Shown piece by piece: positions 1 to 64,000 of a stretch of 64,000 nt of DNA. The notes beneath the pieces were generated by a model, which did no database searches, was not told the origin of the DNA, and worked only from the letters and a program-made list of their open reading frames with translations. Each line of letters opens with the position of its first letter. The stretch's first letter is position 1. The translations under genes and the position numbers were made by a program. The stretch comes from Sulfitobacter sp. S223 (lineage in GTDB: Bacteria; Pseudomonadota; Alphaproteobacteria; Rhodobacterales; Rhodobacteraceae), in assembly GCF_025143825.1 (NCBI RefSeq), contig NZ_CP083560.1:2170001-2234000 (forward strand), given 5' to 3'.

Positions 1-707
1 TCATGTGCTTCACTGACTATGCGCGCCCTGCGATGCGCCTGTCCGCGTTGATGCAAATGCCCGTTGTCTATGTCATGACGCACGACAGCATCGGTCTGGG
101 CGAAGACGGCCCGACCCACCAGCCGGTCGAACATCTGGCCATCAGCCGTGCGACCCCCAACACGTTGGTTTTCCGTCCTGCCGACACAATCGAGACAGCG
201 GAAGCATGGGAAATTGCACTGACGCAAACCGGCACGCCTTCTGTCCTGTCGCTGACACGTCAGGGCCTGCCAACCGTGAGGACCGAGCATAAGAACACCA
301 ACCTGACAGCGCGCGGTGCCTACACGCTTATCGATGCCGAAGGCAAACGTCAGGTGATCCTGATCGCCAGCGGCTCCGAAGTTGAGGTAGCGCTCGAAGC
401 ACGCGATCTGTTGCAAGCCGAAGGCATTGGCACGCGGGTTGTATCCATGCCGTGCATGGAGCTGTTTGCGCAGCAGGATGATGCCTACCGCAAGCGTATT
501 CTGCCGGGTGGCGCAGTACGCGTCGGTATCGAAGCAGGCGTGCGTCAGGGTTGGGATCAGTGGCTGCTGGGTGAGCGCGGCAAATTCGGCAAAGCGGATT
601 TCGTCGGCATGGACCGCTTCGGCGCCTCTGCCCCTGCGGACGAGCTTTTCGTGAAGTTCGGCATTACAGCAGCGAACGTGGCCGAAAAGGCAAAAGCACT
701 ACTCTAG
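1..707 (+). CDS. tkt: Transketolase, C-terminal part (open at left edge)
   Basis: This is the C-terminal portion of transketolase, the thiamine-diphosphate enzyme of the pentose phosphate pathway that moves two-carbon units between sugar phosphates in the cytoplasm. The frame enters from outside the window, so the start and the cofactor-binding domain are missing. The segment [19 protein letters not shown] is the conserved transketolase pyrimidine-domain signature, and the C-terminal domain follows to the end KAKALL. An intrinsic terminator lies 75 bases after the stop. Other carbon-metabolism genes (two gap genes) follow within 4 kb. Identification is secure; only the portion seen is limited. 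Confidence 0.95.
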
Positions 708-781
708 CATAGGTAGTAATATGGATTTGATCGCTACCTAGGCGAGAATCACTTTCTCAACAAAATTAAGCAGATCAGACG

Positions 782-820
782 CGGCGGAACCTTTCCCAAG
801 GTTCCGCCGTTATTGTTTCT
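782..820 (+). terminator. Intrinsic terminator after tkt
   Basis: A perfect 12-bp stem (cggcggaacctt / aaggttccgccg) with a TCCC loop is followed by a T-rich stretch (ttattgtttct). It closes the tkt transcript. Confidence 0.85.
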
Positions 821-929
821 ATTTGGGATACGGACAATCGTCGATTTCGGCTGTTTTACGCTAATTCCGCCACATTTCAGGCGATCTTCAGCCACATCTA
901 CCCAATAAAACCTAAATTCTATGCATTAG

Positions 930-977
930 AACCTATGGCGTTTTAATCGTTATTAGTGTTTTATTAACGCATAGGTT
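930..977 (+). promoter_or_regulatory. Long inverted repeat in the leader of the 61-residue protein
   Basis: The arms aacctatggcgtt (930-942) and aacgcataggtt (966-977) pair over 12 bp with one bulged base and an AT-rich loop of 23 bases. The right arm ends about 30 bases before the ribosome binding site (aagggga) of the gene at 1020. It could be an mRNA leader structure or an operator. The rest of the 312-base gap after tkt holds only the terminator and AT-rich DNA. Confidence 0.45.
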
Positions 978-1019
978 GAATAAGTAACGGTACAAACAAC
1001 AATAAGGGGAACGTCGAGC

Positions 1020-1205
1020 ATGGCATACATCCTGACAGCAATCATGAGCGGTGGCGTTGCGGCAATCCTGAGCCTTTTTGCCGGTGAGGCATGGGGTCAG
1101 ATTTTTCTCAACTATGTCATCTATGGCCATGTAGGGATCGTCGTACTCGCAGTTGCACAAGTGCTAGCAGGTATCATTGATCGCCGGTTGGACACACAAG
1201 ACTAA
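1020..1205 (+). CDS. Small hydrophobic membrane protein, function unknown
   Basis: I do not recognise the family. The 61-residue product is strongly hydrophobic: a segment at about residues 3-22 and a second at about 33-53 look like two membrane helices, followed by a short charged tail (DRRLDTQD). The start is supported by a good ribosome binding site, aagggga, at suitable spacing. It stands alone between tkt and the convergent DUF808 gene, with a long inverted repeat in its leader. An overlapping 75-residue frame on the opposite strand has no comparable support. Confidence 0.6.
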   Translation: MAYILTAIMSGGVAAILSLFAGEAWGQIFLNYVIYGHVGIVVLAVAQVLAGIIDRRLDTQD

Positions 1206-1347
1206 TCTCCCCTTTGACAGGTTCAGTCCAAATAGCCGGATTTGCGCTTTTCCGGCATTGATATCTGCGAGATAATCCATCTGTCAGAAAACCGAACACC
1301 TGCCCTTCGGACGGACAGCGCATTACCCCCTGGAAATCAGCAGATCG

Positions 1348-2313
1348 CTACCTGGAAAATACCTTGCGCCAGATCGGCGTCACGACCTTTTCCCCCAACG
1401 GGATCAGGATCATGCCAAGTACCAAGCCCAGAACGCCGTCGATAGTCGCCTTCACCAGCCACTCCGTCGCACCCACCCAGCCTTCCGGCATCATGTGACC
1501 CACTGCGTAGGCAGCATCGTGGATCAAATTCGCAGGTGCCGCAAAACCAACATCCTTCAGCCCGTGCACGATAATTGATCCACCAACCCAAAGCATGGCA
1601 GCAGTTCCCACGATCGTCAGCAACCGCAAAAAGCCCGGCATCGCCTTCACCAAGCCACGACCAAATGAGCGGGTCGGCGACAGGCGGCCGTGATTGGCCA
1701 TGGCGAGGCCAATATCATCCATCTTAACGATCAGCGCGACAGAGCCGTAGACCGCGACTGTGATCATCACAGCCACAGCTGCCAATGTGGCCGCCTCCAT
1801 CCAAAAGTTGCTTGTCGGAATTGCCGCAAGCGAAATGGTCATGATCTCGGCTGACAGAATGAAATCTGTCTTGATGGCGCCAACGGCTTTTTCTTCCTCA
1901 AGCGCGGCGGGATCAGAGACCGTCGTTTCCTTGTGCGGATGGTCCTCGTGGCCCTCGCTCCAGCCCAGAACATAGGCAACCTTTTCGGCACCCTCAAAGC
2001 ACAGGTAGGCCCCGCCCAGCATCAGCAAAGGTGAAATGGCCCACGGTGCGAAGTTGGACAGCAGCAAACCGGCAGGCAGCAAGAACACCAGCTTGTTGCG
2101 CAAGGATCCTTTGGTGATGCGCCAGATGATCGGCAGCTCGCGTTTGGCCTCGAAGCCGTGCACGTATTTCGGCGTCACCGCAGCGTCATCGATCACAGCA
2201 CCCGCGGCCTTAGCCGAGGCTTTGGTCGCCTGCCCGATCACGTCATCCACAGATGAGGCCGCAACCTTTGCAATCGCTGCGACATCGTCCAGCAGGGCAA
2301 TCAATCCACTCAT
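1348..2313 (-). CDS. DUF808 (YedI-type) family inner-membrane protein
   Basis: The 321-residue protein begins MSGLIALLDDVAAIAKVAA and continues with the DUF808 pattern (KYVHGFEAKRELPIIWRI, then the membrane segment ending LLMLGGAYLCFEGAEKV). Several hydrophobic stretches at about residues 75-110, 155-195, 225-250 and 285-310 indicate a polytopic inner-membrane protein. The biochemical role of the family is unknown. Length is normal. It is a single gene, divergent from the first gap gene, with a 194-base intergenic region that carries the operator-like repeats assigned to gap. Confidence 0.85.
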   Translation of the reverse strand: MSGLIALLDDVAAIAKVAASSVDDVIGQATKASAKAAGAVIDDAAVTPKYVHGFEAKRELPIIWRITKGSLRNKLVFLLPAGLLLSNFAPWAISPLLMLGGAYLCFEGAEKVAYVLGWSEGHEDHPHKETTVSDPAALEEEKAVGAIKTDFILSAEIMTISLAAIPTSNFWMEAATLAAVAVMITVAVYGSVALIVKMDDIGLAMANHGRLSPTRSFGRGLVKAMPGFLRLLTIVGTAAMLWVGGSIIVHGLKDVGFAAPANLIHDAAYAVGHMMPEGWVGATEWLVKATIDGVLGLVLGMILIPLGEKVVTPIWRKVFSR

Positions 2314-2387
2314 AAAAACGCTCCGATTTTTCTAGTTTACCGATGTAGAGCAGTGCGGCCTGATTGCCAATGCCGGATGGCGCAAAG

Positions 2388-2422
2388 ATGTTACCGCTAA
2401 CCTTAACTTTTAACGCTAACAT
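2388..2422 (+). promoter_or_regulatory. Two LacI-type operator-like sites upstream of the first gap gene
   Basis: Two imperfect palindromes, atgttaccgctaacct (2388-2403) and cttttaacgctaacat (2407-2422), match the form ATGTTAGCGCTAACAT at 14 and 13 of 16 positions. Their centres are 19 bp apart. A third copy (15 of 16) lies before the second gap gene. The central CG and the two-fold symmetry are typical of LacI-family operators; the regulator is not in the window. Confidence 0.6.
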
Positions 2423-2507
2423 GTGATTTCTAGGGGGCTTTGGCTCTGGCCCCTGCCCGCAGTCGGCGTCTATAGCAGTCGCAACCTGATCACCCAAGGA
2501 GCCTTCC

Positions 2508-3509
2508 ATGACCATCAAAGTAGGTATTAACGGTTTTGGCCGCATCGGCCGCTGTACCCTGTCCCACATCGCCCAATCTGCCCGCGAAGACATTCAGGTG
2601 ATCAAGCTGAACGCCACTGGCCCGATCGAGACAGCAGCCCACCTGCTTAAATACGATTCAGTACATGGCCGCTTTGGCAACGAGATCACGATCGACGACG
2701 GCTACCTCAATCTGGGACAGAACGACATCGAAGTGATGTCGACCTACAACATGGAAGAGCTGGACTGGTCCGGCTGTGACGTGGTGCTGGAATGCACAGG
2801 CCAGTTCAACGACGGCAACAAGGCCCGCACCCACATCGAACAGGGTGCGAAGAAAGTACTGCTGTCAGCACCTGGCAAAAACGTGGACCGCACGATTGTC
2901 TTCGGTGTGAACGATGACCAGCTTCTGGCATCCGACACCATGATTTCTAACGGGTCTTGCACCACAAACTGCCTCGCGCCGCTGGCACGCGTGATGCATG
3001 ATTCAGTCGGCATCGAAAGCGGCCTGATGACAACAATCCACAGCTATACAGGCGATCAGCCGACATTGGATCGCCGTCACAAAGACCTGTACCGCGCCCG
3101 CGCCGCCGCAATGGCGATCATCCCCACGTCAACTGGTGCCGCAAAAGCATTGGGCGAAGTCATGCCCGAACTTAAAGGCAAGCTTGACGGTACCGCGATG
3201 CGCGTCCCCACACCAAACGTCAGCGCCGTTGACCTGACCTTTACCGCATCCCGTGACGTAACGGTCGAAGAGATCAACCTTGCAGCCAAGAAAGCTGCCG
3301 AAGGCTATATGTCGCGCGTTTTTGCCTATGACCCAGAGCAGAAAGTCTCGATCGACTTTAACCACACCGAGCATAGCTCGATCTTTGCACCAGACCAGAC
3401 CATCGTAGTGGCCGGCCGCACCGTTCGGGTCCTGTCATGGTATGATAACGAATGGGCGTTTTCCGTGCGTATGGCGGATGTTGCCGTTGCCATGGGCCAG
3501 CTTGGCTAG
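2508..3509 (+). CDS. gap: Glyceraldehyde-3-phosphate dehydrogenase, first paralogue (possible NADP type)
   Basis: Phosphorylating GAPDH interconverts glyceraldehyde 3-phosphate and 1,3-bisphosphoglycerate. The 333-residue protein has the Rossmann motif INGFGRIGR, catalytic Cys151 in SNGSCTTN, His178 in HSYTGDQ and the C-terminal YDNEWAFSVRM. Ribosome binding site aaggag precedes the ATG. Oddities: the position normally Asp that binds the NAD ribose is Ala36 (LNATGP), the usual Leu-Pro pair after the S-loop is Arg189-Arg190, and the active-site motif has Gly where most members have Ala. Family knowledge links loss of this Asp to NADP use, so this copy may be the gluconeogenic or NADP-preferring one; that is inference. 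Two LacI-type sites lie upstream. Confidence 0.95.
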   Translation: MTIKVGINGFGRIGRCTLSHIAQSAREDIQVIKLNATGPIETAAHLLKYDSVHGRFGNEITIDDGYLNLGQNDIEVMSTYNMEELDWSGCDVVLECTGQFNDGNKARTHIEQGAKKVLLSAPGKNVDRTIVFGVNDDQLLASDTMISNGSCTTNCLAPLARVMHDSVGIESGLMTTIHSYTGDQPTLDRRHKDLYRARAAAMAIIPTSTGAAKALGEVMPELKGKLDGTAMRVPTPNVSAVDLTFTASRDVTVEEINLAAKKAAEGYMSRVFAYDPEQKVSIDFNHTEHSSIFAPDQTIVVAGRTVRVLSWYDNEWAFSVRMADVAVAMGQLG

Positions 3510-3525
3510 GACTTGCCGCACCACC

Positions 3526-3551
3526 TTGCCTGCCCTAAAAGGGGCAGGCAA
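3526..3551 (+). terminator. Stem-loop between the first gap gene and the 47-residue gene
   Basis: A perfect 10-bp stem (ttgcctgccc / gggcaggcaa) with a 6-base loop begins 16 bases after the gap stop. It has no T-run; the ribosome binding site of the next small gene (gaaaggg) follows directly. It may be a weak terminator or an mRNA-stabilising structure. Confidence 0.45.
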
Positions 3552-3568
3552 TTGAAAGGGCCAGTGCC

Positions 3569-3712
3569 ATGACCAACAAGATCGCGTTTGTGCTGGGTTT
3601 TCTGATCGTGGGCGCCATTTTGGTAGACTATATCTACTACGGGACCGAACATTCTGTATTTCTTGGCAAAAAGCTTGCCGATTTAATAGAATGGCTGGCC
3701 TTCTGGCGCTAG
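3569..3712 (+). CDS. 47-residue membrane protein between the gap paralogues
   Basis: This short frame starts ATGACCAACAAG after a good ribosome binding site (gaaaggg, 8-9 bases upstream). The product MTNKIAFVLGFLIVGAILVD is followed by YIYYGTEHSVFLGKKLADLI and EWLAFWR. It has a single membrane helix at about residues 5-22 and a short amphipathic C-terminal part with several aromatics. I do not know its function. Its position directly behind gap, with only a hairpin between, suggests cotranscription with it. Reading-frame support is the start context and the typical composition of a small single-span protein; homologues in other Roseobacters would settle it. Confidence 0.6.
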   Translation: MTNKIAFVLGFLIVGAILVDYIYYGTEHSVFLGKKLADLIEWLAFWR

Positions 3713-3780
3713 ATCCCCCTCCCTGATCACTTCTATGACACTGCTTTCAGCTTCGGCTTGACGTTCACGTCCAACTGAAT

Positions 3781-3796
3781 ATGTTAGCGCAAACAT
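3781..3796 (+). promoter_or_regulatory. LacI-type operator upstream of the second gap gene
   Basis: The sequence atgttagcgcaaacat matches the palindrome ATGTTAGCGCTAACAT at 15 of 16 positions, the same motif as the pair before the first gap gene. It sits 21 bases before the true start of the second gap gene, which argues against the earlier in-frame ATG at 3781. Confidence 0.65.
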
Positions 3797-3816
3797 GCTT
3801 TCAAACGGGTGGAATT

Positions 3817-4812
3817 ATGACAATCAAACTTGGCATCAACGGATTTGGCCGCATTGGCCGGAACGTGTTGCGCGCGCTTGTCGAAAGTGGTCGCGACGAT
3901 ATCGAAGTGGTGGCGATCAACGATCTGGCTCCGCTTGAGACCAACGTGCATCTATTTGAATACGACAGCGTGCACGGCCGCTTTGGCCACGATGTCACAT
4001 GGGGTGACGGTGTGATGGACATTGGCCGTGGACCGATCCGGGTCACGGCCGAACGGGCGCCAGAGGATTTGCCATGGCAGGACGTGGATATCGCGCTGGA
4101 ATGCACCGGTGTTTTTCGCAGCGTTGAAGCTGCCGGGCGACACCTGAAAAACGGCTCAAAGAAGGTACTGATCTCTGCCCCCGGTAAAGGCGATCTGAAA
4201 ACCATCGTTTACGGGGTCAACCACGACATCCTGACCGCTGGTGACACGGTGGTGTCCAACGCATCATGTACAACGAACTGCCTTGCTCCGCTGGCCCATG
4301 CGCTGCACGGCGCATTCGGGCTGAAACGGGGGTATATGACCACTGTTCACAGCTACACGGGTGACCAGCCCGTGCATGATACCGCGCACAGTGATCTCTA
4401 CCGTGGCCGCGCAGCTGCGATGTCGATGATTCCCACCACAACCGGCGCCGCAGAAGCCGTAGGTCTTGTGCTCCCAGAGCTTGCCGGCCGCATCTCGGGC
4501 ACCGCCATCCGGGTGCCAACACCCAATGTATCCTGTGTCGATCTGGTTGTGGAGCTGGACAAAGACGCGACACCGGACGAGATCAACAGCGCCCTTAGCA
4601 CCGCCGCAGAAGGCATGAACGGTGTGATGGGCGTGACCAGCAGAAAGCTGGTCTCGATTGACTTCAACCATGACGCACGCAGCAGCATCATTGCGCTGGA
4701 CCAGACAGCGGTTCAGCAGGGCAATATGGCGCGCGTTCTGGCGTGGTATGACAATGAATGGGGTTTTTCCAACCGCATGCTTGATACCGCGACAATCATG
4801 TCGCGCGCCTGA
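3817..4812 (+). CDS. gap: Glyceraldehyde-3-phosphate dehydrogenase, second paralogue (NAD-type residue kept)
   Basis: This 331-residue GAPDH has INGFGRIGR at the N-terminus, the catalytic Cys in SNASCTTNC, HSYTGDQ and YDNEWGFSNRM. Unlike the first paralogue it keeps the NAD-determining Asp36 (AINDLAP) and has Thr-Ala at the Leu-Pro position. The start at 3817 (MTIKLGINGF) is chosen over the upstream ATG at 3781 because homology begins there, a ggtgga site precedes it, and an operator covers 3781-3796. Two gap genes with different cofactor-site residues suggest a division between glycolytic and gluconeogenic flow. It is convergent with coaD, with 3 bases between stops. Confidence 0.95.
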   Translation: MTIKLGINGFGRIGRNVLRALVESGRDDIEVVAINDLAPLETNVHLFEYDSVHGRFGHDVTWGDGVMDIGRGPIRVTAERAPEDLPWQDVDIALECTGVFRSVEAAGRHLKNGSKKVLISAPGKGDLKTIVYGVNHDILTAGDTVVSNASCTTNCLAPLAHALHGAFGLKRGYMTTVHSYTGDQPVHDTAHSDLYRGRAAAMSMIPTTTGAAEAVGLVLPELAGRISGTAIRVPTPNVSCVDLVVELDKDATPDEINSALSTAAEGMNGVMGVTSRKLVSIDFNHDARSSIIALDQTAVQQGNMARVLAWYDNEWGFSNRMLDTATIMSRA

Positions 4813-4815
4813 CGC

Positions 4816-5310
4816 CTATTTGGCGAAGCGCGCTTTTAGCTCGGCATTGACGCGGGGCGTGACAAACTTGCTCACGTCCCCGTCAAGACGGGCAATCTCT
4901 TTGACCAGCTTGCTCGCAATCGCCTGGTGCTGGGCCTCGGCCATCAAAAAGACGGTTTCAATCTCTTTGTTCAACTGCCGGTTCATCCCAACCATCTGAT
5001 ATTCATATTCGAAATCAGCCACAGCCCGCAATCCACGGATGATAATACCTGCACCCACGTCTTGCGCACAGTCGATCAGCAGATTTTCGAAGGGATGGAC
5101 GACGATCTCGACTCCGGTTTCCTTGGCGAGCGCCGCACATTCTTCCTCGATCAGTGCCACCCGTTCTTCCAGCGTGAACAGCGGCCCCTTGTCGCGGTTG
5201 ATGGCAACACCGATCACCAACTTATCGACCAATGTGGCCGCACGGCGGATAATATCAATGTGCCCCAATGTGATGGGATCGAATGTGCCGGGATATAGGC
5301 CAACGCGCAT
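4816..5310 (-). CDS. coaD: Phosphopantetheine adenylyltransferase
   Basis: CoaD transfers AMP from ATP to 4'-phosphopantetheine, the penultimate step of coenzyme A synthesis. The 164-residue product begins MRVGLYPGTFDPITLGHIDI, with the nucleotidyltransferase T/HxGH motif (TLGH), and continues with INRDKGPLF, RGLRAVADFEYE and the NRQL segment typical of the family. Length is normal. The start at 5310 has a clear aaggag site; the longer in-frame extension upstream has no homology. Its neighbour upstream on the same strand is a CBS-domain gene 71 bases away. Confidence 0.95.
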   Translation of the reverse strand: MRVGLYPGTFDPITLGHIDIIRRAATLVDKLVIGVAINRDKGPLFTLEERVALIEEECAALAKETGVEIVVHPFENLLIDCAQDVGAGIIIRGLRAVADFEYEYQMVGMNRQLNKEIETVFLMAEAQHQAIASKLVKEIARLDGDVSKFVTPRVNAELKARFAK

Positions 5311-5381
5311 GGGCGGCGCTCCTTGGATCAGTGAGTTACAGTCCCCAAGCAAACACGCGCGGCCAGCAGATGCAAGGGCGG

Positions 5382-5816
5382 CTAATGTCCTCTGATCATC
5401 CCTTCAAGCGCGTCTTTTTCCATTGCCAGCTCCATCAGGCGCGCCTTTACCACATCGCCCAAAGAAATCAGCCCGATCAGCGCACCGTCTTCCAGAACCG
5501 GCATGTGGCGGAATCGCCCCTCGGTCATTTTCTCAAGCACGACATCGGCCTGCATATCGCGGGTACAGGTGATCAATTTCGTCGTCATGACCGAGCTCAC
5601 CGGTTCTGCCATACACGCCCCACCGGCGCTGCCCAAACGACGCACAATATCCCGCTCCGAAACGATTCCGTCTGGCGTGCGGTCATCACGCGTGATGATC
5701 AGCGTCCCGATCCGCCGCTCTGACAGGACACGTGCAGCCTGTTCGATCGTGATTGAGGGCAAAGCCGTCACCACACTGTCATCCGCCTTGGATTTCAGGA
5801 TTTGAGACACCAACAT
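5382..5816 (-). CDS. CBS-domain pair protein
   Basis: The 144-residue protein consists of two CBS motifs, about residues 8-65 and 75-135 (IGTLIITRDDRTPDGIVSER and FRHMPVLEDGALIGLISLGD). Stand-alone CBS pairs bind adenine nucleotides and act as energy-sensing regulatory modules; the partner here is unknown. The start MLVSQILKSK is chosen because gggagg lies 7 bases before it, whereas the earlier ATG lacks a site. It lies between coaD and the LysR gene on the same strand. The family call is firm, the role open. Confidence 0.9.
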   Translation of the reverse strand: MLVSQILKSKADDSVVTALPSITIEQAARVLSERRIGTLIITRDDRTPDGIVSERDIVRRLGSAGGACMAEPVSSVMTTKLITCTRDMQADVVLEKMTEGRFRHMPVLEDGALIGLISLGDVVKARLMELAMEKDALEGMIRGH

Positions 5817-5879
5817 AGATCGTCCTCCCATGGTCGCGTGTTGAAGTCCCTGTATCGTCGCGCGGCGATGGACGATCTG

Positions 5880-6791
5880 TCAAGGGTGCAGGTCTGTCTC
5901 GCTCAGTGTTTCGAGGCGCGCCACCTCGGCGCGAAGCCCCGCCGTCATCAGGCTGGCAAAACGTGCAAGCCGCTCATTTCGCGCATCATCTGCGTGCCGG
6001 ATAAGATAAAAGGCCCGTTTGAGGCTGACCGCATCGGTCAAAATCCGCTGGACCCCCGGCGCGAAAGGCAGGCTGAAATCATGAACCACGCCCACGCCCG
6101 CGCCCTGCCGCACCATATTCACCTGAACCGAGACAGAATTGGACGCCAGAGCAACCCGCCCTGCCCCCAGATCAGCCAGATAGTCCAATTCGCGGTCAAA
6201 GATCATGTCGGGAATGTAGCCGACCATGCGATGATCCTTCAGGGAGGCCAGATCGTTTATTGGACCATGCGTTGCCAGATACTCCTGCGAGGCCGCAAGA
6301 TGCAGGCGATATTGGGTGACTTGCCGCACAACCAGCCGCCCCGCAGTCGGCGCGCTGACACCGATCGCCATGTCGGCCTCGCGCCGGGTCAGGTTGAAAA
6401 CCCGCGGCAATGCAACGATCTGGATGTCCAGGCCGGGATTATCCCGCCCGATGGCGGCACAGATCTGTGGCAACAAAAAATTCGCGCAGCCGTCTGGCGC
6501 TCCCAACCGGATCTGGCCAGTTAGCGTATCACTCTGTGCGATCGCCCCCACGGCCACGCCGCGCATGGCCCGCTCTACCACGGCTGCCCGCTCCAGAAAT
6601 TGCGACCCTGCTTCAGTCAGCGCATATCCTTGTGGCGACTTTACGAACAAGGCCACCTGCAACGTCTTCTCAAGCCGCGCCATCCGGCGCCCCAGTGTGG
6701 CAGGGTCCAACCGAAGCACTTTGCCCGCTGCCGACAGGCTTTGTTCCCGTGCCACGGCAAGAAACAGCCGCATGTCATCCCAGTTCTGCAC
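5880..6791 (-). CDS. LysR-family transcriptional regulator
   Basis: The 303-residue protein starts MQNWDDMRLFLAVAREQSLS, the N-terminal winged-helix domain of LysR regulators (residues about 1-60, helix-turn-helix around LSAAGKVLRLDPATLGRRMA), followed by a substrate-binding-like effector domain from about residue 90 to 290. It is divergent from mmsA with a 136-base gap, so it is a good candidate to control the valine/isobutyrate genes, as LysR regulators often act on divergent neighbours. The gap holds repeated TGCAAG motifs. The effector is not predictable from sequence. Confidence 0.92.
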   Translation of the reverse strand: MQNWDDMRLFLAVAREQSLSAAGKVLRLDPATLGRRMARLEKTLQVALFVKSPQGYALTEAGSQFLERAAVVERAMRGVAVGAIAQSDTLTGQIRLGAPDGCANFLLPQICAAIGRDNPGLDIQIVALPRVFNLTRREADMAIGVSAPTAGRLVVRQVTQYRLHLAASQEYLATHGPINDLASLKDHRMVGYIPDMIFDRELDYLADLGAGRVALASNSVSVQVNMVRQGAGVGVVHDFSLPFAPGVQRILTDAVSLKRAFYLIRHADDARNERLARFASLMTAGLRAEVARLETLSETDLHP

Positions 6792-6814
6792 CGCGTGTCC
6801 CTTTCATTCAACGC

Positions 6815-6896
6815 CTTGCAGGGAACCGCATGGATACCGACAAAAATGCAAGACAATTTTGAAAACTTACCTCTACCCCTGATCTTTTTGCAAGAC
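6815..6896. promoter_or_regulatory. Repeated TGCAAG motifs in the LysR-mmsA divergent promoter region
   Basis: The octamer tgcaagac occurs at 6847-6854 and 6889-6896, 42 bases apart (about four helical turns), and the core tgcaag also occurs on the other strand at 6815-6820. The spacing on one face of the helix fits a dimeric regulator, perhaps the neighbouring LysR protein. Confidence 0.35.
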
Positions 6897-6927
6897 TACA
6901 CTGCGGGAAACCCAACAGGAGATCCCC

Positions 6928-8427
6928 ATGCAAGAGCTCACTCACTATATCAACGGCGCCCATGTCAAAGGCACATCAGGTCGCTTTGCAGATGTTATGA
7001 ACCCGGCAACGGGCGAAGTGCAGGCGAAATGCCCGCTGGCCAGCAAGGAAGAGCTGGAACAGGCCGTGGCTTTTGCCGCCGCAGCACAGCCCAAATGGGC
7101 CGCAACCAACCCGCAGCGCCGCGCACGCGTGCTGATGAAGCTGGTCGATCTGCTGAACCGCGATATGGACAAACTGGCCGAAGCACTGAGCCGCGAGCAC
7201 GGCAAGACCCTGCCAGATGCCGCCGGCGACGTGCAGCGTGGCCTTGAGGTTGTGGAATACTGTATTGCCGCGCCGCAAATGCTGAAGGGTGAGTTCACCG
7301 ATTCCGCTGGCCCCGGCATTGATATGTACTCTATGCGTCAGGCGCTGGGTGTGACAGCGGGTATCACGCCGTTCAACTTTCCTGCGATGATCCCGATGTG
7401 GATGTTCGCCCCTGCGATTGCTTGCGGCAACGCGTTTATCTTGAAGCCGTCCGAGCGTGATCCGTCTGTGCCGCTCATGCTGGCCGAACTGGCCGAAGAA
7501 GCAGGCCTGCCAAAGGGCATCCTGCAGGTCGTCAACGGCGATAAAGAAGCTGTGGACGCGATCCTGTATAACGATGTGATCCAGTCGGTGGGCTTTGTCG
7601 GCTCTACCCCGATTGCTGAATACATCTATGGCACGGGCTGTGCGCAGGGCAAACGCGTCCAGTGTTTCGGTGGCGCGAAGAACCACATGATCATCATGCC
7701 AGACGCGGACATGGATCAGGCTGCTGATGCGCTGATCGGCGCAGGCTACGGCGCTGCGGGCGAACGCTGCATGGCGATCTCTGTTGCTGTGCCTGTTGGC
7801 GATGAAACCGCTGACCGCCTGATTGAAAAGCTGGTGCCACGCATCGAAAAGCTGAAAGTCGGGCCATATACCTCTGGCAAGGATGTGGACTACGGCCCTG
7901 TTGTGACAGCGGCTGCCAAGGCCAACATCGAACGTCTGGTTCAGACCGGCATCGATCAAGGTGCCGAGCTGGTCGTCGATGGCCGTGATTTCAAACTTCA
8001 GGGTTACGAAGAAGGCTTTTTCGTCGGTCCTCACCTCTTTGACCGCGCGACAAAAGACATGGACATCTACAAGCAGGAAATCTTTGGCCCTGTGCTGACA
8101 TGTGTGCGTGCGCAAACCTATGAAGAGGCTGTCGGCCTCGCCATGGATCACGAATACGGCAACGGCACCGCGATCTTTACCCGTGACGGCGATGCGGCGC
8201 GCGATTTTGCGAACCGGATCAACGTCGGCATGGTTGGCATCAACGTGCCGATCCCTGTACCGCTGGCCTATCACACCTTTGGCGGCTGGAAGAAATCCGT
8301 CTTTGGTGACCTGAACCAGCACGGGCCGGACGCGTTCAAGTTCTACACGCGGACCAAAACCGTGACCGCGCGCTGGCCCTCGGGCATCAAAGAAGGCGGC
8401 GAGTTCTCCATTCCGGTTATGGAATAA
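6928..8427 (+). CDS. mmsA: Methylmalonate-semialdehyde dehydrogenase (CoA-acylating)
   Basis: MmsA converts methylmalonate semialdehyde (from valine) or malonate semialdehyde, with CoA and NAD, to propionyl-CoA or acetyl-CoA. The 499-residue protein belongs to the aldehyde dehydrogenase superfamily: TPFNFPAMIPMWMFAPAIA is the MmsA-type N-terminal motif, FGGAKNHMIIMPDAD follows, and the catalytic cysteine is in GAAGERCMAIS. The start has an aggag site 7 bases upstream. It heads the run mmsA, acyl-CoA dehydrogenase and hydrolase/dehydrogenase, which together form the distal valine pathway, and is divergent from a LysR regulator. Confidence 0.95.
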   Translation: MQELTHYINGAHVKGTSGRFADVMNPATGEVQAKCPLASKEELEQAVAFAAAAQPKWAATNPQRRARVLMKLVDLLNRDMDKLAEALSREHGKTLPDAAGDVQRGLEVVEYCIAAPQMLKGEFTDSAGPGIDMYSMRQALGVTAGITPFNFPAMIPMWMFAPAIACGNAFILKPSERDPSVPLMLAELAEEAGLPKGILQVVNGDKEAVDAILYNDVIQSVGFVGSTPIAEYIYGTGCAQGKRVQCFGGAKNHMIIMPDADMDQAADALIGAGYGAAGERCMAISVAVPVGDETADRLIEKLVPRIEKLKVGPYTSGKDVDYGPVVTAAAKANIERLVQTGIDQGAELVVDGRDFKLQGYEEGFFVGPHLFDRATKDMDIYKQEIFGPVLTCVRAQTYEEAVGLAMDHEYGNGTAIFTRDGDAARDFANRINVGMVGINVPIPVPLAYHTFGGWKKSVFGDLNQHGPDAFKFYTRTKTVTARWPSGIKEGGEFSIPVME

Positions 8428-8493
8428 GACAGCCTTTATGACCTACCCTTCCCTACACGCGGATGAGAGGTTATAGACAAGACCAACGGGAGT

Positions 8494-8518
8494 GGGCGGC
8501 GCGACATCTGCGCCGCCC
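8494..8518 (+). other. GC-rich stem-loop between mmsA and the acyl-CoA dehydrogenase gene
   Basis: A perfect 9-bp stem (gggcggcgc / gcgccgccc) with a 7-base loop lies in the 178-base gap after mmsA. No T-run follows, so it is more likely an mRNA processing or partial termination structure than a full terminator. Confidence 0.4.
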
Positions 8519-8605
8519 GTCTCGCAGCACGAGGAGAAAGGCTGCGTTGACAAACTCCTGAAAGATTTGGGCCTTACCCACGTCTCAAAACATCGGGAGA
8601 ACGAC

Positions 8606-9748
8606 ATGGATTTTGCACTCAGCGAAGAACAGAACGCCATTTTTGATATGGCCTATGCCTTTGGGCAGGAGCATATCGCACCTCATGCACAGGCTTGGGA
8701 AAAGGCAGAAACCATCCCCAAAGAATTGTGGCCGCAGATCGCGGAACTGGGGTTTGGCGGGCTTTATGTCTCTGAAGAAGGCGGCGGCGCTGGTCTTTCG
8801 CGGCTGGATGCAACGCTGGTGTTCGAAGCCTTGTCGATGGCTTGCCCTTCGGTTGCTGCGTTTCTGTCGATCCACAACATGTGCGCAAAGATGCTTGATA
8901 GCTTCGCCTCTGATGAGATGAAGGCGCGGATCATGGACGATATCCTGTCGATGAAGACCGTGCTGAGCTATTGTCTGACAGAACCCGGATCAGGATCGGA
9001 CGCCGCCGCTTTGCGGACCCGCGCAGAACGCACCAACGAGGGCTACACATTGAACGGGACCAAAGCGTTCATTTCGGGCGGCGGATATTCAGACGCCTAT
9101 GTGTGCATGGTTCGTACCGCAGATGACGGTGCCGCGGGTGTCTCGACGGTCTATGTCGAAGATGGCACTGCAGGTCTCAGCTTTGGTGGATTAGAGGATA
9201 AAATGGGCTGGCGCAGCCAACCCACCGCGCAGGTTCAGTTTGACAATTGCAACATTCCCGCCGCAAATCTGGTGGGCGAAGAAGGCAAAGGTTTCAAATA
9301 TGCGATGATGGGGCTGGACGGCGGCCGTTTGAACATCGCTGCCTGTTCACTTGGCGCTGCGCAGACCGCGCTGACGAAAACGCTTGAGTATATGGGCGAG
9401 CGGAAAGCCTTCGGCAAACCGATTGACCAGTTTCAAGGCCTACAATTCCGCCTCGCGGATATGGAGATCGAACTGCAAGCGGCGCGTATCTTCCTGCGTC
9501 AAGCTGCATGGAAGCTGGACAATGGCGCCCCCGACGCGACCAAATTCTGCGCCATGGCCAAAAAGTTTGTGACCGAAGCTGGCAGCCGCGTTGTGGATCA
9601 ATGCCTGCAACTGCATGGCGGCTATGGCTATCTGGCTGATTACGGCATTGAAAAACTGGTCCGTGATCTGCGGGTTCACCAGATCCTTGAAGGCACGAAT
9701 GAGATCATGCGCGTGATCGTTTCCCGCGATATGCTGAAAAACCGCTAA
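8606..9748 (+). CDS. Acyl-CoA dehydrogenase, probably isobutyryl-CoA dehydrogenase
   Basis: This 380-residue flavoprotein oxidises a short-chain acyl-CoA to the enoyl-CoA. The start MDFALSEEQNAIF has a gggag site; the longer frame upstream has no homology. Family marks are CLTEPGSGSDAAALRT (FAD/substrate), RKAFGKPIDQFQ, LHGGYGYLADYGIEKLVRDL and the C-terminal IL.GTNEIMR motif with the usual base near YGIE. Context defines the likely substrate: it is flanked by mmsA and by genes for 3-hydroxyisobutyryl-CoA hydrolase and 3-hydroxyisobutyrate dehydrogenase, so isobutyryl-CoA to methacrylyl-CoA is the missing step. The substrate is inferred from neighbours, the family is certain. Confidence 0.92.
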   Translation: MDFALSEEQNAIFDMAYAFGQEHIAPHAQAWEKAETIPKELWPQIAELGFGGLYVSEEGGGAGLSRLDATLVFEALSMACPSVAAFLSIHNMCAKMLDSFASDEMKARIMDDILSMKTVLSYCLTEPGSGSDAAALRTRAERTNEGYTLNGTKAFISGGGYSDAYVCMVRTADDGAAGVSTVYVEDGTAGLSFGGLEDKMGWRSQPTAQVQFDNCNIPAANLVGEEGKGFKYAMMGLDGGRLNIAACSLGAAQTALTKTLEYMGERKAFGKPIDQFQGLQFRLADMEIELQAARIFLRQAAWKLDNGAPDATKFCAMAKKFVTEAGSRVVDQCLQLHGGYGYLADYGIEKLVRDLRVHQILEGTNEIMRVIVSRDMLKNR

Positions 9749-9760
9749 GGAGCCATTGGC

Positions 9761-11689
9761 ATGAGCGATATTGATATCCGCGTAACGGGGCGTGCGGGGC
9801 GCATTACCCTGACCCGCCCCCAGGCATTGAATGCCATGACATATCAGATGTGTCTGGCAATTGAGGACGCACTGGATCGCTGGCAGGCGGATGATGCCGT
9901 TGCGCTTGTGCTGATTGATGCCGAAGGGGATCGCGCCTTTTGTTCGGGCGGCGATATCGCCGAGCTTTATGCCACTGGTACGCGCGGTGATTTTGCCTAT
10001 GGCCAGAAGTTCTGGGCCGATGAATACCGGCTGAACAACAAGATTTTCAACTACCCGAAACCCGTCGTTTCGCTGTTGCAAGGCTTCACCATGGGCGGCG
10101 GCGTTGGCATCGGCTGTCACGGGTCGCACCGCATCGTGGGTGAGACAAGCCAGATCGCTATGCCCGAGGTTGGTATCGGCCTGGTACCGGATGTCGGCGG
10201 CTCTTTGATGCTGGCGCTGGCCCCTGGAAGGCTTGGCGAATACTTGGGCATCACAGCGTCCCGGATGGGTGCCAGCGATGCAATATATGCTGGATTTGCA
10301 GATACTTACGTTCCAGAACTAAAGTGGCCAGAGCTGACCGCCGAACTGGAGAAATCCGGAGACCCCAGCTGCATCGCGTCCCATGCCGACACACCACCCG
10401 AAGGCATGTTGCACGCTCAATCAGAGCAGATCACCGCACTGTTCGCAGGTGAGGCGCTGGGGGATATCAAACGCACGCTAGAGGCAGATGGCGGTGAGTT
10501 CGCGTCGGCAGCGCTGAAAATGATGGGGCGCAATTCACCTCTGTCGATGGCCTGCACTGTGGAGATGATCCACCGGCTGCGTGGTCCGTCGCTTACGATG
10601 GAAAAAGCGCTGGACCTTGAATACCGATTTACCGCGCGGGCGATGGAGCACGGCGATTTCCTTGAGGGAATCCGCGCGGCGATCATCGACAAAGACCGCC
10701 AACCGAAATGGCAATATGCGCAAGGCGATGTGCCTGCGATTGCGGTCTCTAAGATGTTGGCGCCTTTGGGAAAAAATGCACTTACCTTCACACGGGAGAC
10801 TGACATGAGCAGCTTTAACATCGGATTTATCGGCCTGGGGAACATGGGGGCGCCGATGGCGGCCAATCTGGCTGCGGCGGGGCACACCGTAACGGGCTTT
10901 GACACAGCAGGCACGACGGCCACTGGTGTCGCGGTGGCCCAAACAGCCGAAGCCGCCTGTGACGGCGCAGATTTTGTCATAACCATGCTGCCAAACGGTG
11001 CGATCCTGCGTTCGGTTGCTGCCAACATCCTTCCCGCCATGAAAACGGGTGCCACGCTGATCGATTGTTCCACTGTCGATGTAGAAAGCGCACGGGATGT
11101 CGGCGCGTTGGCGGCTGACGCGGGTATCGGTTTCGTTGATGCGCCCGTGTCGGGTGGCGTCGGCGGCGCGGCTGGCGGCACGTTGACCTTTATGGCAGGT
11201 GGCACCGACGATGCCTTTGCGGCGGCGTCCGACCTGTTTGATATCATGGGCCAAAAGGCCGTTCACTGCGGCGAAGCAGGCGCAGGCCAAGCGGCCAAGA
11301 TTTGCAACAACATGATCCTTGGCGCCACGATGGTCGCCACCTGCGAAGCCTTCGCGCTTGCGGATAAGCTTGGCCTTGATCGCCAAAAGATGTTCGATGT
11401 CGTCAGCACGTCCTCCGGATCAAGCTGGTCGATGAACACCTATTGCCCTGCGCCCGGCGTTGGCCCGAAAACCCCAGCGGATAATGACTACACCCCCGGA
11501 TTTGCGGCGGAGTTGATGCTCAAGGACCTTGGGTTGAGCCAGCAAGCGGCCGAAGCGGTGAACGCAGATACCCCGATGGGCGCGCTTGCACAGGCGCTCT
11601 ACGCGCAATTTGTCGAGGAAGAAGGCGGCCGCGGCAAGGATTTCTCGGCGATGCTGCCCCGTTTCGAGGCGCGCGGACGAAACAGCTGA
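9761..11689 (+). CDS. mmsB: 3-Hydroxyisobutyryl-CoA hydrolase fused in frame to 3-hydroxyisobutyrate dehydrogenase
   Basis: One open frame of 642 residues contains two enzymes of valine breakdown. Residues 1-348 form a crotonase-fold 3-hydroxyisobutyryl-CoA hydrolase (AFCSGGDIAELY, TMGGGVGIGCHGSHRI, MPEVGIGLVPDVGGS). Residues 349-642 form the NAD-dependent 3-hydroxyisobutyrate dehydrogenase MmsB (IGFIGLGNMGAPMAANLA, DAPVSGGVGGAAGGTL, GQAAKICNN). An internal ATG at 10805, preceded by a normal gggaga site, sits exactly at the junction, and a TGA in another frame overlaps it. The two are normally separate genes, so this is either a recent read-through fusion, a frameshift that removed the hydrolase stop, or a sequence error. 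MmsB can probably still be made alone from 10805. Symbol refers to the second domain. Confidence 0.85.
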   Translation: MSDIDIRVTGRAGRITLTRPQALNAMTYQMCLAIEDALDRWQADDAVALVLIDAEGDRAFCSGGDIAELYATGTRGDFAYGQKFWADEYRLNNKIFNYPKPVVSLLQGFTMGGGVGIGCHGSHRIVGETSQIAMPEVGIGLVPDVGGSLMLALAPGRLGEYLGITASRMGASDAIYAGFADTYVPELKWPELTAELEKSGDPSCIASHADTPPEGMLHAQSEQITALFAGEALGDIKRTLEADGGEFASAALKMMGRNSPLSMACTVEMIHRLRGPSLTMEKALDLEYRFTARAMEHGDFLEGIRAAIIDKDRQPKWQYAQGDVPAIAVSKMLAPLGKNALTFTRETDMSSFNIGFIGLGNMGAPMAANLAAAGHTVTGFDTAGTTATGVAVAQTAEAACDGADFVITMLPNGAILRSVAANILPAMKTGATLIDCSTVDVESARDVGALAADAGIGFVDAPVSGGVGGAAGGTLTFMAGGTDDAFAAASDLFDIMGQKAVHCGEAGAGQAAKICNNMILGATMVATCEAFALADKLGLDRQKMFDVVSTSSGSSWSMNTYCPAPGVGPKTPADNDYTPGFAAELMLKDLGLSQQAAEAVNADTPMGALAQALYAQFVEEEGGRGKDFSAMLPRFEARGRNS

Positions 11690-11722
11690 TGTCGCATTCG
11701 GGCATTTTCGACGTTCGGTAAG

Positions 11723-11752
11723 CCTTAGGCTGGTCCCTGTACCAGCCTAAGG
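11723..11752 (+). promoter_or_regulatory. Hairpin covering the ribosome binding site of the MmgE/PrpD gene
   Basis: A perfect 11-bp inverted repeat (ccttaggctgg / ccagcctaagg, 8-base loop) lies between the mmsB domain and the next gene. Its right arm ends in aagg, the Shine-Dalgarno sequence 8 bases before the ATG at 11761. Folding would hide the site, so the hairpin may limit translation; it may also weaken read-through from the upstream genes. Confidence 0.55.
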
Positions 11753-11760
11753 ATCTTATC

Positions 11761-13098
11761 ATGCCCCTGCCTTTTGAGACGTTCGCTGCCACGCTGCGCT
11801 ATGAGCAGCTGCCCGAGGCGCTTCTCTGGACCCTCAGGCGGTCTTTCACCGATACCATGGGCACAGCAGCGGTCGCATCGACAACGCATATGGCGGATGT
11901 GGCCCGACGCAGTGCTTCGGCGCTGTTCGGGGCCGGTAATGCAGGTGCGGCGCGTATTCTGCTGCACGGCGGTTCCGTCAGCCCTGTGGGCGCTGCGATG
12001 GCGGGCGCATTCACCATAGATGCGATCGACGCGCATGACACCACGTCACCGTGCAAGGGACATGCGGGGTCTGCCGTGTTCCCTGCCCTGTTGGCGCTGG
12101 CCGACACGCTGGACCGTCCGGTGACGGGTGCTGAATTCGCAATCTGGCTCTCCATCGCCTATGAGGTGAGCTACCGCGCTGGACTGGCACAACACGCTAC
12201 CTGCCCTGATTACCACACCTCGGGGTCCTGGACGTCGACGGGTATCGCAACCGCGATCGCGCGGGCCTTGGACCTGACAGAGACACAGATCAGACATGCG
12301 GCCGGTATTGGAGAGTTTCACGGCCCCCGCAGTCAGATGATGCGCTGCATCGACCACCCCACCATGCTGCGTGACGGCGTCGGTTGGGGCGCGCCTTCTG
12401 GATTGACGGCGGCCTATATGGCACGCGAAGGATTCACCGGCGCTCCCGCGCTTACATGCGAAGAAGCGCCCGCGTTCTGGAAAGATCTGGGCGCTGCGTG
12501 GCGCACAGTCGAGGACACCAGCTATAAGCCTTACCCGTGTTGCCGTTGGGCTCACCCGTCCATTGATGCTGCCGCAGACCTGATGGCCACCCACAGCCTG
12601 ACGCACACCGATATTGCAGGTGTTGAGATCCGCACGTTCCACAACGCAACGCGCCTTGCGGGACACAGCCCCCAGACTTTGGACGAATTCAGCTATTCTA
12701 TCGCCTTTCCGGTCGCCTGCATGATTGTGCGTGGCCAGATCGGCGTGCCCGAGCTTGCCGCTGAAGCGTTGAACGACCCGGACATTCTTCGGGTCAGCAG
12801 GGCCACGACCCTGATTGACGATGATCACTACACCAAGATTTCTGTCGGCAAACGCTGGGCCGAAGTTACATTGCGCACCACAGACGGACGCGCCTTTACA
12901 TCAGAGCCCCGCACCCCGCGCGGCGACACAGACCAGCCGCTCAGCGACGCCGAGATTTCGGAGAAGTTTCACCGCTTTTCCGACCCTGTTCTGGGGCGTG
13001 CAAAAGCAGATGAGATCGAAGAGCTATCGGGCCGGTTTGACGTGCTGGACGCGGACCAGTTTCGCCGCCTTTTGGACCTGTGCCTAAGCGCGCCGTGA
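11761..13098 (+). CDS. MmgE/PrpD family protein (2-methylcitrate dehydratase-like)
   Basis: The 445-residue product belongs to the MmgE/PrpD family, which includes 2-methylcitrate dehydratase and related cofactor-free lyases. Visible family features are the N-terminal helical domain with FTDTMGTAAVA, the segment AIDAHDTTSPCKGHAGSAVF, the ATAIARALDLTETQIRHAAG helix pair and KPYPCCRWAHPSIDAA. Length is normal. Because propionyl-CoA is the product of the upstream valine genes, a methylcitrate-type substrate is possible, but many family members act on other compounds. Translation may be restrained by the hairpin over its ribosome binding site. Confidence 0.85.
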   Translation: MPLPFETFAATLRYEQLPEALLWTLRRSFTDTMGTAAVASTTHMADVARRSASALFGAGNAGAARILLHGGSVSPVGAAMAGAFTIDAIDAHDTTSPCKGHAGSAVFPALLALADTLDRPVTGAEFAIWLSIAYEVSYRAGLAQHATCPDYHTSGSWTSTGIATAIARALDLTETQIRHAAGIGEFHGPRSQMMRCIDHPTMLRDGVGWGAPSGLTAAYMAREGFTGAPALTCEEAPAFWKDLGAAWRTVEDTSYKPYPCCRWAHPSIDAAADLMATHSLTHTDIAGVEIRTFHNATRLAGHSPQTLDEFSYSIAFPVACMIVRGQIGVPELAAEALNDPDILRVSRATTLIDDDHYTKISVGKRWAEVTLRTTDGRAFTSEPRTPRGDTDQPLSDAEISEKFHRFSDPVLGRAKADEIEELSGRFDVLDADQFRRLLDLCLSAP

Positions 13099-13219
13099 TA
13101 ACGCGGACAGGCTGTGTCCGGCGCCCAATGGCTATCACACTTGTGTGTAGGCAGCGGAAAAGGCGGAACAATGGGGCCAACCGGTCGTTTGCCTTGTAAC
13201 AATAGAAAGGAAACGCACC

Positions 13220-13582
13220 ATGCGTATCGTTCATGTCATCACCGCAGCAAGCATTGGCTTCGGGTCTGCCACAGCCGCATTTGCCGCCTCATCCCATGGG
13301 TCTGCAAGCTATTACACCGGCCAATCCGCTGAGTTTACACAAATCGTCTCTGGTGCTGCAAAACCCGTTCAGGTTTCCGAGCGTCACCACAAATACAAAC
13401 AACACCAAAAGAAATATCGCGCGGAGCGCAAAGACAGAGAGCCCCGCGAGAACCGTGAAGCCCGACGCGAGCGGCAGCACGGTTACGATCACAGCCGCCT
13501 TGGTCGTGATCGTGGCGACAGCGATCTGGACAAAGCGCTCAGCATATTAGGCGCTGCGGCGATTATCTCCAACCTAAACTAA
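13220..13582 (+). CDS. Secreted, highly charged hypothetical protein
   Basis: The 120-residue product has a signal peptide (MRIVHVITAASIGFGSATAA, cleavage near AFA-AS). The middle, about residues 55-95, is rich in Lys, Arg, Glu and His (HHKYKQHQKKYRAERKDREP and following), and the end is a short hydrophobic segment (LSILGAAAIISNLN). I do not recognise a family. The ribosome binding site gaaagga is good, and a perfect hairpin terminator follows the stop, so it is a complete one-gene unit exported to the periplasm or beyond. Function unknown. Confidence 0.7.
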   Translation: MRIVHVITAASIGFGSATAAFAASSHGSASYYTGQSAEFTQIVSGAAKPVQVSERHHKYKQHQKKYRAERKDREPRENREARRERQHGYDHSRLGRDRGDSDLDKALSILGAAAIISNLN

Positions 13583-13608
13583 CTTCTATAAAATTTCAGT
13601 CGAAACCG

Positions 13609-13638
13609 GTGGCCGCTATTCAGCGGCCACTTTTGTTT
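13609..13638 (+). terminator. Intrinsic terminator of the secreted-protein gene, overlapping the end of uvrA
   Basis: A perfect 9-bp stem (gtggccgct / agcggccac) with a 4-base loop is followed by ttttgtttt. The T-run is on the plus strand only; the sequence also encodes the last codons of uvrA on the minus strand. Confidence 0.85.
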
Positions 13639-16489
13639 TCTTCTGCAACATCGGCTTGAGGTATTGACCTGTGTAGCTTTCCGGCACTTCAGCAACCTGT
13701 TCTGGCGTGCCAGTGGCCACAACTTTGCCGCCGCCATCACCACCCTCGGGTCCTATATCAATGATGTGGTCAGCGGTTTTCACCACATCTAGATTATGCT
13801 CGATCACGATGACCGAGTTCCCCTGATCGACCAATTCATGAAGAACTTCCAACAACTTACGCACATCTTCGAAATGCAGACCTGTGGTCGGCTCATCCAG
13901 AATATATAGCGTTCGTCCGGTGGACCGCTTGCTTAGTTCCTTGGACAGCTTAACGCGCTGCGCCTCGCCGCCCGACAGGGTCGTCGCCTGCTGACCCACC
14001 TTGATATAGCCAAGCCCCACACGCATCAGCGCATCCATCTTTTCACGGATCGACGGCACCGCAGTAAAGAAAGTTTGTGCATCCTCGACGGTCATATCCA
14101 GCACGTCGGCGATACTTTTGCCTTTGAACTTCACTTCCAGCGTTTCACGGTTGTAGCGTTTGCCTTTGCAGGTCTCACACTCGACATAGACATCCGGCAA
14201 AAAGTGCATCTCGATCTTGATGACGCCGTCGCCCTGACAGGCCTCACAGCGCCCACCCTTGACGTTAAAGCTGAAGCGGCCCGGCTTGTAGCCGCGCGCT
14301 TTGGCTTCGGGCAGGCCCGCAAACCAGTCACGGATGGGCGTGAAAGCACCTGTATAGGTGGCAGGGTTCGACCGCGGCGTGCGCCCGATGGGGCGTTGGT
14401 CAATGTCGATGACCTTGTCCAGATGCTCCAGCCCTTTGATGGTCTCGCAGGGGGCGGGCGTTTGCCGTGCCCCGTTCAGGTTCATCGACGCCGTTTTAAA
14501 CAGCGTCTCAATCGTCAGCGTCGATTTGCCCCCACCGGATACGCCGGTGACACAGACGAACTTTGCCAGCGGAAAATCGACCGTAATGTCATGCAGGTTG
14601 TTGCCGCTGGCTTTGACGACCTTGATCTTTTTCTTGTTACCCTTACGCCGCTTGTCGGGCACTTCGATTGACCGCGCACCAGTCAGGTATTGCCCCGTCA
14701 CCGAGTTCGGATCGTTAGCGACCTGATCGGGCGTGCCGTGGCTGACGACCTGTCCACCGTGCACACCCGCACCCGGCCCGATGTCGAAGACATAGTCGGC
14801 TTCGCGGATCGCTTCTTCGTCATGCTCCACCACGATCACGGTATTACCCTGATCGCGCAGGTTCTTGAGAGTCAGCAGAAGGCGGTCATTGTCGCGCTGG
14901 TGCAAACCGATAGAGGGCTCGTCCAGCACATACAGAACACCCGTCAGGCCAGAACCGATCTGGCTGGCCAAACGGATGCGCTGGCTTTCACCGCCACTTA
15001 ACGTACCGCTTGAACGTGCAAGTGTAAGATATTCTAATCCAACGTTATTTAGAAATCCGAGACGTTCCCGAATTTCCTTCAAGATAGCTTTGGCGATCTC
15101 ATTTTTCTGCGGGCTGAGGGCGTCTGGTACGCTGCTGCACCAATCAAACGCTTCGCGGATGGACATCTGCACAACCTGCCCCGCGTGTAACAGATGGTCA
15201 GGCGTCCCAATCTTAACGGCCAACGCTTCGGGGCGCAGACGATACCCTTCGCAGGTGCCACACGGGCGGTTGTTCTGGTAACGCTCAAACTCTTCGCGAA
15301 TCCAGTTGCTGTCGGTCTCGCGGTAGCGGCGCTCCATGTTGGGGATCACGCCCTCAAAGACACGGCTGACCTCGTACACGCGCCCGCCTTCATCATAGCG
15401 GAATTTGATCTCTTCTTTTCCAGAGCCGTAAAGGAATACTTTCTGTATTTTCGGGTCCAGATCTTTCCATTTGGCATTCTGGCTGAAGCCATAGTGCTTC
15501 GCTATCGCCTCGATCGTTTGCTTGAAGTACGGGCTTTTGCCCTTGCGCCACGGAGCCAACGCGCCGTCATAGATTTTCAATGTCTGGTCCGGCACGACCA
15601 GACGTTCGTCAAAGAACAGCTCCTTGCCCAAACCATCGCAAGACGGGCACGCCCCGAAGGGTGCGTTAAACGAAAACAGGCGCGGCTCAATCTCCGGGAT
15701 GGTGAAACCACTGACAGGACAGGCGAATTTCTCGGAGAAAGTGAAGCGTTCCGGCTCCCCCTCGCTTGGGGCTGTTTCAAGGATGGCGATACCGTCGGCA
15801 AGGTCCAGCGCAGTGCGCAGACTGTCTGCCAGCCGCGTCTCTAGCCCTTCGCGCACCACGATACGGTCCACGACCACATCAATGTCATGGCGGAACTTTT
15901 TATCCAGCGTGGGCGGCTCGTCCAACTCATAGAACTCGTTGTTGACCTTAACGCGCTGGAAGCCGCTTTTGCGCAGCTCAAGGAATTCTTTGCGGTACTC
16001 GCCCTTGCGATCACGGATGATAGGGGCCAGCAGATAGGCGCGGGTTCCCTCCTCCATCGTCATGATCCGGTCAACCATATCCTGCACCTGCTGTGCCTCA
16101 ATCGGTTTTCCGGTTGCAGGGCTATAGGGCGTACCAACACGCGCAAAGAGCAGCCGCATATAGTCGTAAATCTCAGTCACTGTGCCAACGGTGGAGCGCG
16201 GGTTCTTCGAGGTCGTCTTCTGCTCGATCGAGATGGCAGGACTAAGACCCGAGATGTGATCCACATCGGGTTTCTGCATCATATCAAGGAATTGCCGCGC
16301 ATAGGCGCTTAAGCTTTCGACATAGCGGCGCTGGCCTTCGGCATAGATCGTATCGAACGCAAGGCTCGATTTACCTGACCCCGACAGGCCCGTGATCACC
16401 ACCAACTGATCGCGCGGGATATCCACGTCGATGTTTTTGAGATTGTGCTCGCGCGCGCCGCGCACTTCGATGTTCTTCAACTCGGCCAT
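13616..16489 (-). CDS. uvrA: UvrABC excinuclease subunit A
   Basis: UvrA is the DNA-damage sensor of nucleotide excision repair; it dimerises, loads UvrB on lesions and hydrolyses ATP. The 957-residue protein is full length. It shows the N-terminal Walker [10 protein letters not shown], a first ABC signature [31 protein letters not shown], the second Walker [10 protein letters not shown], the C-terminal zinc finger (CEACQGDG and CETCKGKRY) and a second signature [11 protein letters not shown] with [13 protein letters not shown]. It is transcribed alone. The start [18 protein letters not shown] agrees with the family. Confidence 0.98.
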
Positions 16490-16570
16490 TCAGACACCCC
16501 CAACGTTCCTAAGCGATATAGGCGGGGTTGTGAGATTCTCCAATGGATAAGTGCGAACAAATCGTAAACA

Positions 16571-17725
16571 TCAAGTCTTTCTGCGTACCGCAGCAAAGCA
16601 GATGTGCAAGATCAACCCACCAGCGAAGGCTGCACCGGCCAAGATTGGCAGGCTGAGGTATCCCCATGCGGACAGCGCCAGCGCCATCACAGGTGTGCCA
16701 AGCGTGTTCCCGAGGTTCCCCATTTGCGCCATCGCCCCGTTGGCCTGCGTCTGCGCGACTGCTGTGTCATTCAGCTGCGGAACAGCGGCAAAGCTGGCCC
16801 CTTGAATAAGCCCCATCGCACCGGCCAGCGCCAGACAGGCCAAGGGCAATGCGGGTACCGCCCACAGCCACATCATGCACAGCATCGACAGGCCGAAGCC
16901 GAGTGTCACAACCAGTACAGCGGACATGTAGCGCAGCATTATAACCCCAAGGGTCATTGAAACAGCGATGCTCACCAAGGGCATGCTGCCCATAACTGCA
17001 GTGCGCACCGCGGGGTCCAGATAGGGCGGCAATACCGTCAGGATCGAGACAAAGCAAAACGTGTAGAAAAGCCAGCCCAGTCCCGGTGCGGAAATGCGCG
17101 AGGATGCATAGATCGCGCGGTGTGTCGCCAGAATGCTGCTAAGCGAGAATGTCGGTATCTCTCCCTCTTGCGGCAGGGTCCGTAAGCGCGGGCTAAGATA
17201 GATCGCAAAGCCTGCCATGTACAAAGCATGCATCGCAAAAAGCGCAGGTATCCCCGCTGTGATCGCAAGGGGCCGCCCGCCCCACGCCATCACGGCAAAA
17301 GCTACCCCGAAGAACGTGCCCCAAAGCGACAGGGCCAAGCCGCGCTGCGCATTTGTGGCGATCTGCGCAATCAGCGTGGGGGCGGCAACCACAATGGCCA
17401 GATGGGAGATCCCTTCGATCAACCGCAGGGCCAGCATGGCAGGCAACGGCGGCAACAGCGCCTGCCCCAGCGACACCAGCGCGCCCAACCACAAAGCGCC
17501 CAGCAATGCGCGGCGGTAGCGCACCCGCGCCACCAGCATTGCCGCCACCACCCCCAGCACAATGCCAATCCCGCCAACGACGGACACAAGCCACCCGAGC
17601 GCGACACCGCCATCCGGATAAACGTCGCCCAGCAAATCATAAATCACGGAAATCTTGGCGTATTGCATGGCCGCGCCCAGCCCCGCGCCCCAAAGCGCCA
17701 GCATCAATGGCCATGACCCACGCAT
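16571..17725 (-). CDS. Major facilitator superfamily transporter
   Basis: The 384-residue protein is almost entirely hydrophobic with about 12 predicted membrane helices. The segment after helix 2 (ARVRYRRALLGALWLGALVS) matches the basic loop common in MFS proteins, and ERRYR-like charged loops are absent elsewhere. Substrate cannot be told; drug or metabolite efflux is typical for this size class. Its start overlaps the methyltransferase stop by one base (TGATG), so the two are translationally coupled. It is convergent with nothing and is followed by the uvrA promoter region. Confidence 0.85.
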   Translation of the reverse strand: MRGSWPLMLALWGAGLGAAMQYAKISVIYDLLGDVYPDGGVALGWLVSVVGGIGIVLGVVAAMLVARVRYRRALLGALWLGALVSLGQALLPPLPAMLALRLIEGISHLAIVVAAPTLIAQIATNAQRGLALSLWGTFFGVAFAVMAWGGRPLAITAGIPALFAMHALYMAGFAIYLSPRLRTLPQEGEIPTFSLSSILATHRAIYASSRISAPGLGWLFYTFCFVSILTVLPPYLDPAVRTAVMGSMPLVSIAVSMTLGVIMLRYMSAVLVVTLGFGLSMLCMMWLWAVPALPLACLALAGAMGLIQGASFAAVPQLNDTAVAQTQANGAMAQMGNLGNTLGTPVMALALSAWGYLSLPILAGAAFAGGLILHICFAAVRRKT

Positions 17726-18288
17726 CAGCTACGCTCGGCCATTGCCCAGGCGCAGATCGGCATCATTGGATCGTCTTCGATGTCATCTTCGCCCTCGATG
17801 TATTCTGGCGGCCAGTTTTCTTCGAGATTCCGTTTGGCGACATGGCGGTTGCCCCACTGAAACGACTGGACCAAATGGTCTTCAAACCCGCATTCGATCA
17901 GGAAGTTTTTCAGGCCACGCGCGGACCAGCGCGAATTATCCATCGGGGCCGCATGGAAGGGCACGTAGAAGGGTACAGCCACCCAGAATTTTCCACCCTT
18001 TTTCAGCATCTGTCGCACGTGGCGCGTCGCTATGTAGGGGCGGTCCAGATGCTCCCACACCTGATTTGCCAGGATCAGGTCAAACTTGCGCGGCTTGCCG
18101 GTTTCAGGGTCCAGATAAGGACCCGCGCAGATATCATATTCCGGATAGCGGAACTGCTCATACTTTTTAAAATCAAACTGTTGGCCATAATTGCCGGAGA
18201 TTTCAGCCACCTGCAGACGGTGCGGCTTGAGTTCTTGTATCATCCGGCGGGACGCGGGCCCCATGACAACGCGATTGAGACTAACCAT
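17725..18288 (-). CDS. SAM-dependent methyltransferase (class I-like, short)
   Basis: The 187-residue protein contains a methyltransferase core: HRLQVAEISGN near the N-terminus stands in for motif I, FDLILANQVWEHLDRPYIAT is the motif IV region, and HVRQMLKKGGKFWVAVPFYV is the post-motif strand-helix unit of class I enzymes (Methyltransf_11-like). The glycine-rich motif I is degenerate (EISGNYG), and the acidic tail EGEDDIEDD is unusual. Substrate unknown. It is coupled to the downstream MFS gene, suggesting a modification/export pair, which is only inference. Confidence 0.75.
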   Translation of the reverse strand: MVSLNRVVMGPASRRMIQELKPHRLQVAEISGNYGQQFDFKKYEQFRYPEYDICAGPYLDPETGKPRKFDLILANQVWEHLDRPYIATRHVRQMLKKGGKFWVAVPFYVPFHAAPMDNSRWSARGLKNFLIECGFEDHLVQSFQWGNRHVAKRNLEENWPPEYIEGEDDIEDDPMMPICAWAMAERS

Positions 18289-18380
18289 GAGAGGTTTATG
18301 TCAGCGCGTCTGGATGTGGTCCAGCGCAAAGGGCGGCGCCTGCGGGCAAATGCAGCAGCACCGCCCGCAGCAAAAGCGCG

Positions 18381-19775
18381 CTACATGTGGATGACGCGAC
18401 CGTAGGCGTCCAGCACGGATTCATGCATCATTTCCGACAGGGTCGGATGCGGGAAGACTGTGTTCATCAGGTCTTCTTCCGTGGTTTCCAACTGGCGGCC
18501 CACGACATAGCCCTGGATCAGTTCGGTGACTTCGGCACCCACCATATGCGCGCCCAAAAGCTCACCTGTTTTGGCGTCAAAGACCGTTTTGATCATCCCG
18601 CTTTCTTCGCCCAATGCGATGGCCTTGCCATTGCCGATAAAAGGGAAGCGACCGACTTTGATCTCATAGCCAAGCTCTTTGGCCTTCGCCTCCGTATAGC
18701 CGACGGAAGCCACCTGAGGATGGCAATAGGTACAGCCTGCGATGCTTTCGGGCTTGACCGGATGGGCATGAAGCCCTGCCATCAGTTCCGCAACCATAAC
18801 TCCTTCGTGAGATGCCTTATGGGCCAGCCATGGTGCACCGGCGATGTCACCGATGGCATAAAGACCGTCAACACCTGTGCGGCAGTACTCATCCGTGACG
18901 ACATGGGTGCGATCAATCTTAACGCCAAGCTCTTCCAGACCAAGGTTCTCAACGTTGCCCACGATACCAACAGCGCTGATCACCGTGTCGAATTCTTGTT
19001 TCTCAACCTTTCCGCCGACTTCGATGTGGGCGGTGACTTTATCCTTGGCGCGATCAAGCTTTTTGACCATCGCCTTTTGCATGATCTTCATGCCCTGTTT
19101 TTCGAACGCCTTCTTCGCAAAGGCAGAAATTTCTTCATCCTCGACAGGCAACACACGGTCCATGACTTCGACGACAGTCGTGTCGGCACCTAGTGTATTA
19201 TAGAAGCTGGCGAATTCGATACCGATGGCGCCGGACCCGATGACCAGCAGCTTTTTCGGCATGTGGGGTGGTTGTAGCGCGTGGCGATATGTCCAAACCA
19301 TCTTACCATCTGCTTCAAGGCCCGGCAGTTCGCGCGCCCGCGCCCCGGTGGCCAGAACGATGTTCTTGGCGGTCAGGTTTTCGGTCCCCTTGTCGGTCTT
19401 GACGGTAACCTTGCCCTTGGCAGGCAACGTCGCTTCGCCCATGACCACGTTGATCTTGTTCTTTTTCATCAGGTGACCAATGCCGCCCGAAAGCTGGCCA
19501 GCGACCTTGCGCGAGCGTTTGACCACGGCATCCAGATCATACCCGATCCCGTCGGCCTTAAGCCCGAATTCCTTTGCGCGATGCATCAGATGGAACACTT
19601 CGGAAGATCGCAGCAGCGCCTTGGTCGGGATACAGCCCCAGTTCAGGCAAATACCGCCGAGATTTTCCCGTTCGACGATACAGACCTTCATCCCCAGCTG
19701 TGCGCCGCGAATGGCGGCAACATAACCGCCCGGCCCTGCGCCGATCACGACAAGATCATAGGATGAATCGGCCAT
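18381..19775 (-). CDS. lpdA: Dihydrolipoyl dehydrogenase (E3)
   Basis: E3 reoxidises the dihydrolipoyl groups of the pyruvate and related dehydrogenase complexes and passes electrons to NAD via FAD and a redox disulfide. The 464-residue protein has the FAD motif VIGAGPGGYVAA, the redox-active disulfide in GGICLNWGCIPTKALL, a second dinucleotide motif VIGSGAIGIEFASFY, AIGDIAGAPWLAHKA and the interface motif HPTLSEMMHES. The start MADSSYDLVV has a gaggt site; an ATG four codons upstream does not. A 24-bp palindrome identical in its half-sites to one before pdhA lies 27 bases upstream, so this E3 very probably serves the pdhABC-encoded complex. Confidence 0.97.
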   Translation of the reverse strand: MADSSYDLVVIGAGPGGYVAAIRGAQLGMKVCIVERENLGGICLNWGCIPTKALLRSSEVFHLMHRAKEFGLKADGIGYDLDAVVKRSRKVAGQLSGGIGHLMKKNKINVVMGEATLPAKGKVTVKTDKGTENLTAKNIVLATGARARELPGLEADGKMVWTYRHALQPPHMPKKLLVIGSGAIGIEFASFYNTLGADTTVVEVMDRVLPVEDEEISAFAKKAFEKQGMKIMQKAMVKKLDRAKDKVTAHIEVGGKVEKQEFDTVISAVGIVGNVENLGLEELGVKIDRTHVVTDEYCRTGVDGLYAIGDIAGAPWLAHKASHEGVMVAELMAGLHAHPVKPESIAGCTYCHPQVASVGYTEAKAKELGYEIKVGRFPFIGNGKAIALGEESGMIKTVFDAKTGELLGAHMVGAEVTELIQGYVVGRQLETTEEDLMNTVFPHPTLSEMMHESVLDAYGRVIHM

Positions 19776-19801
19776 TGTGCACCTCATATACGGCTGGAAT
19801 A

Positions 19802-19825
19802 ATATAGTTTACCGCTAAACTATAT
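19802..19825 (-). promoter_or_regulatory. Palindromic operator of lpdA, shared with pdhA
   Basis: Half-sites atatagttta and taaactatat flank a central ccgc. The half-sites are identical to those of the palindrome before pdhA (33707-33730), and flanking bases are also partly conserved. It lies between about 27 and 50 bases upstream of the lpdA start, where it would overlap the promoter. The cognate regulator is not encoded in the window. Confidence 0.8.
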
Positions 19826-19901
19826 CATCTTATCCAGCAATGGCGAGGGGGGAATGGCAGGGATGCGCAGGACGCAGGCCCTTAGCAATCAACCAAGCGG
19901 C

Positions 19902-19931
19902 GAAAACAAAAAGAGGGCCATGTGGCCCTCC
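19902..19931 (-). terminator. Intrinsic terminator after the DUF924 gene
   Basis: Read on the minus strand, gagggcca / tggccctc forms an 8-bp stem followed by tttttgtttt, 14 bases after the DUF924 stop. Confidence 0.8.
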
Positions 19932-19944
19932 GATCGGTGTGATG

Positions 19945-20529
19945 CTATGCCGCCACTTTTGCCTGTAGCTGTCGCAGCGTGTAGCCATAGCCGCCCTTAT
20001 CCGCATAAACGGTTTCGCTGCGGGTATTGGCGCGGGACAATGCATCGTTGCGGTAAGGAAAGCGGCCGAATTCGCGGATAACTTCGCGGTGGGCCTGAGC
20101 ATGCAAAATGTTGTCTTCGCCGGCATTCGGCATACGCTCTACCAGCAACCGGACGCAGCGGTCCTGATCGCACAGGTTCTCAGAATGCATAAGCGGCAGA
20201 TAGAAAAACTGGCGTGCAGGGGCGTCGATCTTTGTGTCCCACTCCTTGCAAATGGCACGTTTGGCCACCGCAAGAGCAATGGGATCAAGCGCAAAGGCAG
20301 TCCCCTCACCGCGGAACATATTGCGCGAGAACTGGTCAGTGAGGATGAGATAGGCCAGCGCGCCAGACGGATACGTGAGCCAGAGGCTTAGCCCACCATC
20401 GCGCGCCACTTCCCAAGTAGACATGAAACGGTTGCGGATTTCTGCATCCAGCGCATCGTCAACAGCGTACCAGCCTTTCGGGCCAACTTCATCAAGCCAG
20501 AATTCCAGTACTTCTTCAGGACCAACCAT
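19945..20529 (-). CDS. DUF924 family protein
   Basis: The 194-residue product is a DUF924 (YP_ conserved hypothetical) family member, an all-helical tetratricopeptide-like protein of unknown function. Family features are VLEFWLDEVGPKGWYAVDDA at the N-terminus, LILTDQFSRNMFRG, FFYLPLMHSENLCDQD and GRFPYRNDALSR. The start MVGPEEVLEFW is chosen because aaggagg lies 8 bases upstream and family similarity begins there; the ATG 17 codons earlier is not supported. It has its own terminator. Confidence 0.88.
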   Translation of the reverse strand: MVGPEEVLEFWLDEVGPKGWYAVDDALDAEIRNRFMSTWEVARDGGLSLWLTYPSGALAYLILTDQFSRNMFRGEGTAFALDPIALAVAKRAICKEWDTKIDAPARQFFYLPLMHSENLCDQDRCVRLLVERMPNAGEDNILHAQAHREVIREFGRFPYRNDALSRANTRSETVYADKGGYGYTLRQLQAKVAA

Positions 20530-20687
20530 CGCTGCATACCTCCTTGCACGCCGGTTAATGACATATGCAGTAAAAGGCATTTGACCAAATTTTCAAACAC
20601 ACGATTTGCAACAAAACGGTTACGTTTAGCGCAATCATCCTTTTAATCAGCGACAAAGTTTCCGATGGGCGGCGAAAAACTGCCTGA

Positions 20688-21959
20688 TTAGTCAGCGTTT
20701 TTTGTCGATTCATCGTCTTCCAGCTCCGTTTCGATCGCATATTCCTGCGCGATTTCAAGCGCAACAGCCGTGGCCGTTGGCGCCATTGGAACGTAAGATC
20801 CGGTATCTTCCCAAGCAGGTGCCGCACGTACGGTGGCACGGTAGGAAGCATAAACAATCATCGCTGCGAACAGGACTGCGGTGAACAGATAAAAGCCTGC
20901 AGGCCCCAATGATGTCCCCATCATCCAACCCGTGATCATCGGTCCCAAAATCGCGCCAAGTCCGTTGATGAACAACAACCCGCCAGAAGCAGCGGCCATA
21001 TCGTCATGCTCAAGAAAGTCGTTGGTGTGCGCAATCAGCAGCGAATAAAGCGGGTTCGCCATCCCGCCGATGACAAATGCGGATACCAGCAGCAGCGGAA
21101 ACACATGCCCGTACATCATGCCCATGATCGACCCTGCCCCGCCGACAATTGACACCGCGATGATCAGATAGCGGCGATCCATCCGGTCCGACACCCAGCC
21201 GATTGGATACTGCAAAACCACCGCGCCAATAAAGAACGTCGCCACGAACGTCGAGATCTGCGCCACGCTGAGCCCCGCTTCGGCGCCGTAAACCGCCGAC
21301 ATGCCGAACTGCGCGGAGAAAATACCGCCCAGAATAAACATGCCCACACAGCCCAACGGCGAGAATCCCATCAGCGCCCTCAGGCTCATCGGCTTGGTCC
21401 GGTCGAACGCGGGTGTCGGGCTGATAGAAAGCAAAATCGGCGTAACGGCGAGGCTCACCAGCACCGACGGGATCACGAACAGAACAAACCCGCTTGGATC
21501 GGCAGTCAGCAGCAAGGCCTGCGCCGCGACAATGCCCAATGTCTGCACGATCATATAGAGTGACAGCGCCTGCCCGCGGTTGGAATTGTCAGCCGCGTTG
21601 TTCAGCCAGCTTTCAGCCGTCACGTAAACAGCAGAAAAGCAAAAACCGATCAGCACACGTCCGGCGGTCCATACTGCAACATTCGGGAATGTCGGGTAAA
21701 GAATCATCACCGCAGAGATCGCCGAGGCAAGAGCAGCAAACACCCGCACGTGACCCACACGCTGGATCATCCGTGGCGCAAGGCGCGAACCGCCAAGGAA
21801 TCCGACAAAATACGCCGACATAACGATAGACATCTTGAACGTGTCAAAGCCCTCAAGCTCACCACGAATACCCAGCAACGTGCCCTGCATGCCGTTGCCC
21901 AGCATCAAAAGGAACATGCCAAATAGGAGCGCCCATGCGCTGGAGAGGACCTGTATCAT
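20688..21959 (-). CDS. Major facilitator superfamily transporter (YcaD-type)
   Basis: The 423-residue protein has about 12 membrane helices with MFS landmarks: a basic loop after helix 2 (RLAPRMIQRVGHVRVFAALA), an Asn-Arg-containing loop (NNAADNSNRGQALSLYM) and DRMDRRYLIIA between helices 8 and 9. The C-terminal tail (about residues 390-423) is acidic and cytoplasmic. The start MIQVLSSAWALLFGMFLLML places the first helix at the N-terminus. Overall it resembles YcaD-like putative drug or sugar permeases; the substrate is unknown. Confidence 0.87.
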   Translation of the reverse strand: MIQVLSSAWALLFGMFLLMLGNGMQGTLLGIRGELEGFDTFKMSIVMSAYFVGFLGGSRLAPRMIQRVGHVRVFAALASAISAVMILYPTFPNVAVWTAGRVLIGFCFSAVYVTAESWLNNAADNSNRGQALSLYMIVQTLGIVAAQALLLTADPSGFVLFVIPSVLVSLAVTPILLSISPTPAFDRTKPMSLRALMGFSPLGCVGMFILGGIFSAQFGMSAVYGAEAGLSVAQISTFVATFFIGAVVLQYPIGWVSDRMDRRYLIIAVSIVGGAGSIMGMMYGHVFPLLLVSAFVIGGMANPLYSLLIAHTNDFLEHDDMAAASGGLLFINGLGAILGPMITGWMMGTSLGPAGFYLFTAVLFAAMIVYASYRATVRAAPAWEDTGSYVPMAPTATAVALEIAQEYAIETELEDDESTKNAD

Positions 21960-22016
21960 TCGCGTTTCCTTTGTCTACCAGACACCCCTAACGGCGCATC
22001 TCGTACCATGTCGGGA

Positions 22017-23096
22017 TTAAATACGACCGGATTCGTCGCTTTTGCGAGCCGGTATCAGGAGAGATGCATCTCCGTAAGAGAAGAAACGATAGTTTTCATT
22101 AATTGCGTGTGAATAAATTGTGCGAATTGCCTCTTGTCCCATCAGGGCAGAGACCAGCATCATCAGTGTTGAACGCGGCAAGTGGAAATTCGTCATCAGC
22201 GCGTCAGCCACGTTGAACCGGAAACCCGGAGTGATGAAGATGTCTGTATCACCTTCCCACGGCTGGATTGCACCACCCTGCCCCGCAGTTTCAATCAGAC
22301 GAAGTGCAGTTGTACCGACCGGAATAACCCGCCCGCCATCAGCTTTGGTTTGTGCGATCTCGGCTGCCGCCTCGGCGCTGACCTGCCCCCATTCGGCATG
22401 CATCTTATGTTCGGATATGTCGTCTACTTTAACCGGCAGGAAGGTGCCTGCACCAACGTGCAAGGTGACGTAGGTGAATTCGACACCCATCTTGCGCAAA
22501 GTCGCCAGAAGCTGCGTATCGAAATGCAATGACGCCGTGGGCGCGGCCACTGCGCCGGAGTTCTTTGCCCAGACGGTTTGGTAATCCGTCTTGTCCTGTG
22601 CGTCAGCGGCGCGTTTAGCTGCGATATAGGGGGGCAGCGGCATGGCACCGGCCGCGTTGAGCGCGGCGTCAAAATCATCACCCGTGAGGTTGAACCGCAG
22701 ATACGCCAGCCCTTCGGTGATTTCCTCCAGCGTCGCGCGCAGATCATCCGAAAAGACGATCTCTTCGCCCATGCGCAATTTCTTGAGCGGTTTGACAAGC
22801 GCCGACCAGACACCCGCATCTGCCTGCGGTTCCAGCAGCGTCGCTTCGATTTTGGCGGCTACCGGGCCTTGGGTGCTGTCGCGATGGCGTAGACCAGAAA
22901 GGCGCGCAGGAATCACACGCGTGTCATTCAGAACCAGCCGGTCGCCCGCGCGCAACCAGTGCACCAGATCATGGACTTGGGCGTCGTGGATATCGTCGCC
23001 CTGCGCCACCAGCAGCCGCGCGGATGATCGCGGCGTGGCGGGACGCACGGCAATCAGCTCATCGGGGAGATCAAAATCAAAATCGCTCAGTTTCAT
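22017..23096 (-). CDS. queA: S-adenosylmethionine:tRNA ribosyltransferase-isomerase
   Basis: QueA transfers the ribosyl moiety of SAM to preQ1 in tRNA, giving epoxyqueuosine at the wobble position. The 359-residue protein starts [19 protein letters not shown], with the conserved RLLV and [20 protein letters not shown] segments, then [26 protein letters not shown] and the C-terminal [17 protein letters not shown]. The open frame extends 70 codons upstream without homology. It lies 10 bases behind the large AsmA-like gene on the same strand, so the two are probably cotranscribed. Confidence 0.96.
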
Positions 23097-23106
23097 GTTG
23101 CTGCCT

Positions 23107-26100
23107 CTAGCGGCCTTCGTAGGTGCGTTCAACGGGCGTTTTGGGTTCGGCGTCTTTCTGCGGTTCCGGCGCGCCTTCGACAGAGGGCAACTCTGTCTGA
23201 GGTGCGCGCAGGATGTTGCGCAAGCCCCCCGGTGCCAGTACCGACAGCGGGTTAACAGAAACCTTGGGCGATTTGGCCGATCCGCTGAGCGTGTAGTTAA
23301 AGCCAAGCAAGCCTTCGCCCTTGCGCGTCAACAGCGATCCAATGCCGTTGAGAAGATACACAGGCGTAATCACACCCTGCATCGAAATCTGCCCCGTATC
23401 CGTGGCAAAGACGCCGTCCGCCGATAGGCCCAATGACGCACCAACCGCACTTCCGCGGCTCAGGGTGATACGTCCGGGGGTCATTCGAAACTCTGCCTCG
23501 ACCTCCTCGAAATAGATGCCGTCGCCGTTCATTTCATTGACCAGCCCCACCACCGATATTGCGTTGACCAACGCGGCCATTGCCGGTGCGTCCTTGATGG
23601 AGACGCCGTTCACCTTGAGGCTGCCATCAAACGCGCCACCGCTGCCGACAGGTAACAAGGAAAGCTCCATATTGCCGCCCACGGCCTGCTTCAACACACC
23701 GGCAGATCGCAGAACGCCACCAGCATCCCCACTGCTCAGGCGCACAGCCGTGCGACCGTTTTGCGGAACAATTCGGCCACTTACGCCAGTACCGCCATTG
23801 ACGCGCGCCTCGAACGGGCCATCAAGACCGCCCGTGGTCTTGAACGTTCCGGCAAGCCCCTGCAGCCACATGGTATCCGTGATCTGCAATCTATCGAGCA
23901 CCACTCGCATGGGTGGCGCAGCCCCACCAGAGGCACCACCACCGCCGCTGCTGCCTGACCCGAATTTCGCCGTGCGCATATCAAGTGAACCACCGCGTAC
24001 CACAACCTGCGGTGTCCTGCCTGCCCCTTGCCCAACCAAGGCAGCACGGACATTCAGCCAGTTCCCCACACGCAGATTATCAAGTTCCAGAACTTCTAAC
24101 CCGCCGCTTTTCGCCAAAGAGATATTGCCCTTGGCGGACAGGCCTGCGCCGCTGAGTTCCATCGCGATCACGGCGGGATTGGCGCCAAGGCGGATGCGCA
24201 TGTCCAGCCCCCCCGCAGTGCCGCTGCCCTTGCGCCAGCCCAGTTGCGGGATCTGGAGAGTGGCGCCGCGCAGATCAGACCGCAGGCTCATGCGTGGCGA
24301 CTGGCCGCGCTCAAAATCAATACCAATGTCGGCCCGCGCAGCCCCTGAAAGCGTGCCGGGCGGCAGGGCAATATTGAACGCAGACAGCGCCTGTGGTGTG
24401 ATCTGCGCGCTGCCGCGCAACGTGCTTTTTGACGATCCTGCGCCAATTGGCTGCTGCCAGCGCCCGTCAAATGCGACACCGTCCAGCGTGCCTTTTCCCT
24501 CGATCCTGATGCTGTCGCTGCTGGCCGTCAGGGCCATCCGGTCGGATTTGAGCGTGCGACCTTTGATCAATCGGCTGCTGCTGAGGTTCAGCAAATCGCC
24601 AGTTATGTCGAATTTCACGTTCTTTGCACCGCTGCCCTTTTTCAATGGAAAGGATAGTGTCCCCGTGGCCACAACGTCCCCGCTGGCAAGATCAACCGGC
24701 AGGCCGGTGCGCTGCATGACCGTCATCGGCGGTTGGTCCAGTGTCCAGAGCGCGGCAGTCACCGGGCCCCTCGCATTCAGACGCACCACTGCCGGCGCGC
24801 CGCCTTTCACAGTGGTGTCAGGAATGATGAATGACGACCGCTCCAGCCTCAGTGTCCCGCCGGTTTCGGCCTCCATTTCCCCATCATCAAGAGAGACGAC
24901 AAACCGCGTGCCATCCAGACTTGCATGTCCGCGCGCCCCGGTGATCGGCGGCAAATTCTTGAGAAACCGCACAGAAGCATTTTCGTAGTCAAATGCCATA
25001 TAAGTGCGCGGCCGCTGACCAGGCTCAATCCGCAGCGCAAAGTCGGCATTCTTGAGCTGCGCTTCAATCAGGTTTTGCGTAAGCCAGTTACGTGTCTTGG
25101 TTTTCAGCGGTTCAGGCCAAAGGGCGAGAATTCGGGCCGGATCGATCTGGTCTGCGCGGGCATCCATTGCCACGCGCCAGCCATCCGGTTCTGCTGTGAG
25201 CGTGCCAAAGGCATGCCGCGTCTCACCCTGATCAAACAGATCAAGCCTGCCGATATCCAGTTGGAAGGGCGCTGTCTGCAGCCGGAAATCAAGCTCGGCC
25301 CCCTCCAGCTCAACCGGTTCCGGGTAAAGCCCCATCGGGTTGGCGCGCACGTGCGTCATGCTGAACTGCCCGACCATCGCCTCCAGCGCGCCTTCGCGTA
25401 GGCCGGTCATGGTTGCAGTGCCTTCGGCGCGCGCGGTCACCCACTTACTGCTGACCGACAGCTCGTCGAATTGCAGCAATCCAAGAGCGGAGTCATACGA
25501 AAAATAGCTGCGTGCGGCCTCGAACGGGATGGGCAATGTGCCGTCGTTGGGCTGCACAACGCCTGCACCTATTTGCAGCGTCGCATTCAGGGGCGCCAAT
25601 GTTCCGTCTGTCCGAACACCGGACCGGACAGCCCCTGATATCGGGGCACGCAAGGCCCCCATCCACGCGAAAGCCGGACTTTGAGTGGCGAAATCGGCCG
25701 CTGAGGCGCCATCAATACGCACGCCAAACTGCGCTTCGGGCGCGCCAATCGGGCTGGTATAATTAGCCGACAGCGTGGTTATGCCGGATTCCCCGCCCAG
25801 CAGGGCCAGATCGGCATTTACAACCAACGCCCCCTCTTTGCGCTGAGCAATGAGCCGCCCACCATCAAGAGTGAAGGCACGTTCAGCGCGGCGGTCCACG
25901 TATTGCAGGGTTAGCCCGCGAATTTCGGCGTTCTCAAGTGCGGCCAGCCCGGGTTGTTGGAGCAGCGCGTCGATCTGCGCCACGACTGCGCCAAGGCTTT
26001 GCGTCCGCTCGGTGCCACGTCTGGTGCCCAGCACAGTCTGGAGCGCGAGACTGCCATCCTCTTCACGCACTACGGTCATGAAAACCCCGCGCAAGGCGAC

Positions 26101-26502
26101 TTCGGCAGGCTGCACCCTGCCGCTGCGCAACGCCGACATGGACAGGCGCACACGTGCTTCGGAAAACTGCACCAATTCGTCACCGTCGGGCGTGCGCACG
26201 GCCACATCGCGCAAACGGACGCGAGGCCGCCAGCCTTCCTCCATCAACAGGCGCAACTCTCCGAACGAGATTTTTACCTGCGGGAATTCCTCTTCGAGAC
26301 GCTGCTCGATCCGGCTCTCGACCCATGCGGGCATCACCACCGGACGGTCGTAGAAAAAGTAGACAAGCCCCACAGCAAGAACGATCAGCAAGACCAACAT
26401 GGACCACAGAGCGTTGAAAAACCCCAATAACAGCAAGAACCAACCGCGCTTACGGCGGGCCGGTTCTGCACGTGGAGGTGGTGGCGGGGCGGTTTCGGCC
26501 AT
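23107..26502 (-). CDS. Large AsmA/YhdP-like envelope protein (DUF3971)
   Basis: The 1131-residue product has a proline-rich cytoplasmic N-terminus ([18 protein letters not shown]), one membrane helix (about residues 20-50) and a very long periplasmic part of repeated short beta strands. The end resembles the AsmA-like C-terminal region ([56 protein letters not shown]). Such proteins are thought to form hydrophobic grooves that carry phospholipid between the two membranes; that role here is inferred from the family. The start MAETAPPP is chosen by homology and composition; the 70 upstream in-frame codons overlap the peroxiredoxin promoter. It is divergent from bcp and followed by queA. Confidence 0.88.
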
Positions 26503-26632
26503 CAGGTTCCGGTCACTGGCAAAGAAGGCTACAGATTGCGCGGTTCGGGTTGGACTTTTCCGCCGCAACGCTACTATGACAGACGCGCGCGTCGCCTCCA
26601 AGGCCACGCCCCCCATTGACCGGAGTTTTGAC

Positions 26633-27094
26633 ATGCCAGATGTATCCCAGCCTGCCCCCGATTTCACCCTGCCCGTCACTGGCGGCGGGGATGTGACCCT
26701 GAGCGCACTCAAGGGCGCGCCGGTTGTGCTGTTCTTCTATCCGCGCGATGACACCCCCGGCTGCACCAAGGAAAGCATCGGCTTTTCCGAGCACCTGGAA
26801 GCGTTTACCGCCGCAGGTGCGCAGGTATTTGGCCTGTCGCGTGACACCATGGCCAAGCATGACAAATTCGCCGCCAAGCACGGTCTCAGCGTTCCGTTGC
26901 TGTCAGACGTTGAGGGCAAGGTGACCGAAGACTACGGCGTTTGGGTTGAGAAAAACATGTATGGCAAGACCTCAATGGGAATTGAGCGCGCGACCTATCT
27001 AATTGATGCAGAAGGTAACATTGCAAAGATTTGGCGTAAGGTAAAAGTGCCCGGCCATGTCGAAGAGGTGCTGGAGGCAGTTCGCGCGCTATGA
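26633..27094 (+). CDS. bcp: Thioredoxin-dependent peroxiredoxin, Bcp/PrxQ family
   Basis: Bcp reduces peroxides in the cytoplasm with a peroxidatic cysteine. The 153-residue protein has VVLFFYPRDDTPGCTKESIG, where Cys44 is peroxidatic, and the family segments VFGLSRDTMAKHDKFAAKHG and SMGIERATYLID. It contains no other cysteine, so it lacks the resolving Cys found five residues later in E. coli Bcp and would work as a 1-Cys enzyme or with an external thiol. The start MPDVSQPAPDF has a ggag site. Its TGA overlaps the ATG of the next gene. Confidence 0.95.
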   Translation: MPDVSQPAPDFTLPVTGGGDVTLSALKGAPVVLFFYPRDDTPGCTKESIGFSEHLEAFTAAGAQVFGLSRDTMAKHDKFAAKHGLSVPLLSDVEGKVTEDYGVWVEKNMYGKTSMGIERATYLIDAEGNIAKIWRKVKVPGHVEEVLEAVRAL

Positions 27095-27900
27095 TGCCGC
27101 TTGCTCAAATGGCGGAGGCCGTGCTGCGCACTGCCGACGGCCGCGAAAAGACCGCCCTGTCCCATAGCTTTGCCGCGCAATGGCGTGCCGCACGCGCGGA
27201 CGGCGCTTTACCGGAAATCGGCAGCGCAAATCCGCCGCTTCATCCTGCGCGCCCCGCCCGGCCCGAACTGCTCAGCCCGCGAGATGTCCCGCGCCGCCGT
27301 CCGGGCACACCCGAAGGACGGATCGCCCTGATGCACGCTGTCGCCCATATCGAGCTTAATGCCGTTGACCTGCACTGGGACATCATTGCGCGGTTCACAG
27401 ATGTAAAAATGCCCATTGGCTATTACGATGACTGGGTAAAGGCCGCTGACGAAGAATCAAAACATTTCAACCTGATGTGTGATTGCCTTGAAGCGGCAGG
27501 CAGCTTTTACGGTGCCCTTCCAGCCCATGCTGGCATGTGGCGTGCGGCCGAAGATACCGTGGATGATTTCATGGGCCGCCTTGCGGTCGTACCCATGGTG
27601 CTTGAGGCGCGTGGGCTGGATGTGACACCCGGCATGATCAAAATCTTCAAGCAGGCCAAAGAGGATCAGGCAGTTGCCGCTTTGGAAACGATCTACGCCG
27701 AAGAAGTGCATCATGTGGCCTACGGGTCCAAGTGGTTCCATTTCCTGTGCGGCCGCCATGACATCGACCCGACCCAAAAATTTCACGCCCTCGTTCGGCA
27801 ATATTTTCACGGCCAACTGAAGCCGCCGTTCAATGAAGAAAAGCGGGCCGAAGCAGGAATTCCACCTGATTTTTACTGGCCTTTGGCTGAAAGTAGTTAA
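27091..27900 (+). CDS. DUF455 family ferritin-like protein
   Basis: The 269-residue product has the DUF455 pattern: a variable N-terminus, then HAVAHIELNAVDLHWDIIAR with conserved Glu and His, KAADEESKHFNLMCDCLEAA with another Glu/His pair, and IYAEEVHHVAYGSKWFHFLC. These Glu and His residues fit a di-metal ferritin-like helical bundle; no reaction is established for the family. Its ATG overlaps the bcp stop (ATGA), so the two are translationally coupled, which makes a link to oxidative stress or metal handling plausible but unproven. Confidence 0.9.
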   Translation: MMPLAQMAEAVLRTADGREKTALSHSFAAQWRAARADGALPEIGSANPPLHPARPARPELLSPRDVPRRRPGTPEGRIALMHAVAHIELNAVDLHWDIIARFTDVKMPIGYYDDWVKAADEESKHFNLMCDCLEAAGSFYGALPAHAGMWRAAEDTVDDFMGRLAVVPMVLEARGLDVTPGMIKIFKQAKEDQAVAALETIYAEEVHHVAYGSKWFHFLCGRHDIDPTQKFHALVRQYFHGQLKPPFNEEKRAEAGIPPDFYWPLAESS

Positions 27901-27944
27901 GCTGCGCAGGACAAGCCGCTGAAATAGGCGGATTTCTGCCCATA

Positions 27945-27972
27945 TGACGTAGAAACTGGCGACTCTACGTCA
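27945..27972. promoter_or_regulatory. Inverted repeat upstream of the M23 peptidase gene
   Basis: A perfect 9-bp inverted repeat, tgacgtaga / tctacgtca, with a 10-base spacer lies in the 176-base gap between the DUF455 gene and the M23 gene, about 105 bases before the latter. There is no T-run, so an operator or promoter-proximal structure is more likely than a terminator. Confidence 0.4.
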
Positions 27973-28076
27973 CGAACGGCCACAAGGGTTGCCCGATGCT
28001 CCCGTGAAAGTTATTGCACTTTTGTTAACAGATTTGTGAGGGACACACAGATCTGTAACGGGACCAAAGGGATTTA

Positions 28077-29399
28077 GTGAACGTGCGTACAAAACTCGCG
28101 ATTAAGACCGATGCTTTTCTGGAGAAATACTTTCCTGAACGCCGGGTATTCTTGAAATCAGATAGTGACACGCGGTTCATCCGTCTGCGACCTGCAACAC
28201 AACTGATAGCGCTCGCCGGCTCATCGGCCTTGGTAGCCTGGGCCATTGTTGCAACAGCCATCATCCTGATGGACAGCATCGGCTCCGGTAACTTTCGCGA
28301 ACAAGCAAAACGCGATCAACGCACGTATCAAGCGCGCCTGAACGATCTGAGCTCACAGCGTGACACCCGCGCCGAAGAGGCCCTTGCAGCGCAAGAGCGT
28401 TTCAACGCCGCCCTCGCCCAGATTTCCGTCATGCAATCCGAGTTGCTGACGTCGGAGACACGCCGCCGCGAGCTCGAAACCGGCATCGACGTGATCCAGT
28501 CCACCCTGCGCGACACGATGCAGGACCGCGAAGCAGCGCGCAGCCAAGTTGCACAACTGCAATCCGATAACGGCGAATCCATTCAGGTTGCCGCCAGCAC
28601 TGCCCCGATGGATTTTCTGGCCGATGCGCTGGCCCGTACCGCACAAGAGCGTGACAAGGTCATTGAGGATTCACAAGAAGCGCTGCTGATCGCTGATGAG
28701 CTGAACCAGAAGATCGCGACCATGCAGGAGCAGAACGACACGATTTTCCGCCAGCTTGAAGAAGCCATGACTGTTTCGGTCGCGCCGCTGGATCGTATGT
28801 TCCGCGCAGCCGGAATGCCAACCGACCGTATCCTTGAGACTGTGCGTCGCGGATATTCCGGTCAGGGCGGCCCGCTTACCCCCCTTAGCTTTACCACCCG
28901 TGGCGAAAAGCCAACCGCAGATACGCTGCGCGCAAACCGCCTGATCAACCAGCTTGATCGCCTCAATCTTTACCGTCTCGCCGCGTCAAAAGCACCGTTT
29001 GCGAATCCCGTACAAGATTCGTTCCGCTTTACATCCCAGTTCGGCTTCCGCCGCGATCCGAAAACAGGCGGCCGCCGCATGCACTCCGGTGTTGATTTCG
29101 CAGCACGTACAGGCACACCACTATATGCTACGGCAGACGGTGTTGTGACCCATGCTGGCTGGAGCTCTGGATATGGTCGTCTGGTGAAAATCCAGCACGA
29201 ATTCGGCATCGAAACGCGCTATGCACATCAATCCAAAATCCGCGTGAAGGTTGGTCAAAGAGTATCGCGCGGCGATCGGATCGGTGATATGGGTGCTACA
29301 GGACGGGTAACCGGCGTCCACTTGCATTACGAAGTGCGCGTGGGCGGAAAGGCCGTCAATCCAATGATCTATATCAAGGCAGCAAACGATGTTTTCTAA
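28077..29399 (+). CDS. M23-family peptidoglycan endopeptidase, membrane anchored
   Basis: The 440-residue protein has one membrane helix (about residues 41-66, LIALAGSSALVAWAIVATAI), a periplasmic coiled-coil region (about 78-160 and 185-225) and a C-terminal LytM/M23 domain from about 310. Zinc ligands are visible in MHSGVDFAARTGTPLY (His and Asp) and VHLHYEVR (HLH). Such proteins cleave peptide crosslinks of peptidoglycan or activate other hydrolases. The start is GTG with an aaaggg site 5 bases upstream. It overlaps the bactofilin gene by 11 bases, the arrangement in which the M23 enzyme and bactofilin work together in cell shape. Confidence 0.93.
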   Translation: MNVRTKLAIKTDAFLEKYFPERRVFLKSDSDTRFIRLRPATQLIALAGSSALVAWAIVATAIILMDSIGSGNFREQAKRDQRTYQARLNDLSSQRDTRAEEALAAQERFNAALAQISVMQSELLTSETRRRELETGIDVIQSTLRDTMQDREAARSQVAQLQSDNGESIQVAASTAPMDFLADALARTAQERDKVIEDSQEALLIADELNQKIATMQEQNDTIFRQLEEAMTVSVAPLDRMFRAAGMPTDRILETVRRGYSGQGGPLTPLSFTTRGEKPTADTLRANRLINQLDRLNLYRLAASKAPFANPVQDSFRFTSQFGFRRDPKTGGRRMHSGVDFAARTGTPLYATADGVVTHAGWSSGYGRLVKIQHEFGIETRYAHQSKIRVKVGQRVSRGDRIGDMGATGRVTGVHLHYEVRVGGKAVNPMIYIKAANDVF

Positions 29400-29895
29400 G
29401 AGCAAAATCAACGATCCGGCCCCAAGCGGTGCTGAACCACAAAAACCCGCAGTGCCGACTTCTTCGGCTGCTCCTTCCGCGCCGCCTCAGAAGCAGAACG
29501 AGTTCAAGGCAAGCGCCCCTAAAGCAAAGCCGCCCGCCTCTGTTCTGTCTGCCGATCTGCATGTGACCGGCAACATGAAAACAACCGGCGACATTCAGGT
29601 TGAAGGTACGGTTGAAGGCGACATTCGCGCGCATCTTCTGACCATCGGTGAGACAGCAACGATCAAAGGCGAAGTGATTGCCGATGACGTTGTCATCAAC
29701 GGCCGTATCGTTGGCCGTGTCCGCGGCCTGAAGGTACGCCTGACGTCCACAGCACGTGTTGAGGGTGACATCATCCACAAGACCATCGCAATCGAAAGCG
29801 GTGCGCATTTTGAAGGTTCCGTGCAGCGTCAGGATGACCCGCTGAACCCGGGTGCAAAATCCGCACCTGCGCAAAAGGCGAACCCCGCTTCCTAA
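29389..29895 (+). CDS. bacA: Bactofilin (polymer-forming cytoskeletal protein)
   Basis: Bactofilins form filaments on the inner membrane and position cell-wall enzymes. The 168-residue protein has disordered proline/alanine-rich ends (about 1-50 and 148-168) around a central beta-helix (DUF583) built from repeats such as LHVTGNMKTTGDIQVEGTVE, GDIRAHLLTIGETATIKGEV and RLTSTARVEGDIIHKTIAIE. Its ATG lies inside the end of the M23 gene, so expression is coupled to it. A strong terminator follows. The symbol follows the common name of the family. Confidence 0.93.
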   Translation: MFSKSKINDPAPSGAEPQKPAVPTSSAAPSAPPQKQNEFKASAPKAKPPASVLSADLHVTGNMKTTGDIQVEGTVEGDIRAHLLTIGETATIKGEVIADDVVINGRIVGRVRGLKVRLTSTARVEGDIIHKTIAIESGAHFEGSVQRQDDPLNPGAKSAPAQKANPAS

Positions 29896-29922
29896 GGGAT
29901 CGGTCTTTTCGACTAATACCTG

Positions 29923-29957
29923 AACGCCGTGAGCATCGCTCGCGGCGTTTTTCTTTG
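29923..29957 (+). terminator. Intrinsic terminator after bactofilin
   Basis: aacgccgtgagc / gctcgcggcgtt forms a GC-rich stem with an atc loop region followed by tttttcttt, 28 bases after the bactofilin stop. Confidence 0.85.
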
Positions 29958-30201
29958 TGGCAATGGTGGGTGATTCTTAGGCCGCATCCGTCGGCTTGGG
30001 GTATAATATAGAAAAAATCCAAAGCCTCCGCCCTGCAGATTCACACTACTGATCAAGGCCATAAACCATCGACTAGGCCAGAACTATTCTTTTGGACATA
30101 GGGCTAAACCAATGCAGACCGATCTATCCGTATTTGGGTCTGACGTAGCGTCACAAAATTCTGCACAGTGGACTCAGGACATCAAATCTTGGAGAAATAA
30201 A

Positions 30202-30411
30202 ATGACACTTGCAGAAAAAGCCCGCAACGGACGCCGCATCGCACTTGAAGCCATGGCGGAAGCAAGAGCCAACAAAAAACACGCCCTTCAGGTCATGAAG
30301 TTCAGAAGCGTTCGCCCTCTTGTTTTGCGTCACCGTGTCGAGAACATCTTCAACTTCAACGAGATTGCCTCCGAGCGCCGCCAAATGATGCCACTCCAGA
30401 TCGCCTCGTAA
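30202..30411 (+). CDS. Small basic hypothetical protein
   Basis: The 69-residue product MTLAEKARNGRRIALEAMAE and onward is basic and predicted helical, with no signal peptide or membrane span. The ATG at 30202 is preceded by ttggagaaataaa, a good ribosome binding site, and is preferred over an in-frame ATG 30 codons upstream. I recognise no domain. It is isolated: the 305 bases between bactofilin and this gene hold only the bactofilin terminator and AT-rich, promoter-like DNA. Reality of the gene rests on the start context and composition. Confidence 0.5.
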   Translation: MTLAEKARNGRRIALEAMAEARANKKHALQVMKFRSVRPLVLRHRVENIFNFNEIASERRQMMPLQIAS

Positions 30412-30602
30412 ATCTGGTTTCCAGCGTCGTCCTGTCACAGGTTCTGTTGCAGGTCAAAACCGACAAGAGCACTATCCCCGAGGGATGCGGAGCATCAAAA
30501 TAAATGTGCCAATCAGTCTGAACACGCTGCATCGGCATAAATAGAGCGCAGGAAGAAATTTCGTCTAGGCAGGATTGTATTACTGGGTGGTCGTAACGAG
30601 TG

Positions 30603-30647
30603 AAGGGAGTTTGGCCGCGTCTATGCGTGGCGCGGTCAAGCTCCCTT
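30603..30647. other. Long imperfect hairpin in a 367-base gene-free stretch
   Basis: The arms aagggagtttggccgcg and cgcggtcaagctccctt pair over 17 positions, two of them G-U in RNA on the plus strand, with an 11-base loop. A short AT-rich run follows. The surrounding stretch 30412-30778 has no convincing gene; it could encode a small RNA with this hairpin at its end, or be a dispersed intergenic repeat. Confidence 0.4.
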
Positions 30648-30723
30648 AAATATTCTCAGGCTAGAGCGCGAAGGCCCTTTGGGGCGTCAGGTTCAACCCT
30701 TCTACCCCTCACACGCCGGTGAA

Positions 30724-30755
30724 CGAAAAAAGGCGCCTCTCGCGAGACGCCTTAA
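30724..30755 (-). terminator. Intrinsic terminator of the cyclophilin pair
   Basis: Read on the minus strand, aaggcg and cgcctt pair around an inner tct/aga stem and are followed by a run of six T, about 25 bases after the stop of the secreted cyclophilin. Confidence 0.75.
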
Positions 30756-30778
30756 TTCTGGAAATTATTCTGGACGGG

Positions 30779-31333
30779 TTAGTCCGTAACAGTCACTTTT
30801 TTCATAACATCCGGCTGACCGACAACGGCGCCGTTACCGCCTGTGCCAAGCTTGATGGCATCCACCACGTCCTGGCCGTCCGTCACACGGCCAACAACCG
30901 TGTATTGACCGTCCAGAAAAGGTGCCGCGTCAAACATGATAAAGAACTGGCTATTGGCGCTGTCGGGGCTTTGGGCCCGCGCCATACCAACCACGCCCTT
31001 TTCGAATGGAACGTCCGAAAATTCGGCTGGTAGATCAGGCAAATCGGAGCCACCAGTGCCTGCGCGGCGCATGTCGCTGCCCATTTTGCCGTGCTCTACA
31101 TCACCGGTTTGGGCCATGAAACCGTCGATCACGCGGTGGAATACCACGCCGTCATAGGCACCGTCAGCCGCAAGCGAAGTGATTTGCGCCACGTGACGGG
31201 GTGCAACATCTTCGAGCAGATCAATCGTGACCGTCCCGTTGGCTTGACCCTCCACTTCGATCACCAGACCGGAGGCTGCGACCGAACTAGCGGTAAGTGT
31301 CGCGAAAAGCGCGCTTGCGACGAACTTACGCAT
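30779..31333 (-). CDS. Peptidyl-prolyl cis-trans isomerase, cyclophilin type, exported
   Basis: The 184-residue protein has a signal peptide (MRKFVASALFATLTASSVAA) and a cyclophilin domain with VVFHRVIDGFMAQTGD, SQFFIMFDAAPFLDGQYTVV and the expected Phe/Gln/Phe active-site residues. It catalyses proline isomerisation during folding in the periplasm. The ATG at 31333 lies 5 bases inside the end of the cytoplasmic cyclophilin gene, with an aagg site, so the pair is coupled. The upstream in-frame codon at 31342 is TTG and is less likely. Confidence 0.93.
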   Translation of the reverse strand: MRKFVASALFATLTASSVAASGLVIEVEGQANGTVTIDLLEDVAPRHVAQITSLAADGAYDGVVFHRVIDGFMAQTGDVEHGKMGSDMRRAGTGGSDLPDLPAEFSDVPFEKGVVGMARAQSPDSANSQFFIMFDAAPFLDGQYTVVGRVTDGQDVVDAIKLGTGGNGAVVGQPDVMKKVTVTD

Positions 31334-31832
31334 CTGCGGCAACCTTGACGCTGATCATACGGTCGGGATTGGCTGGTGGCTCGCCTTTGGCGATGGCATC
31401 TACATGCTCCATGCCGGAAATAACCTGACCATAAACGGTGTACTGACCGTTCAGAAAGTCATTGTCTTTGAAGTTGATGAAGAACTGGCTGTTGGCCGAG
31501 TTCGGGTTAGCAGAGCGTGCAGCACCCAAGGAGCCGCGTGCGTGCGGGATCTTTGAGAATTCTGCCGGCACGTCCGGGTGCTCGGACCCGCCGGTGCCTG
31601 CGGCACGCGGGTTGTAGTCTTTTTCCATGTTGGCGTGCTGTACGTCGCCGGTCTGGGCCATAAAGCCGTCAATGACGCGGTGGAACGCCACGTTGTCATA
31701 GGCACCGGCGCGCGCCAACGTTTTCATACGCTCGACATGCTGGGGTGCTACATCGGGCAGCAACTGGATGGTGACGGTGCCACCTTTGAGTTCCATCAGG
31801 ATTGTATTTTCTGGGTCTTTGATATCGGCCAT
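31326..31832 (-). CDS. ppiB: Peptidyl-prolyl cis-trans isomerase, cyclophilin type, cytoplasmic
   Basis: The 168-residue cyclophilin lacks a signal peptide. It shows VAFHRVIDGFMAQTGDVQHA, GSLGAARSANPNSANSQFFI and DFLNGQYTVYGQVISGMEHV, the standard active-site segments. The start MADIKDPENT has a gaaggag site at good spacing. It is first in a two-gene unit with the exported paralogue, from which it probably differs only by location. Divergent from pgk. Confidence 0.93.
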   Translation of the reverse strand: MADIKDPENTILMELKGGTVTIQLLPDVAPQHVERMKTLARAGAYDNVAFHRVIDGFMAQTGDVQHANMEKDYNPRAAGTGGSEHPDVPAEFSKIPHARGSLGAARSANPNSANSQFFINFKDNDFLNGQYTVYGQVISGMEHVDAIAKGEPPANPDRMISVKVAADA

Positions 31833-31966
31833 GGGGCGCTCCTTCATAAATCTTTCCCGTTACCTAAGCCGCAGAGGCACAATTGCCAAGTCAGTGCATT
31901 GACCCTCGGCAAGATAACGGCAAAACAACAGTAACTTTGCGCGCAGACAACAAGGGATCGATACTC

Positions 31967-33160
31967 ATGAGCTGGAAAACACTGGATGACATGGACCTTC
32001 ACGGCAAACGGGTTCTGGTGCGCGTCGACATCAATGTTCCTGTTGAGCGGGGCAAAGTAACCGACGCCACACGTATCGAGCGGATTGTGCCCACAGTGCA
32101 TGACATCCTGGCCAAAGGCGGCACACCGATCCTTCTGGCGCATTTCGGACGCCCCAAGGGCAAGGTCAATCTTGAGATGAGCCTGCGGCAGGTGCTTCCT
32201 GCCCTGCGCCATGCGCTGATGCGGTCGGTCGCATTCGTTGAAACTCTGGACGCAGCAGAGCATCTAACAGCAGAAGCTACCGCAGCCGATGTTGTGCTGA
32301 TCGAAAACATCCGCTTTCACAAAGGCGAAGAAGCCAACGATCCGGAGTTTTCCGCGCGGCTGGCCCGATTGGGAGATGTTTATTGCAACGATGCTTTCTC
32401 GGCTGCGCACCGCGCCCACGCGTCGACCGAAGGCGTTGCGCGCCACCTGCCCTCTTGCGCCGGCCGCTTGATGCAGGCGGAACTTTCCGCGCTTGAGGCT
32501 GCATTGTCCAAGCCGGAGCGCCCCGTAGGAGCCGTTGTTGGCGGTGCGAAAGTATCTACCAAGATCGCGCTGCTGGAAAATCTGGTGAACCGCCTTGATC
32601 TGTTGGTGATTGGCGGGGGCATGGCAAACACCTTTCTGGCCGCCCAAGGGGCCAATTTGGGCGCGTCGCTGAGCGAGCCGGACTATTTCGATACCGCGCG
32701 TGATATCATGGCGCAGGCTGGCAAGGCCGGGTGTCGCGTCTTGCTGCCTGTGGACGGTTTGGTTGCGCGCGAATTCAAAGCAGGTGCCGCGCATGAAGTG
32801 GCCCTTCTAGGCCCTGACACGGCATTGGAGGCTGACCAGATGGTACTGGATGCGGGCCCCGAAACGATTGAACAGGTCCGTCTCGCGTTCGAAGGCCTTA
32901 AAACATTGATCTGGAACGGCCCAATGGGCGCGTTCGAGATTGCGCCCTTTGACACGGCAACCGTTGCCGCAGCACAGGTCGCGGCAGAACAGACACGCGC
33001 AGGCACATTGATTTCAGTGGCGGGCGGCGGTGACACGGTTGCTGCCCTGAATCAGGCCGGTGTGGCAGATGATTTCACCTATATCTCGACAGCAGGCGGC
33101 GCCTTTCTGGAGTGGATGGAAGGCAAAACCCTGCCCGGAGTTGCCGCGCTGGGTGGCTAA
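31967..33160 (+). CDS. pgk: Phosphoglycerate kinase
   Basis: Pgk transfers phosphate between 1,3-bisphosphoglycerate and ADP, the step after GAPDH in glycolysis. The 397-residue protein shows [11 protein letters not shown], the substrate-binding region [28 protein letters not shown], the hinge [14 protein letters not shown] and the nucleotide loop [16 protein letters not shown]. The start [15 protein letters not shown] has an aaggga site; the frame extends 28 codons upstream without homology. It is a single gene, some 27 kb from the gap genes. Confidence 0.97.
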
Positions 33161-33286
33161 ACGAATACCCCGTTTCACCGCTGTTGCGAGGATAGGCATA
33201 GCGGCCACAGTCGGGCGGAATTCAGCAAACCGGCGTCGCTGGAGCGAATCAGGGGATTCCCTTTTCGAATCACCTATGGCATAGTC

Positions 33287-33310
33287 AAAAAACCGCCCGA
33301 CAAGAGGCGG
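33287..33310 (-). terminator. Terminator-like hairpin on the minus strand just before the FtsB-like gene
   Basis: On the minus strand ccgcc and ggcgg pair around an 8-base loop and are followed by six T. No minus-strand gene lies upstream of it, so it would stop antisense transcription. On the plus strand the same hairpin overlaps the aagagg ribosome binding site of the next gene. Confidence 0.5.
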
Positions 33311-33312
33311 CG

Positions 33313-33636
33313 ATGATCGGCAGCAATCGACAGGCACCCAGACACATGAGCAAACCCGCTTTTGGCCCAATCCTATATTTCGCGATCGCTTTTGCGCTAA
33401 GCCTGTATTTCATGTTTGCCGCTGTGCAGGGTGACTTCGGCCTGTTCCGTCGCGCCGAAATTCTGGCCGAGGCAGACACCATGCGCGCACAGCTTGCGCA
33501 GGTTCGTGCCGAAGTGGCACAAATGGATAACCTGACGCAGCGCCTGTCGGATGATTACCTTGATCTGGACCTGCTGGACGAACGTGCGCGCACGGTCCTT
33601 GGCATGGTGCGCGCAGACGAAATTGTCATCCGTTAA
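33313..33636 (+). CDS. FtsB/DivIC-like septum formation initiator
   Basis: The 107-residue protein has one membrane helix (about residues 18-36, LYFAIAFALSLYFMFAAVQG) and a periplasmic coiled coil (about 45-80, ILAEADTMRAQLAQVRAEVA), the layout of FtsB/DivIC cell-division proteins, which bridge FtsL and FtsQ in the divisome. The C-terminal LDERARTVLGMVRADEIVI is the conserved family end. The ATG at 33313 has an aagagg site; an alternative start at 33346 (MSKPAFGP) fits family length about as well. It lies between pgk and the pdh operon, as in many relatives. Confidence 0.85.
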   Translation: MIGSNRQAPRHMSKPAFGPILYFAIAFALSLYFMFAAVQGDFGLFRRAEILAEADTMRAQLAQVRAEVAQMDNLTQRLSDDYLDLDLLDERARTVLGMVRADEIVIR

Positions 33637-33706
33637 TCAGCTCTGCCCCAACAACATGGCTCTGTTGCGCAAAGCCCTCTCGCCAAGCGCGTTCGAATCC
33701 TTTATG

Positions 33707-33730
33707 ATATAGTTTAACGTTAAACTATAT
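33707..33730 (+). promoter_or_regulatory. Perfect 24-bp palindromic operator upstream of pdhA, shared with lpdA
   Basis: Half-sites atatagttta and taaactatat with a central acgt make a fully symmetric 24-bp palindrome. The same half-sites occur before lpdA (19802-19825). It ends 38 bases before the pdhA start. Two strong copies before the genes for E1/E2 and E3 of one complex point to a dedicated regulator of pyruvate dehydrogenase, not encoded here. Confidence 0.85.
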
Positions 33731-33768
33731 TCGGCAATTTCGATCAGCGCCGACGGGAGGACTGCCAT

Positions 33769-34779
33769 ATGGCTGCCAAAAAGCCGAGTTCCAAAACGAC
33801 TTCATCCAACGTTTCACCGGAAGAGCTTAAAGCGTATTATCGCGACATGCTTTTGATCCGCCGCTTTGAGGAAAAAGCGGGCCAGCTATACGGCATGGGT
33901 CTGATCGGTGGCTTCTGTCACCTCTATATCGGGCAAGAAGCGGTTGTTGTGGGTCTGGAGGCCGCAGCCAAAGAAGGTGACAAACGCATCACATCCTACC
34001 GCGATCACGGCCATATGCTGGCCTGTGGAATGGACCCCAAAGGCGTCATGGCAGAACTGACCGGCCGCGAAGGCGGGTATTCGAAGGGCAAAGGCGGCTC
34101 CATGCACATGTTCTCGAAAGAGAAACATTTCTATGGCGGTCACGGTATCGTTGCAGCGCAAGTGCCGCTTGGCGCAGGTCTTGCTTTTTCCGACAAATAC
34201 AAAGGCAATGACAATGTCACCTTCACCTACTTTGGTGATGGCGCCGCGAACCAGGGTCAGGTCTATGAAGCCTACAACATGGCCGAAATCTGGAACCTGC
34301 CGGTCGTTTTCGTGATCGAGAACAACCAATACGCCATGGGCACCTCTACCAAACGCTCCACCCACTCCCCTTCTTATTGGGAACGCGGTGCTGCGTATGG
34401 CATCAAGGGTGAAGAAGTGGACGGTATGGATGTACTGGCGGTCAAAGAAGCCGGTGAGAAGGCTGTTGAAGTCTGCCGCGCAGGCAAAGGCCCCTATATC
34501 CTTGAGATCAAGACATACCGCTACCGCGGCCACTCAATGTCCGATCCGGCCAAATACCGCACCCGTGAAGAAGTTCAAAAGATGCGCGATGAACGTGATC
34601 CGATTGAAGCGGTGCGCAGCATGCTGCTGACAGGCAAACACGCCAGCGAGGATGACCTCAAAGCGATCGACAAAGAAATCAAAGCCATCGTGAACGAAAG
34701 TGCCGAGTTCGCCAAGGACAGCCCGGAGCCGCATCTTGATGAGCTTTGGACAGATATTTACGCAGAGCTGGAGGCTTAA
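33769..34779 (+). CDS. pdhA: Pyruvate dehydrogenase E1 component, alpha subunit
   Basis: E1 decarboxylates pyruvate with thiamine diphosphate and acetylates the lipoyl groups of E2. The 336-residue alpha subunit shows YRDHGHMLACGMDPKGVMAE, GKGGSMHMFS and the thiamine-diphosphate motif GDGAANQGQVYEAYNMAEIW ending in NN (IENNQYAMGTS), plus the phosphorylation-loop-like YRYRGHSMSDPAKYRTREE. A gggagg site precedes the ATG. It starts the pdhABC operon, with 3 bases to pdhB, under the 24-bp palindromic operator. Confidence 0.97.
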   Translation: MAAKKPSSKTTSSNVSPEELKAYYRDMLLIRRFEEKAGQLYGMGLIGGFCHLYIGQEAVVVGLEAAAKEGDKRITSYRDHGHMLACGMDPKGVMAELTGREGGYSKGKGGSMHMFSKEKHFYGGHGIVAAQVPLGAGLAFSDKYKGNDNVTFTYFGDGAANQGQVYEAYNMAEIWNLPVVFVIENNQYAMGTSTKRSTHSPSYWERGAAYGIKGEEVDGMDVLAVKEAGEKAVEVCRAGKGPYILEIKTYRYRGHSMSDPAKYRTREEVQKMRDERDPIEAVRSMLLTGKHASEDDLKAIDKEIKAIVNESAEFAKDSPEPHLDELWTDIYAELEA

Positions 34780-34782
34780 CCC

Positions 34783-36162
34783 ATGGCAACCGAAATTCTT
34801 ATGCCCGCCCTCAGCCCTACAATGGAAGAAGGCACATTGGCCAAATGGATGGTGAAGGAAGGCGATACCGTGTCGTCCGGTGACATCATGGCCGAAATCG
34901 AAACCGACAAGGCCACGATGGAATTCGAGGCCGTGGACGAAGGTGTTATCGGCAAGATCCTGATCGAAGAAGGTACCGAAGGCGTGAAGGTCAACACCGC
35001 CATCGCGATCCTTCTGGAAGAAGGCGAAGACGCCTCTGCCATGGACAATGCCAAATCCGAGCCTGCCAGCGCGCCCGTCCCTGCTGACAAAGAACAGTCG
35101 TCAGAGACAGCCCCCGCAGCCGCCATGTCCCACCCCGAGCCCGAGGTGGACACCTCACCTGACTGGCCCGAAGGCACCACGCTTAAGAAGCAGACAGTGC
35201 GCGAAGCCTTGCGGGACGGCATGGCTGAAGAAATGCGCCGCGACGAGACCGTTTTCGTCATGGGCGAAGAAGTGGCCGAATATCAGGGCGCTTATAAAAT
35301 CACCCAAGGGATGCTGGATGAATTCGGCTCCAAGCGGGTGATTGATACGCCTATCACGGAACATGGTTTTGCCGGTATCGGTGTCGGCGCTGCCTTTGGC
35401 GGCCTTAAGCCCATCGTCGAATTTATGACCTTCAACTTCGCCATGCAGGCGATGGACCAGATCATCAACTCCGCGGCCAAAACGCTGTACATGTCCGGCG
35501 GTCAGATGGGCGCGCCTATGGTGTTCCGTGGACCAAACGGTGCCGCAGCGCGCGTGGGTGCCCAGCACTCTCAGGACTATGCCGCATGGTTTATGCAGGT
35601 TCCCGGCCTCAAGGTTGCGATGCCCTATGCAGCGTCCGACTATAAGGGCCTGATGAAGACAGCCATTCGCGATCCCAACCCGGTGATCTTCCTTGAGAAT
35701 GAGATCCTTTACGGCCGCACCTTCGATGTACCCGATCTGGATGATTACACCGTGCCTTTCGGCAAAGCCCGCATCTGGCGCGAAGGCGACGATGTCACCA
35801 TCGTGAGCTTTGGCATCGGCATGACCTACGCACTGGAAGCCGCCGACAAATTGGCCGAAGAGGGCATCATGGCCGAGGTCATCGATCTGCGCACGCTGCG
35901 CCCGATGGATACGCCCGCGATCATCAAATCCGTGATGAAGACCAATCGTCTGGTCACGGTTGAAGAAGGCTGGCCGCAAGGTTCTGTCGGGAACTACATC
36001 AGCTCAGTCGTGATGCAGGAGGCGTTTGATTATCTGGACGCCCCGGTGATCAACTGCACAGGCAAGGATGTCCCGATGCCCTATGCGGCGAACCTTGAAA
36101 AACACGCGCTTGTCACCACCGCCGAGGTGATTGAAGCTGTGAAAAAAGTAACATACAAATAA
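34783..36162 (+). CDS. pdhB: Pyruvate dehydrogenase E1 component, beta subunit with N-terminal lipoyl domain
   Basis: The 459-residue protein begins with a lipoyl domain (residues about 1-80, lipoyl-lysine Lys43 in [10 protein letters not shown]), then an Ala/Pro-rich linker (about 85-130), then the E1 beta fold: [60 protein letters not shown] and [20 protein letters not shown] lipoyl domain on E1 beta is a known alphaproteobacterial feature. Its lipoyl domain is almost the same protein as that of PdhC, though the codons differ widely. It lies between pdhA and pdhC with gaps of 3 and 12 bases. Confidence 0.97.
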
Positions 36163-36174
36163 GGAGCGGACACG

Positions 36175-37509
36175 ATGCCAACAGAAATCCTCATGCCCGC
36201 CCTCTCACCCACCATGGAAGAAGGCACGCTGGCCAAGTGGCTCGTCAAAGAAGGCGACACAGTCTCCTCCGGTGACGTGATGTGCGAGATCGAAACAGAC
36301 AAAGCGACGATGGAATTCGAAGCCGTCGACGAAGGCGTGATCGGTAAGATCCTGATCGAAGAAGGCACAGAAGGTGTGAAGGTTAATACCGCCATCGCCG
36401 TGCTGCTCGAAGAAGGTGAAAGCGCTGATGACATCACAGATACGCCCGCACCAAAGGCGGACACATCAAGCAATGCCGCGCCAGCCGAAGCCTCTGACGC
36501 AACAGCACCGGCCAAAGGCCATGGTCGCGGCGAAACCGATGCCACAAAAGCCCCCGCCGCTGGCGCAAAATCAGATGGCAGTCGCATCTTCGCCTCTCCT
36601 CTTGCGCGCCGTATTGCTGCGCAAAAGGGTCTGGATTTGGCAGATATCAAAGGCTCCGGCCCCCACGGACGGATTGTAAAAGCAGACGTCGAAGGCCTGT
36701 CAAAAACAGACGCTCCAAAGGCGGCAGCACCTTCCACACCGGACAAAGCAGCTGCACCTGCGGCATCTATGCCAACGGGCCCCTCCAGCGATGCTATCGC
36801 CAAAATGTACGAAGGCCGCGAGTACGAGGAAATCACCCTCAACGGTATGCGCAAGACAATTGCAGCACGCCTGACCGAGGCAAAGCAAACAGTGCCGCAT
36901 TTCTATCTGCGCCGCGATATCCAGCTTGATGCGCTAATGGCCTTCCGCGCCCAACTCAACAAACAGCTTGAACCGCGTGGCGTTAAGCTATCGGTCAATG
37001 ACTTCATCATCAAAGCCTGCGCCCTTGCGCTGCAACAGGTACCAGACGCCAACGCCGTCTGGGCCGGTGACAAAGTATTCAAACTCAAGCCATCCGATGT
37101 TGCCGTTGCCGTCGCGATTGAGGGCGGGCTGTTCACCCCTGTTCTCAAAGACGCCGAGATGAAATCCCTGTCAGCGCTCAGCGCAGAGATGAAAGACCTT
37201 GCAGGACGTGCACGTGATCGCAAGCTTGCGCCGCATGAATATCAGGGCGGCAGCTTTGCCATCTCTAATCTGGGTATGTTCGGCATCGATAACTTCGACG
37301 CGGTTATCAACCCGCCCCACGGTGCTATTCTTGCTGTGGGCGCTGGCGTGAAAAAGCCAGTTGTTGGCGCTGACGGGGAGCTTGGAATCGCAACAGTGAT
37401 GTCCGTCACCCTGTCCGTCGATCACCGGGTTATTGATGGCGCTCTGGGCGCCCAGTTGCTCGCAGCCATCAAAGAAAATCTTGAAGCGCCCATGACGATG
37501 CTCGCCTGA
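36175..37509 (+). CDS. pdhC: Dihydrolipoamide acetyltransferase (E2) of pyruvate dehydrogenase
   Basis: E2 carries the acetyl group on lipoyl arms and transfers it to CoA; it forms the core of the complex. The 444-residue protein has an N-terminal lipoyl domain (1-80, Lys43), a linker, the peripheral-subunit-binding domain (about 140-175, [20 protein letters not shown] and [11 protein letters not shown]), a second linker and the acyltransferase domain with the catalytic motif [14 protein letters not shown] near the C-terminus. An aaggag site lies 7 bases before the ATG. A hairpin and a terminator follow. With lpdA (E3) under the same operator, all subunits of the complex are accounted for. 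Confidence 0.97.
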
Positions 37510-37516
37510 TATTTCT

Positions 37517-37562
37517 TTTGGCGATAAATATCCTGGGGAGTTTGAGGGGCTAGCCCCTTAAC
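37517..37562. repeat. Palindromic intergenic element after pdhC
   Basis: The segment ggcgataaatatcctgggga leads into gttgagg-like DNA around a perfect 14-base palindrome aggggctagcccct (37547-37560). The form, a conserved ggcgataaatat lead and a short GC palindrome, resembles dispersed intergenic elements seen in Rhodobacteraceae; this is an impression, not a search result. It may help end the pdh transcript. Confidence 0.35.
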
Positions 37563-37589
37563 CCATCCTTCTAAAAAACGTTTAACATC

Positions 37590-37622
37590 AAAAAAGGCCG
37601 GAGCATCGCTCCGGCCTTTTTC
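37590..37622. terminator. Bidirectional terminator between pdhC and cysE
   Basis: The 10-bp perfect stem aaggccggagc / gctccggcctt with an atc loop has an A-run before and a T-run after it, so it can stop transcription of both convergent genes. Confidence 0.9.
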
Positions 37623-37644
37623 AATACGGCAACTATCCTAATCG

Positions 37645-38457
37645 CTATTCTTCCCAGGGTCCAAGCATGTGGTTCATAGAAATAGAAGGTTGTTCACAGC
37701 CAGCTTCACCTACAATGCGTGCTGGAATTCCGGCGACAGTCTTGCAGGGGGGAACATCTTCCAGCACCACAGAACCTGCAGCGATGCGGCTGCAATGGCC
37801 GATCTTGATATTGCCCAACACTTTGGCCCCTGCCCCGATTAGCACGCCATCTTCGATCTTCGGATGGCGATCTTCTTCTTCCTTACCAGTCCCACCCAGC
37901 GTCACAGAATGCAGCATCGACACATTGTCGCCGACAACAGCCGTCTCACCGATCACGACAGAATGAGCATGGTCGATCATAATCCCCTTACCCATGCGCG
38001 CGCCGGGGTGGATATCCACGCCAAAAATCTCGGAAACACGCATCTGGAAAAAATAGGCCAGATCACGTTGGCCGCGCGCCCATAGAAAATGGCTTACGCG
38101 ATAGGCTTGCACAGCCTGATAGCCCTTGAAGTAAAGGATCGGCTGCAAAAGCCGGTGACACGCCGGATCACGTTCATAGATTGCCACCAGATCGGCGCGG
38201 GCGGCTTCTACCAAACCAGGTTCATCTGCATAAGCTTGGTCCACGATTTCGCGCACCACCATCATCGACATCTCGTTTGAAGAAAGCTTGGCGGCAATCC
38301 GATAAGATAAAGCCTTCTCGATCGAAGTATGATGCAGAATCGTCGCATGCACAAAACCACCAATCAGCGGTTCATCCGCGGCCGCCTTTTGCGCATCAAG
38401 TTTGATCTGATCCCAGACAGGATCAACAGAGGCGATTTTACTACGAGGACTTGCCAT
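37645..38457 (-). CDS. cysE: Serine O-acetyltransferase
   Basis: CysE acetylates serine with acetyl-CoA, the committed step of cysteine synthesis. The 270-residue protein has an N-terminal helical domain (to about 150) and a left-handed beta-helix of hexapeptide repeats: FGVDIHPGARMGKGIMIDHA, VIGETAVVGDNVSMLHSVTL and GDRHPKIEDG-like loop DRHPKIEDGVLIGAGAKVLG. Catalytic His and Asp lie in DHAHSVVIGE. An aaggag site precedes the ATG. It borders the GTA cluster on its downstream side and shares its strand but is separated by 71 bases from the last GTA-linked gene upstream. Confidence 0.96.
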   Translation of the reverse strand: MASPRSKIASVDPVWDQIKLDAQKAAADEPLIGGFVHATILHHTSIEKALSYRIAAKLSSNEMSMMVVREIVDQAYADEPGLVEAARADLVAIYERDPACHRLLQPILYFKGYQAVQAYRVSHFLWARGQRDLAYFFQMRVSEIFGVDIHPGARMGKGIMIDHAHSVVIGETAVVGDNVSMLHSVTLGGTGKEEEDRHPKIEDGVLIGAGAKVLGNIKIGHCSRIAAGSVVLEDVPPCKTVAGIPARIVGEAGCEQPSISMNHMLGPWEE

Positions 38458-38528
38458 AACGTGGCTCCTTTATCTCGGCGTGTTTCCCTATTTACCACAA
38501 ATCGGGCCGCTGCAAAGACGTAGCATGA

Positions 38529-38825
38529 TCAAGTCAGGGTGAATTTCCCGCGCCGACGGGCCAAAGCAGTCAAAACAACAGCCATCGAAAGACAGTAATC
38601 CGGCGGCTGTTTAAGGGGACCATGGTGCTTTAGATGGGCCAGTGCCGCCGCGCGCAGGCTGCCGTCCCCCCATGCGGGATGCAATCTATGCAGGCGTTTG
38701 ACGTACTTATCGGCAACATGTGCATGCCAGAGCAGCTGTTGGCTCAGGGCCGCACCCGCGCCCATGTGAACTGTCTGCACCGCGCGCGCCGCGTGGTGCA
38801 GATCACTCAAGCCAACCTTCCTCAC
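38529..38825 (-). CDS. Small GTA-associated protein (DUF7742-like)
   Basis: The 98-residue product, starting with GTG, overlaps the megatron stop by GTGA and so belongs to the GTA transcript. The pattern RKVGLSDLHHAARAV, then HVADKYVKRLHRLHPAWGDG and LSMAVVLTALARRRGK, fits the short helical protein that follows the host-specificity gene in several Rhodobacteraceae GTA clusters (I associate it with DUF7742). No function is known to me. Family assignment is tentative, but the reading frame is well supported by coupling. Confidence 0.7.
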   Translation of the reverse strand: MRKVGLSDLHHAARAVQTVHMGAGAALSQQLLWHAHVADKYVKRLHRLHPAWGDGSLRAAALAHLKHHGPLKQPPDYCLSMAVVLTALARRRGKFTLT

Positions 38826-41800
38826 AATCCGGTGATCTCTGTCCGCGAAAACAATCCCGGGCCATAGGCGGATGAGACCTGAGCCACTTCGATCGCAAAC
38901 GGAGCCTGCACCTCATCTGCGGCTTGCGCGGCGGCGCTGTATTCAAACACCGGCGCTTGAACTACGACCTCTCTTAAGATGTTTTCCTCTTTCACAATGC
39001 GCAGCAGATAGGATTCACCTTCTTCACCCAAGGGCACCTCAAGAGGTTCCCAAGCGTCCCCGTCAATTCGTGTCCGCCTTACCCAACTAATTGACAGTGC
39101 ACCGTCCGGCTGCGGTCGCGTGCGCAAATGTACAGGCGCGTACGGGCGCAGACCATTACCGTCAAAAGCGCGGCTGAGCTGGCGGAACGAGGGATCATCC
39201 ACGGGTCTTTGGGCTGGTCCGATCCGGTAATTCTGCAAGACACGGCGCAGATTTCGTCCCATCTCAATCTGCAACGGCACAGAATCTAGCACCACGATTT
39301 GCGATCCAGTAGGCCAGACATCCGGCATCAGCCCATCTGAGCCCGCCTGCCCCCGCAGCCTGTTCCGCAATAGATAGGTACGCGGCCCGATCAGCTCAGC
39401 ATCGGCAAACTGGAACAGCTCCCAATTCCCACTACTACCATCGCCGATCGCGGCCAGATTGGCCCCCGACAGCAGAGCATCTTGGTCTACCGACTCCAGT
39501 TGCCCGCTTATCAAACAAACCTCCAACGCGTCGCCGCGATCAATAAGGCCCGGACATGCGCGCAACATAGGTGACCGTGTGCTACCCACCGTGGACCGGA
39601 TCGGGAGGACCGTATTAAGCTTATAGTTCTGGTCCGTCAGGCTGGAGTAAAGCGCCACGCTCCCCGGCCATGGGTTCGCACTCGCTGCAATATACGGCGC
39701 GTGTGGGACTTCATCGCCTGTCAGCAACGGAAGATCCATAAACAGCGGATAGACTGGCACTGGCGCCACGAATTGCTGCAAGCCGATCAGCTCGTCAGAC
39801 AAGGGGGATGGCTCATAAACCTCAGGGTCAATCCGGACCGCCTCAATCTGCTGATAAGCAGCCTGATCGACCCGATCAATCCGGTACAATGATGGCCCCT
39901 CTCCCTGATCACCCGAAAGCTTCACCACATCCCCGGATCGCACGGGCATTTTTGATGGCGGCAAGGCAAATTGAACGCTTTCACGCGCGATGCGCGCCTC
40001 ATTGAGCCAACGTTCGGCCACCTGACGGCCCTCAGCACGGGTCAGAAGCATTGTGAATTCCGTTGCGGCGACCGCATGGGTCTCCTCATCGGGCAGCACC
40101 GCCTCTTCAGAGATAACGTCAAAGCTGGCATCTGCCTGAATAAAGCGAACCCTTACGCGGCCTGAAAGGGATGCATCCGCTTCGCGCACCTGCACGAAAG
40201 TCCCGTCCAAATCCGTGCTGACCGCAAATTCGTCAGGGTTAAGCTGCGTCTCTCGTTGGCCATCACGCATCCGAAATGTCAGCACACCGTCCCGTTCGAT
40301 CGCGTCAAAGCCGTGGCGAACCATCAGCGGCTGCAACGAAGCACGCGCATCGCCAACGTCCGATACGCCATAGCCACGGACCAGCCCGTAAAGACCGCTA
40401 GTGTCACAATCACTCACGCCTGCACGGCGGCAGATTTCGCCCACAACCGATGCCAGGCTGCGCGAGGAACTCCGGCCATTCAACCAATGACCGCGCGCGT
40501 AGTTGGAGCCATCACTCCAAAGTTCGCGGCTGTTCGGGAAGAACGGAAAAGGCCGCACATCCCACGCCCATACGAAGGCGCGGCTCATGTCGATCATCGG
40601 ACCTTCATATTCAATTCCTTGCGGGTTGTTTTCCGGTTGGGCCCAATAATCGATCATTGCCCGTAGATACTGCATCTGCATCAGATCATCGCGGCGCCCG
40701 TCAGAATAGCGTGGCAAACTGCTTTCCGAAGATTTGAGGTCCAGAAACTTGTTCGGTTGGTTCGTACCCTTATCAATTGCAGCACAGCCGTATTCCGTGA
40801 ACCAAACGGGCTTTTGTCCCCGTAGCCAAGCTGTCGGCTCATTGCTCCGCACACCGTCAACACGGTCATAATGCAGATTGGCCCACCAGTTCCGGATATC
40901 CTTGTAACGATATATCCACGGCTCATCATAGGCACCGTCCGTGATCGGCGTGCGTATCTGGGCATCGCGTTCTTCTATCGACCCGTAGTACCAATCATAC
41001 CCCTCACCGCCCTCGATGTTGGATTTGAGGTATTCAAGATTATAAATAGCATCCCAGTCTTGCGCATCCTTATGGGCAACGCCCTCTCGCCAATCGGACA
41101 GAGGCATATAGTTGTCGATACCGATAAAATCGATTTCGGGGTCTGCCCAAAGGGGGTCCAAGTGGAACAGTCGGTCGCCGGTGCCGTCCTGCGGCTGATA
41201 GCCGAAATATTCGCTCCAATCTGCCGCATAGCTGATTTTTGTGTCCGGCCCAACAAGCGTGCGAACCTCTGCTGCCAATGCCCGCAACGCGACAACTGCC
41301 GGAAACGTATTCCTGCCGGAGCGGATTTGCGTCAGCCCGCGCATCTCAGAGCTGATGCAGAAAGCGTCTACTCCGCCCGAAGCAGCGCAAAGTGCAGCAT
41401 AGTGCAATATGAACCGTGACAGGCTCCATTCTTGCGGACCATCGTAGCTGACGGCGCCGTTGTGTACAGTGAAGTCAGATGCTTGTACCGTGCCAAAAAA
41501 CGCCGCTACTTCGGCTTCGGCAGCGGAGGTTGTGTCTGGCGATCCTTCCCTCCCCGGTGCAACTGACAGAGTGATCCGGCCGCGCCATGGCAATGCAGGC
41601 TGCCCCTCCTCGCCCGTATACGGGTTGGGCAATGTGTTGCCCTTAGTTTGGTCCATCAGGATGAACGGATAAAACATCACCGCCTTGTTTGCAGCATTCA
41701 TCGCTTGAATCGCCTCAACCACAGCGGCGTCCGCAGGCGTGCCGCCATAGATGGGTCGGCCATCAGCGGCCCGGGCGATGACCTGTGCAGCATCACGGGT

Positions 41801-42757
41801 TAGTCCTGCCACTTGCCACCGCATTTCATCGCCGTCGATCTCGGGGTCCTCGATTTTGGGTTGCACGCGGCATTCACCAGCCCGCAGGTCCGATCCAAAC
41901 CATGACACAACCAATGATGCCGACTTAAGCTCTGGCAACTCCTCGTCCATCGCTTCCAACGAGGTGGAGAAATCGGTTTTGCCAGAAGGGGAATTGATGT
42001 TGGCGCTCCAGCGTGAGTGATTTTCGCCCTCGTATGTCACCGGGGTCGTGGCCAATGCGTATTCGCCCGTGCCAGGTATTAACGCGACACCCTCCACTCC
42101 GTAGCTCAGCGCATGGCTGGCATCTGGTGCACCTCGCTGTTCGGGGCGAACTACCTCAAAGCTGAACTGCGGCACACGGTTGCCAAAGCGTTGCAGCGCA
42201 AGCGCCTCCATCACCACATACGCCGTTCCTCGATAGGCTGGCACCATCCCCGTGCCTTCTATCGCTTCCATGAGCGGATCAGCTTGTTGGTCTGCACTGC
42301 CTTTGTAGACGGTCATGTTCAGATCATCGGGCGCGATTTCTTCGCCGTCAGCCCAAATTCGTCCGACGCGGGTGATCTCCCCCTCACACAGGGCAATCGC
42401 CAAATTCACTGAATAGCTGTACTCGGTCGTTTTTGGCTGGGCACTGCCGCCCTTCCCTCCGCCAGTGGTGGAGGTAATCTCTTCAAAATCAGACGCCCAG
42501 ATTATCTGACCGCCAAGCCGCAGCCGACCATAAAGTTGGGTGATCGGGTCACCTTCCCCAGCATTGGTCAGTCGGAACCTGTCCACCTGCCCCGTCTCCA
42601 CGGCCTGCGCACCTGTGCCAAGTATTTTCTGGTCCACCACACGGCCTAGCGTCGCCCCGACGGCGCGCCCGATCGCCACCGATGACAACCCCGCAACCGT
42701 TCCGCCGATAGAGCCGCCAACAGCCGCTCCTGCCGCTGAAAATAAAATCGTCGCCAT
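38822..42757 (-). CDS. GTA g15: megatron / host-specificity baseplate protein
   Basis: This 1311-residue protein is the large tail-tip protein of the particle, thought to contact the recipient and aid DNA entry. The N-terminus (GAAVGGSIGGTVAGLSSVAI) is hydrophobic and glycine-rich; a TIM-barrel-like region follows at about residues 430-760 (TKISYAADWSEYFGY, FIGIDNYMPLSDWREG, KPVWFTEYGCAAIDKGTNQP), the hallmark of GTA g15, then tail-protein-J-like beta domains and fibronectin-like C-terminal part. It is the longest gene of the cluster and overlaps g14 by one base (TAATG). Confidence 0.93.
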   Translation of the reverse strand: MATILFSAAGAAVGGSIGGTVAGLSSVAIGRAVGATLGRVVDQKILGTGAQAVETGQVDRFRLTNAGEGDPITQLYGRLRLGGQIIWASDFEEITSTTGGGKGGSAQPKTTEYSYSVNLAIALCEGEITRVGRIWADGEEIAPDDLNMTVYKGSADQQADPLMEAIEGTGMVPAYRGTAYVVMEALALQRFGNRVPQFSFEVVRPEQRGAPDASHALSYGVEGVALIPGTGEYALATTPVTYEGENHSRWSANINSPSGKTDFSTSLEAMDEELPELKSASLVVSWFGSDLRAGECRVQPKIEDPEIDGDEMRWQVAGLTRDAAQVIARAADGRPIYGGTPADAAVVEAIQAMNAANKAVMFYPFILMDQTKGNTLPNPYTGEEGQPALPWRGRITLSVAPGREGSPDTTSAAEAEVAAFFGTVQASDFTVHNGAVSYDGPQEWSLSRFILHYAALCAASGGVDAFCISSEMRGLTQIRSGRNTFPAVVALRALAAEVRTLVGPDTKISYAADWSEYFGYQPQDGTGDRLFHLDPLWADPEIDFIGIDNYMPLSDWREGVAHKDAQDWDAIYNLEYLKSNIEGGEGYDWYYGSIEERDAQIRTPITDGAYDEPWIYRYKDIRNWWANLHYDRVDGVRSNEPTAWLRGQKPVWFTEYGCAAIDKGTNQPNKFLDLKSSESSLPRYSDGRRDDLMQMQYLRAMIDYWAQPENNPQGIEYEGPMIDMSRAFVWAWDVRPFPFFPNSRELWSDGSNYARGHWLNGRSSSRSLASVVGEICRRAGVSDCDTSGLYGLVRGYGVSDVGDARASLQPLMVRHGFDAIERDGVLTFRMRDGQRETQLNPDEFAVSTDLDGTFVQVREADASLSGRVRVRFIQADASFDVISEEAVLPDEETHAVAATEFTMLLTRAEGRQVAERWLNEARIARESVQFALPPSKMPVRSGDVVKLSGDQGEGPSLYRIDRVDQAAYQQIEAVRIDPEVYEPSPLSDELIGLQQFVAPVPVYPLFMDLPLLTGDEVPHAPYIAASANPWPGSVALYSSLTDQNYKLNTVLPIRSTVGSTRSPMLRACPGLIDRGDALEVCLISGQLESVDQDALLSGANLAAIGDGSSGNWELFQFADAELIGPRTYLLRNRLRGQAGSDGLMPDVWPTGSQIVVLDSVPLQIEMGRNLRRVLQNYRIGPAQRPVDDPSFRQLSRAFDGNGLRPYAPVHLRTRPQPDGALSISWVRRTRIDGDAWEPLEVPLGEEGESYLLRIVKEENILREVVVQAPVFEYSAAAQAADEVQAPFAIEVAQVSSAYGPGLFSRTEITGL

Positions 42758-43197
42758 TAGATGACCTCCTCGGGAAATTCAAAACAAGCCACCACACGGC
42801 GACGCCACGGCGCGCTCAGCGGGCTTTCGACAACACCATGACGTGAATAGGCATGGATAAAACGCGGGGCGCTACCCGCTTGCGATTGGATCCCCAGATG
42901 TTTGGCGACAGCGCTTTGCCGCATCCTGAACAGCAGCACATCACCTGCCTCCGCCTGCGACACAGGCTTCGTTTCCAGATGACGCAAGGCCGCTTCCCAA
43001 AGCCGCTCTTCTCCCTGCGGCTCCGACCAATCCATTGAATACGCAGGCACTGACTCGGGCTCTTGACCGTAAACCTCCCGCCAGACGCCACGGATCAGCC
43101 CCAAGCAATCGCTTCCAGCGCCTCGCGTGGCTGTCTGGTGCACGTAGGGAGTTCCAATCCACTCCCTGGCCGCCTCAATGATGTGCGCGCGGCTCAT
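42757..43197 (-). CDS. GTA g14: NlpC/P60 cell-wall peptidase
   Basis: The 146-residue NlpC/P60-type cysteine peptidase cuts peptidoglycan peptides during DNA delivery. The catalytic cysteine is in TRGAGSDCLGLIRGVWREVY and the histidine in VAKHLGIQ or RFIHAYSRHG; the N-terminus REWIGTPYVHQTATRG is typical. It overlaps g13 by 4 bases (ATGA) and g15 by one base. Assignment rests on the motif and on its exact place between hub and megatron. Confidence 0.93.
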   Translation of the reverse strand: MSRAHIIEAAREWIGTPYVHQTATRGAGSDCLGLIRGVWREVYGQEPESVPAYSMDWSEPQGEERLWEAALRHLETKPVSQAEAGDVLLFRMRQSAVAKHLGIQSQAGSAPRFIHAYSRHGVVESPLSAPWRRRVVACFEFPEEVI

Positions 43198-44081
43198 CTC
43201 AGCGATCCGCCGCTATTTACATTCTTGCTGCTCGGTACCGAGACCACCCAATCTTCACCCGGCAAATCAGGGAATCCCTGATAGTTGTCGAAGTTGTTGA
43301 ACTTGAGGCGGCAGGTCTCTGCACGCTTGTCACAGCCCGCGATAAGACGCACCTGCGTGCCGGCCTCAACCAGTCCTCGCACAGGTTCCCAAAGCTCGAT
43401 GACTCTGGCATTCCCTTCTACGCGGTCTGATTTGATTGTCCCCCAAAGACCCTGCGCGGGGCCACTTAGAACCTCCAACCGGCCACGCGTGAACCAGTCG
43501 GGGTCAAAAGACGAAAAATCCTGCCAGACAAAACGACGGGCGCCGTCCACCGACTGGACGGGCAAAGACTGCGCATAGCTATCCCTTGCGAGGTTAAAGC
43601 GGCAATTGCTATCACCCAGAACTGCGGAGCATGGCTTTTGATAGACCCTCCCCAGCGGTCTGTTCAGGCCTTCGGTCAGGCCGCGTAATTCTGCACGAAA
43701 ACCGCCACCGGCGCGGGTTAGCTCGCCCAGATGGCCTCGGAAATTCAGCCAGTGCTGATCAGTATCTACCCAGTTGACCAACCACGCCCGCACTTCGGCG
43801 CCGTCAAAGCGGCCCTGTTCAATCTCGTCTTCGCGTAAAGAGGCATCCGACAGCGCACCAAGCGCTTCTGAGTTATCCACTGACAGACCTGTTGATTGCG
43901 CCAGCGCCAGCGCGGTCAATCCTGTATCCGCACGAAATTCGTATCCCGCGAAACGCAGCGGCAAATCGTGGTCGGTGAACGCAAAGACGACACCGTCTTT
44001 GCGCGTAATTGCCCAGGCGTGGCAGACGGTGGTCAGCCCGCCACGCAGGTGTTCGGCAAGTTCTGTGTTGAAATCACCCAT
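43194..44081 (-). CDS. GTA g13: tail hub protein (DUF2163)
   Basis: The 295-residue protein begins with a DUF2163 domain (about 1-150: TTVCHAWAITRKDGVVFAFT, LRFAGYEFRADTGLTALALA) and ends with the BR0599-like domain (CDKRAETCRLKFNNFDNYQG). Four conserved cysteines occur as CSAVLGDSNC and CDKRAETC, which could hold an iron-sulfur cluster as known for related tail-hub proteins. It forms the hub at the tail end. Overlaps g12 by one base and g14 by four. Confidence 0.93.
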   Translation of the reverse strand: MGDFNTELAEHLRGGLTTVCHAWAITRKDGVVFAFTDHDLPLRFAGYEFRADTGLTALALAQSTGLSVDNSEALGALSDASLREDEIEQGRFDGAEVRAWLVNWVDTDQHWLNFRGHLGELTRAGGGFRAELRGLTEGLNRPLGRVYQKPCSAVLGDSNCRFNLARDSYAQSLPVQSVDGARRFVWQDFSSFDPDWFTRGRLEVLSGPAQGLWGTIKSDRVEGNARVIELWEPVRGLVEAGTQVRLIAGCDKRAETCRLKFNNFDNYQGFPDLPGEDWVVSVPSSKNVNSGGSLR

Positions 44082-44713
44082 TACACACGCACCTCGCGTA
44101 CCGGAATATCGGGCACCTGACCTGCATGAAAACTCGCAATGTTGGTGAGCAGGCTATCGCTGTCGAACCGGACTGGTACGTCGAAATGAAACCCGGCAAA
44201 GACCCGCGTGTCCGGATCGGGCGGATGGCTGAAAGTAATCACCCCCGAAGTCTCGTCCACTGTGTAGTCAACGGCCTCTTGCTTGTCGTCCTGCTCTACC
44301 GCGATCAGAACACTGCCTTTCACAGGCTTAGCGATGGGCCGCGCATAGACATGCCCGCCAGATCGGTAGGTCTTGATCAATTGGAACATGGTGGTGACAC
44401 CGTCACCTGTCGCAATCTGCTGGTCGCTGCGGTCAATCTCGGCAGAAGGCTTGGAGGATTTGTAATCCGACCAGTCCTTCCAACGGAAACCATACATCTG
44501 GCCATAGCGCGCTTCGTAGAAGGCGATCACAGCCTCCACATCATCAAGAGAACGCAGACCCAGCCCCGCGTCATAGACGCGCCGCGAATGGGCCCAGGGC
44601 GTATTGCGCTCTTCAAAGCCGTTGGCAAGCGCAACCACATCCACCCGTCGCTGCGGACCACCCAAGGCGCCAAAGCTTAGATCAGGCGGGAATTGTACCT
44701 CGTGAAAGTTCAT
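44081..44713 (-). CDS. GTA g12: distal tail protein (DUF2460)
   Basis: The 210-residue protein matches the DUF2460 / TIGR02217 family: MNFHEVQFPPDLSFGALGGP, HSRRVYDAGLGLRSLDDVEA, FYEARYGQMYGFRWKDWSDY, YTVDETSGVITFSHPP and FHFDVPVRFDSDSL. In the particle it forms the ring between the tail tube and the hub. Length and motifs are standard. It is adjacent to the tape-measure gene (15 bases) and overlaps g13 by one base. Confidence 0.95.
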   Translation of the reverse strand: MNFHEVQFPPDLSFGALGGPQRRVDVVALANGFEERNTPWAHSRRVYDAGLGLRSLDDVEAVIAFYEARYGQMYGFRWKDWSDYKSSKPSAEIDRSDQQIATGDGVTTMFQLIKTYRSGGHVYARPIAKPVKGSVLIAVEQDDKQEAVDYTVDETSGVITFSHPPDPDTRVFAGFHFDVPVRFDSDSLLTNIASFHAGQVPDIPVREVRV

Positions 44714-44728
44714 CTGGAATCCCCCTTC

Positions 44729-45394
44729 TTACCGGTTTTTCTGGCCAGCGCTCAACGCGCGGCTCATTTGGGCGGCGATCTGGCCGCGTGAACGCTGGAA
44801 TCCAGCGACATCAGGGGTGGAGATATTCATCACCACTGTGGGCGCGGATGAGCCGCCTCCGCCTGCACGCACGCCAAGCTTGCCGTCAGGTCCGCGCGCC
44901 AGTGGCATAATCGCTTCCGGCCCCGCCTCGCCCATCACGCCCATACCGCCGCGCATTCCGAAATGCGTGGCCTGACTGACGACCCCGCCATCGGCAAAAG
45001 GCATCACGCGGCCCTGACTGAAGGGGGCACCGTTGGCAAAGGGCAAAATACCTTGCACCAAACCGGTGACACCTTGCGTCAGCAGGCCGCCAAAGTGGTC
45101 TGTGACAGGCTTGACGGCCGCGTTATAGGCGCTGTTTGATAGCGACTGCGCTACCGTGCTCAACGCATCCGACAGCTTCATCCCGTCAAACACCACCCCG
45201 TCAAAGGCCTTGCGCAAACCGCGGCTCAACCCCTTCTCCAAGGTCGCTACATCCCGCCCCGTCGCCGAGAGCGACGTGCTCATCCGGCGCAGTTCGCTAT
45301 CGAAGCCCGAGACCAGAATACTGGTCTGGCCCAGCGTCTGGTTGAGCGATTGCGCGTCTGTTGCCAGATCGTCAAAGCTGTCATCATTCATCAT
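44729..45394 (-). CDS. GTA g11: tail tape measure protein
   Basis: The 221-residue protein is a short tape-measure protein: an N-terminal helical part (about 1-95, DLATDAQSLNQTLGQTSILV), the segment GVVFDGMKLSDALSTVAQSL typical of the family, and a glycine-rich C-terminal part with THFGMRGGMGVMGEAGPEAI, the conserved GEAGPEAI motif. Its shortness fits the short GTA tail. It overlaps the upstream chaperone gene by 11 bases, with an aaagga site inside that gene. Confidence 0.92.
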   Translation of the reverse strand: MMNDDSFDDLATDAQSLNQTLGQTSILVSGFDSELRRMSTSLSATGRDVATLEKGLSRGLRKAFDGVVFDGMKLSDALSTVAQSLSNSAYNAAVKPVTDHFGGLLTQGVTGLVQGILPFANGAPFSQGRVMPFADGGVVSQATHFGMRGGMGVMGEAGPEAIMPLARGPDGKLGVRAGGGGSSAPTVVMNISTPDVAGFQRSRGQIAAQMSRALSAGQKNR

Positions 45395-45590
45395 CGTGAT
45401 CCTTTTTCTTGTCGGGATAGGCGGCCATCAGCGCGGCCAACCCGTCACTCAGCATCGGCGCATCGCCCGCCTTGCTGCCCAGCATCATCTGCAACTCCGC
45501 CGGCGTCAGCGCCCAGAAGGCATCAGGCGAAAGGCGCAATCCGTACAACCCGGCGCGCATCAGCGCAGGCCAGTCGAAGCCTGTGCTCAT
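45384..45590 (-). CDS. GTA g10.1: tail assembly chaperone-like protein (rcc01693 family)
   Basis: The 68-residue protein contains FDWPALMRAGLYGLRLSPDA and FWALTPAELQMMLG, the pattern of the small phage protein family represented by rcc01693 in Rhodobacter capsulatus. It probably acts with g10 as a tail assembly chaperone, by analogy with paired chaperones before tape-measure genes. It overlaps g10 by 4 bases and g11 by 11. Confidence 0.88.
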   Translation of the reverse strand: MSTGFDWPALMRAGLYGLRLSPDAFWALTPAELQMMLGSKAGDAPMLSDGLAALMAAYPDKKKDHDDE

Positions 45591-45907
45591 GACTGCACCA
45601 TGAACGCCCGCGCCAATAGCTCGGCTGCGGCTTGGGCCGCGCGCATGGGCCCGCCGTCTATCTCGGCTTGTGCAAGACTATCGGGGCTCATATCGATCCC
45701 GCCGCCACGCAGCCCCGCGCATAATAGCGCCAGCACATCCCGCGTGCTGAACCCGCCTGTTTCAAACCGCTGTACCAGCGCCATCAGCGACGGCTCGGAC
45801 AGGTCTTCTTCCAACTCTGCCAAAGCCCCCAGTGTAAGTCGCATACGGTGATGCTGATCGTTCACCACCAGCATCACCTCTCCCCTCCACCGATTTTCCA
45901 TGGTCAC
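45587..45907 (-). CDS. GTA g10: tail assembly chaperone family protein
   Basis: The 106-residue protein MENRWRGEVMLVVNDQHHRM, with LTLGALAELEEDLSEPSLMA and LAQAEIDGGPMRAAQAAAEL, matches the GTA gp10 family, related to phage tail assembly chaperones. Start is at 45907 (ATGA overlap with g9) or two codons later. It lies between tail tube and tape measure, the usual place of such chaperones. Confidence 0.9.
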   Translation of the reverse strand: MTMENRWRGEVMLVVNDQHHRMRLTLGALAELEEDLSEPSLMALVQRFETGGFSTRDVLALLCAGLRGGGIDMSPDSLAQAEIDGGPMRAAQAAAELLARAFMVQS

Positions 45908-46332
45908 TCAACCGGATCGACGTAAGGGACGAACTGCAACTGACCGGCAGAGGCCAGCGACAGCTCATACGTGGCTTCGCCATTAAGCTGACCGGCATAC
46001 TCCAGCGAGGTCACCTGAAACGGCCCCTCCACAATGCCGAATTCAGGGATTACCACCTGAAAGTTCGGCGTCAGACCATCGAAAAGAAGCTGGCGCGCGC
46101 GCTCGTCGGTGGCCGCGTCACGAAATACCCCCGACCCGCTGATCGCAGCCGACCGAACACCGGCGCCCGCCAGCAACTCGCGCCAACCGCCTTCACTATC
46201 AAGGGAAGTCACATCGACCGCTTCGGCGTTGAAACTGATGCGCGTGGCGCGTAACCCCGCAATGGTCTCAAAATTCCCGTCAGTGCTCATGTCTACTTTG
46301 ACCAATAGGTCTTTACCTGCTTGAACAGTCAT
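45904..46332 (-). CDS. GTA g9: major tail tube protein (TP901-1 family)
   Basis: The 142-residue protein is the tail tube subunit: VQAGKDLLVKVDMSTDGNFE, TIAGLRATRISFNAEAVDVT, SGVFRDAATDERARQLLF and the C-terminal ATYELSLASAGQLQFVPYVD match the TP901-1 major tail protein family. Many copies stack to make the tube. A 67-base gap separates it from g8 and holds a small gcccc/ggggc hairpin. Confidence 0.94.
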   Translation of the reverse strand: MTVQAGKDLLVKVDMSTDGNFETIAGLRATRISFNAEAVDVTSLDSEGGWRELLAGAGVRSAAISGSGVFRDAATDERARQLLFDGLTPNFQVVIPEFGIVEGPFQVTSLEYAGQLNGEATYELSLASAGQLQFVPYVDPVE

Positions 46333-46399
46333 TCGTTATACTCCTGTGGTGTGCCACTTGGGCTTTGGAAATCTGTCGCCCCGTCGGGGGCATGTTTGC

Positions 46400-46810
46400 T
46401 CAGTCGTCCTGCACCCGCGCGCGAAAGCGCAGGTCAATCTGTCGGGCACTCGCCGCATCAATGCGCCGGGCCGTAGCCCTGTCGAACCGCAGCGAAACCA
46501 GCCTGCCGCGCGATAGCTCCAACTTGGCGTCTTGCAAGGCGTCGCTCACCACCGTTGCTGCGGCTTTGGCCATCGCAAAACCGGGACTGGTCGTGATAAC
46601 CGAAACAGTCATGTAGTGGACCGCGCCTGCACCACTGATGTCGGATGCGTCGCGCACGGTCTCGGACCCCAGTCTGACGTAGATATCCGGGACGTTCCCC
46701 GCTGGCACAGCATCATAGATACCAGCTCCGACAATGGCGCTTAGCGCAGCATCTTGGGTCAAAGCTGTAAATACCGCAGCCTGAAGCGCGCCTGAAACCG
46801 CATAGCTCAT
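46400..46810 (-). CDS. GTA g8: tail terminator (DUF3168)
   Basis: The 136-residue protein belongs to DUF3168: ALQAAVFTALTQDAALSAIV, IYDAVPAGNVPDIYVRLGSE, and the C-terminal RIDAASARQIDLRFRARVQD. In related systems this protein caps the tail tube before joining the head. It overlaps g7 by 4 bases. Length is normal. Confidence 0.92.
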   Translation of the reverse strand: MSYAVSGALQAAVFTALTQDAALSAIVGAGIYDAVPAGNVPDIYVRLGSETVRDASDISGAGAVHYMTVSVITTSPGFAMAKAAATVVSDALQDAKLELSRGRLVSLRFDRATARRIDAASARQIDLRFRARVQDD

Positions 46811-47145
46811 ACGACCTGCTCCTCTTGTGCAAAGCAGGCCAGATAGCGCCCCTCGGCGTCATGCTCGGCCACTGCTTCGATGGTGAAAATCCGCTCTCCC
46901 TCGCGAAAGCGTTGCTGAGCAGCGGGGCGCTCCGGGCTACCTATTGCAGCACCGCGGACGATAATGCGGTAGGCCATGCGGCTGACCGGCGCGCCACTTT
47001 GCGCGGTCTCGCGTCCGCTACGCGGGGTTACTTCGGCCCAAACTGTGCCAACAGGGACCCAGCCCAGCACATAGCCGCCAGCGCCATCACCCAGCTCTGC
47101 GGGTGTTTCAAGAACCAGCGCACGGTTAAGACGGGTCGTCTTCAT
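46807..47145 (-). CDS. GTA g7: head-tail stopper (head closure protein)
   Basis: The 112-residue protein matches the phage head-tail joining family: LNRALVLETPAELGDGAGGY, GTVWAEVTPRSGRETAQSGA, YRIIVRGAAIG and FREGERIFTIEAVAEHDAEG. It closes the filled head and binds the tail terminator. It overlaps both neighbours by 4 bases, which puts it firmly in the same transcript. Confidence 0.93.
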   Translation of the reverse strand: MKTTRLNRALVLETPAELGDGAGGYVLGWVPVGTVWAEVTPRSGRETAQSGAPVSRMAYRIIVRGAAIGSPERPAAQQRFREGERIFTIEAVAEHDAEGRYLACFAQEEQVV

Positions 47146-47741
47146 ATCCGCGCCCCGCTACGGCCAAGACGCAGTGCACGGTAGCGCTCGATCAGTGATG
47201 TGACGCCGAACGGCATGCAGCCGTCACTAAGCGCCGTATCATGACGGTACTCGTAGTAATGGGCCGCCAGCATCAGCACAGCCTGCTGCATGTCAGCAGG
47301 CACATCATCCCATTCGGGACCGTATCCAGCCAGAAACCGAACGCGGATCTCACCACCGGTTTCCGGCGTCGGCAGGCTGGCTCCGGCGGCACGCAACCGT
47401 GGCGTATGGCCGTCCCGCTCCAGCCAATAGGCATCAGCATCCACCAACTGCTCAATCCCGCTGCGCGTCACGCGCTGGACATCCGCAATCACCGTCACCG
47501 GCGCCAAGGTCAGCGATAGAGCATCAGCAGAGCTGAGCGAAGACACCGAAAGCGTGAATTCCCGCTCAATCAGCACCTTGCCTGTCCGCGCCTCGATTGC
47601 AGCTATGGCGGCCCGCAGAAAGCTGCCCAACACCGCATCTTGCAGGGTGTCTTCGGCAAACCCTGTCCCCATGCGCAAATGCGCCTTGAGGGCCGCTACC
47701 GGCAGGGCCGCATCCGGCACATTTGTTTCTTCGATCAACAT
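47142..47741 (-). CDS. GTA g6: head-tail connector adaptor
   Basis: The 199-residue protein matches phage gp6-like connector proteins: LPVAALKAHLRMGTGFAEDT, FLRAAIAAIEARTGKVLIER, RVRFLAGYGPEWDDVPADMQ and LMLAAHYYEYRHDTALS. It sits under the portal and recruits the stopper. The start MLIEETNVPDA at 47741 has a gagagg site; the open frame continues 53 codons upstream into non-coding DNA behind the capsid gene, without homology. Confidence 0.92.
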   Translation of the reverse strand: MLIEETNVPDAALPVAALKAHLRMGTGFAEDTLQDAVLGSFLRAAIAAIEARTGKVLIEREFTLSVSSLSSADALSLTLAPVTVIADVQRVTRSGIEQLVDADAYWLERDGHTPRLRAAGASLPTPETGGEIRVRFLAGYGPEWDDVPADMQQAVLMLAAHYYEYRHDTALSDGCMPFGVTSLIERYRALRLGRSGARI

Positions 47742-47819
47742 CCCAAAGCCTCTCTCAAACTTCACGTCAAAATTCCCGGCCTGACAGGCCACCTCCCCCC
47801 TTCCGAACGCGCACCCTCC

Positions 47820-47916
47820 TTCGCATTGCTCGGTCGGAGGGGAGCAGCTAGACAATGCGAAAGGAAATTCAGGGCGCGCGCCCGGACCGAAGCGGGTCAC
47901 CCCGCTCCGGCTTCGG
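47820..47916 (-). other. Structured intergenic region behind the capsid gene
   Basis: In the 183 bases between capsid stop and g6 start there are a perfect 9-bp inverted repeat (ttcgcattg 47820-47828 / caatgcgaa 47853-47861), a gggcgcgcgccc palindrome, and a GC-rich hairpin (agcggg 47891-47896 / cccgct 47901-47906, extended by ccga/tcgg) right after the capsid stop. No strong T-run follows. Such structures often raise the level of capsid mRNA or partly end transcription. Confidence 0.45.
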
Positions 47917-47924
47917 CACCCGTT

Positions 47925-49094
47925 TTAGGAGGTACCGAATTTCAGAAGCTTGATTGCCGCGAAATCGCTGACGTCACCGCCGACACGCTTGGTTGCGTAG
48001 AACAACACATGCGGTTTGGCGCTGAAGGGATCGCGCAGGATGCGCAGGTCGGGACGCTCGGCGATGGTGTAACCTGCCGCAAAGTCGCCAAAAGCCATCG
48101 CAGTGGCATCTGGTCCGGCGTCCGGCATATCCTCGGCGATCAAAACCGGATAGCCCATCAAACGCGCCGGTTCACCTGCTGCGAGACCATCTGACCACAA
48201 GAAACGGCCATCCATATCCTTAAGCTTGCGCACAAGGCCCGCGGTTTTGGAGTTCATCACGAAAGAAGCGTTCGCACGGTACTGCGCACCAAGGGCATAG
48301 ACCACGTCCACAATCGCGTCTGCCGTCACTTCGCCAGACAGACCTGTCGGGACATAACCCAAATTACCCCAGGCCCAGACATCGTTGTCCACGGTGCTAT
48401 GGGCAAGAAAACCCTTGGGCTTGTCGACGCCGTCACCATTAATAAAGGCACCAGCCTCGGCGCGGGCAAACTTGTCTGCAATCCGGCCCGCCAGCCATCC
48501 TTCAATGTCAAAGGCCGCATCATCCAGCAAACGCTGTGAGGCTTTGGGCAACGCGCTCAGCTCGTGCAACTGTACAGTGATACGGTCAATCTGCGGTGTA
48601 TCGCTTTCACCGATGATAGACGCCTCGGTAGCCCAACCCGCACCGACATCGGTGTGATCCACCAGCACATCATAAGACGTCGCCTCGACATTCACGACCG
48701 TGGCAATTGCCCGGATAGAGGCTGTCGTGTTCAGCACGGATTTCACAATATCCGAGGTCTGCGGATCAACAAGATACCCCCCGTCGGAATTCACAGCCGT
48801 GGACAGTGCTTTGCCCTCCAGATGCAGACCGCGCAGGCCGTCATCATCACCTGAACGCACATAGGCATTAAAGGCTTTCTTGTGCGGCGCACCCGCATCC
48901 GTGGCCCCGGCCAAAGGTGTGCGTGCAGCAGTCAGTGTTTTACGATCCAGCATGGTCATTCGCTTTTCTGTTTGTTGAAGTTTGGTCTCGATCTCGGCTT
49001 GGAAGCCTTTGAACTGTGTGACAAAGCCGGTCACGGCCCGCCGCACGTCCTCAGCCGGGGAAAGCTCCGCGGCATGTTGTTCGGTATCGCTCAT
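47925..49094 (-). CDS. GTA g5: major capsid protein (HK97 fold)
   Basis: The 389-residue protein is the HK97-type major capsid protein. Residues about 1-65 form a charged coiled-coil delta domain (QFKGFQAEIETKLQQTEKRM) that acts as internal scaffold and is removed by the protease. The mature part shows GGYLVDPQTSDIVKSVLNTT, ASQRLLDDAAFDIEGWLAGR, DKPKGFLAHSTV and RVGGDVSDFAAIKLLKFGTS at the C-terminus. It follows the protease gene by 12 bases. Length and motif order fit RcGTA capsids. Confidence 0.96.
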   Translation of the reverse strand: MSDTEQHAAELSPAEDVRRAVTGFVTQFKGFQAEIETKLQQTEKRMTMLDRKTLTAARTPLAGATDAGAPHKKAFNAYVRSGDDDGLRGLHLEGKALSTAVNSDGGYLVDPQTSDIVKSVLNTTASIRAIATVVNVEATSYDVLVDHTDVGAGWATEASIIGESDTPQIDRITVQLHELSALPKASQRLLDDAAFDIEGWLAGRIADKFARAEAGAFINGDGVDKPKGFLAHSTVDNDVWAWGNLGYVPTGLSGEVTADAIVDVVYALGAQYRANASFVMNSKTAGLVRKLKDMDGRFLWSDGLAAGEPARLMGYPVLIAEDMPDAGPDATAMAFGDFAAGYTIAERPDLRILRDPFSAKPHVLFYATKRVGGDVSDFAAIKLLKFGTS

Positions 49095-49106
49095 CTTGCG
49101 TTCCCC

Positions 49107-49721
49107 TTATGGTTGCTTGCGCGGAGGCGTGATCTCGGCTGTTGCCGCATCAAAAACCCCCGCCATCTCACGCAGGATGTCACCAAGTCGCACGAACCCG
49201 TCCGACTTTGCCCCCACCCGCGCACTGGGCAGCATCGGGAAGGTCACCAACGACACCTCCCAAAGCTCCAGTTCCTGCAAGAGCCGCTGGCCCTTGGTAT
49301 TCTTGCTGGCTTTCACCGTGCGGTAGCCGATCGACAGCCCGTCGATTGCACCTGCTTCGATCAACGCAATGGCCTCGCGGCCCTTCTCGACGGACTTCAG
49401 AATGCGGCCCTTTACGAACAGGCCGCGTCCATCCTCGCGCACCTCGTCCCACACGCCAATCGGCTGTGCCGGATCATGTTGCCAAAGCATCTTCACACCA
49501 CGCCTTGCCGTCTTCAGCGCGCTCAGGCTGGTGGCATAGGCGCCCTTTTGAACAACGTCATTGCCCTGATCCACATCGCCGAAGAAGCTCGCATAGCCCT
49601 TGATTTCAACGCCACCGTCCACCTTGGCCACCTTGTCGAACTGGACAAACTTGCGCTCTAGTGCAGGCAAGCCGCCGCTGTTCTCCGCGCCAGGCGCGAA
49701 GTTATTGCCACTCATATCCAT
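49107..49721 (-). CDS. GTA g4: prohead protease (HK97 family)
   Basis: The 204-residue serine protease matures the capsid. Motifs: IKGYASFFGDVDQGNDVVQK, GVKMLWQHDPAQPIGVWDEV with the catalytic His, and ALIEAGAIDGLSIGYRTVKA with the catalytic Ser. The start MDMSGNNFAPG at 49721 has a caggaga site; the upstream in-frame extension is not supported. It lies between g3.5 and capsid. Confidence 0.95.
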   Translation of the reverse strand: MDMSGNNFAPGAENSGGLPALERKFVQFDKVAKVDGGVEIKGYASFFGDVDQGNDVVQKGAYATSLSALKTARRGVKMLWQHDPAQPIGVWDEVREDGRGLFVKGRILKSVEKGREAIALIEAGAIDGLSIGYRTVKASKNTKGQRLLQELELWEVSLVTFPMLPSARVGAKSDGFVRLGDILREMAGVFDAATAEITPPRKQP

Positions 49722-49741
49722 CGTATTCTCCTGTTTTTTGT

Positions 49742-49969
49742 TCAGCCAGCAGGCGCCACCGCAAGGAAAGACTGCACCGCCTGCGCGAGGATCACGGCGA
49801 CAACGCCGTAGACCGTCAGCCACAATCGCCGCTCCAGCCGCTCCATCATCACCTCAATCCGGTCCAACCTTTTGACGAGGTTTTCAAAATGGATCGCACT
49901 CACCCGCTCATGCGCCTGCAACCGCATACCGGGCGCACATTGAAAACGTTCGACCGGCTGTTCACTCAT
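49742..49969 (-). CDS. GTA g3.5: head formation protein (rcc01685 family)
   Basis: The 75-residue protein starts MSEQPVERFQCAPGMRLQAH, continues with a helical, coiled-coil-like segment (HFENLVKRLDRIEVMMERLE) and ends in one membrane-like helix (LWLTVYGVVAVILAQAVQSF). This matches the small head-formation protein encoded between portal and protease in Rhodobacter capsulatus. Its start overlaps the portal stop by 8 bases. The longer in-frame ATG upstream lies inside the portal gene and is not supported. Confidence 0.85.
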   Translation of the reverse strand: MSEQPVERFQCAPGMRLQAHERVSAIHFENLVKRLDRIEVMMERLERRLWLTVYGVVAVILAQAVQSFLAVAPAG

Positions 49970-51131
49970 CCGCAGCCACCATCGGCAGCCCCAACAGCAC
50001 ACGCTTTTCCGCATCCGTAAGGAACCCTGCATCCGCAACCCGCGCCCACTGCGCATCACGCTCCGCGCTCAGTGCAGGCACCTGATCAAGGTCCGGCTTC
50101 AGCTCCACCAATTCGCCGGTGAAACCTGACAACCAATGCGCCAGCGTTGCCGTCACCCGCGTCGCCAGCGGCAGCACCGTCAGGCGATAGAACGCACGGT
50201 GCGCCTCTTGGTAGTTGGCATAGGTCGCATCCCCCTGAATGCCGATCAGCATCGGCGGCACCCCGAAGGCGAGCGCGATCTCGCGCGCAGCCGCTTCTTT
50301 GGTTTTCTGGAACTCCATGTCGGAGGGCGAGAAACCCATCGGCTTCCAATCAAGCCCACCCTCCAGCAGCATCGGTCGTCCTGCATTGCGCGCGCCCTGA
50401 TGGTGGCTCTCCATCTCGCTCACAAGGCGTTCGTATTGATCATTGCTCATTGCACCCTGACCATCGGCGCCCTTGTAAATGATAGCCCCGGAAGGCCGCG
50501 CAGCATTATCCAACAGCGCTTTTGACCAGCGCGAAGCGGAGTTGTGCACGTCCACCGCCGTGGCCGCCGCCTGCATGGGGCTGAAGCCATAGTGGTCATC
50601 TTGAGGGTTGAAATTGCGCAGATGGCAGATCGGCGCGCTTTGCGTGGCATCAAACCGATGCTTTCGGCCGGCAACCGCATATTCATATGCCACAGGCCAA
50701 CCATCTGCGCCCGGCACAACGCTCATCCGGTCAGAACGCAACACATGCAGCTCCAACGGCACACCAACGTCCTCACCCACCGCCTCAACGTATCCATCGC
50801 CTGACAGCAGCAGCTGCGCATAAAGCGCCTCCAGCAGCTCTGCCCGCCCCTGTGCGCCGTTGGGCCGCGCCATCAGTGCCAGCACCGGATGAGTGTCATA
50901 TCGCTGCTCTGCGTCCTGACACACCAAAGGCAACGCCGCAGCCGCCTCGGCAATCAGCTTGACCGAGCGAAATCCGACAGGATTTCCGGAAAAACCGGTA
51001 CGCGTCAGCGAAACCGTGTCGCGCGGGCTCCAGGCCACGCGTCCGGCAGTTTGCATCGCCCCGACCCGCCCCGTTGCCGATGCCTTCACTTCCACGACTT
51101 CCGCCGCGCCGCGCTTTAGAAAATCAAACAC
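49962..51131 (-). CDS. GTA g3: portal protein
   Basis: The portal forms the 12-fold ring through which DNA enters and leaves the head. Signatures are SLTRTGFSGNPVGFRSVKLI, HPVLALMARPNGAQGRAELL, YGFSPMQAAATAVDVHNSAS and FGVPPMLIGIQGDATYANYQ, all typical of HK97-type portals. The start is non-ATG: GTG at 51131 (FDFLKRG) or TTG one codon before, following an aggaga site; the ATG at 51191 would add 20 unlike residues. The 190 bases upstream hold a strong terminator and a palindrome, an unusual break inside this cluster. Confidence 0.93.
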   Translation of the reverse strand: MFDFLKRGAAEVVEVKASATGRVGAMQTAGRVAWSPRDTVSLTRTGFSGNPVGFRSVKLIAEAAAALPLVCQDAEQRYDTHPVLALMARPNGAQGRAELLEALYAQLLLSGDGYVEAVGEDVGVPLELHVLRSDRMSVVPGADGWPVAYEYAVAGRKHRFDATQSAPICHLRNFNPQDDHYGFSPMQAAATAVDVHNSASRWSKALLDNAARPSGAIIYKGADGQGAMSNDQYERLVSEMESHHQGARNAGRPMLLEGGLDWKPMGFSPSDMEFQKTKEAAAREIALAFGVPPMLIGIQGDATYANYQEAHRAFYRLTVLPLATRVTATLAHWLSGFTGELVELKPDLDQVPALSAERDAQWARVADAGFLTDAEKRVLLGLPMVAADE

Positions 51132-51231
51132 CAAAGTTTCTCCTATCCCGTATCCCGTGGCCGTCCCGCTGCTTGGGCGCCTCTGAAACACAATCTCTCA
51201 CCAAAGGTTTAACGTCGCCGGACCACACCGT

Positions 51232-51245
51232 GCGTTGCGCAACGC
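51232..51245. promoter_or_regulatory. 14-bp perfect palindrome between terminase and portal genes
   Basis: gcgttgcgcaacgc is fully symmetric. It lies between the intrinsic terminator at 51271-51297 and the portal start, on the path where a second GTA promoter would be needed. Candidate operator; no promoter can be named with confidence. Confidence 0.4.
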
Positions 51246-51270
51246 CAACCAAAATCCCACGCGCACCCAC

Positions 51271-51297
51271 AAAAAAAGGAGGGCAACTGCCCTCCTT
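51271..51297 (-). terminator. Intrinsic terminator inside the GTA cluster, after the large terminase gene
   Basis: Read on the minus strand, aaggagggc / gccctcctt form a perfect 9-bp stem with a 4-base loop, followed by a run of seven T. It begins 25 bases after the terminase stop and faces the portal gene. By structure it is one of the strongest terminators in the window. Confidence 0.85.
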
Positions 51298-51321
51298 CTC
51301 CCCTCAACATTTCTGGATGCC

Positions 51322-52734
51322 CTATAAGGTGCGGACATTCGGCTGACGCCATTTCGCCGCAGGCTCGATCATCAACTCATGCAGCGCCCAAACCAACGCG
51401 TCTACGCGGTCAGGCGAACCGCCGCCTTCGTACCCATGCCGTGTCATCCGGCACATCTGGTCCTCTAGCCCCTCCATGTCCGGCAGATGCATGACACGCC
51501 CCTGCTCATAAAGAGCCGCAACAGGTTCGGCCCGTGCAACCTTACCTCGGCTGGCATGCACGCCCTTATAGGGCACCAATGGATCAATTTGCCGGATCAC
51601 CTCCTGCACCATCTGACCACCCTGATTAACCTCGGCCACCAGCCGATCCGCCCCGAACCGCTCCATCGCTGAAATCGCCGCCCGCGCCCAACCGCTTGGC
51701 CCCATACCAGTGACTGTGCAATCGGCCAGCACATAGGCGCGCCAGTCTTGGGGCGGGCCCTTGCTCTGAACTCCGGCAACCACGATCCCGCATTCATCAG
51801 CCGATGCGCCGGATGTTGTCGCAGGATCTATCGCCACCACAATCCGGTCCAGATCGGGAATATCGCGCCTGCGACACGCCTCAATCGTTGCGGTGGTCCA
51901 CAGCGCCCCTTCCGCATCGGCCAACAGGACACCGTCAAGCTCTTGCCGACCCAAACGTGTCCCGCGATAGCGCGCACGCACTTCTTCCAGAAACGACTCC
52001 GCCAGATTGGCACGGTTCGCCTCTGTCGGCGCGTGAGTGACAACAGTCGACGGAGACTTCAACAAATCCTTGAGAACGCCAACATTTCGCGGCGTCGTGG
52101 TGACACATACCTGCGGACGTTCTCCAAGACGCAAAGCAAATTGCAGCATGTCCCAGGTGTCTTGCGCTTTCTTCCACTTGGCAATCTCGTCCACCCAGGC
52201 AGCATCAAACTGCGGGCCGCGCAATCCTTCGGGATCATGTGCGGAATGCACCGTTGCGATGGCACCGTTGGGCCAAACCAACCGCTTGCGTGAGGCTTCC
52301 CAATCCGGCCTGCGGTCCTCGGGTGAGCACGCCAGAATACCGCTATCCCCGAAAATCATCACTTCGCGCACCTGATCAATCGTTTCGCCAACCAGAGCGA
52401 CCCGTTTACACCGTCCCTCATCCAGCGGCTGTGCCCCCTCTACCGCGGAGCGCACCCATTCGGCACCGGCGCGTGTCTTACCGGCACCGCGCCCCCCCAT
52501 GATCACCCATGCCCGCCAATCCCCCTCGGGTGGCAGCTGGTGCGGCATCGCCCAGAAATCAAATAGGTAAGGGAGAGCACGAAGCTCCCCCTCATCCAAC
52601 TCATTCAGGAACCCTTCCTGAATCGATGGCGCAGCGGAGCCGATCCAGTTTGCACCCGATATCAGCGCGCGCTTTTTCCATGTCGAGGGCATAACTCCCG
52701 CGCGCAATTCCGGCTTGTTTGTTTCGGCAGTCAT
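51322..52734 (-). CDS. GTA g2: large terminase (DNA packaging ATPase-nuclease)
   Basis: The large terminase pumps DNA into the head and cuts it. The 470-residue protein has Walker A GGRGAGKTRAGAEW, LVGETIDQVREVMIFGDSGI, the Walker B region FDAAWVDEIAKWKKAQDTWD and an RNase-H-like nuclease domain (IVVAIDPATTSGASADECGI, LVAEVNQGGQMVQEVIRQID). The family call is firm. The start is uncertain: 52734 overlaps g1 by 134 bases; an in-frame ATG at 52692 (MPSTWKKR) is an alternative. Downstream lies an unexpected terminator. Confidence 0.95.
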   Translation of the reverse strand: MTAETNKPELRAGVMPSTWKKRALISGANWIGSAAPSIQEGFLNELDEGELRALPYLFDFWAMPHQLPPEGDWRAWVIMGGRGAGKTRAGAEWVRSAVEGAQPLDEGRCKRVALVGETIDQVREVMIFGDSGILACSPEDRRPDWEASRKRLVWPNGAIATVHSAHDPEGLRGPQFDAAWVDEIAKWKKAQDTWDMLQFALRLGERPQVCVTTTPRNVGVLKDLLKSPSTVVTHAPTEANRANLAESFLEEVRARYRGTRLGRQELDGVLLADAEGALWTTATIEACRRRDIPDLDRIVVAIDPATTSGASADECGIVVAGVQSKGPPQDWRAYVLADCTVTGMGPSGWARAAISAMERFGADRLVAEVNQGGQMVQEVIRQIDPLVPYKGVHASRGKVARAEPVAALYEQGRVMHLPDMEGLEDQMCRMTRHGYEGGGSPDRVDALVWALHELMIEPAAKWRQPNVRTL

Positions 52735-52951
52735 TCAAGATCATTCCCGCTTTTTGACAGCGCGCAACGGTCTCCGAAATCTGGCTAACCGTCTTGGACG
52801 CTGCTGTTCCATCAATTTCCTCTCCGGTTCTGGCCCGTTCTTTCAGGCTCTCTAAGGCTTCTCTTAGCTCGGCAAGCGAACGTTGGACGGAGGCAAACAT
52901 CGCCTCCGCTTCCGCCAGCTCATCAAGCGGTGGCACCGGTTGGGTTGTCAT
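52601..52951 (-). CDS. GTA g1: small terminase-like protein
   Basis: The 116-residue product is largely helical, with a coiled coil at about residues 10-45 (EAEAMFASVQRSLAELREAL) and no recognisable helix-turn-helix, as expected of a GTA small terminase that packages DNA without a specific pac site. The C-terminus (ARADIGCKLDRLRCAIDSGR) lies in the overlap with g2. The start MTTQPVPPLDEL at 52951 has an aaagga site; an ATG 11 codons upstream is possible. It is the first gene of the cluster. Confidence 0.85.
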   Translation of the reverse strand: MTTQPVPPLDELAEAEAMFASVQRSLAELREALESLKERARTGEEIDGTAASKTVSQISETVARCQKAGMILNDCRNKQAGIARGSYALDMEKARADIGCKLDRLRCAIDSGRVPE

Positions 52952-53000
52952 CGTGTGTCGGTCCTTTCGCTTGGATTCCTCCAATCGAAAGACATGAAAG

Positions 53001-53029
53001 AGCGGCCCCGACTGGATGTCAGGGCCGCT
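53001..53029 (-). terminator. Hairpin between mltG and g1
   Basis: On the minus strand agcggccc / gggccgct form an 8-bp stem with a 13-base loop, followed by ctttcatgtcttt. It lies 82 bases after the mltG stop and 50 bases before g1. It may end the fabF-mltG transcript, or act as an attenuator in the leader of the GTA transcript if the promoter is upstream. Confidence 0.55.
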
Positions 53030-53032
53030 TCC

Positions 53033-53057
53033 CCAAATCTCCTAGCATGGGATTTGG
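53033..53057 (-). promoter_or_regulatory. Inverted repeat in the presumed GTA promoter region
   Basis: The arms ccaaatc (53033-53039) and gatttgg (53051-53057) are perfectly complementary with an 11-base spacer. On the minus strand a weak candidate promoter, ttgatc then 17 bases then tgctag, overlaps it. The gap between mltG and g1 (159 bases) is the only place for the main GTA promoter. Confidence 0.4.
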
Positions 53058-53110
53058 TATATCGGATCAAGATTGAACGTTTCCTGCCCCACCGAACGGG
53101 GCGTTAACAC

Positions 53111-54298
53111 TTAGTCGTTGCCACCAGTAGACGCATTGCCCGCCGCCGCAGCGCCGCGCTCTGCTTCGATCTTGCGCCACTCCGCAACGTTGCGGTTATG
53201 CTCGTCCAATGTAACAGCAAACGCGTGCCCACCAGTGCCGTCAGCCACAAAGAAGATAAACGGTGTCTCGTCCGGCTGCGCGGCAGCCATTAGGCTCGCA
53301 CGTCCAGGGTTGGCAATCGGTGTGGGCGGCAAACCGGGGATGACGTAGGTGTTATAGGGCGTTTCACCGCGCAATTCGCTGCGACGCAGGCCTCGTCCCA
53401 ACACACCTTCACCGCGGGTGATACCGTAGATAACAGTAGGGTCCGTTTGCAAACGCATCCCTTGGTTGAGACGGTTAACGAACACGCTGGCTACCTGACG
53501 GCGCTCTTCAGCAACACCGGTTTCCTTTTCGACAATTGACGCAAGGATCAGTAACTCTTCGGGGCTATCGATCGGCAGGTCATCCGCCCGTGCCTCCCAA
53601 GCTGCGGCAAGCAGTGTTTCCTGCGCAGATTGCATCCGCGTGACCAAGGCCGCGCGGTCGTCACCTTTGCGCACTTCATAACTATCTGGCGCAAGCGATC
53701 CCTCGGCAGGCGTCTCGGAAACCGACCCCTCCAGAATATCCATTCCATCCAAAGCGTTTACGATCTGCCAGCTTGTTACACCTTCAGCGATAGCAATACG
53801 GAAGCGTACGTCAGCTTTATCGCGCGTTTCTGTGTATTCCACCGGTACTTCGTCAGTACCAGCTGTGAATTGCGCAAGCTCGGCAAACCGGTTGGTCGCA
53901 GGGTCCAACTCTCGTACTTGAACGCTGACACGGTTCACGCCAACGCGGTACACGATTTCGGTACCACAGGTGCTTGCACCACCACGGGTAATAACGTCCA
54001 CGATTTCCTGCATGGTCGCTTCCGGCTCGATCAGGAAACTACCAGCCTTCAGTTGGCCGGTCTTTTCTTCATAATCCGCACCTATACGGAATATCGCAGC
54101 CGAGCTTACCGCGCCCTGATCAACGAGGTTCTTGCTGACGCGGCGCATGTTCGAGCCACTTTCAACCTGTAGGCACACGGCCTGCGTCAGCGGACCAGGC
54201 GCGTCATATTGGGCTTTACCCCAGATGATCACACCACCGGTCAGAAATAACGCAACCATCAAAAACGTGATGGCATTGGCCGCTACATGGCGCCACAT
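53111..54298 (-). CDS. mltG: Endolytic murein transglycosylase
   Basis: MltG cleaves nascent glycan strands and ends their synthesis. The 395-residue protein has an N-terminal membrane helix (about 8-27, ITFLMVALFLTGGVIIWGK), a LysM-like domain and the YceG catalytic domain with the key Glu in LASIVEKETGVAEERRQVAS, then VFVNRLNQGMRLQTDPTVIY, YNTYVIPGLPPTPIANPGRA and FFVADGTGGHAFA. The Ala/Gly-rich C-terminal tail is extra. It begins one base before the fabF stop codon ends, so they are cotranscribed; fab genes next to mltG are common. Confidence 0.95.
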   Translation of the reverse strand: MWRHVAANAITFLMVALFLTGGVIIWGKAQYDAPGPLTQAVCLQVESGSNMRRVSKNLVDQGAVSSAAIFRIGADYEEKTGQLKAGSFLIEPEATMQEIVDVITRGGASTCGTEIVYRVGVNRVSVQVRELDPATNRFAELAQFTAGTDEVPVEYTETRDKADVRFRIAIAEGVTSWQIVNALDGMDILEGSVSETPAEGSLAPDSYEVRKGDDRAALVTRMQSAQETLLAAAWEARADDLPIDSPEELLILASIVEKETGVAEERRQVASVFVNRLNQGMRLQTDPTVIYGITRGEGVLGRGLRRSELRGETPYNTYVIPGLPPTPIANPGRASLMAAAQPDETPFIFFVADGTGGHAFAVTLDEHNRNVAEWRKIEAERGAAAAGNASTGGND

Positions 54299-55558
54299 CT
54301 ACTCAACCTTTCCGAACAATACGCTCGCATTGGTGCCACCAAAACCGAACGAGTTGCTCAGCGCGACTTTTATTTCACGCTTCACAGGCGCGTTGGCCGC
54401 AAGATCAATCTTTGTCTCAACTGCCAAGTTGTCCAAATTGATGGTCGGAGGCGCAATCTGATCACGGATCGCAAGGATCGAGAAGATCGCCTCGATTGCG
54501 CCGGCAGCGCCCAGCAAGTGTCCGGTGGCCGATTTGGTCGATGACATTGTAACCTTGCCGGCATGTTCGCCCAGCATCCGCTCTACAGCGCCCAACTCGA
54601 TGGTGTCAGCCATGGTCGATGTGCCATGCGCGTTGATATAGTCGATATCCTTAGGTTCTTTGCCCGCGTGACGCAGTGCTGCGCGCATGGACCGTTCGCC
54701 GCCCTCACCGTCCTCGGACGGCGCTGTGATGTGATACGCATCGCCTGACAGGCCGTAGCCGATCACTTCGGCATAAATCTTCGCACCGCGCGCCTTGGCG
54801 TGCTCGTATTCCTCCAACACCACAATACCTGCGCCCTCACCCATAACAAAACCGTCACGGTCCGCGTCATAGGGGCGGCTTGCCTTCTTGGGGTCATCGC
54901 CACGTTTGGTGCTCAGTGCCTTACACGCGTTAAAGCCTGCAATGCCGATTTCGCAAATCGCCGCTTCTGCGCCACCTGCAATCATTACATCCGCATCACC
55001 ATACTGGATCAGACGGCTTGCGTCCCCAATAGCGTGCGCACCAGTGGAACAGGCCGTCACAACAGAATGGTTTGGTCCCTTATAGCCATACTTGATCGAA
55101 ACCTGACCGGAAATCAGGTTGATCAACGCGCCCGGCACAAAGAAGGGGCTGACCCGCTTGGGGCCCTTTTCCGCCATCATAACCGCTGTATTCGCGATAG
55201 AGTTCAGGCCACCGATGCCGGAACCGATCAGAACGCCAGTACGCTCAAGGCTCTCACGGTCATCAGGGGCCCAACCTGCGTCTTCAATCGCCTGCTGTGC
55301 AGCAGCCAGACCAAACAAGATAAAAGTGTCCACCTTGCGCTGGTCTTTTGGCGCCATGTAGGTGTCGGCGTTGAACGTCCCGTCACTGCCGTCGCCCAAA
55401 GGCACTTCACACGCATATTGGGTAATCAACTTGCTCGGGTCAAAGCCCGTAATTCGCCCCGCACCGGACTGACAGTCCAGAATGCGTTTCCAGCTTTCCT
55501 CGACCCCGTCTGCCAACGGTGTCACCAAACCCAAACCCGTAACGACCACTCTGCGCAT
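54299..55558 (-). CDS. fabF: 3-Oxoacyl-[ACP] synthase II
   Basis: FabF condenses malonyl-ACP with acyl-ACP in fatty acid elongation. The 419-residue protein has RRVVVTGLGLVTPLADGVEE at the start, the catalytic Cys in SVVTACSTGAHAIG, His in INAHGTSTMADTIE and the second His in SSTKSATGHLLGAAGAIEAI. Length is normal. It is followed directly by mltG. The other fab genes (acpP, fabG, fabD) lie upstream on the same strand, but a DUF421 gene on the other strand and a GNAT gene intervene. A 16-bp palindrome lies 31 bases upstream. Confidence 0.97.
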   Translation of the reverse strand: MRRVVVTGLGLVTPLADGVEESWKRILDCQSGAGRITGFDPSKLITQYACEVPLGDGSDGTFNADTYMAPKDQRKVDTFILFGLAAAQQAIEDAGWAPDDRESLERTGVLIGSGIGGLNSIANTAVMMAEKGPKRVSPFFVPGALINLISGQVSIKYGYKGPNHSVVTACSTGAHAIGDASRLIQYGDADVMIAGGAEAAICEIGIAGFNACKALSTKRGDDPKKASRPYDADRDGFVMGEGAGIVVLEEYEHAKARGAKIYAEVIGYGLSGDAYHITAPSEDGEGGERSMRAALRHAGKEPKDIDYINAHGTSTMADTIELGAVERMLGEHAGKVTMSSTKSATGHLLGAAGAIEAIFSILAIRDQIAPPTINLDNLAVETKIDLAANAPVKREIKVALSNSFGFGGTNASVLFGKVE

Positions 55559-55588
55559 ATGCTCTGCCCCTTGGTGCTAAATTGTCTT

Positions 55589-55604
55589 TCGGGCTATAGC
55601 CCGA
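55589..55604. promoter_or_regulatory. 16-bp palindrome upstream of fabF
   Basis: tcgggctatagcccga is perfectly symmetric and lies 31-46 bases before the fabF start, within the promoter zone. It may be an operator, or simply overlap the -10 region (ctata). No second copy was seen in the window. Confidence 0.35.
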
Positions 55605-55720
55605 GCGGCGACCAGTGTTCAAGGGGCGCAGGCATCCGCAATGGGCGGGTGACTGCCACGCGGCCCTGCCGGAACGATCCCTGCGACGAAAGGTTGACCT
55701 CATACAAAGGGGTAACGTGC

Positions 55721-56221
55721 ATGGCAGAATTTCTGGATATCTTATGGCGCGCAGCGCTGGTTGTCGCTGTGATCGTTATCCTAGCACGGCTTCATGGTCT
55801 GCGTAGCTTCTCAAAAATGTCCGGCTTTGACTTCGCGATCACTGTTTCGATCGGATCGGTTCTGGCGGGTGCCGTCACTACACTTAAAACAGACGCACAT
55901 ATCTATGTCTTCGCCCTCATCGCCCTGTTTATCGTACAGATAGCCATCTCCAAGCTTCGCGTGTGGTTCGAACCCATCCGCAATCTCACAGATAACACCC
56001 CGCTTCTGCTAATGGAAAACGGCAAGATGAGACCGGAGAACATGCACAAAGCCGGCGTCAGCGTTGACGATCTTCACGCGAAACTTCGCGAGGCGAACGC
56101 CTACAATCTTGATCTGGTCCGCGCTGTGGTCATGGAAACAACTGGGGATATCAGCGTCCTACATGGCCCGAAAGACGGGCCGGAAGTCTCGGCTGAAGTG
56201 ATGCAAGACGTGCGCCGCTAG
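55721..56221 (+). CDS. DUF421 (YetF-like) membrane protein
   Basis: The 166-residue protein has three membrane helices in its first half (about 7-25, 38-58 and 62-82) and a small cytoplasmic DUF421 domain (about 85-160, TDNTPLLLMENGKMRPENMH and AKLREANAYNLDLVRAVVME). Function is unknown; YetF-type proteins are linked to envelope and spore-coat physiology in Bacillus. The start MAEFLDILWR is right because homology and the membrane helices begin there; the frame extends 307 codons upstream as a shadow of fabF. It is convergent with the GNAT gene, 14 bases away. Confidence 0.9.
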   Translation: MAEFLDILWRAALVVAVIVILARLHGLRSFSKMSGFDFAITVSIGSVLAGAVTTLKTDAHIYVFALIALFIVQIAISKLRVWFEPIRNLTDNTPLLLMENGKMRPENMHKAGVSVDDLHAKLREANAYNLDLVRAVVMETTGDISVLHGPKDGPEVSAEVMQDVRR

Positions 56222-56235
56222 AGCTTCGTCACTGC

Positions 56236-56769
56236 TCAGGTCGGAGGTCCCTTGCGGGTCATCAAGGTAACAGTCTCTCCCTCTACCTCCACATCGCGCA
56301 GCGGCGTATAGCCAAGTCTTTGCGCAACCCGCATTGATGCCGTGTTATCAGGCGTAATCATACAAACCGTACGCAGCGCAACAACGCGGTCGAACCAGTC
56401 ATGGGCGGCTTCGGCAGCATCACGGCCAAAACCACTTCCCTGATATTCCGGCGCAAGCACCCAACCTGCTTCGGGATAAGGGTCAAAGTCCTCTCCCAAA
56501 CCACGGGAGCCAAAGAAAAATCCAGCCTGCCCTGCCATATCACCAGAGCCGTGGATCTGAATTGCCCACTGCCCGAAACCGGTGATTTGCCAATGACCTG
56601 CATTACGCAAGAAAGCATCCCAACTGCGCGTGCGCGGCCACGGCTTGCCACCAATATGCGTCACGACATCCGGCATTGCCCAGATTTCGGCAAAACGCTT
56701 AAAATCCTCTGTTCGCATCCCACGCAAAGTCAATGACGGTGTATTGATAGTCGGAATAGTGCGGGACAT
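56236..56769 (-). CDS. GNAT-family N-acetyltransferase (RimJ/RimL-like)
   Basis: The 177-residue protein matches the RimJ/RimL branch: TPSLTLRGMRTEDFKRFAEI at the N-terminus, AGWVLAPEYQGSGFGRDAAE, which carries the acetyl-CoA-binding Q/RxxGxG/A motif, and TPDNTASMRVAQRLGYTPLR at the C-terminus. The substrate may be a protein N-terminus or a small amine; it cannot be told. The start MSRTIPTINTP at 56769 is chosen by homology; an ATG 24 codons upstream is possible. Confidence 0.88.
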   Translation of the reverse strand: MSRTIPTINTPSLTLRGMRTEDFKRFAEIWAMPDVVTHIGGKPWPRTRSWDAFLRNAGHWQITGFGQWAIQIHGSGDMAGQAGFFFGSRGLGEDFDPYPEAGWVLAPEYQGSGFGRDAAEAAHDWFDRVVALRTVCMITPDNTASMRVAQRLGYTPLRDVEVEGETVTLMTRKGPPT

Positions 56770-56862
56770 GCGCGGCGTTTCTTTCACTCGGATGCGGGGA
56801 TTTAGAGTGTTAGGAGTGCCGCAGCCCCGATAGCGCGACAAGCCCTAATATGACGCAGAATC

Positions 56863-56898
56863 AAAAACGGCGCCGATCCGCAGATCAAAGCGCCGTTT
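56863..56898 (-). terminator. Intrinsic terminator after acpP
   Basis: On the minus strand aacggcgc / gcgccgtt pair around a 16-base inner loop and are followed by tttttg, 40 bases after the acpP stop. Confidence 0.75.
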
Positions 56899-56935
56899 AA
56901 GTATTTTTTCGCCGAGCGAACCCGGTAAAGCCGAA

Positions 56936-57169
56936 TTAGGAGGCTTCTTTGATGAACTTAACCGCGTCACCGAAAGTTTGGATGTTTTCGGCTGCATCAT
57001 CAGGGATCTCGATGCCGAATTCTTCTTCGAATGCCATCACCAGCTCGACTGTGTCGAGGCTGTCTGCGCCAAGATCGTCAATAAACGAAGCGTTTTCTGT
57101 TACTTTGTCTTCTTCAACACCAAGGTGCTCAACAACGATCTTCTTAACGCGGTCTGCGACGTCGCTCAT
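56936..57169 (-). CDS. acpP: Acyl carrier protein
   Basis: ACP carries growing acyl chains on 4'-phosphopantetheine. The 77-residue acidic protein has the attachment serine, Ser37, in [20 protein letters not shown], and the standard helices I to IV. The start [10 protein letters not shown] at 57169 has a gagga site 7 bases upstream; longer in-frame starts are not supported. It has its own terminator and a leader with hairpins. Confidence 0.97.
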
Positions 57170-57188
57170 ACTATAGTCCTCACTCATC

Positions 57189-57261
57189 GGGCCATCGGCC
57201 CCTTTTTGGGTTTCTGCCCGCTCCCGTTCGTGAGGGGCCAGAAGGTGCCCCTGATAGGGGC
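57189..57261 (-). promoter_or_regulatory. Hairpins in the acpP leader
   Basis: Two short stem-loops lie in the 204-base gap between fabG and acpP: gggcc/ggccc (57189-57201), ending just before the acpP ribosome binding site, and gcccct/aggggc (57247-57261). They would be in the leader of the acpP mRNA. Whether they regulate it is unknown. Confidence 0.35.
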
Positions 57262-57373
57262 GGCTCGTTCTCCTTGCTCGCACAAGGCGCGGGTCACATC
57301 AAGCGCCCGTATAGGTTATCTGCGCTTCCTTTAGCATATGATGCGAGGTTCGCAAACGCTTTCGAGAAAGCAC

Positions 57374-58111
57374 TCACAACATGGACATGCCACCATTCAC
57401 ATGCAAGGTAGCCCCAGTAATATAAGACGCTTCGCTGCTGGCCAGATAGACAACTGCGCTGGCGATCTCATCCGGAGTACCCATACGGCCCGCTGGAATT
57501 TGCCCCAAAATCCCGATTTTCTGATCCTCGGTCAGCTTGTCTGTCATCGCAGTGGCAATGAATCCCGGAGCAACTGCATTCACAGTGATTCCACGGCTTG
57601 CTACTTCATAGGCCAGACTCTTGGACATCCCGATCAGCCCTGCCTTTGACGCAGCATAGTTCGCCTGTCCTGGGTTACCCGTCGCGCCGACCACAGAAGA
57701 AATGTTAACGATCCGGCCCCAACGCGCCTTCATCATGCCGCGCATCACACCCTTACACAGCTTGAACGTCGCGGTCAGATTTACGTCCAGCACCGACTGC
57801 CAATCCTCATCCGACATGCGCATGAACAGGTTGTCCCGCGTGATCCCGGCGTTGTTGACCAGTATATCAACCGATCCCATCGCTTCTGCCGCTTGCTTTG
57901 GCAGCGCCTCGACTGCGGTCATATCGCTCAGGTTGCACGGCAGCACATGCGCGCGTTCCCCCAGCTCAGCGGCAAGGGCCTCCAGAGGCCCGGTTCGCGT
58001 GCCGCTCAGGCCAACAGTCGCGCCCTGCGCATAAAGCGTGCGCGCAATATCCGCACCAATGCCGCCCGAAGCGCCAGTGACCAGCGCATTTTTTCCCGTC
58101 AGATCAAACAT
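57374..58111 (-). CDS. fabG: 3-Oxoacyl-[ACP] reductase
   Basis: FabG reduces 3-oxoacyl-ACP with NADPH. The 245-residue short-chain dehydrogenase has NALVTGASGGIGADIARTLY (NADP-binding), LVNNAGITRDNLFMRMSDED, and the catalytic Ser-Tyr-Lys set in IVNISSVVGATGNPGQANYA and YAASKAGLIGMSKSL. The C-terminal SYITGATLHVNGGMSML is typical. It sits between fabD and acpP on the same strand, the normal fab cluster order. Confidence 0.97.
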   Translation of the reverse strand: MFDLTGKNALVTGASGGIGADIARTLYAQGATVGLSGTRTGPLEALAAELGERAHVLPCNLSDMTAVEALPKQAAEAMGSVDILVNNAGITRDNLFMRMSDEDWQSVLDVNLTATFKLCKGVMRGMMKARWGRIVNISSVVGATGNPGQANYAASKAGLIGMSKSLAYEVASRGITVNAVAPGFIATAMTDKLTEDQKIGILGQIPAGRMGTPDEIASAVVYLASSEASYITGATLHVNGGMSML

Positions 58112-58185
58112 CTACTCTTCCCTTCATGAACTTCCGCGGCACCGAGAGGTAATTACCGACGGTACACGCTCTTGCTGTGTGCGCC

Positions 58186-59121
58186 TTATTCTTCAAGCGC
58201 AGCTTTTACATCTGCAGCCACGCCCACATTGCGCAACACCGCGTCCTTGTGAATGCGGCGGATCATCCCGGACAAAGCCTTGCCCGCACCGATCTCCCAG
58301 AACTCGGTCACGCCCTGCTCGACCATCCACTCAACGGACGAACGCCAGCGCACACGGCCGGTGACCTGATCCACCAACAGCTGCGCAATGGGATCGGCAG
58401 TATTCACGCTACTGGCAAGAACATTTGCGACCAGCGGCACGGCAGGGGCATTGATCGTAACCTCTGACAACGCGCGCGCCATCTCATCTGCGGCGGGCTG
58501 CATCAGCGCACAGTGGAACGGGGCCGATACCGGCAAAGGCAACGCCCGCTTGGCGCCAGCCGCCTTGGCCAAATCAATCGCCCGCTCAACAGCAGCCTTG
58601 CTACCCGAGATGACATTCTGGGTCGGGTCGTTCTCATTGGCCAACTGACAAACTTCATCGCCAGCGGCTTCAGCAGCGACTTTCTCTACGTCTTCGGCAG
58701 CAAGCCCCAGAATGGCCGCCATAGCGCCCTGACCGACAGGCACAGCCGACTGCATCGCCCTACCCCGAATGCGCAGCAAACGCGCTGTATCGGCCAGCGT
58801 GAATACGCCAGCCGCACAAAGGGCGGAATATTCACCCAGACTGTGACCCGCGACAAAGGATGCCCGCGTGATCTCGATCCCTTCGGCCTCAAGCGCGCGC
58901 ATTGCCGCCATAGAGGTCGCCATCAGCGCAGGCTGGGCATTCTCGGTAAGCGTCAGCGTCTCTATATCGCCCTCCCAAATCAGCGCGCTCAGCTTCTCGC
59001 CCAAGGCCTCGTCGACCTCATCGAAAACAGCCTTTGCTGCGGGATAGGCCTGCGCCAGATCATGCCCCATCCCAATAGTTTGCGCGCCCTGACCGGGAAA
59101 TACGAATGCTGTGCTCATCAA
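58186..59121 (-). CDS. fabD: Malonyl-CoA:ACP transacylase
   Basis: FabD loads malonyl groups onto ACP. The 311-residue protein begins STAFVFPGQGAQTIGMGHDL, has the nucleophilic Ser in VAGHSLGEYSALCAAGVFTL, the conserved Arg in LRIRGRAMQSAVP and the catalytic His in LPVSAPFHCALMQPAADEMA. Length is normal. It is first in the fabD-fabG-acpP run (75 bases to fabG) and divergent from the cytochrome b561 gene. Confidence 0.97.
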   Translation of the reverse strand: MMSTAFVFPGQGAQTIGMGHDLAQAYPAAKAVFDEVDEALGEKLSALIWEGDIETLTLTENAQPALMATSMAAMRALEAEGIEITRASFVAGHSLGEYSALCAAGVFTLADTARLLRIRGRAMQSAVPVGQGAMAAILGLAAEDVEKVAAEAAGDEVCQLANENDPTQNVISGSKAAVERAIDLAKAAGAKRALPLPVSAPFHCALMQPAADEMARALSEVTINAPAVPLVANVLASSVNTADPIAQLLVDQVTGRVRWRSSVEWMVEQGVTEFWEIGAGKALSGMIRRIHKDAVLRNVGVAADVKAALEE

Positions 59122-59263
59122 AAGCCCCCTTGAATATGTGGCGTTGGGTGTAGCGAAGCACGCCTGCTCTCACAAGAGCGCACAGCAGCTCTGCGCAAAC
59201 TCCCATTGCCCTGACTGACAGTTTCAATAGGTTGATCCGATCATTGTCATAGCGGAGAAGTCC

Positions 59264-60460
59264 ATGGCACTTTCCAACACAACTACAACTTACGGCAGCG
59301 TTACCCGCAGTTTTCACTGGCTCACAGCGCTGCTTATCCTGACGCTCATCCCTATTGCGATGATCGCCGAAGAACTCCCCTATGAGACGTCCGAGCAGCT
59401 CGCCACGAAGGCGTGGCTCTTCTCGTTGCATAAAACACTGGGCGTGACCGTGTTCTTCGTCGCACTGCTGCGGATCATCTGGACGTTGAACCAGACAAAG
59501 CCATCCCCGCTGCATCCGGACAGCAAGACCGAAACCTTCATGGCAGAAACGGCCCACTGGCTGCTCTACGGATCGTTGGTACTTGCGCCGATGTCGGGCT
59601 GGATACATCACGCCGCCACGTCGGGCTTTGCTCCCATCTGGTGGCCACTGGGCCAAGGCTTGCCGCTGGTGCCAAAGTCGGAAGCTGTATCCGCCTTTGC
59701 CGGTGGCCTGCATTGGGTGTTCGGTAAAGTCATGATCGTGTCGATCTTGCTGCACATTGCAGGCGCCCTCAAACATCAGGTTATCGACAAGGACGCTACC
59801 TTGCGACGGATGATCAACGGCGCACCTGATCTTGCCGCCCTGCCAGAAACACACCACAGCAAGACGCCCTTTCTGGCAGCCCTTGCCGTTTGGGCCGCTG
59901 CATTGGCCGTTGGCGCAGGTATCGGTGTCTATTCAAAGCCCGAGGGCGCGACGGAAACCGCAGAACTTGAAGACGTCGCATCAGAGTGGACTGTCCAGGA
60001 CGGCACGATTGGCATTTCGGTCACACAGTTTGGCTCAACCGTAGAAGGGACATTTTCCGACTGGACTGCGAACATTTCCTTTGACCCGGACGTGATGAGC
60101 GGCCCTTCCGGCGCCGTTGACGTGACAATCGCCATCGGCTCGCTCACTCTTGGCTCCGTCACAGATCAAGCCATGGGTCCTGATTTCTTCAACGCCAAAG
60201 ACTTCCCGACAGCGCGCTTCACCGCAGATCTGATCACTGGTGTTGACGGTTTTCTGGCCGAAGGCACACTGACAATCAAACAACAGAGCATTCCGGTCAG
60301 CATGCCATTCCGTCTATCCACATCCGGCAAAGAAGCAAACGTACAGGCGCAACTGGATCTTGATCGCCGCGACTTTGGGATCGGCGACAACATGCCCGAT
60401 GAAAGCTCACTCGGGTTTGGCGTGAACGCAGTGATCGATCTGACAGCCACGCGAGAGTGA
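59264..60460 (+). CDS. Cytochrome b561-YceI fusion protein
   Basis: The 398-residue protein joins an N-terminal cytochrome b561 domain (four membrane helices at about 18-38, 55-75, 98-118 and 150-175, with candidate haem ligands in RSFHWLTALL, SLHKTLGVTVF, TAHWLLYGSL and LLHIAGALKHQ) to a C-terminal periplasmic YceI lipocalin-like domain (about 240-398, SEWTVQDGTIGISVTQFGST, DRRDFGIGDN). Such proteins probably pass electrons between quinones and periplasmic acceptors; YceI binds isoprenoid quinones. A convergent stand-alone YceI gene follows across a shared terminator. Confidence 0.92.
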   Translation: MALSNTTTTYGSVTRSFHWLTALLILTLIPIAMIAEELPYETSEQLATKAWLFSLHKTLGVTVFFVALLRIIWTLNQTKPSPLHPDSKTETFMAETAHWLLYGSLVLAPMSGWIHHAATSGFAPIWWPLGQGLPLVPKSEAVSAFAGGLHWVFGKVMIVSILLHIAGALKHQVIDKDATLRRMINGAPDLAALPETHHSKTPFLAALAVWAAALAVGAGIGVYSKPEGATETAELEDVASEWTVQDGTIGISVTQFGSTVEGTFSDWTANISFDPDVMSGPSGAVDVTIAIGSLTLGSVTDQAMGPDFFNAKDFPTARFTADLITGVDGFLAEGTLTIKQQSIPVSMPFRLSTSGKEANVQAQLDLDRRDFGIGDNMPDESSLGFGVNAVIDLTATRE

Positions 60461-60493
60461 CGACAAACGTCGTCCAAATGGGTCAACTAAAAT

Positions 60494-60534
60494 AGAAAAG
60501 GCCGCGGAGAGGATACTCCCCGCGGCCTTTTCGT
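60494..60534. terminator. Bidirectional terminator between the two YceI-domain genes
   Basis: aaaaggccgcgg / ccgcggcctttt form a 12-bp stem around an 11-base loop, with A-rich and T-rich sides. It serves both convergent genes. Confidence 0.9.
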
Positions 60535-60551
60535 TTTCTCAAGGAAAGAGC

Positions 60552-61121
60552 TTATTCAGCTTTCATGGCTTCCAATGAAATCATGACGTTTACGTCATCG
60601 CTGACAAACGGCGCGAACTTGTCCACACCAAAGTCGGAACGCTTCAGCGTTGTTGTTGCGTCAAAACCGGCCCAAGGCTTGTTCGCCATCGGGTGATCAC
60701 CCATCTGGTTCAGCTTGGCGTCCAGAACAACGGATTTTGTCACATCGTTCATGGTCAGATCACCGGTAATCAATGCGGTGTCGTCGCCGGTCACTTCGAT
60801 AGATGTGGATGTGAACGTGATCATGTCCTCGTCAGTTGCGCCGAAAAAATCGTCGGACATAAAGTGGCCGTCGCGCGCTTCCCAACCGGTGAACATGGAT
60901 TTCGTCGGCATTGAGACGTTGACGGATGACGCGGAAGGATCTTCCTGATCAAACATGATTTCGCCTTCAAAGCCGGAGAACATGCCGGTCGTTGTGGAAT
61001 AACCAAGGTGGTTGTACGTGAACACAATCTGGCTGTGGCTGGCATCAAGCGTGTATTTGTCGGCAGCCAGTGCCATTGTGGCGGTGGCAGAAAGCAGGGA
61101 AGCAAGGACGAGGGATTTCAT
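60552..61121 (-). CDS. Periplasmic YceI family protein
   Basis: The 189-residue protein has a signal peptide (MKSLVLASLLSATATMALAA) and a full YceI domain (YTLDASHSQIVFTYNHLGYS, TGMFSGFEGEIMFDQEDPSA, LTMNDVTKSVVLDAKLN and FDATTTLKRSDFGVDKFAP). YceI proteins are lipocalin-like and bind long isoprenoid chains such as quinones. The ATG at 61121 has a ggag site; an upstream in-frame GTG does not. It is convergent with the cytochrome b561-YceI gene, so the two YceI domains probably serve the same electron-transfer system. Confidence 0.93.
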   Translation of the reverse strand: MKSLVLASLLSATATMALAADKYTLDASHSQIVFTYNHLGYSTTTGMFSGFEGEIMFDQEDPSASSVNVSMPTKSMFTGWEARDGHFMSDDFFGATDEDMITFTSTSIEVTGDDTALITGDLTMNDVTKSVVLDAKLNQMGDHPMANKPWAGFDATTTLKRSDFGVDKFAPFVSDDVNVMISLEAMKAE

Positions 61122-61258
61122 TGGGAGCACTCCATTTTGTTAGACTGTCTTACTAAATGGTGCGATCTGGTTTTTTCTCAATCCCGTAAGGTTCAACACC
61201 GACTGCGCGCATTTGAACACTCGCGCGGCATTTACCCCGCATCAGCGCACATTACTGA

Positions 61259-61753
61259 TCAGGCTAGCTTGCCCGCCACACGCAATTTATGCAGTAGAAC
61301 AGCGTGCGCCGTTGCATTGCTAAGCGATATCTCGGCAAGAAGGCGGCCTCCCCTTGCCCAGAAGGTAAAGGATCGGCCTTTCAATTCCACGTCTTCAAGA
61401 TCGTTAAAGCTGCACCGCTCGATAATCCGTTGAGCTATAGGCGCATTATCACGGATGAGACGCACTTCGCCCCTCTCCACATCAATCTCGACACTGGGCG
61501 GCGCCGATGGCAACGCTGCATCCCAAAAGGCTAAAGACCCCAAAAGCGAAATCGTTGAAATCGCCAATTTGAATAGCATCATATTGCTGCCGGTCGCGGC
61601 CGCCGGAGTTAACCAGATCAATAGCGCAACAAACAAAAAGGCACAGGCACCAATCCGCATCATCAACCGCAGCATCAACCGGCCTCCGCCCAAAATGCGT
61701 GCAGCACCAATGAACGGCGTGGTCTCAGAGAGATAGTCAGAGGCGATTGTCAT
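61259..61753 (-). CDS. Hypothetical inner-membrane protein with two helices
   Basis: I do not recognise the family. The 164-residue protein has two hydrophobic segments, about residues 31-53 (LMMRIGACAFLFVALLIWLT) and 60-80, and a C-terminal part of short beta strands (EIDVERGEVRLIRDNAPIAQ and DVELKGRSFTFWARGGRLLA) that should face the cytoplasm or periplasm as one small domain. The start MTIASDYLSETT has an aagga site; the frame is open 87 codons upstream into the rpsF leader. It is divergent from rpsF. Confidence 0.7.
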   Translation of the reverse strand: MTIASDYLSETTPFIGAARILGGGRLMLRLMMRIGACAFLFVALLIWLTPAAATGSNMMLFKLAISTISLLGSLAFWDAALPSAPPSVEIDVERGEVRLIRDNAPIAQRIIERCSFNDLEDVELKGRSFTFWARGGRLLAEISLSNATAHAVLLHKLRVAGKLA

Positions 61754-61880
61754 AACAGCATCCTTTTGTTCGCTGGCATTCTGATGGACTCCAATAATGA
61801 CAAAACAACGGCGCCCTGCCGGCACATTGAGGGCGGCGGCACTAAATCGGGGATATGGCATCCGCTCTGCGCCATCCTTG

Positions 61881-61908
61881 CTTGCGCGGCGCGCGAAAGC
61901 GTGTATAT
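61881..61908 (+). promoter_or_regulatory. Candidate promoter of rpsF-rpsR-rplI
   Basis: ttgcgc (61881-61886) and tatatg (61903-61908) with a 16-base spacer match a housekeeping promoter; transcription would start about 100 bases before rpsF, leaving a leader long enough for ribosomal-protein feedback control. Confidence 0.45.
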
Positions 61909-62014
61909 GGGCACTTCCTTTGCAAGACGATTTAACCGCGCAGACTCTCGTGGTGGGGCCGCAAAGGATCACTGCCCTGCCTATGAAATGCGCCTTGAAA
62001 TAAGTGGAGCACAC

Positions 62015-62368
62015 ATGCCGCTATATGAGCATGTAATGATCGCGCGTCAGGACTTGTCCAATACACAAGCCGAAGGCCTGATCGAACATTTCGGTACCGT
62101 TCTGTCCGACAACGGCGGGACACTCGTGGATAGCGAGTATTGGGGCGTCAAAACGATGGCCTACAAAATCAACAAGAACCGCAAGGGCCACTATGCCTTC
62201 CTGCGCTCCGATGCACCGGCAACAGCCGTGCAGGAGATGGAACGCCTGATGCGCCTGCATGACGATGTCATGCGCGTTCTGACCATCAAAATGGACGAGC
62301 ACAAAGAGCTGCCTTCCGTTCAGATGCAAAAACGTGACGAGCGCCCAGAGCGCCGTGAACGTCGCTGA
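62015..62368 (+). CDS. rpsF: 30S ribosomal protein S6
   Basis: S6 binds S18 in the platform of the small subunit. The 117-residue protein starts MPLYEHVMIARQDLSNTQAE and shows EYWGVKTMAYKINKNRKGHY and the tail KRDERPERRERR. The start at 62015 has a tggag site; the open frame reaches further upstream but without homology. It heads the conserved rpsF-rpsR-rplI operon, with 28 bases to rpsR. Confidence 0.98.
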   Translation: MPLYEHVMIARQDLSNTQAEGLIEHFGTVLSDNGGTLVDSEYWGVKTMAYKINKNRKGHYAFLRSDAPATAVQEMERLMRLHDDVMRVLTIKMDEHKELPSVQMQKRDERPERRERR

Positions 62369-62396
62369 TTTTGGCTTGAGTAAAAGGACCTAACCC

Positions 62397-62624
62397 ATGG
62401 CTGCAAAACCATTTTTCCGCCGTCGTAAAGTTTGCCCCTTCTCGGGCGACAACGCACCGGCAATCGACTACAAAGACACACGTCTGCTTCAGCGCTACAT
62501 CTCTGAGCGTGGCAAGATCGTGCCATCCCGCATCACCGCAGTGTCGGCCAAGAAACAACGCGAGCTGGCCCGTGCCATCAAACGCGCCCGTTTCCTCGCC
62601 CTGCTGCCCTACGCAGTGAAGTAA
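62397..62624 (+). CDS. rpsR: 30S ribosomal protein S18
   Basis: The 75-residue S18 shows [20 protein letters not shown] and the conserved core [41 protein letters not shown]18 forms a heterodimer with S6, whose gene is just upstream. It lies 12 bases before rplI with an aagga site between them. Confidence 0.98.
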
Positions 62625-62636
62625 GGAGTACACATC

Positions 62637-63254
62637 ATGCAAGTTATCCTTCTCCAGCGCGTAGCGAAACTGGGCCAGATGGGCGACGTCGTTGACGTTA
62701 AACCAGGCTATGCACGCAACTACCTGCTGCCTCAGCAAAAGGCGCTTTCCGCGTCCAAAGCAAACATCGAAGCTTTCGAGGGCCAAAAAGCCCAGCTTGA
62801 AGTTCAAAACCTCGAGACCAAGAAAGAAGCCGATGCAATGGCTGACAAGCTTAACGGCCAGCAGTTCGTTGTGATTCGCTCTGCTTCCGATGCAGGCGCG
62901 CTTTACGGTTCCGTTACGACACGTGACGCCGCCGACGCAGCGACCGCCGAAGGCTTCACAGTTGATCGCAAGCAGGTTGTCCTGACTGCGCCCATCAAAT
63001 ATCTGGGCATCCACGCTGTGCAGGTCATCCTGCACCCAGAGGTCGAAGCAACAATCGAGCTGAACGTAGCCCGTTCACCCGAAGAAGCCGAACTTCAAGC
63101 TGCCGGCAAATCCATTCAGGAACTGGCCGCAGAAGAAGAAGCTGCTGCCGAGTTCGAGATTTCCGAACTGTTCGACGATCTCGGCTCTGCCGCGTCCGAC
63201 GACGACGAAGCACCTGCTGCTTCCGGCGATCAGGAAGACACAGCAGGCAACTAA
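62637..63254 (+). CDS. rplI: 50S ribosomal protein L9
   Basis: The 205-residue L9 starts [20 protein letters not shown] and [16 protein letters not shown], the N-terminal domain, then the long connecting helix and the C-terminal domain ([40 protein letters not shown]). It is longer than the E. coli protein by an acidic C-terminal extension (about residues 160-205), which is common in alphaproteobacteria. A strong terminator follows. Confidence 0.98.
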
Positions 63255-63276
63255 GCCTCACGTGCCAGACTCAATT

Positions 63277-63306
63277 AAAACGCCGCGCATTTTGCGCGGC
63301 GTTTTT
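63277..63306. terminator. Terminator after rplI (bidirectional form)
   Basis: cgccgcgca / tgcgcggcg pair perfectly with a 3-base loop, with aaaa before and ttttt after. It can also end transcription of the convergent VOC gene. Confidence 0.9.
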
Positions 63307-63338
63307 CGTTGGACATACCTCGGGCCCGCCCGGCGCTT

Positions 63339-63569
63339 TCAATCCAGTCCCAACGCAGGCTGCTCCAGCTCCTGAAAAGTGGCCCCGCCCTGTGGAAATC
63401 GCAACCAGATCGAATAAAACACACAGTCGCGCAATCCGTTGCCGCGCGAAACCGCTTCGCCAGACAGGGTTCTCGGCGAACGCATTTCCTCGCAGCCAAA
63501 AACGTCCCTGTAGAATGAAGCCAATCTATCAGCGCAGCGCGCAGTGATACTGATATGGGCCAATTTCAT
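63339..63569 (-). pseudogene. Truncated VOC/glyoxalase-family protein
   Basis: The 76-residue frame starts MKLAHISITARCADRLASFY RDVFGCEE, a VOC (glyoxalase/extradiol dioxygenase) N-terminal half, and continues to YSIWLRFPQGGATFQELEQP before a stop. Family members of this type are usually about 120-150 residues with two half-domains; the second half is absent and the rplI terminator lies only 33 bases on. It is therefore probably a 3'-truncated remnant, though a one-module VOC protein that dimerises is possible. A ribosome binding site (aaagga) is present in the end of the upstream frame. Confidence 0.6.
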
Positions 63570-63576
63570 AGCAGGA

Positions 63577-63786
63577 CTATCCTTTCTCTCGGGTAGCTAA
63601 AGCAAAATCAGCATTTTGTCTGCCGTGGCGCGCGCCCACATCTTTCATCACCGGTTCAGGCACTGCCCACCGCTGCCGAGGCACATAAGCGAATGCCTGC
63701 CGCTCAAATTCGATCACCTTGCTCCCTCGCCTCACGCAGCTTACCCAACAAAGGTCAGAGATTTCCGGACCTTCCAATGCATCCAC
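63577..63786 (-). CDS. Hypothetical protein, 69 residues, GTG start
   Basis: No family is recognised. The frame starts at GTG (63786) with an aaggag site 10 bases upstream and ends in CGGGAGAAAGGATAG, 7 bases before the VOC start, so that its last codons supply the ribosome binding site of the VOC gene; this coupling is the main support. The product (DALEGPEISDLCWVSCVRRG and FERQAFAYVPRQRWAVPEPV) has no signal peptide or membrane helix. Its start overlaps that of the divergent lipoprotein gene by 10 bases, which weakens the case. Confidence 0.35.
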   Translation of the reverse strand: MDALEGPEISDLCWVSCVRRGSKVIEFERQAFAYVPRQRWAVPEPVMKDVGARHGRQNADFALATREKG

Positions 63787-64000
63787 TATATCGCCGCTCC
63801 TTTCTTATTGCTGGTCTTGCTGCCCTCGCAGCCTGTTCAACCCGAGAATCCGCCACGGCGCCTGCCTCAAGTGGTTTCGGCCCACCGCTGCACCCCAATG
63901 AGACACCGCAGCTGCGCGCCTCCATCAACCACTGGGCTGATCACTACGAAATCCCGCGCAGCCTTGTGCACCGGCTCGCCATCCGCGAGAGCACCCACAA
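63777..64000 (+). CDS. Lipoprotein lytic transglycosylase, N-terminal part (open at right edge)
   Basis: The frame starts ATGCATCCACTATATCGCCG at 63777 and runs off the right edge. It begins with a lipoprotein signal (about residues 8-20, FLIAGLAALAAC; the lipobox LAAC places the lipidated Cys at 20), then a Ser/Ala/Pro linker (about 21-38) and the start of an SLT-like domain, HWADHYEIPRSLVHRLAIRE, whose final Glu in IRESTH fits the catalytic Glu of the goose-type transglycosylase fold. It would cleave peptidoglycan in the periplasm from the outer membrane. The rest of the domain is outside the window. Confidence 0.75.
   Translation, partial: MHPLYRRSFLIAGLAALAACSTRESATAPASSGFGPPLHPNETPQLRASINHWADHYEIPRSLVHRLAIRESTH

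Follow-up and report, generated by a model that had tools for sequence, protein, structure and literature searches.

A perfect 24-bp palindrome upstream of the pyruvate dehydrogenase (PDH) genes of Sulfitobacter sp. S223 very probably serves as the binding site of a single MarR-family repressor, common to the PDH and malic enzyme genes. In the mechanism that we propose, a MarR protein encoded in a comF-linked locus would bind, as a dimer, to sites of the form TRGTTYA-N4-TRAACYA, which would lie across the core promoters of pdhABC, lpdA and maeB or immediately after them. The bound protein would, most likely, repress these genes until a metabolite of the pyruvate/acetyl-CoA node released it, and the malate → pyruvate → acetyl-CoA module would thereby be switched as one unit. 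Taken as a whole, from predicted MarR operator through dimer binding to repression of all three promoters and release by a metabolite, this account appears to us highly probable.

The window, which is the whole 64-kb stretch of S223 DNA that was analysed, contains the half-sites ATATAGTTTA-NNNN-TAAACTATAT upstream of both pdhA and lpdA. The pdhABC site (33707–33730, no strand assigned) reads ATATAGTTTAACGTTAAACTATAT and is palindromic over its full 24 bp; its 18-bp core ends 41 bp 5′ of the pdhA start codon. The lpdA site (19802–19825, likewise without strand) reads ATATAGTTTACCGCTAAACTATAT, with 10-bp half-sites identical to those of the pdhA site and a different 4-bp centre, and its core ends 17 bp 5′ of the lpdA start codon. 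The initial annotation had described both sites in these terms, and the sequence confirmed it. It had also placed the E1/E2 and E3 genes on opposite strands, and the domain matches agree with these identities and strands: pdhA, E1 alpha (33769–34779, +; TIGR03182, E 8e-155), pdhB, E1 beta with an N-terminal lipoyl domain (34783–36162, +; PRK11892, E 1e-251), pdhC, dihydrolipoamide acetyltransferase E2 (36175–37509, +; TIGR01349, E 6e-161), and lpdA, dihydrolipoyl dehydrogenase E3 (18381–19787, −; TIGR01350, E 6e-170). No regulator gene was seen among the genes between lpdA and pdhA.

With up to three mismatches allowed, the pdhA and lpdA sites were the only matches in the window, and dinucleotide shuffles produced none (0/100). 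Across the 4.03-Mb genome the core TAGTTTANNNNTAAACTA occurred exactly three times, and a scan of the whole genome found no copy with one or two mismatches. The third copy lies upstream of maeB, 23 bp from the start codon of this gene for a 757-aa NADP-malic enzyme. The half-site scan that had been suggested at the outset thus returned core copies at pyruvate-node genes only, rather than many random copies. The proposed regulon of pdhABC and lpdA was borne out in both members, but the pair was incomplete, as maeB is also included.

A comparison across relatives had likewise been suggested, and the motif was found to be kept at the same promoters in the genus and in much of the Rhodobacteraceae, a family prominent among marine bacteria. 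All 23 same-genus genomes carried two to four copies, mostly three, and at the same-genus loci fetched the sites lay upstream of pdhA, lpdA or maeB with a single exception (L029, genome G006). There, maeB is gone from the acs-cdd interval, a gene for a MipA-like outer membrane protein stands in its place, and the operator is left as an orphan. Strict sites were present in 74 of 120 Rhodobacteraceae genomes, usually one to three in each and again mostly upstream of pdhA, lpdA or maeB, while the reversed-motif control gave one match each in 6 of the 120. Outside the family, strict sites were rare. In one genome (G157, L057, 1501–1518), an operator precedes aceE, which encodes a homodimeric PDH E1 unrelated to the pdhA type. 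This suggests that the regulon may follow function when the PDH enzyme is replaced. In another (G143, L058, 1501–1518), the site TGGTTTAGCGCTAAACCA has a lactate-dehydrogenase-like gene on one side and pyruvate carboxylase on the other; it was seen in this one genome and may be due to chance. Single-genome sites at threonine-dehydratase-like and alpha-galactosidase genes (L037, L060) were set aside as within the chance level given by the six control matches in 120 genomes.

A perfect inverted repeat near start codons could also act at the RNA level, as a hairpin of the 5′ leader, rather than serve as a DNA operator. We regard the chance of this as next to negligible. Base frequencies showed the half-site sequence to be fixed, with no compensating variation, and the palindrome is linked to the gene of a DNA-binding protein and, in outgroups, is found as tandem copies within promoters.

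The few outgroup matches led to the candidate factor. Six outgroup genomes, spread over four other families, carry the motif in tandem, with copies ~21–24 bp apart, upstream of an operon formed by the gene for an Acg-like oxidoreductase and marR. The oxidoreductase has a signal-like N-terminus and gave no Pfam match (tested on the outgroup relative in L079). A profile of the outgroup MarRs, searched against the S223 genome, found one strong homologue (E 9e-42, the next at 6e-6), a 144-aa MarR protein at G000:C1:81738-82172, outside the window. An apparent TAG stop inside this protein was merely the homology match extending past the gene end. The order of its locus is comF-grxC-nitrilase-marR, opposite ubiG, and its recognition helix reads VTRGAMTNTL, compared with VTKGAMTNTL in the outgroup MarRs. 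The comF-linked MarRs form a single clade (support 100/98) within the GAMTNT group, and the closest regulators were found in Sulfitobacter, Roseobacter, Ruegeria, Phaeobacter and others.

Domain and structure predictions agree with this assignment. The candidate scored above the Pfam cut-offs for PF12802 (33.1 bits, cut-off 27) and PF01047 (29.0, cut-off 24.6), matching MarR models and no GntR models. In the AlphaFold2 model (pLDDT 92.9), N- and C-terminal dimerisation helices surround a winged helix, as in the MarR fold, with the recognition helix at residues 66–78 and the wing strands at 82–86 and 94–98. The top Foldseek matches of this model were MarR-family proteins, several of them complexed with operator DNA. 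The sequence holds no cysteine, so a thiol switch is not expected.

Presence of the sites followed presence of the marR gene, and the two were lost together. The pdhA site was found in 27 of 29 MarR-positive family genomes and in none of the seven complete MarR-negative genomes with a pdhA upstream region (Fisher p 4e-6, relatedness ignored). For the lpdA site the counts were 17/20 and, among complete MarR-negative genomes, 0/6 (p 4e-4, relatedness ignored), and for the maeB site 15/20 and 0/10 (p 1e-4, relatedness again ignored); in all three comparisons, matches to the profile used (A1) comprise the comF-linked protein and an acg-linked paralogue, and some of the genomes scored as positive may carry only the paralogue, as G047 apparently does. 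The MarR-positive genomes that seemed motif-free had slightly degenerate sites upstream of pdhA. Among the MarR-positive genomes, maeB had no clear site in five of 20 and lpdA had none in three of 20. In four incomplete genomes (74–83%), the pdhA site was present and MarR was not found, which is expected if the marR gene lies in the missing part. The MarR-less genomes were scattered over the MaeB tree, with seven changes on the best tree, six to seven in bootstraps and at least two forced.

Several MarR-negative genomes retain the comF-grxC-nitrilase neighbours, with only marR missing. These can be regarded as natural deletions, in which the operators too are gone. One genome that has lost marR (G109, L251) carries TTGCTTAACGCTATTCTC at the usual place, 46 bp upstream of maeB, and this may be a decayed operator copy. 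The initial annotation had implied one regulon under a dedicated transcription factor, which is supported by the three genome-wide copies, by conservation across the family and by this co-occurrence with one MarR gene.

The acg-linked MarR paralogues of Rhodobacteraceae have the helix VPKTTMTHTL or a similar one, and several of their promoters carry tandem TAGTACGATATCGTACTA-type sites (L088, L096, L098, L100 and others). In these operators the 18-bp frame and the outer bases, TAGT...ACTA, are unchanged and the inner bases differ. It would seem that, once duplication had occurred, the helix and its operator evolved in step. In G047 (82% complete), the acg-linked MarR has the helix VTKGAMTNTV and TTGGTTTAGCGTTCAACCAA sites; the pdhA site is absent there, as is, so far as seen, the comF-linked protein. 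The palindromes, as predicted operators, thus covary in sequence comparison with both the presence of the marR gene and its helix.

Co-occurrence might be indirect, with an unrelated transcription factor binding the sites. The regulators profiled were a subset of all, and marR adjoins no target gene in Rhodobacteraceae. We consider such a factor highly improbable, however, as the outgroup operons and the covariation of helix and operator are specific to this MarR group. Autoregulation or a divergent target gene is common, but not universal, in the MarR family. The initial annotation had looked towards a self-regulated factor gene; within Rhodobacteraceae this was not borne out, with no operator within or near marR at the loci examined, whereas in the outgroups marR is presumably autoregulated, because a site precedes its operon.

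From these comparisons we infer direct binding by MarR, and repression, the latter because both kinds of operator position are those at which a bound dimer would block RNA polymerase. The S223 operators end 17–41 bp 5′ of the start codons, over the presumed −10/start region, and outgroup operator 1 lies directly 3′ of TTGACA, taking up the whole spacer before the −10 element (promoter elements were identified by eye). Some MarR proteins act as activators, and the sign of regulation cannot be read from sequence alone. MarR could then be the correct factor and act on pdhABC, lpdA and maeB as an activator or dual regulator. This is unlikely, as the operators over the presumed −10/start region in S223, and between TTGACA and −10 in the outgroups, occupy repressor positions. 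For repression by MarR, an effector that reports pyruvate or acetyl-CoA is a guess, and a natural one because the targets form the path from malate through pyruvate to acetyl-CoA.

As a one-component regulator of the PDH E1/E2 and E3 genes, the candidate resembles PdhR of E. coli and other gammaproteobacteria, but PdhR belongs to the GntR family and the candidate to MarR. The operators also differ, being of the ATTGGT/ACCAAT type for PdhR and TRGTTTA-N4-TAAACYA here; the claim that the motif is unlike the E. coli site holds for the operator TAGTTTANNNNTAAACTA. Unlike the PdhR regulon, this one is joined by malic enzyme, and the candidate would be a functional analogue of PdhR, not a member. 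With E. coli MarR, HpaR, MftR and ST1710 it shares the winged-helix fold and a Pfam MarR score above gathering; identity to solved members is ~20–26%, and its targets lie in central carbon metabolism. The acg-linked alphaproteobacterial paralogues belong to the same subfamily, with the same 18-bp operator frame and, in the outgroup versions, the same motif, but differ in sharing an operon with their presumed target and, in Rhodobacteraceae, in helix and inner operator bases. The MarR group is a natural case of a regulator gaining new targets, in which the operator bases of paralogues change with the recognition helix. Two further candidates were rejected. The operator of Paenibacillus XylR, which surfaced in a literature search with the half-sites, differs from this motif in spacing. 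Regulators of the ScfR group (RamB, PccR, MccR) bind two near-identical boxes, which for RamB are set apart by an 18-bp spacer (PMC10370305), whereas the Rhodobacteraceae sites are single palindromes.

The small conserved regulon is real and the candidate factor well supported; the assignment is new, the kind of system ordinary. It offers a single gene with three exact operators, and a clean prediction open to testing, and bears on PDH control in alphaproteobacteria, above all roseobacters, where any existing credit goes to a general LacI-type regulator. The literature search found no Rhodobacterales PDH regulator, or link between MarR and PDH, beyond a prediction for RSP_1663. In a 2015 network model of Rhodobacter sphaeroides, malic enzyme, the PDH genes and RSP_2968 were assigned to RSP_1663, with an inverted repeat, [A/G/T]GTT-N6-8-AAC[A/C/T], in two spacer classes as its motif (PMC4344238). 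The factor at the GTT-N8-AAC sites could accordingly be this LacI protein, CceR, also studied in Paracoccus. The modelled targets are the same and GTT-N8-AAC fits the repeat (PMC4344238), the site centre prefers RCGY, as in LacI operators, and MaeB falls in a Paracoccus cceR mutant (PMC11323563).

We nevertheless consider CceR improbable as the factor at the N8 sites. In S223, GTT-N6-AAC sites lie upstream of edd and gap and N8 sites solely at pdh, lpd and mae, so each spacer length goes with its own set of genes. The N6 operator of CceR type, which glycolytic and gluconeogenic genes share, was absent at pdh, lpd and mae. The N6 form gave two matches in S223 against two in the control, a count that is not significant on its own. 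The N8 sites, moreover, vanish together with marR and precede marR operons in outgroups, and in the paralogues a different MarR helix goes with a different operator. Most simply, the N6 and N8 classes would be separate regulons, of CceR and of MarR respectively, with a share for CceR in the pdh, lpd and mae promoters besides MarR being possible. We lean, with modest confidence, towards a wider account in which a MarR that senses a pyruvate/acetyl-CoA metabolite would run PDH, E3 and malic enzyme as a unit, would descend from a regulator of the Acg-like oxidoreductase, and would take over part of the regulon credited to CceR. The edd gene (L321) is preceded by a LacI/CceR-type site like those at gap. 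At gap, two GTTA-N-CG-N-TAAC-like repeats of this type, one at 2389–2402 of the window and the other ~20 bp later, lie upstream of the GAPDH gene that starts at 2508, and two different gap (GAPDH) genes follow in succession (2508–3509 and 3781–4812).
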